This document shows positions 1 through 38,197 of a DNA stretch of 38,197 bases, in pieces. This DNA comes from Haloplasma contractile (GTDB lineage Bacteria > Bacillota_I > Bacilli_A > Haloplasmatales > Haloplasmataceae): assembly GCA_016841945.1 (NCBI GenBank), contig JAENYC010000034.1, forward strand, positions 1-38,197, in the 5' to 3' direction. Every line of letters begins with the position of its first letter. Position 1 is the stretch's first letter. The position numbers and the translations under genes were made by a program. The notes below the pieces were generated by a model. The model was not told where the DNA came from, made no database searches, and saw only the letters and a list, made by a program, of their open reading frames with translations.

Positions 1-56
1 CTTAGGCAAGCGTTACTGATGATGATAGCCTAATAAAAAAATAAGGAGAGATTTAG

Positions 57-785
57 ATGAGAAAATTTGGTTTAGGATTACATTTAATTGAGGTTTTAGA
101 GGAGTATGGTATTAAGGCAATGACTAAAGAAGATGAAGAAACTATTGAGGATTTATTAAAAAGCGAAATTCCATTCTCTATCGATGAATATGGTAGAGTG
201 TGGGATGAGGGCGGAACTTATGTTGCTGATGTTACAGATGATGAAAAGCAAATACAAATAAGATTATTACTAGATTTAGGTTGGGAAGAAGTATATAAAA
301 GAGATGATGAAGATTTTCATCTAACAAGAGTTTTTGAAATTAATGACACTAAAGAACTATCTGACTTTGTAGATGAAATAAATGAAAATAAAAAATACTA
401 CTGTCGTTATAACATTTATTTCAATCAAGAAAAAATTGAATCAGCTGTATGGGATGACACAATGAATCCTGGTAATGCTGAATTTAATGATTTTGAAAGT
501 GTTAATTACGAATCAATTATAGAAGAAGCAATGGAAGAAAAATTATTTACTTATCCACATTGGTTAGAAATAATATTCGAAGAAAACAACACAAATGCTT
601 ATCAAGTTGCTAAAAAAGGCAATGGCGATAAAACAACTCTTTACAGATTGATTTCAAATAATACTAGTTTTAATAATATTCAGTTGTCAACAATCGACAT
701 GTTAGCACGAGGATTAGAACTATCACACATCGAGTTTATAGACAAATACTTTGATAGATTCTTCGATAAGGAGGATGTGGAATGA
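57..785 (+). CDS. Hypothetical protein with C-terminal helix-turn-helix-like region
   Basis: A 242-residue acidic protein whose ATG follows AAGGAGAG at 43-50. I do not recognise the N-terminal 160 residues. Residues about 180-230 (NAYQVAKKG, KTTLYRLI, LSTIDMLARGLELS) have the spacing of an XRE-like helix-turn-helix, so DNA or partner binding is an inference. It faces the late phage operon, has a separate reading direction, and is followed by a 4-nt-overlapping small gene. It could be a phage accessory gene near the attachment end, or host DNA. Confidence 0.7.
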   Translation: MRKFGLGLHLIEVLEEYGIKAMTKEDEETIEDLLKSEIPFSIDEYGRVWDEGGTYVADVTDDEKQIQIRLLLDLGWEEVYKRDDEDFHLTRVFEINDTKELSDFVDEINENKKYYCRYNIYFNQEKIESAVWDDTMNPGNAEFNDFESVNYESIIEEAMEEKLFTYPHWLEIIFEENNTNAYQVAKKGNGDKTTLYRLISNNTSFNNIQLSTIDMLARGLELSHIEFIDKYFDRFFDKEDVE

Positions 786-937
786 TAGATTTATCTAAAT
801 TAAGTGAAAGTGAATTAAGAAATGCTATATGGGATGTAAATTGTGGTAGAATACCACTCGGTGGTCTTGATATAAAAGAATTTAGAGAAGAATTAAGACG
901 TAGAGGTTTAGATGATAAAGGATATCATGAAGAATAA
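782..937 (+). CDS. Small hypothetical protein, 51 aa
   Basis: The ATG overlaps the TGA stop of the preceding gene (ATGA), and GGAGG lies just upstream, so it is translationally coupled. The product is 51 residues, charged and probably helical (begins MIDLSKLSESELR, ends DDKGYHEE). No family was recognised. Ordered after an HTH-like protein, it might be a partner in a two-gene accessory cassette, but nothing in the sequence proves that. The terminator at 945-970 follows directly. Confidence 0.6.
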   Translation: MIDLSKLSESELRNAIWDVNCGRIPLGGLDIKEFREELRRRGLDDKGYHEE

Positions 938-944
938 AAAAAAG

Positions 945-970
945 AGGACTGAAATTAATCAGTCCTTTTT
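945..970. terminator. Bidirectional rho-independent terminator
   Basis: Stem AGGACTG (945-951) / CAGTCCT (960-966) with an 8-nt loop. It has a T run on the + side and an A run before it that serves as a T run on the - side. It separates the two rightward genes from the end of the leftward late operon; the stop codon of the last late gene (959-961) lies inside the hairpin. Confidence 0.8.
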
Positions 971-1357
971 GTATACCTTTTCTTCTAACTTTTGTATTCT
1001 ATAATACAAATCAGCGAATATATCCGGTCTTTTATCTAGCATGTTTGTAGAAATATCAAGAGTTCTGTTGACATATAGATACCCTCCCGCATCGTACTTG
1101 GCTAAATGTACCAGGTCCTCATCGTAATGATGAACAGTGAAGTACAAGCGACCTTTTTTCATAATCTCACGTGGAATTAGAATAGAAAACCGATTATTAG
1201 ATATCCTATCTAACTTGTAAGGATTGGCCATATCTCCATTGACAAATATAATTAATAATTTGTCTGTGGTAGGTATTACTCTGTCGAATGTAAATGTCAA
1301 AGTGGTAGACATATTTTCCATTTCGTTCAGGATAGTTTCTTTAGAGCGAGGTTGCAT
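959..1357 (-). CDS. Hypothetical late protein with beta-rich domain and C-terminal coiled coil
   Basis: Last gene of the leftward late operon. The frame is open to 1414, but the ATG at 1357 has AGGAA at 1366-1370 and is the better start, giving 132 residues. The first 100 residues are beta-rich (TTLTFTFDRVIP, RFSILIPREI, RLYFTVHHYDED). The end (FADLYYRIQKLEEKVYKK) is a short coiled coil. The layout resembles the 143-aa product at 3120-3551, so both may be baseplate or fibre-associated proteins of one family. No firm function. Confidence 0.65.
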   Translation of the reverse strand: MQPRSKETILNEMENMSTTLTFTFDRVIPTTDKLLIIFVNGDMANPYKLDRISNNRFSILIPREIMKKGRLYFTVHHYDEDLVHLAKYDAGGYLYVNRTLDISTNMLDKRPDIFADLYYRIQKLEEKVYKKD

Positions 1358-1391
1358 TGTGATATTTCCTTTTATTGTACTGATTATATAA

Positions 1392-2225
1392 TTAATTTGT
1401 TTCAATATGATCACCGGCTTTCTTGCGATTTACTTTCCAAGCTAGATATTTTTCTATTCGCTTCAAACTAAATCTAAGGTTATATAATACGACCTTTTCA
1501 ACATAGACAGGCGCATACATTTTGGCGTTTATTACATTCATTATCAACGACAATATTTTAGAAGCAATTAGCATAGCTGCCCCAAGTGTAAGATGTTTAG
1601 GTTCTATCAAAAACGATGCTAGGAACACCGGGAAAGACATTGACAAAATAAAACGAGGCGCTACATCTTGTACAATCGCATTCAATCCTGATTGATAATG
1701 TTCTTCGTCACTTCTAGTGTTATGGCCACACATGATTTTTGACATCTTTATACGATAGTACCTAATTTTAATAGAATCAATATATCTCTTTATGTATTCA
1801 TCACTTAGCATTTTTTCATATAATTTTATTTTACGATCACGTCTTTTCGATGACTTTTTATTCTCTAATTTCCTTAGTTTTCGCTTAACCTTAATTTTCC
1901 ATTTTCTTATTTTTCGTTCTCGATTGTCCTCATCATTAAATTCTGAATAGTCTACATCCATCTTATTGACGATAAAGTCGTCTATTTCTTCGTGAGTTTT
2001 TAGGATCCTCTTATCAGTTTCTTTTTTATGCATCACATCGATCATAAGAGTTGCAGAAAATACAATTAAGTTTGCTATTGCAACAGTGATTAGAGGAGAC
2101 CAAAATGATTCATCTTTAATTCTTTCTATTGAAAAATTGTAATAAGCTAAATCAACTAATGCTACCATTCCAACAGAAATTAGATACATGAAGATGAACG
2201 GTATATATTTAATTGTTATTCTCAT
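1392..2225 (-). CDS. Four-TM membrane protein with basic cytoplasmic loop
   Basis: A 277-residue protein. Two hydrophobic segments lie near the N-terminus (about 8-28 and 43-62) and two near the C-terminus (about 190-210 and 215-235). Between them is a strongly basic helical region rich in K/R (about 95-165). No known family was recognised. It lies at the distal end of the late operon, where lysis genes usually sit, and overlaps the next gene by 4 nt, so a role in host-membrane disruption or exclusion is possible but unproven. Confidence 0.65.
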   Translation of the reverse strand: MRITIKYIPFIFMYLISVGMVALVDLAYYNFSIERIKDESFWSPLITVAIANLIVFSATLMIDVMHKKETDKRILKTHEEIDDFIVNKMDVDYSEFNDEDNRERKIRKWKIKVKRKLRKLENKKSSKRRDRKIKLYEKMLSDEYIKRYIDSIKIRYYRIKMSKIMCGHNTRSDEEHYQSGLNAIVQDVAPRFILSMSFPVFLASFLIEPKHLTLGAAMLIASKILSLIMNVINAKMYAPVYVEKVVLYNLRFSLKRIEKYLAWKVNRKKAGDHIETN

Positions 2226-2641
2226 GAGCGATCATTCCTTTGTTCTTTAACCAACCTCAAATACTTATAATGAAAAACCTGGAACACAGTTGCTACTAGG
2301 TTTGATACAAAGGACCAAAGAACGATAAATTTAAAATTATGCATTTGGACCTCAGCAAACTGCAAAGCAAAATATAAAAGAAGAATAGGAACGACTCTCA
2401 TAGATTCTTTAGTCAAAACCTTAGCGTTCCCGTCTTCCATTTGCTCTATCATGTCCTTAAGCTGACCTCTGAAATAAAATACTAATACGATACAGATGAT
2501 TATTCCCATCCCGGTCGCCTTATATCTGCTATTTGCAACCACTAGAGTATATTTGTCAGCGACTAGTATGATTGGTACCCCTATAGCGAAAAACGTATAG
2601 AGCCAATAAAAAAAGAACCTTAAAACATTGTACTTTTTCAT
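2222..2641 (-). CDS. Small polytopic membrane protein
   Basis: 139 residues with about four hydrophobic segments (roughly 8-27, 43-58, 82-97, 105-125) and a charged C-terminus. Size, topology and position at the end of the late operon are holin-like, but no holin family signature is visible. It overlaps the 277-aa membrane protein by 4 nt, suggesting the two are made together. Confidence 0.6.
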   Translation of the reverse strand: MKKYNVLRFFFYWLYTFFAIGVPIILVADKYTLVVANSRYKATGMGIIICIVLVFYFRGQLKDMIEQMEDGNAKVLTKESMRVVPILLLYFALQFAEVQMHNFKFIVLWSFVSNLVATVFQVFHYKYLRLVKEQRNDRS

Positions 2642-2649
2642 ACAATCAC

Positions 2650-3120
2650 CTACTTCAGTTCTTCTCGATATTTATCTATTATACTTTTAGACTCTTTTTT
2701 AACATCTCCTACTTTTACTTTAGTATCTTCTATTATTTCCTTAGCTTTTTCAACAGTTGATTCGATGATTTGTTTAGATTTATTTGTTAACTCAATAGTA
2801 TTTGATTTGATATCTTGATAAAGATTAAAGAGTTCTTCCTTATCCTTAGCGTCAATACTTGTACTCAATGAAAACTTCATAATCATTTGGTTAAGTGATT
2901 GGATGCTATTGTTATTTTTAATTTGATTTTCAATTAACAAATCAATCTTTTCTTCAGGTACTTTTTGTTTATCATTTAATAATAAATTTCTTGCTTTTTT
3001 CTTTAACCATGTAATAACCCAAATAAAAATGATAGTAATCAATAGGTTTAAAACCTGAACTGTATTAGACACTGCATCACTATTGTTATACCACTCTTGA
3101 AGCTCTTGCAATACATCCAT
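2650..3120 (-). CDS. Membrane-anchored coiled-coil protein
   Basis: 156 residues. One TM helix at about 22-40 (LNLLITIIFIWVITW) is followed by a basic stretch and then a long charged helical region to the C-terminus. The architecture (N-terminal anchor plus extended helix) is seen in BhlA/UviB-type small holins and in spanin-like proteins, but this one is longer and lacks clear signatures. The ATG at 3120 overlaps the previous stop. Lysis-related function is an inference from position. Confidence 0.6.
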   Translation of the reverse strand: MDVLQELQEWYNNSDAVSNTVQVLNLLITIIFIWVITWLKKKARNLLLNDKQKVPEEKIDLLIENQIKNNNSIQSLNQMIMKFSLSTSIDAKDKEELFNLYQDIKSNTIELTNKSKQIIESTVEKAKEIIEDTKVKVGDVKKESKSIIDKYREELK

Positions 3121-3551
3121 TATTCAATCACACCTTTCTTCTCTAATCGTTCTATCTTATCGTTAAGTAAAACGCTAACTTTTTTAAGCTCCTTGATTTC
3201 TTTGAATAGAACTTGGATAATTTCAGGATATTTCTTGTCTATCGTATCCCCAATCACGAGAATGTTTCTTTGTTTAAAATCTAATAAAAAAAGGTCAGGT
3301 ATCATCTTACTAGCGCTCTGTAAAGTGATTTTGACCTTTTTAACATCTCTGATATTTTCTTCATTAAGATGGAACGTATTACCATCAACCTTCTTTGACT
3401 TTTCATCATTAAGATTAAAGAACAGCTTATCACCTGGTTCTAGTTTATTAGTGACGACAACCTTAATTTCTTCATTTTCTTCGATATAGATTGTTTCTTT
3501 GTTCAGAATGATGGCTTTGTTGTTCTTTAATTTGATTTTAATTTGTTTCAT
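3120..3551 (-). CDS. Hypothetical beta-rich protein with C-terminal coiled coil
   Basis: 143 residues. The N-terminal 95 residues look like an Ig-like beta sandwich (alternating hydrophobic strands; TNKLEPGDKLFFNLND is strand-turn-strand). The last 35 (IQVLFKEIKELKK to IERLEKKG) form a coiled coil. The same order is found in the product at 959-1357. It follows the fibre chaperone-like gene, so it may belong to the baseplate/fibre set, or to the membrane-protein set downstream. Confidence 0.6.
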   Translation of the reverse strand: MKQIKIKLKNNKAIILNKETIYIEENEEIKVVVTNKLEPGDKLFFNLNDEKSKKVDGNTFHLNEENIRDVKKVKITLQSASKMIPDLFLLDFKQRNILVIGDTIDKKYPEIIQVLFKEIKELKKVSVLLNDKIERLEKKGVIE

Positions 3552-3563
3552 AATTTCACCTCT

Positions 3564-3947
3564 TTATTTTAACCATGTAGGTAAACTTGGTTCTACCCAT
3601 GTACCATTTTCCCACGCAATAGGCATATCACACCATGCTTGATACCACATATCTAATTCATAATCTTGTTCAGACGTTAGTTTTTGATACCACATTGGAC
3701 TTCTATCTACATATTGTTTGAATAAATTTTGTCGTTTTATTACTAGTTGTTTAAATTCTTTTTCTTTTAATAAGGTATCATCATATACAAGATTTCCGTT
3801 AATTAGATAATAACAATTAGGATTATTTTTTAAATCTTCTAACGATACTGAAGATGTAGTAAAATCATATTCTATAGGAAAATTTATATCATTAACAGGT
3901 GAATATCCTGTTACTAAATTATTATCATTTATTCTTAAATAAGCCAT
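3564..3947 (-). CDS. Tail-fibre assembly chaperone-like protein
   Basis: 127 residues. The C-terminal half (YELDMWYQAWCDMPIAWENG ... PTWLK) has the tryptophan-rich ending typical of short phage proteins encoded straight after fibre genes, related to XkdW-type and tail-fibre assembly proteins. Such proteins help fibre trimers fold or attach. The start at 3947 follows the fibre gene stop closely. The assignment rests on position and the W-rich tail, not on a full motif. Confidence 0.55.
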   Translation of the reverse strand: MAYLRINDNNLVTGYSPVNDINFPIEYDFTTSSVSLEDLKNNPNCYYLINGNLVYDDTLLKEKEFKQLVIKRQNLFKQYVDRSPMWYQKLTSEQDYELDMWYQAWCDMPIAWENGTWVEPSLPTWLK

Positions 3948-3961
3948 TTCAAATCACTTCC

Positions 3962-4675
3962 TTAATTTAATCCATAAACTGCATAAATATAAACATTATC
4001 ATCTGAACCTAAAGTGTCAGTTGTTACGTGAGTAATTGGATAACTAAATATAATTCCTGTACTTTCCCATTGTATCTCAAAAGCAGTAAGATAAATTTTA
4101 TGTTGAGATGCATTTGTACCTCTTAAACCACCAATAACACCATCAAAATCCTCTGCTTTTACCCATGATATATTTCTTGAGTATGAGTTAGACGTAGATG
4201 TAGACCATTCAATTCCATACATTTTATAAGCGTCTTTACTAATACCTAAATTAAGATAATCATCAACTCCTGATACGGTGAAATAACTTCCTGTATTTCC
4301 CCAAATAACATCAGCACCACCACCAACACCAACATCATTTAAAGTTGCTACTTCCACACCATTTTTATATATAGTGCCTGCATATAATGTTGCCCCCCCT
4401 GAAGAAACCGCTAATCCATCATCTTGATCGGCAAAAAACCCAAAAGCATTCAAAGTATCATCGTATTTTATATAATCAGTATTTGAACCAGCACCCGAAA
4501 ATATTAGACGACCACTAGAAAATATTGAAGGAATACTCGACCACGTACCATCACCACGAAGATAAGTTGATGAATTCGGAGTACCTGTTGCAACGATTTG
4601 TTCAGGAGTGGTCTTGGGGTATAATTCATTATATACCCCACTACCTGCATATCGTTTTAAAGTAATGCCTGCCAT
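3962..4675 (-). CDS. Tail fibre / receptor-binding protein
   Basis: 237 residues. It begins MAGITLKRYAGSGVYNELYP, nearly the same opening as the 300-aa product upstream (ITLKRYNGTNYDVLYP), so the first 20-30 residues probably form a common attachment module. The rest is Gly/Ser/Thr-rich and beta-prone (YLRGDGTWSSIP is a short linker element frequent in phage fibres). The C-terminal half is likely the receptor-binding head. It is followed by a chaperone-like gene. Confidence 0.65.
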   Translation of the reverse strand: MAGITLKRYAGSGVYNELYPKTTPEQIVATGTPNSSTYLRGDGTWSSIPSIFSSGRLIFSGAGSNTDYIKYDDTLNAFGFFADQDDGLAVSSGGATLYAGTIYKNGVEVATLNDVGVGGGADVIWGNTGSYFTVSGVDDYLNLGISKDAYKMYGIEWSTSTSNSYSRNISWVKAEDFDGVIGGLRGTNASQHKIYLTAFEIQWESTGIIFSYPITHVTTDTLGSDDNVYIYAVYGLN

Positions 4676-4687
4676 AATGTCATCTCC

Positions 4688-5590
4688 TTAATATTCAATG
4701 ATTATGTCTCCTACTTTTGAAGAATTTGCTACATCTTGATACAATATTTCAATTCTACTTTCTAATCCTTGAATTGTTGTTTGATGACTACTTAAAGTGG
4801 CGTTCATAGTATTTATATTACTTGTGTTAGTTGAAATATTTGAAGTATTTGTACTGATATTACTAGAATTGTTTGTAATATTTGTTGTATTTGTTGAAAT
4901 TCCCGCAATTTTTGAATCAATTTCTAAAAGAATTGTGGATAATGTTTCACCTGATGTAGTACCAATATTACTTAAATCTGAATATTGTCTTACTTTTGTA
5001 GCACTATGTGTGTGAGTTGAATCATATTCCGAAATACGAGCTTCTAATGCAAGAGGTGTTACTGCTGCATATTGTTCAGTACCTGCAACTGCTTCAGCAG
5101 ATGTTGCAAAACGCATAACACCTTTTTTAGTAGTGCTTGCATCTTGATAAGTGTTATTTATAACACTCCAATATAATATATGTTCAGTTTCGTCATACCT
5201 GTCTACAATTAACCAATCATTAGGTTCTAATATTATTGGAAAATCTGTGTCACCTTCTTCACCACTGTTTAAAACAGTAGTAATATTTTCATTAGCAGGG
5301 TCTGTTAGTTGAACTGTTGTTGTTGCCACAAAATAACAACCATCAGGTTGACCACCATTTGATGATACATAACCATCAATCAAGAAAAAACATTCTTCCA
5401 TTGTTTTATTTTCACTCAAACTACCAGCATATCTCATGCCACCAAATACACTTGAAGGTAATAAATGTTCAAATATTTTTTGTGTGTTACTATCAATTAA
5501 CCCCTCAACTTGCTCGGTATTTGTTAATGGATATAGGACATCATAATTAGTACCATTATACCTTTTTAATGTTATTGGCAAATCAGCCAT
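4688..5590 (-). CDS. Tail fibre / baseplate protein with heptad-repeat shaft
   Basis: 300 residues. An N-terminal attachment segment is shared with the 237-aa fibre. A middle beta-rich domain follows, ending in TKKGVMRFATSAEAVAG and EQYAAVTPLALEARI, a common phage tail-fibre repeat type. Next comes a coiled-coil shaft of N/T/S heptads (NISTNTSNISTNTSN) at about 228-265 and a short C-terminal helix. It is likely trimeric. Its start overlaps the coiled-coil protein gene upstream by 8 nt. Confidence 0.7.
   Translation of the reverse strand: MADLPITLKRYNGTNYDVLYPLTNTEQVEGLIDSNTQKIFEHLLPSSVFGGMRYAGSLSENKTMEECFFLIDGYVSSNGGQPDGCYFVATTTVQLTDPANENITTVLNSGEEGDTDFPIILEPNDWLIVDRYDETEHILYWSVINNTYQDASTTKKGVMRFATSAEAVAGTEQYAAVTPLALEARISEYDSTHTHSATKVRQYSDLSNIGTTSGETLSTILLEIDSKIAGISTNTTNITNNSSNISTNTSNISTNTSNINTMNATLSSHQTTIQGLESRIEILYQDVANSSKVGDIIIEY
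4811..4899 (-). repeat. Short in-gene heptad-coding repeats
   Basis: About 21-nt units inside the 300-aa fibre gene encode repeated T-N-T-S-N-I-S heptads. They are degenerate at the DNA level and could expand or contract, changing shaft length. Confidence 0.6.
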
Positions 5591-6002
5591 TTATATCATC
5601 CTTTCTTTGTACTATTTTTTGAATCTCTTCATATAATGTTGCTTCAAATTCGACAGCATTTTCTAAACCGCCTTGTATGCTTTTTAAAAATGCACGATAA
5701 GATACAATATACTTTTCTAAAATTAATAAAACCTTTTTTCTTAATAAATCTTGAGAACTGTAATTTTGTTTTAATTGCTCTTCCATGTTGTTTTTTTGCG
5801 TTTCAAATTGCTGTTGTATTTTTTTTAACTGTGTTTCTAACTGTTGTGCTTTTCTTTTTTCATCTTGTAATGCACTACGTGCATAATTTTTTTGATTTTT
5901 TTCTTCTTGCACTTGTTTTTCTAGATTAACAATCTTATTTTTTAAACTTTCAATTTCTTCTTCATACTCCACACATTTTTCTTCTAATTCAGTTTTTAAC
6001 AT
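5583..6002 (-). CDS. Coiled-coil baseplate/tail-associated protein
   Basis: From the ATG at 6002 (AAAGGATG just upstream) the product has 139 residues; the frame is open to 6011. Residues 1-85 are almost pure charged coiled coil rich in E, K and Q, followed by a C-terminal helical segment (VLLILEKYIVSYRAFLKSI). No family was recognised. It lies between the BppU-like gene and the fibre gene, so a connector or scaffold in the baseplate is the reasonable guess. Confidence 0.65.
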   Translation of the reverse strand: MLKTELEEKCVEYEEEIESLKNKIVNLEKQVQEEKNQKNYARSALQDEKRKAQQLETQLKKIQQQFETQKNNMEEQLKQNYSSQDLLRKKVLLILEKYIVSYRAFLKSIQGGLENAVEFEATLYEEIQKIVQRKDDING

Positions 6003-6019
6003 TAAAATCATCCTTTCTT

Positions 6020-6631
6020 TTAAGTAATATCGAAATAAATTGTTCCTGTACGTGGATTCACAGGTTCATCGGTCGAAACATTATTTGCAATTTCTTCGTT
6101 TAAATCAACAACTTTCCAAACACCATCAACTTTTTTTACGACAGGATTTTCCATCGTATCAATACCTGTTTCATCTAACTTAAGATAATCATCTAAAACT
6201 ATCTCCAGTTGTTCCATAGTTATTTTAGAGTTAATTATTTCCATTAACTCATTAAGAGTCGGGGGGTTATCCAACTCCTCTTGAATTCCATCTTCAACAC
6301 TATCTTCAACTGTTATATTAATAATAGGTGTTTTTGTGATTGTATCATTTTGACTAATTGAAAAAGACAATTCAACCTTACCTTCTATTGAAGTAATAGC
6401 AGCATTTGCTAGATAAGACCACGCTTCATATCCTTCATCATCATTCCAGCCTTGGTTTGACATAATTCCTGAATAAATAGTTCCTGAAGGTAATTTGAAA
6501 TTACACGTTATTGAAACAGTTGAAACAAAAGGAGCAAATAAGGTAATTGAATTCACCTTTTTACTCCCTCTTATAAATCTAGATTCGACGGTACTAATGA
6601 TAGTTCCATCACTATTCATTTTGACGATCAT
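6020..6631 (-). CDS. Baseplate upper protein (BppU-like)
   Basis: 203 residues. The N-terminal 105 residues form a beta-sandwich-like domain (DGTIISTVESRFIRGSKKVN, ITCNFKLPSG, GKVELSFSIS) typical of the BppU N-terminal family in Gram-positive phages. An acidic linker, helices (LNELMEIINSKITMEQLEIV) and a short tail with PRTGTIYFD follow. It is expected to link the tail hub to fibres. It is separated from the hub gene by an inserted membrane-protein gene and a terminator. Confidence 0.6.
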   Translation of the reverse strand: MIVKMNSDGTIISTVESRFIRGSKKVNSITLFAPFVSTVSITCNFKLPSGTIYSGIMSNQGWNDDEGYEAWSYLANAAITSIEGKVELSFSISQNDTITKTPIINITVEDSVEDGIQEELDNPPTLNELMEIINSKITMEQLEIVLDDYLKLDETGIDTMENPVVKKVDGVWKVVDLNEEIANNVSTDEPVNPRTGTIYFDIT

Positions 6632-6660
6632 TTATATCACGTCCTTTTATTTCAAAATAA

Positions 6661-6683
6661 AAAGAGCAATTCTAGTGCTCTTT
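6661..6683 (-). terminator. Rho-independent terminator after the small membrane gene
   Basis: Perfect 8-bp stem AAAGAGCA/TGCTCTTT with a 7-nt loop, followed on the - strand by TTATTTTG. It overlaps the stop codon of the 101-aa membrane protein and sits in the middle of the tail operon, so late transcription must pass it or restart. Confidence 0.7.
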
Positions 6684-6977
6684 GGTTTGGTTATTTTTTA
6701 ATAATTCAATCTTATCATTTATTTCTTCCTGTTTTATCTTTTCTTCTTTTTCATTTAAGTACTGATACGCTATATAACTTATTATAATTGTAAATATAAA
6801 CAAAATAATTAGCGATAAATATATACCAGGTATTAAGTACCAAGTATTTTTATCACTTCCAAAAACAGCGATTGAATAACGGTCGAAGTACTTAGCTAAC
6901 CATGAGAAAATAAAAATTTGAGTTAAAACAAATAACATAGTAATCACTATTAATATTCTTTTTAAAGAAATATACAT
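6672..6977 (-). CDS. Two-TM small membrane protein, probable moron
   Basis: 101 residues with TM helices at about 7-28 and 46-70 and a charged, coiled C-terminal tail (LNEKEEKIKQEE). The start has AAAGGGGAG just upstream. It interrupts the hub-baseplate gene order, has a candidate promoter of its own (6999-7007) and its own terminator (6661-6683). That is the usual arrangement of a moron: a gene added to a structural operon and expressed separately, often for exclusion of other phages. Function is unknown. Confidence 0.7.
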   Translation of the reverse strand: MYISLKRILIVITMLFVLTQIFIFSWLAKYFDRYSIAVFGSDKNTWYLIPGIYLSLIILFIFTIIISYIAYQYLNEKEEKIKQEEINDKIELLKNNQTKEH

Positions 6978-6998
6978 AAAATCACTCCCCTTTCTATC

Positions 6999-7007
6999 AT
7001 TATATCA
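6999..7007 (-). promoter_or_regulatory. Candidate extended -10 promoter for the membrane moron
   Basis: The - strand reads TGATATAAT, an extended -10 element. No good -35 is seen (TGATTA at 17-nt spacing). Transcription would begin about 15 nt before the ATG, a very short leader that still contains the ribosome binding site, so confidence is limited. Confidence 0.35.
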
Positions 7008-7017
7008 CATTATTATA

Positions 7018-9486
7018 TTAATAATCACAATATAATGTTATTATTCCTGTTTCTTTAATTTCTAATCTCATAGCACTAGTAACTTTATTTTGAATTATTA
7101 ATGGTCTCTTGACTCCATCATCAATTACACCAATCGCGAATGATTGATATGTTTCTGGAATTATAAGAGTAGGAGGGATTTTAACTTTATCGATTACGAA
7201 CGTAAAAGTATCATTAATACTTGGAGGATTTTCGCTTTGACTACTTATTAGTTCTAATTGAATTAATAATTTATCTTCATCATGCTCTTCATATATTTTA
7301 TTTCTATAAAAAAAGACATACGGTTTTATTTTTTCTCGATTCTTCCAGCCTAATTTGTTTTGAGTATAAGTTGTAAAGTACTTTGTTATTATTGTTTCAT
7401 CTTCTTCATTCCCTTCAACTGTCAATTGATATGTAAATTTGAATGCTTCTCTTGCATCTTTTTTTATAACTAGATTATGTAGATTGATTGCTTCAGTATT
7501 TTCATAAGCAAGCGGATAAATTAATTCAGAAGTAGCGTTTGGCATTGCTCTAAATACATCATCATTAATAGATGAAGTCCATCGATCAGATAATACAATA
7601 TCTACAGTTTCAAATTCTCCAAACTCGTCAGTATAAGTAATACCTCTTTGAAAGTGTTTTGTTCCAGCATCAACTAATTGATGTCCAAAAATTGTATTAT
7701 CCTCAGCATATATATTAATTAATAAATCATTTCCAATAGCTGTTAGCATAGGAAATGATAACAATGGATATATATTATCTACTGAACGAAAAACCATAGC
7801 AGCTAATAAACCTGGATATTTCTGTAAGTCTTGAAATTCTACATCAAAGATATTAAAAATTGGAAATACCAGTCTTATATCTCTTATCGAAGAATTATTA
7901 TTGTTTGAGTTAGTAAGGAATGATAAGCTTATTTTATCTTTATAATTAATATATCTATCACTAACTTTTCCTGCAGGAATTTCCCATGATCTGATTTCTT
8001 GTTTTTCTCTAACAAATTCTGATCGTCTTAGGTGATCTTCGCTCATTTCAAAAAGAACATCATAATAGTAATTATATCTTGTATATGAAATATTCGTTAT
8101 AACATATTTGTTATTAATTAGATGACCTATTTGTGGTATATCGTTATAATTTTTATATATTTTTCCTGTTATATAATTTCCGTGTTTCATGCGTTTTAAT
8201 ACGTTGTTCATTTTTTGACTAAAAGCATATGAATCAATCATGTTACCGTTTTGATTTGCTATAGTAGAAAAATTTTCTATTTGATCATTACCAAACTTTA
8301 CTTTTGCATCATATACAGAAATAAAAGTTATTCTATATTTCATCAACATTTTTTCAAAGCCTAAATTGTTTAGTTTTTCGAAAAAATTTAACAGATCAGC
8401 GAACCAGGTGAATGGATTAGAGAGATCATAAATGTCATCGTAATAGCCTAAAAATCTATCACCAAAATGAATTTTATTTGAGTTCATTTCATAATACGCA
8501 GCGTAGGGTTGACGCGCATAAATAGGCGTTGTTTCAATATCAGGATCTTCTATTATTGATAGAGGAGATAATATTTGCCATTCTTTATACTCGTATATAT
8601 AATCACTAAAATTATCCCATACAGAGCCTTCACCAATATCGGGAGTTAATTCGAACTTATTTATTTTTTTAATTTTAACTGGAAGTTGAATAAAGCCATT
8701 ACTAAAATCTATACTGAAAGGTGAAAGATTTCCTTCAGTAACAATCTTTGTGCCTATATCATTTCCTCCAGGATATGTATTTTTTATATAAGAAGTGGTA
8801 TTGTAAACACTTGATACGATTTGATTTGAATAGTTCGAAATAGGATGTTGTCTTTCTTCTAGTGTTAAATTATTAATAGCATGATTAATTTTATTTTCAA
8901 TATCTAAAGGTTCAAAATATAGATCGTAGCCACCAGAAATATTAAATCTTAATTTTGGCATACTATCAAGAAATAATCCTACTTCAAGTAATGCATCAAA
9001 TAATGTACATTCAGTAAATGGAAACTCCGGTGATTCTAAGTTTAGTCTCTCATCAACTACTATAGAAATTATAGAAGATAAATCTTTATCTGTTTCTCCA
9101 TCTTTATGAGTAATTGCTATTTTTAAAAGTCGATTAATAACATCCATCATTGATTTTTTGGGATGATTAATATCTGGATTAAGTGGTTGAGTTACACAAG
9201 AATTGTCTAAAATATAACCTTTTAAAATCTCAACAGGCTCTATTAATTCTAAATCTATTTGCCACTTCTTAAAACCTATTCTTTTACTATTTGGGTTTTC
9301 TATTATCCAGTCGGTTTCTATTTCATCAATTAATTTAACTTTTGTTCGTGGAGAATAATTTTTATCTTCAGTTGTTAAAAAACTAACTACTGCATTGTCT
9401 TCTGTTTCATCTTTTTTATCATTAATTGTATATGGAATTAAAAGAGGATATTCTACCCAATTGTTATTTTCATATATTTTTAGCAT
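7018..9486 (-). CDS. Tail hub / baseplate tail-tip protein
   Basis: 822 residues from the ATG at 9486, preceded by AAGGTG; the open frame runs further to 9537. The N-terminal 250 residues (domain boundary WQIDLELIEPVEILKGYILD, then TQPL and KKSMMDVINRLLK) resemble the gp27-like hub proteins of Gram-positive phages. The remainder is a long beta-rich region with several Tyr/Asn-rich stretches and no visible peptidase or lysozyme motif. It probably forms the tail tip to which BppU and fibres attach. It is the largest structural protein in the window. Confidence 0.65.
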   Translation of the reverse strand: MLKIYENNNWVEYPLLIPYTINDKKDETEDNAVVSFLTTEDKNYSPRTKVKLIDEIETDWIIENPNSKRIGFKKWQIDLELIEPVEILKGYILDNSCVTQPLNPDINHPKKSMMDVINRLLKIAITHKDGETDKDLSSIISIVVDERLNLESPEFPFTECTLFDALLEVGLFLDSMPKLRFNISGGYDLYFEPLDIENKINHAINNLTLEERQHPISNYSNQIVSSVYNTTSYIKNTYPGGNDIGTKIVTEGNLSPFSIDFSNGFIQLPVKIKKINKFELTPDIGEGSVWDNFSDYIYEYKEWQILSPLSIIEDPDIETTPIYARQPYAAYYEMNSNKIHFGDRFLGYYDDIYDLSNPFTWFADLLNFFEKLNNLGFEKMLMKYRITFISVYDAKVKFGNDQIENFSTIANQNGNMIDSYAFSQKMNNVLKRMKHGNYITGKIYKNYNDIPQIGHLINNKYVITNISYTRYNYYYDVLFEMSEDHLRRSEFVREKQEIRSWEIPAGKVSDRYINYKDKISLSFLTNSNNNNSSIRDIRLVFPIFNIFDVEFQDLQKYPGLLAAMVFRSVDNIYPLLSFPMLTAIGNDLLINIYAEDNTIFGHQLVDAGTKHFQRGITYTDEFGEFETVDIVLSDRWTSSINDDVFRAMPNATSELIYPLAYENTEAINLHNLVIKKDAREAFKFTYQLTVEGNEEDETIITKYFTTYTQNKLGWKNREKIKPYVFFYRNKIYEEHDEDKLLIQLELISSQSENPPSINDTFTFVIDKVKIPPTLIIPETYQSFAIGVIDDGVKRPLIIQNKVTSAMRLEIKETGIITLYCDY

Positions 9487-9490
9487 CTGA

Positions 9491-9937
9491 TCACCTTCTA
9501 ATATAAGTTCCTTGTCCACCAATAATTCTACCACCAAAAACCCTACGTCTTACATTTCGTTGATTTACTGTTCCTCTTGTAGAACCTCCTGCACGTAATC
9601 GAAGTTCATCATTCTCATTAAGCTTCGCATTTATTGCTTCATATCGTGCATAAGCTTTTTGAGCAACGATTAAAGCAAGCATCGCTATTCCAACAGGTGT
9701 GGCCATACTAGCAGCCATAGCTGATAACTGACCTGACATACCACCCGTCACAGTATTGGCCACATTACCTCCGATAGCTTTAACAACACTTTGGGAGCCT
9801 GTGCTCCCTTTTTTTGTGATATCAGTCTTTGTTTGGGTTGCGGCTTTAATCGTGTTGTCTTCAACTTTTATATTTGTTGAAAAGCGACTATCTTCTGTGT
9901 TGTCATTAAGATTTATGTTTATTTCTCTTTTATCCAC
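9491..9937 (-). CDS. Small Ala/Gly-rich tail protein; possible miniature tape measure
   Basis: 148 residues from GTG at 9937 (GGTGG upstream); the frame is open to 9967. A polar N-terminus of 45 residues precedes an Ala/Gly/Met-rich hydrophobic stretch (GGMSGQLSAMAASMATPVGI, ALIVAQKAYARYEA). The C-terminus is basic with NQRNVRRRVFGGR. It sits exactly where siphophages carry the tape-measure gene, between the tail protein and the hub, but is many times shorter. It may be an internal tail or ejection protein. Confidence 0.55.
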   Translation of the reverse strand: MDKREININLNDNTEDSRFSTNIKVEDNTIKAATQTKTDITKKGSTGSQSVVKAIGGNVANTVTGGMSGQLSAMAASMATPVGIAMLALIVAQKAYARYEAINAKLNENDELRLRAGGSTRGTVNQRNVRRRVFGGRIIGGQGTYIRR

Positions 9938-10791
9938 TATAATTCCACCACTCTCATGAAGGTGCATGAAATAATAGAGTATCCACCGACTGACGATTCT
10001 TCATTTGCTTCGATTAATTTCATATTCCAATCAGTTGTTTTTACTCCTAATCGATACACTTCAATGTTAAAAAACGGATAAGGATTAGCGTAGAAAGTAT
10101 CAGAAGGCGGTGTTGTTGCAATCAGGCTATCTGATAGATATATCCTGTTCAGTAACATTTGAGCAACAGTGTCATCGCGTCTTGCATGAACTGTAAGTGA
10201 TAGTGTTCCTACTTCATATTTTTCAACAATACCAGGTATGTTTTTATCTTCTATTGTTTTAGGTTCCGATTCAACTCTGAATGAAGTTGAGTGATTGAGT
10301 ACTCCTTTGAGTTCTATATCATCAACATAGAACCTAAAATCATTACCATACATCGATTGATTAGAATGAGAGATAGAACCTGTCACAGCGATAATAGAAT
10401 ATAACTGTCCGTTTGAGGGGTCAGCATTTTGGACAGGGAATGGTGAATTGAAAGTAATAATATATCGATACTCTGTATTGTCCTGCAGGGAACCATTTAG
10501 AGACGATATGAGCGTATCTAAGTCGTCATAGATGTTTATGTCAACTGGAACATAGAACTCTAGAGAGAATGCAAAGGATGATGAGAAAAGGTCCTTAAGT
10601 GCCACTATCTCACCAGGTTGTGTTCTAAATATTCCCGTCACTTTATCCCGAGACAATATATTACTCATTTGTTTTTCAATTGTCATATCTTTATCGATAT
10701 CAACAAACTCACCGGCATTGTTATCAACCCAAATTTTATACTTTTCGTCCAGGTGTGATTTGATATCAATTGCTATATCGGTTTTTATCAT
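9937..10791 (-). CDS. Tail protein, intact copy
   Basis: 284 residues. It is the only major-tail-protein candidate in the window: beta-rich, with paired strands (GTLSLTVHARRDD, FRFYVDDIELKGVL). It follows the gp10-like gene with a 4-nt overlap (ATGA). The coding sequence for residues 1-115 lies in the 1377-bp duplication, so the same N-terminus also starts the chimeric ORF at 11419-12168. It may be a tail tube, tail terminator or collar protein. A definite family was not recognised. Confidence 0.6.
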   Translation of the reverse strand: MIKTDIAIDIKSHLDEKYKIWVDNNAGEFVDIDKDMTIEKQMSNILSRDKVTGIFRTQPGEIVALKDLFSSSFAFSLEFYVPVDINIYDDLDTLISSLNGSLQDNTEYRYIITFNSPFPVQNADPSNGQLYSIIAVTGSISHSNQSMYGNDFRFYVDDIELKGVLNHSTSFRVESEPKTIEDKNIPGIVEKYEVGTLSLTVHARRDDTVAQMLLNRIYLSDSLIATTPPSDTFYANPYPFFNIEVYRLGVKTTDWNMKLIEANEESSVGGYSIISCTFMRVVEL

Positions 10792-11078
10792 TCGATTCTA
10801 CCTCCTGTCATATTAGCTATCTCTTGTGCTGCATCATTAGCTGCACGAGTAGCCCAACCCTGATTAGGATTTTGTTTTCCATTCCAGCGTTCATGTATCC
10901 AGGGAAGTGTTGTATATGGACCATACGGCGCAAGTGGCCCACCCATTATGATTCCCATCGATGTTGGACTAAATTGTTTTTTTACTAAACCTCTATCGTG
11001 GAGATTACCTGTGTCGACTGGCGAATAACTATACATGTACTTATGAAGAATGTTAGTCATCTGAAATAGTGTTATCAT
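10788..11078 (-). CDS. HK97 gp10-like head-tail joining protein, copy A
   Basis: 96 residues from the ATG at 11078, which has GGTGTGAT upstream; the frame is open to 11108. SYSPVDTGNLHDRG near the N-terminus and PWIHERWNGKQNPNQGWATR toward the end match the HK97-gp10/minor capsid-type proteins that act at the head-tail interface. It is identical in protein sequence to the copy at 12165-12455. Confidence 0.65.
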   Translation of the reverse strand: MITLFQMTNILHKYMYSYSPVDTGNLHDRGLVKKQFSPTSMGIIMGGPLAPYGPYTTLPWIHERWNGKQNPNQGWATRAANDAAQEIANMTGGRIE

Positions 11079-11082
11079 ACTA

Positions 11083-11409
11083 TCACACCAGGTCCAGAAT
11101 ATATTCAACTGACCAGCTGTTTTTCAATAGAGTTAACTGCTTATCGTTGACTTTTTTTGTTATGTTAGCAACTAATAAAGGCTTTGACATTGTTTCTAGT
11201 TGAATCTTATCGCCATAAACAAAATTAAGCTCCTCACGAGTCTTGATACTCTGAGAAGCTGTTACAGTCTTAAATCCTTCCGTCGGGTCATTAACTACAA
11301 ATCTACGACTATCTATTTGCTCATATTTGAATTCCTTCACTGAGTTGGTTCTAATGAGTTTAGCATCGCCAAATTCTTTTGAATTATTATCATTAAGTTG
11401 TAGAATCAT
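11083..11409 (-). CDS. Head-closure-like protein, copy A
   Basis: 108 residues from the ATG at 11409, six nt after AGGTG; GTG/ATG codons at 11418 and 11415 are too close to that site. Small beta-rich protein (GDKIQLETMSKPLLVANITK) of the size and position of head-closure or neck proteins. It is identical to copy B at 12460-12786. The family is inferred from gene order only. Confidence 0.55.
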   Translation of the reverse strand: MILQLNDNNSKEFGDAKLIRTNSVKEFKYEQIDSRRFVVNDPTEGFKTVTASQSIKTREELNFVYGDKIQLETMSKPLLVANITKKVNDKQLTLLKNSWSVEYILDLV

Positions 11410-11418
11410 TGTCATCAC

Positions 11419-12168
11419 CTACCAATTACGTGTTGGATCAAAGAGTTCTATATAATCACGATTGTAATTAAGATCCTGATCACTCATAGTACGACGTAAG
11501 AATCCTAGATTTTTTAAAATATCAATTGTCGCTGGACTCATACGCATCTTTTGCCACTGGACATAATCGAATTGACCATCCGGCAACATTTGTGCTAAGT
11601 CACCGTTTGATAATACGTATAGTGCCTGTTCACCTAATGCACGTTTGAAATCTTCTTGCCATTCTTCGTTTTGTTCTAGATATATATCCACTTCACTACG
11701 CTTCATGAAATTCACGCTATTTGTAATCACAAAGTCATATACACGATAAGATAATTGTTTTAAAAAAATCTCAGCGATATTTGATGCATTGTTCTTAACT
11801 TTTAGAATAGAGCGGACATCAGAATTGAAAGTAATAATATATCGATACTCTGTATTGTCCTGCAGGGAACCATTTAGAGACGATATGAGCGTATCTAAGT
11901 CGTCATAGATGTTTATGTCAACTGGAACATAGAACTCTAGAGAGAATGCAAAGGATGATGAGAAAAGGTCCTTAAGTGCCACTATCTCACCAGGTTGTGT
12001 TCTAAATATTCCCGTCACTTTATCCCGAGACAATATATTACTCATTTGTTTTTCAATTGTCATATCTTTATCGATATCAACAAACTCACCGGCATTGTTA
12101 TCAACCCAAATTTTATACTTTTCGTCCAGGTGTGATTTGATATCAATTGCTATATCGGTTTTTATCAT
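11419..12168 (-). CDS. Chimeric ORF: tail protein N-terminus fused to connector C-terminus
   Basis: 249 residues created by the tandem duplication. Residues 1-115 equal the N-terminus of the tail protein (9937-10791), and the rest equals the connector (12796-13242) from DVRSILKVKNN to the end. The join lies at 11821/11822 and happens to keep the frame. It has the normal start and ribosome binding site of the tail gene. It could produce a dead or dominant-negative protein, or be a by-product of an assembly error. Confidence 0.85.
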   Translation of the reverse strand: MIKTDIAIDIKSHLDEKYKIWVDNNAGEFVDIDKDMTIEKQMSNILSRDKVTGIFRTQPGEIVALKDLFSSSFAFSLEFYVPVDINIYDDLDTLISSLNGSLQDNTEYRYIITFNSDVRSILKVKNNASNIAEIFLKQLSYRVYDFVITNSVNFMKRSEVDIYLEQNEEWQEDFKRALGEQALYVLSNGDLAQMLPDGQFDYVQWQKMRMSPATIDILKNLGFLRRTMSDQDLNYNRDYIELFDPTRNW

Positions 12169-12455
12169 TCGATTCTACCTCCTGTCATATTAGCTATCTC
12201 TTGTGCTGCATCATTAGCTGCACGAGTAGCCCAACCCTGATTAGGATTTTGTTTTCCATTCCAGCGTTCATGTATCCAGGGAAGTGTTGTATATGGACCA
12301 TACGGCGCAAGTGGCCCACCCATTATGATTCCCATCGATGTTGGACTAAATTGTTTTTTTACTAAACCTCTATCGTGGAGATTACCTGTGTCGACTGGCG
12401 AATAACTATACATGTACTTATGAAGAATGTTAGTCATCTGAAATAGTGTTATCAT
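12165..12455 (-). CDS. HK97 gp10-like head-tail joining protein, copy B
   Basis: Identical product to 10788-11078, with the same start context shifted by 1377 bp. Its stop overlaps the ATG of the chimeric ORF as copy A overlaps the real tail gene. Only one copy is needed for a normal virion, so this one or copy A is free to diverge. Confidence 0.65.
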   Translation of the reverse strand: MITLFQMTNILHKYMYSYSPVDTGNLHDRGLVKKQFSPTSMGIIMGGPLAPYGPYTTLPWIHERWNGKQNPNQGWATRAANDAAQEIANMTGGRIE

Positions 12456-12459
12456 ACTA

Positions 12460-12786
12460 TCACACCAGGTCCAGAATATATTCAACTGACCAGCTGTTTT
12501 TCAATAGAGTTAACTGCTTATCGTTGACTTTTTTTGTTATGTTAGCAACTAATAAAGGCTTTGACATTGTTTCTAGTTGAATCTTATCGCCATAAACAAA
12601 ATTAAGCTCCTCACGAGTCTTGATACTCTGAGAAGCTGTTACAGTCTTAAATCCTTCCGTCGGGTCATTAACTACAAATCTACGACTATCTATTTGCTCA
12701 TATTTGAATTCCTTCACTGAGTTGGTTCTAATGAGTTTAGCATCGCCAAATTCTTTTGAATTATTATCATTAAGTTGTAGAATCAT
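12460..12786 (-). CDS. Head-closure-like protein, copy B
   Basis: Identical product to 11083-11409, with the same AGGTG-spaced start. It follows the intact connector gene directly, so this copy keeps the ancestral position downstream of the connector. Confidence 0.55.
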   Translation of the reverse strand: MILQLNDNNSKEFGDAKLIRTNSVKEFKYEQIDSRRFVVNDPTEGFKTVTASQSIKTREELNFVYGDKIQLETMSKPLLVANITKKVNDKQLTLLKNSWSVEYILDLV

Positions 12787-12795
12787 TGTCATCAC

Positions 12796-13242
12796 CTACC
12801 AATTACGTGTTGGATCAAAGAGTTCTATATAATCACGATTGTAATTAAGATCCTGATCACTCATAGTACGACGTAAGAATCCTAGATTTTTTAAAATATC
12901 AATTGTCGCTGGACTCATACGCATCTTTTGCCACTGGACATAATCGAATTGACCATCCGGCAACATTTGTGCTAAGTCACCGTTTGATAATACGTATAGT
13001 GCCTGTTCACCTAATGCACGTTTGAAATCTTCTTGCCATTCTTCGTTTTGTTCTAGATATATATCCACTTCACTACGCTTCATGAAATTCACGCTATTTG
13101 TAATCACAAAGTCATATACACGATAAGATAATTGTTTTAAAAAAATCTCAGCGATATTTGATGCATTGTTCTTAACTTTTAGAATAGAGCGGACATCACA
13201 TGCCCGCTCATTAATCATATAATCATTGTCGATGATAATCAT
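12796..13242 (-). CDS. Head-tail connector-like protein, intact copy
   Basis: 148 residues; the ATG at 13242 follows AGGTG with a 5-nt gap. Mostly helical (NNASNIAEIFLKQLSYRVYD, EEWQEDFKRALGEQALYVL), with a C-terminal tail ending NRDYIELFDPTRNW. It takes the place of the adaptor/connector protein between the head genes and head-closure. Its first 14 residues lie outside the duplication; the rest recurs in the chimera. Confidence 0.55.
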   Translation of the reverse strand: MIIIDNDYMINERACDVRSILKVKNNASNIAEIFLKQLSYRVYDFVITNSVNFMKRSEVDIYLEQNEEWQEDFKRALGEQALYVLSNGDLAQMLPDGQFDYVQWQKMRMSPATIDILKNLGFLRRTMSDQDLNYNRDYIELFDPTRNW

Positions 13243-13250
13243 ATCATCAC

Positions 13251-13532
13251 CTATTTCTTACTATTATTTTTTGAACTGTTGTTTTTCTTTTGATTTGAGT
13301 TTGATTTATTTGGAACTAATTCTTTTAATTCTTCTTGTTTCTCATCTAAATCATCTTTAGCTTGTTTTTTTTCTTCTTGTGCTTCTTTTTTAGATAACTT
13401 TTCTACAGTGTAATTATGCTTTTCAAACCATTTTGCTAAATGATTATTATCGGTATAACCGACACCGTTATTAAACTTAACTGATGCGGTCTCACCATTA
13501 TGATTTTTATTTGGTGCTAATATTTTATACAT
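13251..13532 (-). CDS. Small head-associated protein
   Basis: 93 residues. The N-terminal part (APNKNHNGETASVKFNNGVG, then LAKWFEKHNYTVE) is a pattern found in short proteins encoded next to the capsid gene in Gram-positive phages. The C-terminal half is a Lys/Glu-rich helix ending in a poly-Asn/Lys tail. Decoration or head-tail joining role is inferred from position. Confidence 0.6.
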   Translation of the reverse strand: MYKILAPNKNHNGETASVKFNNGVGYTDNNHLAKWFEKHNYTVEKLSKKEAQEEKKQAKDDLDEKQEELKELVPNKSNSNQKKNNSSKNNSKK

Positions 13533-13543
13533 AATTAACCTCC

Positions 13544-14497
13544 TTAGGCGATTTTAATTCCTCTAAGCACTCCTGCAGCACGTGTTGCTTTAATAGCCGC
13601 AGCTGTTACCATTTCAACCTCACCAGTCTTAACTGCACCTGGTAATTGCATATTTGGCATATAAGTTTCAATGACATTGTTACCTGCAGGTGATACACAG
13701 TGAACACCATCTAATCCAACACGAACAGGATAAATAGCTGTTTCACCAGTTACTGGATCAGTAGGGATGATTGGATTTGATGTTCCTGGTTGATCTCCTA
13801 AATAGATAATTGGAGTGTCACCAATCTTAAGTAACTTCTTACCAAATGAATCGCGTGTTTCTGTAAAGTTTACAGCTCTATCTGCAATTGATTGGAAGAT
13901 TGCATACATTTCTTTATTACATAACCAAGCAGTAGGTGAACTATCTAATCTTGCCTCTAACAAACGCACTTGATCAAGTACTGCTCTCCAGTTATTGTCT
14001 AACAACGCTGATGTAGAAATATCAATCGGTGCAGCTGGAATTAACTCTGTGGTTGTACCTGTTACTGCTACATCGAGACCATCAAATTCAAGTGGGTCTT
14101 GTCCGATGTCACCATTAATTAAGGTGTGAGAGAATAATGCTTTTGCTGCTTTAATTTTTTGCTCTAATTGAAAAGCAATTTGATTTGTAATACCTCTTAC
14201 GTCATTTTGAATTACACGATCCACTTGGAACGCGCCCCCGAATACTTTTAAAGCAACAGTAACTGGAGTTACTGCTGATTCTTGAGGGACGTACTCTGCA
14301 TTAATCGCACGGAACTGTGCTGTAGGAAGAGTAGTCACCCTGTTATAAACGTAGTTCAAAGTTGAACCACCATTTAACTGAACACAATCATCAAACAACA
14401 TAAGGTCTAATAATTGGTCCTTACGGAACTCATCGATAATACCCATAAATAATTTATCTTGGGTCATGTTTCTTGCTTGCGCTAACGTTACTGGCAT
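13544..14497 (-). CDS. Major capsid protein
   Basis: 317 residues. HK97-fold major head protein expected from order (scaffold upstream, connectors downstream) and composition. The N-terminal helical region is followed by beta-rich elements (GGSTLNYVYNRV, VTPVTVALKVFGGAFQVDR) and a long helix (GITNQIAFQLEQKIKAAKAL). It has no long N-terminal delta domain, in keeping with the separate scaffold gene at 14521. Strong GGAGG before the ATG. Confidence 0.8.
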   Translation of the reverse strand: MPVTLAQARNMTQDKLFMGIIDEFRKDQLLDLMLFDDCVQLNGGSTLNYVYNRVTTLPTAQFRAINAEYVPQESAVTPVTVALKVFGGAFQVDRVIQNDVRGITNQIAFQLEQKIKAAKALFSHTLINGDIGQDPLEFDGLDVAVTGTTTELIPAAPIDISTSALLDNNWRAVLDQVRLLEARLDSSPTAWLCNKEMYAIFQSIADRAVNFTETRDSFGKKLLKIGDTPIIYLGDQPGTSNPIIPTDPVTGETAIYPVRVGLDGVHCVSPAGNNVIETYMPNMQLPGAVKTGEVEMVTAAAIKATRAAGVLRGIKIA

Positions 14498-14520
14498 GTT
14501 ATGCCCTCCTTATTATTATT

Positions 14521-15111
14521 TTAATTTTGTTCTTGATAGTAAGAAGAAACTGAATCATATAAGTTATCAGGTTCAGTCTTTTTAGGCGGTTCACCCTTGG
14601 GTGGGTTAGAACCAACCTTAAAACCAAACGGACCTGATTTTGGTTCTTGCTTATCCGGAACAAACAAAAAAGACTTCGATTCTTTCAAAGTCTTTAACTG
14701 GTCATCTAGACCATCGGTTACATTACCGTTATCGATTTTTAACTTACTCTTGTCAATTAATCCTGACACAATATCAACATCATGCACTTTTCCAGTAAGA
14801 GCAAGTTTTACTGCTGCATTAGTTGATTGTTCTTTAAGCTGAGTTTGAAGTGCTTGTTCTTTCTTCTCATATTCAGCTTTTAGACTTGCTATCTGCTCAG
14901 TTAGTTCTTCTTGAGTTTTAGCATTCTTTGTAAGTTTTTGAACCTCTGCTTGATATTCTTTAGCTAATTTATCAGCTTCATTCTTAGCTGTATTCACTTC
15001 ATCAAAACGAGCTTTAGGAATGAACCCTTTCAGTTCTTCAGCTGATGCCTCAGCTATCTTTGTTGCAGTCTCTTCATCGAGACCTAGTTTGATTAAATCT
15101 TCTTTTTTCAT
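14521..15111 (-). CDS. Capsid scaffolding protein (GP20-like)
   Basis: 196 residues. It starts MKKEDLIKLGLDEETATKIA and continues with PKARFDEVN, then a long coiled coil (about 40-105), then a C-terminal region rich in Lys/Pro. This is the phage GP20/scaffold pattern of Gram-positive phages. It assists procapsid assembly around the portal and is absent from the mature head. A 108-nt gap upstream, which holds two short hairpins but no clear promoter, separates it from the inserted lipoprotein gene. Confidence 0.8.
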   Translation of the reverse strand: MKKEDLIKLGLDEETATKIAEASAEELKGFIPKARFDEVNTAKNEADKLAKEYQAEVQKLTKNAKTQEELTEQIASLKAEYEKKEQALQTQLKEQSTNAAVKLALTGKVHDVDIVSGLIDKSKLKIDNGNVTDGLDDQLKTLKESKSFLFVPDKQEPKSGPFGFKVGSNPPKGEPPKKTEPDNLYDSVSSYYQEQN

Positions 15112-15219
15112 GATTGTATTTCTCCTTTTTCAAATTACGCTTTTTATCGTGGGTGTCGTCCACGGATTTGTCTTGTTCTTTTACGCCTTCAATACCAAAA
15201 AGGCGATGTATACTATCTA

Positions 15220-15741
15220 TTATTCATTTACTTCATTGTAACCAAGCTCTGTTAAAACATATTTTACGTCATCAACAGTAAATAAACTTAACCCTTTAGA
15301 GAAGTCTACAATATTAATAGCGAACGTTTCATTTGCAAAATCATCAGGCCCAATCCAACCTTCGTCGTAATGATAGTAGGATAATTCCATGTTGATAGCA
15401 TTAGCGATGTCAATGTAATTAATATTTACTTGCCATACTTTAAGTGACTTTCTAGGGCTATCATCTAGACTAATTTCAATCATTACAGCAATGTCATCTT
15501 CAAAGAGTGCTAATCCGATTCCTTCCCCTTCGTTATAAACGCAAATATTCCCTTGTCCAAAATATCTACCAGGATCTTCCCAATCTAAATCTACGTCTTC
15601 TGCACCTTCAAATCTTTCTAGGATATAAATCAATTGGTTTTTAGTCCATTTTATAAGTTCTTTGTTCTCTTTATTTGCATTACAACCACCTAATGTAAAT
15701 GTCATTAATAACAACGCTATAATAAAAAATAGCTTTTTCAT
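15220..15741 (-). CDS. Phage-encoded lipoprotein inserted in head operon
   Basis: 173 residues from the ATG at 15741, which has AGGAGGTG upstream; the longer frame to 16134 is only overlap with the minor capsid gene. It starts MKKLFFIIALLLMTFTLGGC: a lysine-rich n-region, a hydrophobic core and the lipobox LGGC with the lipidated Cys at residue 20. The mature part is acidic, mixed alpha/beta and has no recognised family. Phage lipoproteins such as those of temperate streptococcal phages block infection by other phages; that role is inferred here. Its place between the minor capsid and scaffold genes is odd. Confidence 0.85.
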   Translation of the reverse strand: MKKLFFIIALLLMTFTLGGCNANKENKELIKWTKNQLIYILERFEGAEDVDLDWEDPGRYFGQGNICVYNEGEGIGLALFEDDIAVMIEISLDDSPRKSLKVWQVNINYIDIANAINMELSYYHYDEGWIGPDDFANETFAINIVDFSKGLSLFTVDDVKYVLTELGYNEVNE

Positions 15742-15745
15742 CTTT

Positions 15746-16924
15746 TCACCTCCTAACCATATCTTTGTTATATCTAAGGTCTTGCCAACGCTTATCTCTA
15801 GCAAGTCTGAATCCAGGCTTTTCACGCCAATAATGACTGCGATATAAGCCTTTTGTATCTTTAACAAGGTGAAGACGTCTAGATTGCCATTGACGAACCT
15901 TAAGTCTTGCTTTCCGGTACTCCTGATCAGATAATGCCCCTGTCTCTCGACGTTTCCATTCTCGTATCTTACGTTCCATATAGCGTTGCTGTTGTTCTTT
16001 CTGATAGAGCATGTGTTGTTCTCTAGTCCGTTCCGGAACATAATGAGGTTTATCCGGGACTTTATCAATACCATCAATGAATGTGAGCCTATTATGTCGG
16101 CAATTATAATGAAAAAGGCCTTGCTTAATAGCAACGCTCAATAATTGGTGTTTCCCATCCGGTTTTCCATCCTGGTACACGTCATCAATTAACACTTTAT
16201 TTTGCCAAGGTGTGCATAAGGGACAACTGGATGCATGAATGGTTATGATAACAAGATGTTGATTGTAGGCATTAGCCTGTTCGCCTTCGCCCATAAACAT
16301 AATTTCTTGCGAGTGTTCTTTGGCATCAGTTTCGAGCTTGCTGACTAACCCTAATCGTTTCCCATCAGCTGAATAACCAGCTGTTATTCCTGAAAACATC
16401 AAGGTCTTTGTTGAATTATCAATTGCTTCATACAGAGACCTTCCTTGTTTTCTTTGCACTTGAGCGATTGTTTCTAGGAACTTGTTGTCCATATCCCTAA
16501 GTGCGTTATTGAAAGAACGATTAATATTAGCTTGCATTTTCTTAACTTCTTCTCGGACACGAGGGTTTTTAGAGAATGCTGCAGCAGTACCAATCTTTTG
16601 AATTGTCTTTCCTTTTTTCTGTGCTTGTTTAATTTGTTTATCAACATAATTAATACCGAAACTATAGGACTGCTTTATTTCTTCTCTAATCGCTTTTTTG
16701 AGCGGTGGGATGTAAGACTTGACAATCGATTTATTAGTTTTCTTGAATTGAGGTAATTGTTGCATTTTCTTTTGTTTCCATTTTGCCAGGTCAACTTCTG
16801 ATAGTGATTTATCCTGTTTCTCTTTAAAAAAATTCTTAAAATTGATTAACAGGCCAGTTTCCATCAAGTCAAGCAGTAACCTAACCTCTCTACCTGTACT
16901 GATTCCTAATTTGTCGATAGCCAT
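15746..16924 (-). CDS. Phage minor capsid protein (Phage_min_cap2-like)
   Basis: 392 residues. The N-terminal two thirds are helical and basic. Near residues 227-283 is the family signature: IHASSCPLCTPWQNKVLIDD with two Cys, and later FHYNCRH. It is encoded right after the portal with a 1-nt overlap, as are SPP1 gp7-type minor head proteins that help portal or DNA ejection. The C-terminus is very rich in Arg/Lys/Trp. Confidence 0.8.
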   Translation of the reverse strand: MAIDKLGISTGREVRLLLDLMETGLLINFKNFFKEKQDKSLSEVDLAKWKQKKMQQLPQFKKTNKSIVKSYIPPLKKAIREEIKQSYSFGINYVDKQIKQAQKKGKTIQKIGTAAAFSKNPRVREEVKKMQANINRSFNNALRDMDNKFLETIAQVQRKQGRSLYEAIDNSTKTLMFSGITAGYSADGKRLGLVSKLETDAKEHSQEIMFMGEGEQANAYNQHLVIITIHASSCPLCTPWQNKVLIDDVYQDGKPDGKHQLLSVAIKQGLFHYNCRHNRLTFIDGIDKVPDKPHYVPERTREQHMLYQKEQQQRYMERKIREWKRRETGALSDQEYRKARLKVRQWQSRRLHLVKDTKGLYRSHYWREKPGFRLARDKRWQDLRYNKDMVRR

Positions 16925-18507
16925 TATTTATCATCTTCTTCGCCATCTTCTTTTTCCTTTTGGTCCTTTTTCTTTTTTTCTTCTTCCTCTTCTTCATCAT
17001 CAAAGAAGTCTGTACCAGGATCCATTCCAGGGAAGTTAGCATCAACTGAACCATTACCAAACTGTTCTTTAAGTCTTTTAACTTCTTTTTCTTTCTCTTC
17101 ATCAGTCTTGGCATCGCCATATAACTGCTCAACACATTCTTCAAATGACATAATTTGATTCATTCTAGCCTTCCCAATCGTCTCGACAACTGCCTCGAAA
17201 CTTGGATTGTTATACTCACCAAATTCTATGGTTGCTATATATTCACCTGGCTGTTTACTTTTCATTGTGTCGTATGTTTTCATAGCAACATCTACAACAG
17301 CTGGAATCACATCTTCTAATGCTGAGATAAGATTATTACGAGTGAACATGGTGACTTTTTCCTTTTCACGTTGAGCTTCACCATTGTCTAATTTTTTAAT
17401 GTCCATACCAAGCGTTGATGGTGATATAAGACCCATTAAACATAGGTCCATGAACTGAATATAGGACTGTAAGAATCTTTCTGATTCTATCAATGGTTGT
17501 AAGACCTCTGGTTTTGATTCTTCATCTTCGTTCATTGATTTGTTCTTATAAGTCACATATTGATTGGTGATTGGATTATATGGAAGTCTGTTGTTATTTT
17601 CATCTCTCGGAATTAACTCTTCTGGTATAAGCTTCGTTGCTCTACCAAGACGAATTGCATCAATCCATTGTGATAAAATTTCATCAAGTGCATCTAAGTC
17701 ATCATATTTGCCATCAATTAATGATTGGCCACGATTTTGATATTTACTAGATTCAAAGAATACAAGCGGCACTGCCATAATAAAGTCACCAGAAAAAGAA
17801 ACGTCTTTTAAATCCTTTGTTTCATCTAAGGTATCTAAGCTTGCTTCTTTACCTAAATTATCTTGAAGTTCATATTTCACATAACCTTTGCCATATCGTT
17901 CAATAAGTGTATAGATTTCTTGCTCTTCACCATAATAAGTCGTTTTAAATATGACTTCGAACAAGCGGCCTCTTTTGTATTCATAATCAACTCGTTCACC
18001 TGAAAAGAACTCAATTAGTGGGTACTTTGATATCTCAGTATCAATACTAATTTTAAAGGACCCATCACCATCAACAAGCGTATCTCGTGTTGCATCTTTA
18101 AGTAGTTTTTTGAACTTGTTATCTTTTTTGATTTCTTCCCAAAGGTCATATTCTTCTTGAGTGTGACCTTCTTTGTTTGTCTCATCAGCAAGCGTTAATT
18201 CAACACCTAACGAATCATCAACAGTTATATCAGTTATCTTGTTAATAATCAGCGATGGCATAGATGAATGAATCTTACGGATCGTTTTACCGTTTGGTGG
18301 TGTAACAAACCAGAAACGTGAATCATTTGTTCCCCAACGTCCTAGATTCTTATAAAACTGACTCAACTCCGATGGATCTCCACGATACCATATCCGATTC
18401 ATAAGGACATAATCATCATGTGTGAATGTTTCTTTGATTGTAAAGTGCCTTTCTTGTGCAGGGATAATACCCAGCCATTTTCTTATCGTGTTTTTAAACC
18501 ATCCCAT
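16924..18507 (-). CDS. Portal protein, SPP1 gp6-like
   Basis: 527 residues, the normal size for SPP1-family portals. Visible features include an N-terminal region with a tryptophan-rich segment (NRIWYRGDPSELSQFYKNLG), a mixed wing, and a helical crown region (about 430-490). The last 40 residues are almost all Asp/Glu/Lys and include a run of about 25 acidic or Lys residues. It forms the dodecameric DNA gate at one capsid vertex and docks the terminase. It overlaps the minor capsid gene by one nucleotide. Confidence 0.85.
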   Translation of the reverse strand: MGWFKNTIRKWLGIIPAQERHFTIKETFTHDDYVLMNRIWYRGDPSELSQFYKNLGRWGTNDSRFWFVTPPNGKTIRKIHSSMPSLIINKITDITVDDSLGVELTLADETNKEGHTQEEYDLWEEIKKDNKFKKLLKDATRDTLVDGDGSFKISIDTEISKYPLIEFFSGERVDYEYKRGRLFEVIFKTTYYGEEQEIYTLIERYGKGYVKYELQDNLGKEASLDTLDETKDLKDVSFSGDFIMAVPLVFFESSKYQNRGQSLIDGKYDDLDALDEILSQWIDAIRLGRATKLIPEELIPRDENNNRLPYNPITNQYVTYKNKSMNEDEESKPEVLQPLIESERFLQSYIQFMDLCLMGLISPSTLGMDIKKLDNGEAQREKEKVTMFTRNNLISALEDVIPAVVDVAMKTYDTMKSKQPGEYIATIEFGEYNNPSFEAVVETIGKARMNQIMSFEECVEQLYGDAKTDEEKEKEVKRLKEQFGNGSVDANFPGMDPGTDFFDDEEEEEEKKKKDQKEKEDGEEDDK

Positions 18508-18525
18508 TACCTCAACTCCTTTCTT

Positions 18526-19731
18526 TTATCTATAAATACCTTGCATTGTTTCAGCGACTCCGGTTGTTGCATCCGGCGCATCATCATGCGCGTTCTTTCC
18601 TTCTCTTTGATAAGAGTTCATAGCCTTGTAATAATCAGGCCAACGTTGTCTCCAGTTTTGAGGGAAATATATGTGTTCTACAACCCAAGACGAATAAGTC
18701 AAGATGCGTGATTGCTTATTCTTTGATTGATGGAACCATTTAACAACCGTAAAGTTAGAACCTAGGTCATCAGTCATAATTCGATTAACATTTCTAGCAA
18801 ATTGCTTACCACCGCCATTTGACTCGATACGAGCATAAGTGACCTTATATTCGATGTAATGTTTTGCGACTTTAATTTCAGTTATCTCAACCGGTTCTTT
18901 AGTGTATATGACATCCAGGACATATGCCTCTTTGTTGTAGTCACCCCATATGATGTTGCACAGATAATCTTTCCCTTCATCAGCTGTATCACAATACGAG
19001 TAAATGCCGGTGAATAATGAATTGCCATCCTGATCGACTGGTAGCTCATCATAAGTCTTAAACGACTGATATAACTTACCTTTGATGTCAATTGGTATTT
19101 GCTGGTAGTTAGCTGAAGCTATCTCCTCACTCATGGCGCTTGTTTTCTTTTTGTATGATGCATAAGACAAGATTGAAGGACATAGCATTGTTCCATCGTC
19201 TTGTAATGCTTTCATCGTGATGTGCCGATAGGTCCAACCTTCCTCTTGACAATGATCAATCATTCGACCTGCCAGGTCTCTTGAATGCCATCTTGTCATA
19301 ACGATAATGATTTTACCGCCCTCTTCTAAACGAGATAACATCGTGTCGGTGAACCAGGTCCAATGTTTTTCAAGGACCATTTCGTTATTGGCCTCTTCAA
19401 CGTTCTTAATAAGGTCATCAACAAGAATTAACGTTGCACCAAATCCTGTTGCAGTACCTCCGGGAGATGTGGCCAAGTATGAATTATATCCATCCTCTAT
19501 AGTCCAAAGATGAGCAGTTGATTCACCTTTTTTCACTTTCACATCAGGAAATATATCAGAATAAACGATTTTATCTTTGTCAGCTTTTATTTCTGATATT
19601 GTTCCGCGTGATGCCTTAGAGAAATTGGTGGATAGCATTTCATTGTAGGATGCTGTCATTATCTTTTCTTTCTTGTTACGACCAAACACCCAGGGGACAA
19701 ATAATGATCCAGTTCTTGATTTGTAATGTCT
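18526..19731 (-). pseudogene. terL: Terminase large subunit, C-terminal part (frame broken)
   Basis: From the break the frame reads RHYKSRTGSLFVPWVFG (second half of the Walker A region), then ATLILVDDLIKN (Walker B), ATPase motif III region, and a nuclease domain with YCDTADEGKDY and HDDAPDATTG acidic residues. Removing 7 nt (19732-19738) would join it to the upstream part at 19739-19933, giving about 466 residues, a normal length. The frame also runs upstream to 19779, but those residues are not terminase-like. As it stands the packaging motor would not be made unless frame is recovered. Confidence 0.85.
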
Positions 19732-19738
19732 AAGATTA
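19732..19738 (-). other. 7-nt frame-breaking insertion in the terL P-loop codons
   Basis: Relative to the expected coding order (NLPP then RHYKS), the - strand carries an extra TAATCTT between CCA and AGA, adding an in-frame TAA and shifting frame by +1. It lies precisely between the PP and RHxKS residues of the ATP-binding loop. Confidence 0.75.
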
Positions 19739-19933
19739 TGGAGGCAAATTAACAATGAAAACATCATCATCTGATTCATAGAAGTCTTGCATTTCAGTTG
19801 TGAGCGTAACTAGATGTGGTCGTTTCTTGTTGTAGTCCTTGGGATGTAATATATTGCAAAAAGAAAAGAACTCTCTTCTAGAAAGTTCTTTTTTTGCTTC
19901 TAACGCTACTAATTTCATGTCAATTTGCTTCAT
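19736..19933 (-). pseudogene. terL: Terminase large subunit, N-terminal fragment
   Basis: 65 residues (begins MKQIDMKLVALEAKKELSRR, ends DDDVFIVNLPP) then TAA. This is the N-terminal piece of a terminase ATPase up to the start of Walker A. The ATG follows a strong ribosome binding site (GGGAGGTGG) and comes 14 nt after the stop of the HNH endonuclease gene. Confidence 0.8.
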
Positions 19934-19947
19934 TTAAACCACCTCCC

Positions 19948-20523
19948 TTATACATATTTCCAACGTAAAGGGTTTTGATTTTTATCTTTACCTGCTGACT
20001 TACATTTTCCTCTACAACATCTAGAAATAAAGCTGCTAGAAATATTCATTTCTCTAGCAGCTTCTACAACAGATGTATATATTCTCCCTGTATTTAGACA
20101 TTTAACTGGTTTTGATGTTGCTTTAGTCATAGCATTTATTGTTCTCTTTATTCCTTGTTTTGACTTTAGTTCATTATCATAAACATGAACCGTTTGTTCT
20201 TTAGAAGTTGCCCATTCTAAATTTTCAACACAGTTATTTGTTTTATCTCCGTCAATATGATTAACAGTTTTCTTGTTCTCTAAATTATCAACAAAAGCTC
20301 CTGCCACAAGTCTATGAACTCTTATTGTTTTTGGCTTATTATTACGATATAGATCCAGAACCAAATAACCATTGTTGTCAATTCTACAAGATTTTATTTG
20401 TTCTTTAATCAATTGCAGCTTACCATGATTTTGTTTATATCTTCTTAAACTTTTTATTCTTCCTAAACTAGATACTTGATATAACCCTTCGTAACCAGCA
20501 ATATCTCTCCATATTTCATTCAT
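19948..20523 (-). CDS. HNH homing endonuclease (NUMOD4-HNH-NUMOD1)
   Basis: 191 residues. Order: NUMOD4 motif at the start (IWRDIAGYEGLYQVSSLGRI), then an HNH_3-type core (VHRLVAGAFVDN, TVNHIDGDKTNNCVENLEW with catalytic His), then a NUMOD1-like DNA-binding repeat (SVVEAAREMNISSSFISRC) and a closing LRWKYV. It is a free-standing homing endonuclease inserted between terS and terL; both genes flank it closely. Such enzymes cut homologous phage DNA near their own gene so that they spread. The damaged terL next to it may be its target region. Confidence 0.9.
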   Translation of the reverse strand: MNEIWRDIAGYEGLYQVSSLGRIKSLRRYKQNHGKLQLIKEQIKSCRIDNNGYLVLDLYRNNKPKTIRVHRLVAGAFVDNLENKKTVNHIDGDKTNNCVENLEWATSKEQTVHVYDNELKSKQGIKRTINAMTKATSKPVKCLNTGRIYTSVVEAAREMNISSSFISRCCRGKCKSAGKDKNQNPLRWKYV

Positions 20524-20527
20524 TCAA

Positions 20528-21091
20528 TCACTTACCTTCTTCATCATCATCAACCGTAGCGGCTATTTTTCTTAACTCTTCTGTAGAAAGACCTTCGAAT
20601 GGATTATTAACATTCATATCCATATTACCATTAACTTCAAGCTTATCGGTGAACATGCCTAAATGCTTACCTAATAATTCCAGAGCTTTTATTTTGTCAT
20701 ATAATTTTATCTCACGTTCTACTGTTTCGCCACTTTCAAACGTGCTTGTCTTAACTTTAACAGATGCTATTGCTGATAAGTCATCTTCATTTGCACCATT
20801 TATAACTTGTCCTTTAGATAAGTCTATTAGATTTCGAGGATTAATAAGACCTATTCTAGCAAGTTCCATCAGTACTCTATCAGCATTTATCCCAGTGCGT
20901 TTTGAGCGTTCTGCCATGGCTTTTTCTACATGTGCGCGAACCTTAAGTTTTGATAAGAGTTGCGATGCTTGCACTTCAGCAGTTTTTGGACTATAACCAG
21001 CTCTTATTGCAGCTTGTTTTCCATTAAGATCTATTAAGTACTCTTTAACAAACATCTCTTGCTTTGGAGAAAGTTTTGGTAATTTAGCCAT
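20528..21091 (-). CDS. terS: Terminase small subunit
   Basis: 187 residues. It begins MAKLPKLSPKQEMFVKEYLI then NGKQAAIRAGYSPKTAEVQA, the typical DNA-binding helix-turn-helix of the terminase_2 family, followed by a helical oligomerisation region (KIKALELLGKHLGMF) and an acidic tail. It recognises the packaging site and directs the large subunit. It is the first gene of the late operon; RBS AAAGGTGGTGAG upstream. Confidence 0.9.
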   Translation of the reverse strand: MAKLPKLSPKQEMFVKEYLIDLNGKQAAIRAGYSPKTAEVQASQLLSKLKVRAHVEKAMAERSKRTGINADRVLMELARIGLINPRNLIDLSKGQVINGANEDDLSAIASVKVKTSTFESGETVEREIKLYDKIKALELLGKHLGMFTDKLEVNGNMDMNVNNPFEGLSTEELRKIAATVDDDEEGK

Positions 21092-21139
21092 ACAGACTCA
21101 CCACCTTTTTATTTCTTTAAAAATAATTAAATTTATTTA

Positions 21140-21200
21140 TATAAAACATGATCATCTAAAATTTAGATGTTATTATATAACTATAAAACATGAAAGGAAT
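21140..21200. promoter_or_regulatory. Early/late divergent control region
   Basis: Perfect palindrome CATCTAAA-A-TTTAGATG at 21153-21169 lies between the start of the leftward late operon and the rightward 67-aa gene, flanked by direct repeats of TATAAAACATGA (21140-21151 and 21182-21193). On the - strand a TATAAT (21177-21172) has no good -35 (ATTCCT), as expected of an activator-dependent late promoter. The palindrome would cover its start point. Binding protein is unknown. Confidence 0.45.
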
Positions 21201-21209
21201 GATAATTAT

Positions 21210-21413
21210 ATGACAAAAGAATACTCTGTCTATAGAAAGATATCGAATCCTGATAATCCACAGTTGCAATTAAGGTATCATTTAGTTAAAATATTTGATA
21301 ATCTTAAAGATGCCAAAGAATTTAAATATCACCTAGATAGAATGGATGAACGTTATGCAAAGCAAGGTATTATAGGTTCGACATTTATCAAAGAAGAAAG
21401 CAGCTCTGAATAA
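21210..21413 (+). CDS. Small divergent gene, 67 aa
   Basis: A lone rightward gene between the early and late operons. It starts with ATG after AAAGGA; the product is MTKEYSVYRKISNPDNPQLQ onward, charged, with no recognised family. It has its own terminator overlapping the stop codon. Its position next to the palindrome suggests a regulatory or accessory (moron) role, but the sequence shows no DNA-binding motif. Confidence 0.65.
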   Translation: MTKEYSVYRKISNPDNPQLQLRYHLVKIFDNLKDAKEFKYHLDRMDERYAKQGIIGSTFIKEESSSE

Positions 21414-21426
21414 GGGCTGTTTTTTT
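21401..21426 (+). terminator. Rho-independent terminator of the 67-aa gene
   Basis: CAGCTCT / AGGGCTG hairpin (one G-T pair, 5-nt loop) followed by seven T residues; it includes the stop codon. Confidence 0.85.
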
Positions 21427-21431
21427 ACACC

Positions 21432-21464
21432 AAAAAACACCACTCAGATTAAGTGATGTTTTTT
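21432..21464. terminator. Bidirectional terminator ending the early operon
   Basis: AAAAAACACCACT (21432-21444) pairs with AGTGATGTTTTTT (21452-21464) around a 7-nt loop, with one mismatch. T runs exist on both strands, so it can stop the leftward early transcripts and the rightward 67-aa gene. The 159-nt stretch beyond it to 21623 holds only two weak rightward ORFs that I do not call. Confidence 0.8.
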
Positions 21465-21623
21465 CTAAATAGTTTAATTTTATAGGGGGTAAATGAGGCC
21501 AGAATCGTATAAGAAAGGGATAATATATGAGAGAGGAGAACCTGGAAATACAATATCTCAAAGATTATTATATAAGAGATTTAATATTTTTTCATGATAT
21601 ACTGACAGGTTTAGTGACAAAAA

Positions 21624-22361
21624 TTAAAAATTTCTTATATTTTTTATGATTTTTTTATAAAAAGCTACTTCAGCTTTAAATTTATGCCGATAAAATGTTC
21701 TTTTTACATATTTATGCGTTTCTTTTATTTTAAGATAATTTTTAACTGCATCGTATGTTTCGTCAATAGATAATTCATCCATATATCTAGCAAATATTAT
21801 AACTCTATTTAGTCCTCGTAGTTGATTTGTCACAATATCTTCTACAGCCTCAATAAATTTATCTCTTGAAGCTTTACTTATCGCTGAATCTTCAGTAGGC
21901 TTTTTAATAACATTAGATCTTGTTGATACTGATTTCATCTCTTTACTCCCAAGTGATTCTTCATAATATTCATCTGAGTCTTTGGCTAGTAATTCATTAT
22001 ATAAGTCCATCGTCTTTTTTATCTTCAGCTTAACCCGATATCTAAACAGTTCTTTATCGCTAATAACTTCCCCCTCATCGATTGTAATTGTATGAGCAGG
22101 GCAATCGAACACGCTACAATCATCTTCCCAGTAAGACTGCTTTACTTTCATAGGCGAATGTAGTTTATTATGTTCCTGGTAAAATTCAATTGCATTAACT
22201 ACATATGGGTCTGTTGTTTTTATTTCGAGAACAATAGGTCTTAATGCTTCTCTTTTACCTAATTGTTCAAGAAGTTTTTTATTTTGTTCTTTCAATGCTT
22301 CTATTAACGCTTTGCTATCAAAATTATTTTTTAAATATTCCACTTCGTTATCATTAGTCAT
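21624..22361 (-). CDS. Possible late transcription regulator (ArpU/RinA-like position)
   Basis: 245 residues, the last gene of the early operon. The C-terminal 95 residues are helical and basic: a conserved-looking RGLNRVIIFARYMDELSIDE, then KYVKRTFYRHKFKAEVAFY, resembling a sigma region-4 or ArpU-type helix-turn-helix. The middle contains a Cys/His patch (DDCSVFDCPAHT). ArpU/RinA proteins sit here in Gram-positive phages and turn on the late operon. Assignment is mainly positional. Confidence 0.55.
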   Translation of the reverse strand: MTNDNEVEYLKNNFDSKALIEALKEQNKKLLEQLGKREALRPIVLEIKTTDPYVVNAIEFYQEHNKLHSPMKVKQSYWEDDCSVFDCPAHTITIDEGEVISDKELFRYRVKLKIKKTMDLYNELLAKDSDEYYEESLGSKEMKSVSTRSNVIKKPTEDSAISKASRDKFIEAVEDIVTNQLRGLNRVIIFARYMDELSIDETYDAVKNYLKIKETHKYVKRTFYRHKFKAEVAFYKKIIKNIRNF

Positions 22362-22689
22362 CTATATCACCTAACACTTTCAGTAAATCTCTAATTGCCT
22401 CAATACTTTCTTCTTCGCATATCGCTTCAGGAAATACATCATAATCATCTTCATTCTCTGTAAACTGTTGTAACCACTTTATTCTTTCTATCGTTTCAGG
22501 TTTGATTTGGAGTAGTTTTATTAGTAAATCAACGTTTTTATTTATAACATCAATTACCTTATCGTTGTTTGTTTCAGTGTTTTCAAAAAAATTTAAAACT
22601 TGCACGATTGCCTCTGGATAATAATGTGCTTTTAATTGTTCTAATATTTTTATCTTCTCTTCCTTACCCGTCTTCTCTTGCTTATTCAT
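22354..22689 (-). CDS. Hypothetical acidic protein, 111 aa
   Basis: Helical, acidic product (KIKILEQLKAHYYPEAIVQV and following, later EAICEEESIEAIRDLLKVLG). It overlaps the neighbours on both sides by a few nt. No family was recognised. Confidence 0.6.
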   Translation of the reverse strand: MNKQEKTGKEEKIKILEQLKAHYYPEAIVQVLNFFENTETNNDKVIDVINKNVDLLIKLLQIKPETIERIKWLQQFTENEDDYDVFPEAICEEESIEAIRDLLKVLGDIDD

Positions 22690-22859
22690 CTCTTCACCTT
22701 CTCGTAGAACTTCCCTTGCTTTTTGCGTTTCTTAGCTGCCCACTCCTGGAGATATTCATATTGAAGCTGGTCCTCCCAAGCAGGTGTTGTATCTTCACTT
22801 CTAGCGATAAATATAATACAAAATATTATAATCATTATACCTGGAATCCACTTTAACAT
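22686..22859 (-). CDS. Small membrane protein, 57 aa
   Basis: ATG at 22859; the stop overlaps the ATG of the next gene (ATGA). One N-terminal TM helix (MLKWIPGIMIIIFCIIFIAR), then an acidic segment and a basic tail (AAKKRKKQGKF). Translational coupling on both sides supports it as a real gene. Function unknown. Confidence 0.6.
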   Translation of the reverse strand: MLKWIPGIMIIIFCIIFIARSEDTTPAWEDQLQYEYLQEWAAKKRKKQGKFYEKVKR

Positions 22860-22861
22860 AT

Positions 22862-23077
22862 TTACTTTCTCTCCCCTTTTTCAATTTTGTATAACAACAA
22901 TTCAAAAGCTTGTTTTTCTAACTTAGTTTTCTTTATTTTATTCTCAACAAACTTTTTATCTTGGTTTGCTCTTCTATTTAGATACAAAGAATAATACATA
23001 ATATCCCTCGAACAGTTGACAACGCTATTTTCTAATAAAGCAATCTTTTCTTCTCTAGTAAACTCTATATCACCCAT
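22862..23077 (-). CDS. Hypothetical protein, 71 aa
   Basis: Helical, basic C-terminus (begins MGDIEFTREEKIALLEN). Good GGAGG-type site before the ATG. No family was recognised. Confidence 0.6.
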   Translation of the reverse strand: MGDIEFTREEKIALLENSVVNCSRDIMYYSLYLNRRANQDKKFVENKIKKTKLEKQAFELLLYKIEKGERK

Positions 23078-23091
23078 TTATTTTTCCTCCT

Positions 23092-23343
23092 CTAATCAAT
23101 TAACTTTTCTAAGTCATCTATGATTTCAATAAATTTATCATAGTCTCTAATAACATCTTTATACTTTTCAAGATATGATCTCATTATGTCTATATTGTCT
23201 TTTGTTTTTTCATGATCGTTTTTGTAAAAGTATAATATCGCTTTTTTGAGTCTTATCTGTATAGGATCATTGCGAAGAGTGTCGATTATTTTAATATCAA
23301 ATAATTTTTCATCTACATCAAATATGGATATTTGTTTTTCCAT
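23092..23343 (-). CDS. Hypothetical helical protein, 83 aa
   Basis: The frame is open to 23370, but the ATG at 23343 (MEKQISIFDVDEKLF) follows AAGAGG and is preferred. Charged helical product, no family recognised. It lies directly after the HNH gene. Confidence 0.55.
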   Translation of the reverse strand: MEKQISIFDVDEKLFDIKIIDTLRNDPIQIRLKKAILYFYKNDHEKTKDNIDIMRSYLEKYKDVIRDYDKFIEIIDDLEKLID

Positions 23344-23344
23344 A

Positions 23345-23941
23345 CTATTTTTTCCTCTTATATCCAACATCTAATACTTTTGCAATAAGAGTTCCGGTCT
23401 TAGTTAGTTCTGGATGATTATCTTTTATTAAATCGTGTTGGTTTATGATTAACATTTGTGCATTTGTCACTAATATTAAATTTTCTAACGTTATATTAGT
23501 TTTATCGCCATCAGCAAAGATTAATTTATGACCTTTTGGTATTGGTCCATTATGTTTTTCCCACAGTACCTTATGCTTGTGTCTCCATCGCTCGTTCCAA
23601 GTACCTCTATCAGATATTTTTATTAAAGTGTAACCATCACGATCTACTCTTTCAAAACCAACAGGTTTATAATTATGTGGTCTTTGTCCTGGTTTGAATT
23701 GAGTTTCAACACCTATTCTTTGTCCTTTTTTAATTGGACTCAAAGGAGTATTACCTTTTTGAAACCTTGTATCTCTACCATTTGTTAGATTGTGATTCTT
23801 CAAATATCCTCTTATTTGGCCATACGTTAAATTAAGGTTAAACTTCTTGTTAAACATCTTGTGTAATTCCTTATATGAAGTCCCCTCAATATTATTTTTT
23901 AGGAACTCAGCTTCTTTTTTTGTGTAATTGTGTTTTTTCAT
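23345..23941 (-). CDS. HNH endonuclease
   Basis: 198 residues from the ATG at 23941 (GGGTGG upstream; open to 23950). An N-terminal helix-turn-helix region (NNIEGTSYKELHKMFNKKF, then YGQIRGYLKNHNL) binds DNA. The central beta region ends in RWRHKHKVLWEKHNGPIPKG, then LIFADGDKTNITLENLILV: an HNH_3 nuclease core in which Asp/Gly/Asp replaces the common His-x-Asp context. It is probably a homing-type nuclease inserted in the early operon. Confidence 0.8.
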   Translation of the reverse strand: MKKHNYTKKEAEFLKNNIEGTSYKELHKMFNKKFNLNLTYGQIRGYLKNHNLTNGRDTRFQKGNTPLSPIKKGQRIGVETQFKPGQRPHNYKPVGFERVDRDGYTLIKISDRGTWNERWRHKHKVLWEKHNGPIPKGHKLIFADGDKTNITLENLILVTNAQMLIINQHDLIKDNHPELTKTGTLIAKVLDVGYKRKK

Positions 23942-24173
23942 TATTACCACCCGTTAAAAGTTCAGGGAGCTCATCCCTGTTTCCCCACTCATCAACATGC
24001 TTTTTAGCATTCAATATTAAAGTCCCATTATTGATGATAGTTTGAGCTACTTTAGTAACTGCCTTGGAACGCTCTATCTCCTTATCTAACCCTTCACCTT
24101 CAAGATCCTCGTCATTAAGTCTTTCTAGTTGCTCAAATAAATGATTATTTAAATCAGTGAGTTTGTTTTTCAT
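23907..24173 (-). CDS. Hypothetical protein, 88 aa
   Basis: Acidic helical protein (begins MKNKLTDLNNHLFEQLERLN; middle KAVTKVAQTIINNGTLILNA). This type of short protein is commonly encoded next to HNH genes in Gram-positive phages; I know no function for it. It overlaps the HNH gene by 35 nt. Confidence 0.6.
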   Translation of the reverse strand: MKNKLTDLNNHLFEQLERLNDEDLEGEGLDKEIERSKAVTKVAQTIINNGTLILNAKKHVDEWGNRDELPELLTGGNNEKTQLHKKRS

Positions 24174-24191
24174 GCTTCCGCCTCCCTCTTA

Positions 24192-24527
24192 TTAATCAAA
24201 TAAACTGATTAATTCGATACGCTCGTTTGGTATCTCATAACCGTATCTTTTGTATACTTCTTCTAAATTTTCAACAACTTCATCAATAGAATCACATGGC
24301 ATACCGCCGCCACTGTCACCGAATGAATATCCAACACTTACAAATCTACTATTATCACGAATATAATTTGAAAAGTGACATTCTATTTCCTCGTTTAGTT
24401 TTAAACCTTTGATATAAATCTTTTGTCTCTCGGTTCCTATAATGTAATCACTTCTAATCTCAAAGGATATTTTGGTTCTTGATTCTAGTTGTTTTTTTAA
24501 TTCTTCTAAAGTCATATTTTCGAACAT
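24192..24527 (-). CDS. Hypothetical protein, 111 aa
   Basis: Mixed alpha/beta, acidic, with a Gly-rich segment (YSFGDSGGGMPCDSIDEVVE). Begins MFENMTLEELKKQLESRTKI. No family was recognised. Confidence 0.55.
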   Translation of the reverse strand: MFENMTLEELKKQLESRTKISFEIRSDYIIGTERQKIYIKGLKLNEEIECHFSNYIRDNSRFVSVGYSFGDSGGGMPCDSIDEVVENLEEVYKRYGYEIPNERIELISLFD

Positions 24528-24531
24528 ATTA

Positions 24532-24933
24532 TCACCTCACGTCTATATTTAATTGCATTTGAATAATTTTAGGTTTGCTATCCTCTTTTTGTTTTCTAGA
24601 CTTAGCACTCTGATATCTCATTTTGTTTAGAGTTTTTTCGGCATCTATCATGCTTACTAAATCTTTTTTAAGTGACTTGATCATTTTTTGAATTCCGTCT
24701 ATGTTTTCATCTTTGCATAAGGCACCATGTAGACCATTCCAAATTAAGACTTGATTCGTATTTTCAAGTATAAAGACTTTTATACAATCACAATTCATGT
24801 TTGTTTTGCAGAACGAATGTAGTAGTTTGTTTCTTCCCTCATACTTTTTCGCTTTCTCGTCTGCAATTTGTTCTTTTCTTTCGATTTCTCGCTTTTCTTC
24901 TCGAAAGAAATCATAGTAGAGTTGTTTCACCAT
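24532..24933 (-). CDS. Hypothetical protein, 133 aa
   Basis: N-terminal charged coiled coil (REEKREIERKEQIADEKAKK), then a segment with two cysteines (NMNCDCIKVFILEN), then a basic helical tail. It overlaps the small winged-helix gene by 7 nt. Function unknown. Confidence 0.55.
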   Translation of the reverse strand: MVKQLYYDFFREEKREIERKEQIADEKAKKYEGRNKLLHSFCKTNMNCDCIKVFILENTNQVLIWNGLHGALCKDENIDGIQKMIKSLKKDLVSMIDAEKTLNKMRYQSAKSRKQKEDSKPKIIQMQLNIDVR

Positions 24934-25130
24934 TTCTTATCACCTTTTAGCTGATAATATCCAGCCTTACCGGTCTTTGATTTGATATTATATCCAGCTA
25001 ACCTGCAATACTTCACGTACTCTGTTACATTTCGTTTAGGAATTTCTAATAGATCAGACAGTTCCTTTCCACTATATTTCCTACCTGATTGCAATACTTT
25101 TAACAGTTGTAGAGTTGCTACTGTTCCCAT
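24927..25130 (-). CDS. Small winged-helix DNA-binding protein
   Basis: 67 residues. LLKVLQSGRKYSGKELSDLL then EIPKRNVTEYVKYCRLAGYN then a wing-like SKTGKAGYYQLKGD is the HTH_11-type winged helix also found at the N-terminus of WYL regulators, here standing alone. It probably binds DNA and could regulate early genes. Confidence 0.65.
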   Translation of the reverse strand: MGTVATLQLLKVLQSGRKYSGKELSDLLEIPKRNVTEYVKYCRLAGYNIKSKTGKAGYYQLKGDKKW

Positions 25131-25131
25131 A

Positions 25132-25377
25132 TCACAACCCCACTTTATAAAATCTTTGCTGCATATAATTATTTTTTCGATTGATCACGATTCTAAAATT
25201 AAATTTTGGGAATCTACCTTGTTGTACTTCAAGTACTCTAACACTAATTTTGTATTCGTATTCATCTGATTCGACTCTTCTAACTTTAACTATCGCTTTT
25301 GATATCTTTTTACAAAACGTTTCTTCATAGCGATATACACCGCCTTTATGAATTTGCTCTAAATTTACTTCTTCCAT
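25132..25377 (-). CDS. Hypothetical basic protein, 81 aa
   Basis: Beta-rich with alternating basic residues (KISKAIVKVRRVESDEYEYK, ISVRVLEVQQGRF). No family was recognised. Stop one nt from the ATG of the winged-helix gene. Confidence 0.5.
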   Translation of the reverse strand: MEEVNLEQIHKGGVYRYEETFCKKISKAIVKVRRVESDEYEYKISVRVLEVQQGRFPKFNFRIVINRKNNYMQQRFYKVGL

Positions 25378-25440
25378 TCCTATCCCTCCTAAAAATAAGT
25401 TTTTACACCACAGTACATGACTCCCTCGCTGATGCCGACG

Positions 25441-25599
25441 TCATGCGCTCTTTTTTTTCTTTTTCTCATAGATACTAAATTGATAATCATGATAGGTTGT
25501 ACACCATCGATGACACGTTCCATTCCTGGTTCTTGCTATACAGCCATGACATGGAGAATCTTCATCGACTGGTAGTGCTGTGTTTTTGCAGTTAGGCAT
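25441..25599 (-). CDS. Small cysteine-rich (zinc-finger-like) protein, 52 aa
   Basis: ATG at 25599, six nt after AGGTG, overlapping the YopX-like gene stop. Contains Cys at 4, 17, 20, 29 and 33, with CHGC and CHRWC pairs, consistent with a small metal-binding fold, and ends in a Lys run. Short cysteine-rich proteins are frequent in phage early operons; function unknown. Confidence 0.55.
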   Translation of the reverse strand: MPNCKNTALPVDEDSPCHGCIARTRNGTCHRWCTTYHDYQFSIYEKKKKKSA

Positions 25600-26008
25600 G
25601 AACATCACCTATTATTACCGCCCAGGACTCTGTACAACCCAATGGCATTTCAGTACCATATTTATCTTTGACATAGAACCCAATGTTTGTCATCCATTCA
25701 TCATCATGTATACAATAAGCTAGATGTTCACCATACTTAACTTCTACAAAGGAACCGGAACCGTCATACTTACTTTTAAGTAGATGACCTTGATATATTT
25801 CTTTGTCGTTCATGTCTTTCCGTCCTGTGAATAATCCGATTGTTTCAGGAATGATTCTATGTGCTAAACTACTTTGAAAATATGTCCCTGTTGAATATTC
25901 TGTATTTGTAATGATTCTTGGTTCACTATCTCTTGTATCTAAAACGTAATATCCATACACCCACTCGCTATTATCTTTACGTTTACCTCTATACTTTATT
26001 TTCATCAT
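25592..26008 (-). CDS. YopX family protein
   Basis: 138 residues. Opening KIKYRGKRKDNSEWVYGYYV, then ETIGLFTGRKDMNDKEIYQG, then WAVIIGDVHA are the hallmarks of the YopX family found in many Gram-positive phage early regions. The role is unknown. It overlaps the upstream gene by 4 nt. Confidence 0.85.
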   Translation of the reverse strand: MMKIKYRGKRKDNSEWVYGYYVLDTRDSEPRIITNTEYSTGTYFQSSLAHRIIPETIGLFTGRKDMNDKEIYQGHLLKSKYDGSGSFVEVKYGEHLAYCIHDDEWMTNIGFYVKDKYGTEMPLGCTESWAVIIGDVHA

Positions 26009-26601
26009 TCCGACACCTCTGGCCTTATATCTTCTTCTTCGAACTCATAATGTTCGTTAATAAAATCCATTATTGTTTGACCAATTTTGACTAGACCTTC
26101 CAAAGCCTGTATACCATCATTTGAGTTATCAAGGTCATCTATCATTACTATAATCTTGTCTTGAAAATCAACTAATTCTTTATATGGAATTCCTTCGACA
26201 CGATTAAATACCACTTCACCGTTGTTTGTAATCAGTGTGATGTCTTTGTATCCAGCCTGCTTATGTTTCAAATCAGGATAGTATTCACTTAAATAGTGCT
26301 TACCACCTGCAGATAATAATTCTCCCTGAAATAAGATAAACTCATCACCTAAGTAATTTGTACAAATTATATGATTATTTTTATCTTTGCTTAATTCCCA
26401 TAAATCATCACGAGTGAATGATTTAGATTTTTCTACTTTCACTTCTCTTATTTCATCTTGATTAACTAGAACTTCTATAATAACTTTGTGAAAAACATCT
26501 CCTGATTGTAAACATTTAGCGAGATAAGGATGCGATATTTCACCTCTATGCCCTTGATAATTACCTTTAAAAACTTCCACTTCATCACCGATATTAAACA
26601 T
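26005..26601 (-). CDS. Hypothetical protein, 198 aa
   Basis: ATG at 26601 follows GAGGAGG and is preferred over the open frame to 26622. The N-terminus MFNIGDEVEVFKGNYQGHRG looks like a small KOW/SH3-like beta barrel, which often contacts nucleic acid or ribosome-linked partners. The C-terminal half is acidic and helical. No family was recognised beyond that resemblance. Confidence 0.55.
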   Translation of the reverse strand: MFNIGDEVEVFKGNYQGHRGEISHPYLAKCLQSGDVFHKVIIEVLVNQDEIREVKVEKSKSFTRDDLWELSKDKNNHIICTNYLGDEFILFQGELLSAGGKHYLSEYYPDLKHKQAGYKDITLITNNGEVVFNRVEGIPYKELVDFQDKIIVMIDDLDNSNDGIQALEGLVKIGQTIMDFINEHYEFEEEDIRPEVSE

Positions 26602-26740
26602 TTGAATCCTCCTCACATTCAATCAACAACTTATTTATTTCAATTTCGATTAATTCTCTTTGATTGATTTTCTTAATATCATCAAAGTGACAATGTTGTA
26701 TTAATTCCTTAGCTTTAATTAAATTTTCTAGGTTAGACAT
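26594..26740 (-). CDS. Small helical protein, 48 aa
   Basis: ATG at 26740; it overlaps the next gene by 8 nt. MSNLENLIKAKELIQHCHFD with an all-helical, Ile/Glu-rich continuation. Coupled to both neighbours in the operon; function unknown. Confidence 0.5.
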   Translation of the reverse strand: MSNLENLIKAKELIQHCHFDDIKKINQRELIEIEINKLLIECEEDSNV

Positions 26741-26741
26741 T

Positions 26742-26963
26742 TTATTCCTCCTCTATAATTCCGTCTTTGATGAGTTTGTAGAATAGGGATAAGCAAGCAT
26801 TTCTACTATCGGTTACAACGACATCTACTCTACGAGATAATTTGCTAATATAATAATTGGTGTTAATTTCAGTGTATCTATACCAATTATCTTTTTTATT
26901 AAGTAACTTAAACCCATACTCTTCTAAAACACTTAATTTATGTCTCTTAGCGACTTTAAACAT
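26742..26963 (-). CDS. Hypothetical protein, 73 aa
   Basis: Begins MFKVAKRHKLSVLEEYGFKL; alpha/beta, with a strand-rich middle (YYISKLSRRVDVVVTDS). Ends in a short acidic tail. No family was recognised. Confidence 0.55.
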   Translation of the reverse strand: MFKVAKRHKLSVLEEYGFKLLNKKDNWYRYTEINTNYYISKLSRRVDVVVTDSRNACLSLFYKLIKDGIIEEE

Positions 26964-26977
26964 CTTTCTCCTCCTAT

Positions 26978-27559
26978 CTAAGAAAAAATTAATTTACCTT
27001 GATTTTTTATACATAATTCTAAAATCTTTTCAAAATCATTTATGAAAGAATAATCCCATCCTGAATAACCAAAATCTACATTTGACTTTCTGCATTTTTC
27101 ATGAAATTCTTTTATTTTAGGATATATTCTTTTGACATCTCTTAAAGGCATTTCACCATCGCAATCACTATGAAGTAATAATGGAAGAATATTATAATAT
27201 TTTTCTTTCGAAATTCTAGCCATTTTTTGCATATATTCATTAAATTTAGGGTGTTGTAAATCCTCTTCATCTGCTTCATCTTCACTGTAAAGCAATCCAT
27301 AATCGTTGCTATTGTAAAAATAAACACCAAATTCGCCTAGAAATCCTTTAGGATTTCCGTATAGTGACGGCTCATAATATTTTTCTATTCCAAAGAATTT
27401 CGCTATTTCTGTTCTATATGACATAAATCCCACATAACCTATGTCGGTGCTTAAATATTCTTCGTTCGTTTCTTTTTCTAAGTATTCGTAATCGCCATCT
27501 TCATCAATTACTTTTTTAAATCCATAATCTTTATTTACTGCTTTTAAAGTTAATCCCAT
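26978..27559 (-). CDS. Hypothetical protein, 193 aa
   Basis: Acidic, aromatic-rich protein. Features seen: GLTLKAVNKDYGFKKV, DCDGEMPLRDVKRIYPKI, SGWDYSFINDFEKILELCI. Two DxDG-like acidic loops might bind metal, but I do not assign a function. Similar proteins occur in phage early regions. Confidence 0.55.
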   Translation of the reverse strand: MGLTLKAVNKDYGFKKVIDEDGDYEYLEKETNEEYLSTDIGYVGFMSYRTEIAKFFGIEKYYEPSLYGNPKGFLGEFGVYFYNSNDYGLLYSEDEADEEDLQHPKFNEYMQKMARISKEKYYNILPLLLHSDCDGEMPLRDVKRIYPKIKEFHEKCRKSNVDFGYSGWDYSFINDFEKILELCIKNQGKLIFS

Positions 27560-27578
27560 TTATTCCTCCTCCTTAAAA

Positions 27579-27908
27579 CTATCTATTAATTTTTTTAACC
27601 TCTTCTAAGTTGACAGGTTCTTTATGATCGATTTGTTTATGATTTCTCTCACTCATGATTTGTTTAATCATCCACTTAGGCGGTATAGCAACATGTTTAT
27701 TATTTCCATTTCTAAGATGAGCTGGAGATTGTGGTGCAAAAGATGATTCTTGTATAAATTTCTGAACTACATACATGAACTGATCGTAATCGTATTCTTG
27801 AAAATATTTATACCAGGTAGTCATTTGCTCTTTTGTGAGTTCAAATTTTGGATAATAATTACCTAACACTTGTATTGTCTTTGCGAATATTTTATAGTCT
27901 AGCATCAT
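27579..27908 (-). CDS. Helicase-loader-like protein (G39P-like)
   Basis: 109 residues. KIFAKTIQVLGNYYPKFELT, EQMTTWYKYFQEYDYDQFMY, then FAPQSPAHLR follow the pattern of SPP1 G39P-type loader N-terminal domains, followed by a disordered basic tail. Such proteins bring a replicative helicase to the origin complex. No helicase gene is in the window, so it would recruit the host DnaB/DnaC-like enzyme. It overlaps the initiator gene by 4 nt. Confidence 0.6.
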   Translation of the reverse strand: MMLDYKIFAKTIQVLGNYYPKFELTKEQMTTWYKYFQEYDYDQFMYVVQKFIQESSFAPQSPAHLRNGNNKHVAIPPKWMIKQIMSERNHKQIDHKEPVNLEEVKKINR

Positions 27909-28675
27909 ATATCCACCACGACATCATCAAGACCTGTCATATGCTTAGAGGTTTTTTGATATTTGTTATCATAAGTGCCTTCAAGTATTTTAATAAAATT
28001 ACTTTTTTTAATAATCCAATCGAAACTACAGTTTGTCCACTTGCCATTCCTACCACTAAGGAAGTCGCTAATCACAGCTGTTTTAATAACATCACTAAAA
28101 TTCTTTTTACCATGCTCATCAATTCGTCTCTTAATGTTTTTCTTCCTAGTATCAGTCATATCTCTGATTTGAGATATTGATGTATTTTTTACTAAAGAGT
28201 TGAAATAATTCTTGATTCCTTCATAGTTGATATCTACTATAGAATTATTATTCTCTTCTCTTTCTTCTTCTCTTTCTTCTTCTCTTTCTCTTTCTTCCGA
28301 TAGTCTATCTATACCGTATGCATATGGTATAAGTTTTTTATTTTTAACCGCTTCTAGGTCCTTTTCCATGCGAACTTTTACTTTATCGGAATTGATGAAA
28401 TTATATTTTAACCAATTAGTAATCACAATCTCTTTTGTATCTTTCGAGTATTTAATTTTTCCATAACCTTCAAATCTATCAAGTAATTTTTCTACTGTTT
28501 CACGATTATAACCTGTTTCTGTTTCTATTAGTTTTATTGGTAATTCATATATTCCAATTTGAGTTGTATGTGGATTTGTTAAAAGATAAAGAAAGAAAAA
28601 CTTATCTTCTGGAGTTAACTCAATTACAAAAGAATCATGCCAAAAACTAACATGTACTTGTCTATAAGTAGCCAC
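27905..28675 (-). CDS. Phage replication initiation protein
   Basis: 256 residues. An N-terminal winged-helix domain (about 15-90: HDSFVIELTPEDKFFFLYLL, ETGYNRETVEKLLDRFEGYG) leads to a charged linker of E/R repeats (about 125-142). The C-terminal domain ends with the typical FDWIIKKSNFIKILEGTYDN of phage DnaD/initiator-like proteins. Encoded just before a loader-like protein, it probably starts phage replication. The origin is often inside this gene. Confidence 0.75.
   Translation of the reverse strand: MATYRQVHVSFWHDSFVIELTPEDKFFFLYLLTNPHTTQIGIYELPIKLIETETGYNRETVEKLLDRFEGYGKIKYSKDTKEIVITNWLKYNFINSDKVKVRMEKDLEAVKNKKLIPYAYGIDRLSEEREREEEREEEREENNNSIVDINYEGIKNYFNSLVKNTSISQIRDMTDTRKKNIKRRIDEHGKKNFSDVIKTAVISDFLSGRNGKWTNCSFDWIIKKSNFIKILEGTYDNKYQKTSKHMTGLDDVVVDI
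28254..28300 (-). repeat. Short purine repeats in the replication initiator gene
   Basis: Imperfect 12-nt-type repeats of GAAGAAGAAAGA on the - strand, coding the E/R-rich linker. They could be iteron-like or simply low-complexity codons; no further sequence evidence separates these. Confidence 0.4.
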
Positions 28676-28696
28676 AATATAAAAACACCTACCTCT

Positions 28697-29410
28697 CTAT
28701 ATATATCCTCCATGTTTTTTACATACTTTTGTTACAATCCCAAACTCACTTGCTATAGTTTTCTTCATTAGCTGTTCATCAGAGCGATGATCACTTAGAT
28801 GAATTAGATAAATTTCTTTACATTCACTTAAATCAAATGACTTCAACGTTTTAACACACGTTGTTAATGACATATGACTATTAAGTAATCTTTTCTTAAG
28901 AGCAAAGTTAATCTCTTGCTCATCAAGAATACTATCGATGTAATTACACTCAATCATCACGTAGTTGAACTTGAAGTTCCTCAAGTTAAACTTGATGTAC
29001 TTTGTATCTGTTAGGAATAAAAGTGATTCTCCGGTCTTGTATGATCTGATAATGAATCCTAATGAGCCAGGGCAGTCATGCTCGGTGTTAAATGAAATCA
29101 CCTGGTATGAACCTATATCAATTCTTCTTGCACTTTTTAGAGTGTGTCCTTTTACATATTTTTGTTCTAATGTTTCAACTGATGCATAAACAAGAATAAA
29201 TCTACTTATATCTTTCATCGCTTTCGCATGATCATTATGACTATGGCTCACAACACAACCAACAAAATCAGTTATCTTCAGATGAAGTTTATTGAGTTTG
29301 GATACTAATTCTTTATAGGGGATGCCCCCCTCTAACAGTAACTTGTTATGGCCATCATCAATCACATAGCAATTACCACTAGAAGAGGACGCTAAACTCT
29401 CTATTTTCAT
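28697..29410 (-). CDS. MBL-fold metallo-hydrolase
   Basis: 237 residues from the ATG at 29410. The open frame to 29512 is only overlap with recT. The metal-binding HxHxDH motif is clear (SHSHNDH, residues 55-61), with later His residues (TEHDCPG, NSHMSL and LIHLSDH). This family is a standard neighbour of recT in Gram-positive phages and may process DNA or RNA ends, but its substrate is unknown. No RecE/exonuclease gene is seen, so it could supply that activity. Confidence 0.85.
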   Translation of the reverse strand: MKIESLASSSSGNCYVIDDGHNKLLLEGGIPYKELVSKLNKLHLKITDFVGCVVSHSHNDHAKAMKDISRFILVYASVETLEQKYVKGHTLKSARRIDIGSYQVISFNTEHDCPGSLGFIIRSYKTGESLLFLTDTKYIKFNLRNFKFNYVMIECNYIDSILDEQEINFALKKRLLNSHMSLTTCVKTLKSFDLSECKEIYLIHLSDHRSDEQLMKKTIASEFGIVTKVCKKHGGYI

Positions 29411-29411
29411 A

Positions 29412-30350
29412 TTAGAACCCTGGTCCGTTTTTCTTAGGTTGATCAGGTTGTTCAGCTGGTGTATGTTCTTCAGGAGGTAGGTTAACTGGTTGCTGTTCAT
29501 CGATTGTTTCACCTTCGATTACTAAGTCTTCTTGATTCGCTTTATTATCAACTTCTTTTTGCAGTTCTAGTTGATTAGATGGTTCATCATCATTATTGTA
29601 TTCATTATCAATAGTGCGATTATATGATTCAACAATTGACATAATAGTTGAATCATCTGAAGTATTCATGTATCGTTTACAATGTCTATTTAACACAGTT
29701 CTTTTTGCCATTTCTTGAGGAAAAGCTTTTTGAACTTTATCAGTTTTTGCATTAGCCCATGCAGCTTGAATTTCTTTCCAAGTCATAACTTCATAATCAA
29801 TTTTTCCATTATTGATTATTACCGAATAAACACCTTTTAGTGGCTTATCTCTATTTTCAAATTTTGTTTTATGACTTTTAACTATTTTTTTACCATCTTG
29901 AATTTCAATTTCTACTTCATCACCTTCAAATATCTCTACTGCATAAATATCTTCAACTGTAGGAATAGCTGTTTTAACGACTTTTTGATGACCGAAATAA
30001 CTTGGAGTCATTTGTAATTGATTTCCATAAACAATGAAATAACATTGCTTTTTAACAGGATTTAGACCTTGTATCGCCATATCAAGTAAAGCTGTGGCAA
30101 CTGAATCCTTAGTACATACTTCTAATGCTGGTTTATACCCTGACTCTTTACCTGATTTTGTATTTTTGATTATTAAATATGCACTCTTAAGGGCATTACC
30201 AACTGCGTAGTTAGGTGGAAATAACAATTGTTGAGTTTCTTCCATTTGATTTACTCGCTTAAATATAGAATCAGCTATATCCTTTTCAACAATTGTTGAT
30301 AAAGCTTGTTTTACCTCTTGTTTTTGAACTTGATTTTTATTTTCTGACAT
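29412..30350 (-). CDS. recT: RecT single-strand annealing protein
   Basis: 312 residues. Typical elements: PPNYAVGNALKSAYLIIKNT, ALLDMAIQGLNPVKKQCYFI, MTPSYFGHQKVVKTAI and FPQEMAKRTVLNRHCKRYMN. The C-terminal 60 residues are acidic and disordered, often the contact site for SSB. It anneals homologous single strands in phage recombination and replication. Confidence 0.92.
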   Translation of the reverse strand: MSENKNQVQKQEVKQALSTIVEKDIADSIFKRVNQMEETQQLLFPPNYAVGNALKSAYLIIKNTKSGKESGYKPALEVCTKDSVATALLDMAIQGLNPVKKQCYFIVYGNQLQMTPSYFGHQKVVKTAIPTVEDIYAVEIFEGDEVEIEIQDGKKIVKSHKTKFENRDKPLKGVYSVIINNGKIDYEVMTWKEIQAAWANAKTDKVQKAFPQEMAKRTVLNRHCKRYMNTSDDSTIMSIVESYNRTIDNEYNNDDEPSNQLELQKEVDNKANQEDLVIEGETIDEQQPVNLPPEEHTPAEQPDQPKKNGPGF

Positions 30351-30528
30351 TTATGTCACTCTCCTCTTTATTTTTTAAATTTTCTATTTTCATTCTTAAG
30401 TTCATGATTTCATCAGTTTTCCCTTGCAAACAATCATAATAACCGGGTTTAAAGTGTTGAATTTCATATTGAGTAAAATATAAAGCATCCGCAATTAAAT
30501 GCAATTCTTCTTTATTTAAATCTTCCAC
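30337..30528 (-). CDS. Hypothetical protein, 63 aa
   Basis: Helical acidic-to-basic product (MEDLNKEELHLIADALYFTQ) overlapping recT by 14 nt. No family was recognised; the HxxA/YFTQY pattern is like small phage proteins of unknown role. Confidence 0.55.
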   Translation of the reverse strand: MEDLNKEELHLIADALYFTQYEIQHFKPGYYDCLQGKTDEIMNLRMKIENLKNKEESDINVRK

Positions 30529-32574
30529 TTACTTTTCACCATCCAAACTAAATAAATTAGTTTCCATTTCATCTTCACGTCTTGTACCAGGCTCAACATC
30601 TAAAGCTACAAAACTAATCGTTTGATCTGGAGTTAACTTACTGAAATCTCTATCAGTGATTTGTTCAGCATTATCGATGACATAGAATAGCCCTTCTATC
30701 TGCAATTTCTTCTTAATTGCCTCACAGACTTTAATTCCTAGTTGAATCTTAGATGCACTATTTGTGTTGTGATAAGGTACATCACCATCTAAGACGTAAC
30801 ATACTTCATTCCAGGACCCTTCTTTGATGTTAGATTCGACTAATTGGAACTTGATATGACCAAACACGCTCTCAACTCGTTCATTCAAGATATTCAGCTT
30901 GGTCTTGATGAACTCGCTAAGCATATCTTGTAGTGATTCAAACTCAGCAATTGAGTCCATGACTTTATCGAGTTTCTTTTGTAGTTCGTTTGCTTTTTGA
31001 ATGTTTCTTTGCTCGTGATTATAAGTGTCGATAACTTTTTGAACACAAGTTTTTTCCTGCTCTAATTTACCTATTTGATTATCAATTTCTTGTTCGTTAT
31101 TAATAGTTGGATAAGGTGATTGTTCTAATTCTTTGATTTGTTCTTCAAAATCTAGAGTCTCTTTTGAATATTTAAACTCAGGAATGCTATTATTTAACTT
31201 TGATATTTTTCGAGTTTTTTCATTCAGTTTTTCGTTATACTCTGATACACGAGGTTTTAACTCTTCGATTTGTTCAAACATACTATCTTCTTCATCATGT
31301 AGTTCCTCAACTTTTGCTTTTAAATCTTCATTGATTTTCTTAAGTTGCTTACCCTCTGATGCTATATCCTCTAATTCTTCAGCTTTTTTTAGATTGAATT
31401 CTTTCCGCTTTTTCTCAACGATGTCACCATGCAAATCGTGGCCACATTGAGGACAAATCAAAGAATCTTTTTCGTCGTATTCAGATTTGTTGGTATTTTC
31501 CCATTTTGTACGAAGTTTGGCCATATACTTTTCATTATCTTCAATTTGTTTTGCTACACGTTGTCTTTCAGCAATTACATCTGATTTCTTTTGATTAAGT
31601 TCATTGATATCATTGTTCAAATCACTAAATTCTTGTTGAACACGAGATTTTTCTTTTTGTAACAAATTCAACTCATTTTGTTTTTTTTCAATCGATTTTT
31701 GATATTTTTCACTATCTTTTTGTCTTTTTTCGCTTAATTTTGTTTTCATATTAGCGATTTCTTCTTTTCTTTCAGCTATAATATCTTTTTGCTCCTGGTA
31801 CTTTTTGTTGTTAAGTTTTTGAATTTCTTCAGTGATTTCTTTTTGTCTTTTTACAGCTGCAGTATATCTCTCTTGAGCAATTGTTTGTTCATCGCTCAGT
31901 ACTTCGATTTGAGCGATTAACTTCTTTTCATCATCGTTTAGTTCTTTAAGATTACGACATAAGATTTTTTTGACATCTTCAAATTTGCCATTTGTTTGAA
32001 ACAAATACTTTTTAAGCGGTTCTAAATCACTGTCTTTTTTGAATACATCCTCATCAGTGACGTCTCCAACTAAATCGATAACAAGTTTTCTTCTTTCTTG
32101 CCAACATTCTTTTATGCCAAAGAAAAGTGGATCAATAAGTAGTTGAAATATGTTTCCCGACCACTTTCCATCAAACTTAATACCAAATTTTTCTAATAGT
32201 GAATCGTGGAATTTTGTAACTGGGATGTTGATACCGTTTATAAAACAATTAGTGGTATGACCTTCTAAATGTTTTTCTTTAGTGCCACGAGTCTTCACCC
32301 AGTTCTCCTCATATGTTTTCATTACGCTTGTTCCATCTTCGAAGAATAATTCTACTGACACTAACTTCTTGCTATCATTCTTGGGCTTAATTGACATAAT
32401 ATCACTTGAACCTGATAATAATTTTCCTGTCATCACCCAAAAAATGGCATCAGCGATGGTTGACTTTCCAAACTTGTTTTTTGCGATAAACTCATAATTC
32501 ATAGGACCTTTTAGGTCTAGTAAGAATTTTTGAAAATTCTTGAAGTTTTCTATCCTAACTTGACTTAATTTCAT
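30529..32574 (-). CDS. SbcC/Rad50-like zinc-hook AAA ATPase
   Basis: 681 residues. Walker A region at residues 31-39 (AKNKFGKST; the usual first Gly is Ala). A long coiled coil at about 215-600 carries a zinc-hook CPQC at residues 374-377 in its centre. The Walker B-like sequence LFYVIDNAEQ is near the end. The overall plan is Rad50/SbcC-like, but no SbcD nuclease gene accompanies it. It lies two genes upstream of recT and its MBL neighbour, so a role in DNA-end handling during recombination is likely. Confidence 0.85.
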   Translation of the reverse strand: MKLSQVRIENFKNFQKFLLDLKGPMNYEFIAKNKFGKSTIADAIFWVMTGKLLSGSSDIMSIKPKNDSKKLVSVELFFEDGTSVMKTYEENWVKTRGTKEKHLEGHTTNCFINGINIPVTKFHDSLLEKFGIKFDGKWSGNIFQLLIDPLFFGIKECWQERRKLVIDLVGDVTDEDVFKKDSDLEPLKKYLFQTNGKFEDVKKILCRNLKELNDDEKKLIAQIEVLSDEQTIAQERYTAAVKRQKEITEEIQKLNNKKYQEQKDIIAERKEEIANMKTKLSEKRQKDSEKYQKSIEKKQNELNLLQKEKSRVQQEFSDLNNDINELNQKKSDVIAERQRVAKQIEDNEKYMAKLRTKWENTNKSEYDEKDSLICPQCGHDLHGDIVEKKRKEFNLKKAEELEDIASEGKQLKKINEDLKAKVEELHDEEDSMFEQIEELKPRVSEYNEKLNEKTRKISKLNNSIPEFKYSKETLDFEEQIKELEQSPYPTINNEQEIDNQIGKLEQEKTCVQKVIDTYNHEQRNIQKANELQKKLDKVMDSIAEFESLQDMLSEFIKTKLNILNERVESVFGHIKFQLVESNIKEGSWNEVCYVLDGDVPYHNTNSASKIQLGIKVCEAIKKKLQIEGLFYVIDNAEQITDRDFSKLTPDQTISFVALDVEPGTRREDEMETNLFSLDGEK

Positions 32575-32585
32575 TTTCTTTCACC

Positions 32586-32825
32586 TCACATATTTTTAGT
32601 TTCTAAATAATGATTTATTTGCTCTATTACTTCATCATCTACATCTAAGTCTACTTCGTATGTATTACAATCAATATCAATAGTCCCGACAAATTCACCA
32701 TCTCTTCTATCGTGAATATTATGTCGATTCCATTGTTTAATACCGTTTTCCATTTGTCTATTTACAACAACGTTATATCCTAAATCATTTAAGATTGATT
32801 CTAGTTCATTCAACTCAAGATTCAT
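32586..32825 (-). CDS. Hypothetical protein, 79 aa
   Basis: Acidic alpha/beta protein (LESILNDLGYNVVVNRQ, then GTIDIDCNTYEVDLDVDDEV). ATG follows GAGGTG. No family was recognised. Confidence 0.55.
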   Translation of the reverse strand: MNLELNELESILNDLGYNVVVNRQMENGIKQWNRHNIHDRRDGEFVGTIDIDCNTYEVDLDVDDEVIEQINHYLETKNM

Positions 32826-32940
32826 TTTCTTTCACCTCGTTTAATTTATTGAAACTCTTTTTTACTCTACTTAAATACATTTCAGCTCTATTTAATATAA
32901 ATTGCGCCTTAAATAGCAGCCGCTTTAATTCTTCATTCAC
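32815..32940 (-). CDS. Small helical protein, 41 aa
   Basis: GTG at 32940 overlaps the TGA of the preceding gene (GTGA) with GGTGAT upstream. Basic helix (NEELKRLLFKAQFILNRAEM). The end overlaps the next gene by 11 nt. Coupling and length support a real small gene; function unknown. Confidence 0.5.
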   Translation of the reverse strand: MNEELKRLLFKAQFILNRAEMYLSRVKKSFNKLNEVKENES

Positions 32941-33242
32941 ACTATCACCGGGCCTAAGACATTAGCATAATATAATTGCTCACGATAAGGACCGATGATT
33001 TTTATTTTGTAAGCCTTATGTAATCGATGAGTTTTTCGTTTATAATAAGTAGTTTCTTCTTTAAAAACTATAAACGCAGGTCCTTTTAAATATAGAGATT
33101 TCAACTCACCATCAAATGGATTGTATTCCTCGCTTATTCGCTTGCAATTTCTCAACAGTATATTTCTTACGTCTTCACGCGCTTTAAATCGTTTATTGTT
33201 AACGACACTTCTTACATCTTTGATAACTTCTGAGATATTCAT
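32937..33242 (-). CDS. Hypothetical basic protein, 101 aa
   Basis: Basic alpha/beta protein (VVNNKRFKAREDVRNILLRN, AFIVFKEETTYYKRKTHRLH). No family was recognised. Overlaps the neighbours on both sides by about 4 nt. Confidence 0.55.
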   Translation of the reverse strand: MNISEVIKDVRSVVNNKRFKAREDVRNILLRNCKRISEEYNPFDGELKSLYLKGPAFIVFKEETTYYKRKTHRLHKAYKIKIIGPYREQLYYANVLGPVIV

Positions 33243-33433
33243 TTACTACCATCTTCTTTAGGAACAACTGTACATTTTTGTTTGTTTAAATCTACTAAGA
33301 CTAAAGCGATATTCTTACTACAGTTGGGGCAGAGTATAACTGCTGATGCAATTTGATTTTTATCTTTAGGCATTTCAAACTTGACTGAATTAGCTTTAGT
33401 TTCACATCCACAATCACAAATTACTTTTAACAT
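33239..33433 (-). CDS. Zinc-ribbon-like small protein, 64 aa
   Basis: Cys pairs CDCGC (residues 6-10) and CPNC (35-38) with beta-prone sequence between them. The pattern is a small zinc ribbon, probably binding nucleic acid or acting as a structural domain. The open region just upstream (33434-33585) holds no protein gene but does hold a structured small RNA on the opposite strand. Confidence 0.65.
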   Translation of the reverse strand: MLKVICDCGCETKANSVKFEMPKDKNQIASAVILCPNCSKNIALVLVDLNKQKCTVVPKEDGSK

Positions 33434-33472
33434 ATCCCGTTCACCTCACATATTTTCAAATTAGGTCGCATA

Positions 33473-33481
33473 TGATATAAT
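33473..33481 (+). promoter_or_regulatory. Extended -10 promoter of the candidate small RNA
   Basis: TGATATAAT on the + strand; a partial -35 (TTTTCA at 33453-33458) sits 17 nt upstream. The start would be near 33488, exactly at the first stem of the RNA. The direction is opposite to the early operon. Confidence 0.55.
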
Positions 33482-33487
33482 GTGAAT

Positions 33488-33587
33488 AAGTACGACAAAA
33501 GAGCGTACTTGTCACTATAGAAATAGGAGCGACCAAACTCTATTTCAATTTTCTAAAAGAATCCTACTGCCAATAGGGTTCTTTTTT
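33488..33587 (+). ncRNA. Candidate structured small RNA, about 100 nt
   Basis: Three consecutive stem-loops. First: AAGTACG (33488-33494) / CGTACTT (33504-33510). Second: GAAATAG (33520-33526) / CTATTTC (33540-33546). Third: AGAATCCTA (33558-33566) / TAGGGTTCT (33574-33582), followed by T residues, a good rho-independent terminator. It begins a few nt after an extended -10 promoter. No start codon lies inside, so it is likely non-coding. It is antisense to the leftward early transcript between two protein genes and could act on it or on another target. Confidence 0.65.
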
Positions 33588-33738
33588 ATTCTTCGATTTC
33601 AATAGTTACATCCCTTCCGCTTATAGGAATAGTTTCGATATTTACAATGACTTTTTGATAATCGTTATCTTTGATTATTCTTATTTCGGCATTAGCTGGA
33701 TGTTGTGCTAGTACCTGGATCAGTTCATAGACTTTCAT
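33586..33738 (-). CDS. Small acidic protein, 50 aa
   Basis: ATG at 33738 after AAAGGAG. Product MKVYELIQVLAQHPANAEIR and following, ending in an acidic tail. Its stop touches the terminator of the opposite-strand RNA. The pattern (YELIQVLA..PANAEI) resembles short proteins that occur in phage early operons. Function unknown. Confidence 0.6.
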   Translation of the reverse strand: MKVYELIQVLAQHPANAEIRIIKDNDYQKVIVNIETIPISGRDVTIEIEE

Positions 33739-33862
33739 CCGCATTCTCCTTTCCTTTTTTTATCGATTCGTTAAGTTCTTCTAACTCTTTTTGAACTTTA
33801 TGTTCCTGAATGATCGTAACGATCAGGAATGTAGCGACGAATATAATTAGTATTGCTTTCAT
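33725..33862 (-). CDS. Small single-TM peptide, 45 aa
   Basis: MKAILIIFVATFLIVTIIQE is a membrane helix, followed by a charged helix (KVQKELEELNESIKKGKENA). It overlaps the 43-aa ORF by 65 nt and the 50-aa ORF by 14 nt in other frames. The ribosome binding site is weak. Short hydrophobic peptides next to a small RNA are typical of type I toxin-antitoxin loci; that is only a possibility here. Confidence 0.45.
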   Translation of the reverse strand: MKAILIIFVATFLIVTIIQEHKVQKELEELNESIKKGKENADESL

Positions 33863-33929
33863 GCTTCTTAGATTTCCTTTCTTTCCGGAGCTTGTCTTTC
33901 TGATGTTTACGTGATTTATATTTAGACAT
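33798..33929 (-). CDS. Small very basic peptide, 43 aa
   Basis: The ATG overlaps the antirepressor stop (TGATG), so translation is coupled. MSKYKSRKHQKDKLRKERKS has about half its first 23 residues Lys/Arg. It may bind nucleic acid. Its last third overlaps the 45-aa TM ORF in another frame. Confidence 0.5.
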   Translation of the reverse strand: MSKYKSRKHQKDKLRKERKSKKHESNTNYIRRYIPDRYDHSGT

Positions 33930-34519
33930 CAGGACACCAACTTTCGAATATAATTAAGACCTTTTTGAAAAACAAGCGTCTTAATGTTGATATGTGTTGT
34001 TCCTTCTTTATCATTCCATTTTTGTTCAATAGTTCTAAAGTATCCTGCGTCTATATACTTTTGATACGGTTGATTGTTTTGCATAAGTATTCCTTTTTGA
34101 CGAAGTAGTTCGAATAGTTTATTTCTATTTTCAATGACAGTTTGCGCAACAATCAACGCCTTCGCCATTAGTTCTGAATCTGATAGGTTTTCTTGATTGG
34201 CTATGTAACCACCATTATCGTGAATACTTGGGATGACTTCATCAAATATCCAACTTTCAAACTTTTCACCTATTGATAATTGACACTTGGCAATTAATCT
34301 ATAAACATCACCACGACTGATAACTAACATTTCTTGACTACCACCATTTGTAGGGATGGTCTGTTTTAGAACACCCTTGCAATGTTCTCTAACCGCCTTA
34401 TGAGGAATTGAATATCCTAATATTTTTGCAACATCACTCCCTACAAAATAAGGTTTGTTATCAATTAAGATTGTCCTTACTTCCCCAAACTGATTATTTT
34501 TAAACACTTGCAGTTCCAT
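33929..34519 (-). CDS. Phage antirepressor (Bro-N plus ANT/KilA-C-like)
   Basis: 196 residues. The N-terminal Bro-N domain (KNNQFGEVRTILIDNKPYFV, GSDVAKILGYSIPHKAVREH) and the C-terminal KilA-C/ANT-like part (LFELLRQKGILMQNNQPYQK, FRTIEQKWNDKEG) are both visible. Such proteins inactivate repressors and favour induction. It is an early gene directly downstream of the excisionase-like gene, which fits. Confidence 0.85.
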   Translation of the reverse strand: MELQVFKNNQFGEVRTILIDNKPYFVGSDVAKILGYSIPHKAVREHCKGVLKQTIPTNGGSQEMLVISRGDVYRLIAKCQLSIGEKFESWIFDEVIPSIHDNGGYIANQENLSDSELMAKALIVAQTVIENRNKLFELLRQKGILMQNNQPYQKYIDAGYFRTIEQKWNDKEGTTHINIKTLVFQKGLNYIRKLVS

Positions 34520-34531
34520 AAAGTATCCCTC

Positions 34532-34720
34532 CTAACAATTACAATAATTTTGTTTGAACTGCTCATATTCTTTTCTTGGAATACGATAGATATTTTTGTT
34601 ACGTGTCCCTAAATTAATTGCTGGTATTTTCCCAGATTGTATAAGTCTATATACAGTCATCTTATCTACACGTAAATCAGCAATTACTTCTCTAACTAAC
34701 AAAACATCTGGTTTTTCCAC
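34532..34720 (-). CDS. Excisionase-like helix-turn-helix protein
   Basis: 62 residues from GTG at 34720, six nt after GAGGTG; the frame is open to 34729. LLVREVIADLRVDKMTVYRL then SGKIPAINLGTRNKNIYRIP is the MerR-like excisionase-family helix-turn-helix. It may act with the integrase to excise the prophage, or regulate early genes. Confidence 0.75.
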   Translation of the reverse strand: MEKPDVLLVREVIADLRVDKMTVYRLIQSGKIPAINLGTRNKNIYRIPRKEYEQFKQNYCNC

Positions 34721-34753
34721 ATTTACCACCTCTTTTTGGTTAATTTCTTCTTA

Positions 34754-34762
34754 TTGTGACAA
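34754..34762. promoter_or_regulatory. Extra TTGTGACAA operator-like site
   Basis: TTGTGACAA, a near palindrome of the same type as the sites between the two divergent regulator genes, found here in the gap between the Cro-like and excisionase-like genes. Confidence 0.4.
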
Positions 34763-34766
34763 ACTA

Positions 34767-34958
34767 CTAAATGATGTCTTCTAAAGGAATCTCTAAAATC
34801 GTTGATAACTTTTTCGCGATTTTAGGTTTAGGAGCCCTTACTCCATTTTCGTATTGACTTATAGTATTTGGTCTAATTCTTAATACTTTTGCTAACTCTT
34901 CTTGAGTAAGGTTCATTTCTTTTCTTTTTTGCTCTATAATTTTATAATTTCTTTCCAT
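34767..34958 (-). CDS. Cro-like XRE regulator
   Basis: 63 residues from the ATG at 34958, which has AGGAGGTGAG upstream; the frame is open to 34988. KRKEMNLTQEELAKVLRIRP then TISQYENGVRAPKPKIAKKL is a single XRE helix-turn-helix and little else. First gene of the leftward early operon, divergent from the repressor: the classical Cro place. Confidence 0.85.
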   Translation of the reverse strand: MERNYKIIEQKRKEMNLTQEELAKVLRIRPNTISQYENGVRAPKPKIAKKLSTILEIPLEDII

Positions 34959-34990
34959 TTTTCTCACCTCCTTATTAGTATTACACATTT

Positions 34991-35120
34991 TGTGTCAATT
35001 ATGTCTCACTACGTGACAATTTTATTATATTTCTTTTTGTCTCAATTGTCAACATCAAAATCGAATTTTCTTCTTTTTGTGACATTGTCTAAATATACTT
35101 TATTTTCTCATACTGTGACA
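34991..35120. promoter_or_regulatory. Array of TGTGACA-type operators
   Basis: Repeated half-sites lie between the divergent regulators: TGTGTCA (34991-34997), TGTCTCA (35002-35008), CGTGACA (35012-35018), TGTCTCA (35038-35044), TGTGACA (35078-35084) and TGTGACA (35114-35120). The pair at 35002-35018 forms an inverted repeat over the start point of the leftward promoter. These are the likely binding sites of the CI-like and Cro-like proteins. Confidence 0.65.
35024..35052 (-). promoter_or_regulatory. Consensus leftward early promoter
   Basis: TTGACA (35052-35047) and TATAAT (35029-35024) with exactly 17 nt between, both perfect matches on the - strand. The start point would be near 35017, giving a leader of about 59 nt before the Cro-like ATG. 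Operator sites lie on and around it, so repressor binding would block it. Confidence 0.85.
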
Positions 35121-35165
35121 TTACAATTATATATATAGTCAAAATTTATAAAAAAGGTGGGAAAG

Positions 35166-35522
35166 ATGCTAAAACTTAAAGAATTACGTAAAATGAAGGG
35201 GCTAACCCAACAACAAGTAGCAGATAAATTAAATATAGGTCGAAGTACATATGCACAATATGAAAGTAATAGTAGAGAACCTGATTATGAAACTTTGATA
35301 AATTTAGCTAATTTTTATGAAGTAACTGTTGATTATTTATTGGGAAATGAGTATGTAACAAAAGAGAATGAAGAAAATTATGATTTTGAAAAAACTAAAA
35401 ATATGGTAAAAAAAGAATTTGGAGATAGAGGCGTTCTTTTTTACGATATTAAAAAAATGACTCCTGAAGAGTTGAAAGTTTTGAGAGCAGTTTTGGATGC
35501 GTTAGAAGGTGACAAAGAATAA
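35166..35522 (+). CDS. CI-like XRE repressor
   Basis: 118 residues from the ATG at 35166, five nt after AAAGGTGG; the frame is open to the GTG at 35157. N-terminal XRE helix-turn-helix (KGLTQQQVADKLNIGRSTYA, QYESNSREPDYETLINLANF, then EVTVDYLLGN). A charged C-terminal extension (VKKEFGDRGVLFYDIKKMTP) without a LexA-type protease domain follows, as in repressors removed by an ImmA-type protease. It keeps the lysogenic state. Confidence 0.88.
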   Translation: MLKLKELRKMKGLTQQQVADKLNIGRSTYAQYESNSREPDYETLINLANFYEVTVDYLLGNEYVTKENEENYDFEKTKNMVKKEFGDRGVLFYDIKKMTPEELKVLRAVLDALEGDKE

Positions 35523-36376
35523 ACCAATTATCAAAAGTACTAACTACGATACCAGAAGATATATTCGAACTGATCTGGTTCCTGGATGGACCTTATAAGA
35601 ATATTCAGCAAATAAAAAAAGAAGATGCATTTCTCAAACACTTTTCAGCATCTGATAATGAACCTTCAGCAATTAGTTTAGAGTATGAAATTGATTGTTA
35701 TATTGATGAGGGAACGTTATGGTATTGGCCGTCCTATGATGGTCTAGCGCCTGGTCAACGTCTAAAGTACTTACGATGGCTGCAAGATGTCACAAAGCCT
35801 ATTGACTTCGGATATGTCTTTATATTTTATTATGGCTTGGAGAGACATTTAGTCTATGGAAAATTTGATGAATCTTTCCGGATGATCAACAAGTTAAGAC
35901 GTTGGCATAAATGCGCATCATTACAGGAGTACTCGCAAAATGCAATGATATATGCTTGTATTTTACATGATAGGAAGGAGATGATAGATGAAATCTATAG
36001 TTTAACAAATAATAGTTTTTTAGAACTTGGCTACTGCTATCAAACAAAATCTATTAGTTCTGATTCTATTATTAGGAATCACAATCTATTTAACTGGAAG
36101 AACAAAAGATACATCAAGAAAAACTATAACTTATTTAGAGAAACACTAGAGAAAATACTAATGAATGAATATGGCTGCGATTCATACCCTGTCACTCAAA
36201 AAGACATCGATGTATCACCAAACATGCCAATATTGTACTTTGCAAATTATTCATTCAATCAACGCCCATTTACCTTACCACACATATACTTCAACCCAAA
36301 AATTCAACTAGAATTATATCAGTTATTAAAGAAAACGCATGAAATGTTCAAATCAAATTACCAGGGGAAATTTTGA
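35519..36376 (+). CDS. TerB-N-domain-like protein with atypical start
   Basis: An open frame begins at the repressor stop: ATA at 35519 overlaps its TAA, with AAGGTG at 35506-35511. No ATG, GTG or TTG occurs in frame before TTG at 35837, which would remove a third of the protein. From 35519 it has about 285 residues. LWYWPSYDGLAPGQRLKYLR then DFGYVFIFYYGLERHLVYGK is the TerB-N signature. Function in the lysogeny operon is unknown. Alternatives: a frameshift fusion to the repressor, or a lost start codon. Confidence 0.7.
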   Translation: MNQLSKVLTTIPEDIFELIWFLDGPYKNIQQIKKEDAFLKHFSASDNEPSAISLEYEIDCYIDEGTLWYWPSYDGLAPGQRLKYLRWLQDVTKPIDFGYVFIFYYGLERHLVYGKFDESFRMINKLRRWHKCASLQEYSQNAMIYACILHDRKEMIDEIYSLTNNSFLELGYCYQTKSISSDSIIRNHNLFNWKNKRYIKKNYNLFRETLEKILMNEYGCDSYPVTQKDIDVSPNMPILYFANYSFNQRPFTLPHIYFNPKIQLELYQLLKKTHEMFKSNYQGKF

Positions 36377-36447
36377 TTTGTTACAATCATTGCGTAACAA
36401 ACAAATGTACTATTAAACTAAGAGTTGATAAAGGGGAGGTTGTTGTA

Positions 36448-36957
36448 GTGTATATGCCTACAAACATAGAAATAATTATTTCAAATTTATTAATTGATTA
36501 TGGGATTAATTCACGATGGAAACTTAACATACTAGATATATCGAATGCGTTTAATATCTATGTAACATACGAAAACACACGTGATGCTTTGCTTATTGGA
36601 AAAGATGAAATCTATATTGTGATAAATGAGAATCATTCGGAACAAGAAAAATATGTAAGGTTTTTGCACGAACTTAGTCATTATTTATTGGAACATGTTT
36701 CTATTCATGAACTACAAATGCATCAATACAAGTATTATGAGTTTAAAGCTAATAACCTAGTACAATACATCGCAATGCCTTATTTTTTAATAGACGATAT
36801 ATATAGCTTAAAAACAGTAGAAGGTGTTGCAAATTATTTTTGTCTCCCACAAAAGTTAGTCAGAAAAAGATTAGAGGGAATAAAAAATAGGACGGAGGTG
36901 TTTATGTGGCAACAATCGTACAAAGGGATAGAGCCAAGGGTAAGATATCTTTCATAG
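36448..36957 (+). CDS. ImmA/IrrE-family metallopeptidase
   Basis: 169 residues from GTG at 36448, eight nt after AGGGGAGG; the longer frame from TTG 36373 has no such site. The zinc-protease motif HELSH is at residues 74-78 (RFLHELSHYLLEH), with KYYEFKANNLVQYIAMP providing the third ligand region. Such proteins cleave XRE repressors (as ImmA with ImmR) to induce the prophage. Its end overlaps the integrase start by 52 nt. Confidence 0.85.
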   Translation: MYMPTNIEIIISNLLIDYGINSRWKLNILDISNAFNIYVTYENTRDALLIGKDEIYIVINENHSEQEKYVRFLHELSHYLLEHVSIHELQMHQYKYYEFKANNLVQYIAMPYFLIDDIYSLKTVEGVANYFCLPQKLVRKRLEGIKNRTEVFMWQQSYKGIEPRVRYLS

Positions 36958-38051
36958 TTTATTACAGGGACCCAGAAGGTAATCAAAAAACAAAATCATT
37001 TACATCAAAAAATTCTACTACAAAAGAGATTAACAAAGCAAATAGATATGCTGAAAAATTTGCTAATACTATTGAAGCTCAAAAAGAATTAGGAATATTA
37101 GAAGTTGAAAAAAATATAACTTTTAAAACTTATTCGGAAAATTTTATGCAAATACATCTTCACAATTTAAGACAAAATACTAGAAAGACATATACGAATT
37201 ATTTAGGTTATATAAATAAGATATATGGTTATAGAAAAATAGGAGACATAACAGCTTCCGAATTAGATAAATTTTTCTTGACTCTTAAAAATGAAAGAAA
37301 ATTAAAAATGTCTTCGATTAAATTATATCGTGATGTCTTTAATTTAGTTTTCAAGTCAGCTAAAAACAAACGAATAATCAAGAACAATCCGATGCTTGAA
37401 CTAGATTTCAAATTTACCGAAAAGGATAAGAAAAAAGTTAAAAAAACAGTTGATCATGAAACCTTAAAAATTATTCTAAAATCATTTGATGCAATATATT
37501 ATGTATTTTTAATCCTGTTAGGAATTATGACTGGTTTAAGAAGAGGAGAACTTTGCGCATTAAAATGGAGTAAAAACATAGATTTTGAAAACAGAGTGAT
37601 TACAGTTACTAATAGCATTGACGAAAAAGGAAATTTAGGTCCAACAAAAACAACATCATCTATGCGTACTATTTACATGTTTGACAATCTTTTATTTCTA
37701 CTACAATATATTAAAAGATTTCAACAAATCTGTATCGAGAAACTAGGAAATACCTATAAAAACGATGACTTTGTTCTTTGCAAGTATGATGGTAGTTTTT
37801 TAAATATAAATACAGTATCGAAAACAATGTATGAAAAATCTCAAACCTACGGAGTACATTTTACCATGCATATGTTACGACATACATTTGCTACTATGTT
37901 AAAAACGGCTAACATAAAAGATGTTCAAGCATTACTCGGTCATGCTAATGCAGAAATTACTGTTAATACCTATCAAGAATATCAACAACTTGAAAATAGT
38001 ACTATAGAAATGTTGAATAACTCTATTGATCCAACTATTTTTTTAAAATAG
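36906..38051 (+). CDS. int: Tyrosine integrase
   Basis: 381 residues from GTG at 36906, five nt after GGAGGTG. N-terminal arm-binding domain (about 1-60: KGKISFIVYYRDPEGNQKTK), core-binding SAM-like domain (about 70-165), catalytic domain with R212 in GLRRGE, HMLRH (H322, R325), LLGH (H346) and Y356 in VNTYQ. All the expected catalytic residues are present. It performs site-specific integration and excision. It is last in the lysogeny operon. Confidence 0.95.
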   Translation: MATIVQRDRAKGKISFIVYYRDPEGNQKTKSFTSKNSTTKEINKANRYAEKFANTIEAQKELGILEVEKNITFKTYSENFMQIHLHNLRQNTRKTYTNYLGYINKIYGYRKIGDITASELDKFFLTLKNERKLKMSSIKLYRDVFNLVFKSAKNKRIIKNNPMLELDFKFTEKDKKKVKKTVDHETLKIILKSFDAIYYVFLILLGIMTGLRRGELCALKWSKNIDFENRVITVTNSIDEKGNLGPTKTTSSMRTIYMFDNLLFLLQYIKRFQQICIEKLGNTYKNDDFVLCKYDGSFLNINTVSKTMYEKSQTYGVHFTMHMLRHTFATMLKTANIKDVQALLGHANAEITVNTYQEYQQLENSTIEMLNNSIDPTIFLK

Positions 38052-38054
38052 AAT

Positions 38055-38113
38055 GTTGTACAATTGTTGTACAATTTATAATATATACAAGCCTTCTTCT
38101 ATTTTGTTGTACA
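38055..38113. repeat. Three GTTGTACA repeats, possible attP arm sites
   Basis: GTTGTACA occurs at 38055-38062, 38066-38073 and 38106-38113; the first two are inside the pair TTGTACAATTGTTGTACAA. They lie just beyond the integrase gene and bracket an AT-rich stretch (38075-38104). This is the usual place of the attachment site with integrase arm sites. The core itself cannot be located without the other att sequence. Confidence 0.5.
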
Positions 38114-38121
38114 CAAAACAC

Positions 38122-38155
38122 AAAAAGAGTACGCTACTAAAAGCATACTCTTTTT
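38122..38155 (+). terminator. Strong rho-independent terminator of the lysogeny operon
   Basis: AAAAAGAGTACGC (38122-38134) pairs with GCATACTCTTTTT (38143-38155), one mismatch, 8-nt loop, with T runs. It also works for transcripts from the right. Confidence 0.85.
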
Positions 38156-38175
38156 GTATAAATAAATAGTTGATT

Positions 38176-38197
38176 AGGGGGGGTAAATATGTTATGT
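38176..38197 (+). promoter_or_regulatory. Ribosome binding site and start codon running off the right end
   Basis: AGGGGGGG (38176-38183) is five nt before ATG at 38189. Only three codons (Met-Leu-Cys) are in the window. If the contig is circular, the frame continues into position 1 and stops at 31-33 after 13 codons, just upstream of the gene at 57. Confidence 0.4.

What the first reader, a model, noticed from the sequence alone, without database searches (positions are those of the whole stretch)
33473..33588. Candidate phage small RNA opposite to the early operon
An extended -10 promoter, three clean stem-loops and a strong terminator occupy the only sizeable non-coding gap of the early region, on the strand opposite to the early transcript. 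No family known to me matches. It could act as an antisense regulator of the early mRNA (stability, premature termination), or as an sRNA made from the prophage that controls host or superinfecting phage genes.
Basis: partly seen in the sequence, partly recalled or inferred. Interest (0 to 1): 0.8.

Follow-up and report, generated by a model that had tools for sequence, protein, structure and literature searches.

The report
Antisense small RNA in prophage early operon
A prophage in a Haloplasma-type bacterium carries a small, well-formed RNA gene on the strand opposite to its early lytic genes; two related prophages keep it in the same place, so it is probably a real antisense brake on those genes, comparable to lambda OOP or P22 sar RNA.

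Summary
On the + strand at 33471-33587 lie a perfect extended -10 (TATGATATAAT), hairpin H1 (33488-33510), hairpin H2 (33520-33546) and a 12-bp terminator. They fill the only sizeable gap of the early (- strand) operon. Shuffled windows give such a promoter-terminator unit 0.005 times on average; the window has one. No Rfam family matches significantly. Homologues occur in two other prophages of the same bacterial family (G001; G003 = Inordinaticella fortuita), at the same place in the operon. They share the promoter and terminator and keep all three stems through sequence changes. About 400 genomes each of the class and phylum, INPHARED and (by pattern searches) IMG/VR gave no further member.

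The best reading is a constitutive cis-antisense RNA to the early mRNA between the antirepressor region and the recombination genes. It works like lambda OOP or P22 sar; homology to either was not shown. In the early mRNA this would be a loop-to-pre-Shine-Dalgarno helix competing with the antisense RNA, as in IncI-alpha repZ control. That step is a hypothesis; expression and function are untested.

The parts
33471..33481 (+). extended -10 promoter TATGATATAAT
   Evidence: sequence; identical in all three prophages; unique on the + strand of the window
33453..33458 (+). weak -35-like hexamer TTTTCA, 17-nt spacer
   Evidence: TTTTC also kept in G003
33488..33587 (+). predicted small RNA, about 100 nt, from the predicted start to the terminator U-run
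   Evidence: no convincing ORF
33488..33510 (+). hairpin H1, AAGUACG/CGUACUU, loop ACAAAAGAG
   Evidence: stem kept in G001 and G003 with changed pairs
33520..33546 (+). hairpin H2, GAAAUAG(G)AG/CUCUAUUUC, loop CGACCAAA (33530-33537), variable between prophages
   Evidence: in G001 the stem sequence is replaced (UUGGG/CCCAA, GUG/CAC) yet still pairs
33555..33587 (+). intrinsic terminator, 12-bp stem and U-run
   Evidence: same stem in G001, pairs changed in G003
33461..33469 (+). element TTAGGTCGC in the promoter spacer, reverse complement of the H2 loop (GCGACCAAA, 33529-33537) with one mismatch; on the early mRNA it reads GCGACCUAA, shortly upstream of the Shine-Dalgarno sequence
   Evidence: supported in the window and G003, not in G001
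33441..33447 (-). Shine-Dalgarno sequence GAGGUGA of the 64-aa early gene; possible sequestering stem 33480-33486 with 33445-33451
   Evidence: sequestration only weakly supported (combined p 0.02)
33239..33433 (-). 64-aa early gene downstream of the antisense region on the early mRNA; start codon at 33433
   Evidence: no family match
32937..33242 (-). 101-aa early gene conserved near the RNA gene in all three prophages
33586..33744 (-). 52-aa early ORF whose stop codon abuts the RNA's terminator
   Evidence: an upstream ORF also ends at the terminator in G001 and G003
33929..34519 (-). antirepressor, BRO-N plus KilAC/ANT domains, upstream in the early operon

Best explanation
A prophage gene for a cis-encoded antisense small RNA of about 100 nt. 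Shown by sequence: a strong extended -10 promoter and a terminator on the + strand, two hairpins with loops, and perfect complementarity to the early mRNA between the antirepressor-proximal ORFs and the 64-/101-aa genes, SbcC-like gene and recT. Inferred: the promoter, which has no recognisable repressor operator, fires in the lysogen. Leaked or superinfecting early mRNA is met by the RNA through the H1 and H2 loops, forming a duplex of up to about 100 bp that RNase III can cut and that separates or silences the downstream early genes. Further inference: the H2 loop is the specificity determinant, since it is the variable part, and it may block a loop-to-pre-Shine-Dalgarno helix of the mRNA.
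For: The joint promoter-terminator unit is beyond chance and the fold z-score is -4.9. From the window sequence alone, blastn finds G001 (69% identity, E 1e-10) and G003 (69%, E 2e-4). Both have the same orientation and neighbours: antirepressor upstream, the 100-113-aa homologous early gene downstream. TATGATATAAT is identical in all three while flanks diverge, and H1, H2 and the terminator stem stay paired through changed sequences. Immunity-region repeats differ between the three phages and do not clearly recur at this promoter, so it looks independent of CI. Same kind of layout as lambda OOP and P22 sar antisense RNAs (PMC5869508, PMC12197685).
Against: No transcript data. Only three members, so covariation is thin and was read with stems chosen by folding. 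In G001 the global minimum-energy fold is not the three-hairpin one. The early-mRNA strand also folds better than shuffles in G001, so part of the conservation could belong to the mRNA. The effect on early genes and RNase III cutting are inferred from OOP.
Confidence: 0.62

Rival explanations
1. IncI-alpha/IncB-like pseudoknot switch. In the early mRNA the H2-complement loop pairs with the element 11-17 nt upstream of the Shine-Dalgarno sequence of the next gene; the antisense RNA binds the same loop and prevents that pairing, changing translation of the downstream gene. (A refinement of the best explanation rather than an alternative to it.)
For: Window: 8 of 9 nt complementary; G003: 9 contiguous pairs. 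In each, about 0.07% of same-strand 16-mers of the phage pair that well with the loop. Shuffle p 0.015 and 0.001. The sequences differ between the two phages yet stay complementary. Mechanism known for repZ of ColIb-P9 (PMC8383071).
Against: G001 shows no convincing pairing (p 0.14; 30% of 16-mers do as well). Blocking the element in silico does not free the SD in any of the three, so the predicted direction of control is not supported. The pairing was noticed after looking.
Confidence: 0.2
2. A trans-acting regulatory RNA of the prophage that controls host or other phage mRNAs, with the antisense position incidental.
For: Own promoter and terminator, structured, conserved H1 loop (CAAAA kept in all three).
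Against: It sits opposite the same early intergenic region in three phages; the loop best placed as a seed (H2) is the variable part; no target evidence is at hand (host targets were not searched).
Confidence: 0.12
3. The inverted elements are binding sites of a phage regulator (repressor or Cro) that controls the + promoter, not RNA pairing.
For: G003's element TTGTGACA resembles half-sites in the window phage's immunity region.
Against: Each phage has different immunity-region repeats (window TGTCTCACTACGTGACA-type, G003 TTGAACTT, G001 TCACGTAATGTGA), and G003's own repeats do not resemble its element.
Confidence: 0.07
4. The conserved unit matters only as structure in the early mRNA (an intercistronic processing or translation domain); the + promoter is incidental.
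For: The complement strand can also form the hairpins; the mRNA strand is the better folder in G001 (core z -2.07 against -1.27).
Against: A perfect extended -10 and a + strand terminator with U-run, both conserved in all three, stay unexplained; in the window and G003 the + strand folds better than the - strand against shuffles.
Confidence: 0.1

Closest known systems
Lambda OOP RNA (pO-oop-tO)
   Same: Short RNA with its own promoter and terminator, transcribed against the early operon between an early regulatory gene and downstream early genes.
   Different: No sequence link was tested or seen; OOP overlaps the cII coding end by 52 nt (PMC5869508), whereas this RNA lies in an intergenic gap and only touches the stop of a small ORF. 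LexA control was not seen.
P22 sar RNA
   Same: Small antisense RNA of a temperate phage in an operon with an antirepressor gene.
   Different: sar pairs with ant mRNA and blocks its translation initiation (PMC12197685); here the antirepressor gene ends about 340 bp upstream on the mRNA and is not covered.
P1/P7 c4 RNA
   Same: RNA-based specificity that could differ between related phages (heteroimmunity).
   Different: c4 acts in trans on ant mRNA (PMC12197685); this RNA is encoded opposite its presumed target.
IncI-alpha/IncB Inc RNA (RNAI) and repZ/repA pseudoknot
   Same: Antisense loop complementary to an mRNA loop that can also pair with a sequence shortly upstream of the next gene's SD (window and G003).
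   Different: No translated leader within the structure; pairing not found in G001; SD release not supported by folding; not a plasmid replicon.
Opposite-strand unit after the antirepressor in Staphylococcus phage B166 (ORF09)
   Same: Same position in a cro-ant-SbcC-RecT operon, own annotated promoter on the opposite strand.
   Different: Annotated as a 46-aa ORF, not a non-coding RNA; no sequence similarity seen.

Membership tests
Phage early-operon cis-antisense RNA (OOP/sar kind) | own promoter on the strand opposite to the early operon | tested here: met
   extended -10 conserved in 3 of 3
Phage early-operon cis-antisense RNA (OOP/sar kind) | short, with intrinsic terminator, non-coding | tested here: met
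   about 100 nt, terminator, no convincing ORF
Phage early-operon cis-antisense RNA (OOP/sar kind) | transcript exists and lowers expression of the overlapping mRNA | not testable with these tools
   needs RNA-seq, northern blot or mutants
Lambda OOP RNA family | sequence or structure homology to OOP | not tested
   no direct alignment made; no significant Rfam match of any kind at this site
Lambda OOP RNA family | overlap with the coding end of an early regulator (cII) | tested here: not met
   RNA lies in the gap 33434-33585 and only touches the stop of a 52-aa ORF
P22 sar RNA | covers the ant translation start | tested here: not met
   antirepressor start at 34519, RNA at 33488-33587
IncI-alpha/IncB RNAI-pseudoknot control | mRNA loop complementary to a sequence shortly upstream of the next gene's SD, kept in relatives | tested here: inconclusive
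   met in the window and G003, not in G001
IncI-alpha/IncB RNAI-pseudoknot control | loop-to-pre-SD pairing frees a sequestered SD | tested here: not met
   blocking the element does not raise predicted SD accessibility; pseudoknots themselves were not modelled
Any Rfam family | score at or above the gathering threshold | tested here: not met
   best is STnc370 at 27.2 bits against a threshold of 54

The most novel reading that the evidence does not exclude
A temperate phage controls its early operon with a plasmid-type RNA switch: an intercistronic loop of the early mRNA pairs with a sequence shortly upstream of the next gene's ribosome-binding site, a prophage antisense RNA competes for that loop, and the loop and its partner sequence co-diverge between related phages, giving RNA-based, phage-specific immunity independent of the CI repressor.
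Probability: 0.15. Interest if true: 0.7.

Novelty: new member of a known kind. Interest (0 to 1): 0.42.

Why it matters
It would be a new antisense RNA family in prophages of the Haloplasma lineage, where a keyword search turned up no published prophage RNA regulator. It offers a compact test of whether early-operon antisense RNAs act as a second, repressor-independent brake whose specificity sits in one variable loop.

Tried and rejected
Rfam: nothing above threshold at this site. INPHARED blastn with 1.1 kb and 161 bp: no match. IMG/VR by the 101-aa protein, the SbcC-like protein, and promoter/hairpin/terminator patterns: no homologue; the pattern had the wrong spacing and was repeated correctly. 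Covariance model over 395 class genomes: only the three prophages are convincing; the next hit (G008, 36.9 bits, E 4e-4) lies beside a restriction-modification gene without this context and was set aside. The exact promoter/H1 pattern in 392 phylum genomes found only the window and G003; G001 was not among the genomes listed there. The antirepressor locus of G002 shows no comparable unit. The CI operator reading of the element was rejected. An RNA-guided DNA-targeting reading of the element was dropped: no candidate effector was noticed in the proteins examined, and the complementarity is explained equally well within the mRNA. SD release by the pseudoknot was not supported. Positional analogues in Brochothrix phage NF5 (opposite-strand extended -10 and terminator just before the SbcC gene; model score 15.5 bits, E 0.64) and Aeribacillus phage AP45 are unproven.

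Full report
What is there. The + strand of the window at 33471-33587 carries a perfect extended -10 element (TATGATATAAT, 33471-33481; the only perfect TATGNTATAAT on the + strand of the window), a weak -35 with a 17-nt spacer, two hairpins (H1 33488-33510, H2 33520-33546) and an intrinsic terminator with a 12-bp stem (33555-33585) and a U-run. The stretch folds at -31.6 kcal/mol against -16.4 +/- 3.1 for shuffles, and still better than shuffles without the terminator (z -2.6). An extended -10 followed within about 160 nt by a terminator of at least 9 bp occurs once in the window and 0.005 times per shuffled window. There is no convincing reading frame in the RNA. The unit lies in the only sizeable gap of the early operon, which runs on the - strand.

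Setting. The window is contig C37 of a 3.43-Mb genome. The early strand carries, in order, a Cro-like HTH protein, an HTH_17 protein, a BRO-N/KilAC antirepressor, small ORFs, the RNA gene on the opposite strand, a 64-aa and a 101-aa protein, an SbcC-like protein, RecT, a metallo-hydrolase and a DnaD-like replication protein.

Relatives. With the window DNA alone, blastn over 198 related genomes finds one full-length match in the same genus (G001, 69%, E 1.4e-10) and one in the same family (G003, 69%, E 1.7e-4); the other hits are short fragments. G003's contig has the same length (40,336 bases) and carries the same locus as NSKI01000020.1, Inordinaticella fortuita strain 4B, from which I take the identity; placing the lineage near Haloplasma is my own knowledge, not a tool result. 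In both relatives the antirepressor lies upstream and the homologous 100-113-aa early gene downstream, and an early ORF ends at the terminator. The extended -10 is identical in all three; H1, H2 and the terminator stem are kept through changed sequences, most strikingly H2 of G001, whose stem sequence is replaced. A covariance model of the three finds no other convincing member in 395 genomes of the class; its scores for the three themselves are by construction. INPHARED and IMG/VR gave none.

In the promoter spacer, TTAGGTCGC (33461-33469) is the reverse complement, with one mismatch, of the H2 loop region GCGACCAAA (33529-33537). In G003 the corresponding sequences are different (TTTGTGACA and TGTCACAAA) but again complementary, over 9 nt. 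Only about 0.07% of same-strand 16-mers of either phage match the loop as well as the element does; shuffle p-values are 0.015 and 0.001. In G001 there is no convincing match (p 0.14; 30% of 16-mers do as well). The element lies upstream of the predicted RNA start, so both partners are together only in the early mRNA, where the element sits 11-17 nt before the Shine-Dalgarno sequence of the next gene. That is the layout of the IncI-alpha repZ switch, in which an antisense RNA blocks a pseudoknot needed for translation (PMC8383071). But folding does not show that blocking the element raises SD accessibility as that model requires, and an SD-sequestering stem is only weakly supported (combined p 0.02). 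I keep this as a hypothesis at about 0.15-0.2. The element is not explained as a CI operator, since immunity-region repeats differ between the phages and do not match it in G003.

Most likely function. A prophage antisense RNA against the early mRNA, acting by duplex formation in the intercistronic region, as OOP and sar act on their mRNAs in lambda and P22 (PMC5869508, PMC12197685). Shown: the gene's anatomy, conservation, complementarity and position. Inferred: expression in the lysogen, duplex formation, RNase III cutting, effect on downstream genes, loop specificity.

Verdict. Probably a real, conserved small-RNA gene; a new member of a known kind, with a possible new twist that needs more relatives or mutants to decide.

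Noticed in passing
window 10445-13198: Perfect tandem duplication of 1,377 bp (copies 10445-11821 and 11822-13198, 100% identical) in the late region; recent duplication or assembly effect.
   Followed up: partly
window 15136-15200, - strand: Rfam GP20-b RNA (RF03003, 39.9 bits, threshold 36.2) just upstream of the head scaffolding gene 14521-15111.
   Followed up: no
window 33929-34519: The antirepressor is 196 aa and matches only positions 34-105 of the ANT profile, against 238 and 263 aa in the relatives; it appears to lack an internal part.
   Followed up: no
L052 (Staphylococcus phage B166) 4246-4386, - strand: Opposite-strand ORF09 with its own annotated promoter shortly after the antirepressor, at about the position of the RNA gene here.
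   Followed up: partly
L050 (Brochothrix phage NF5) 5980-5921, - strand: Extended -10 and terminator on the opposite strand just before the SbcC-like gene; possible very short antisense RNA.
   Followed up: partly
window 34980-35175; L021 13100-13400; L023 14100-14420: Repressor-region repeats differ completely between the three related prophages, suggesting different immunity types.
   Followed up: partly
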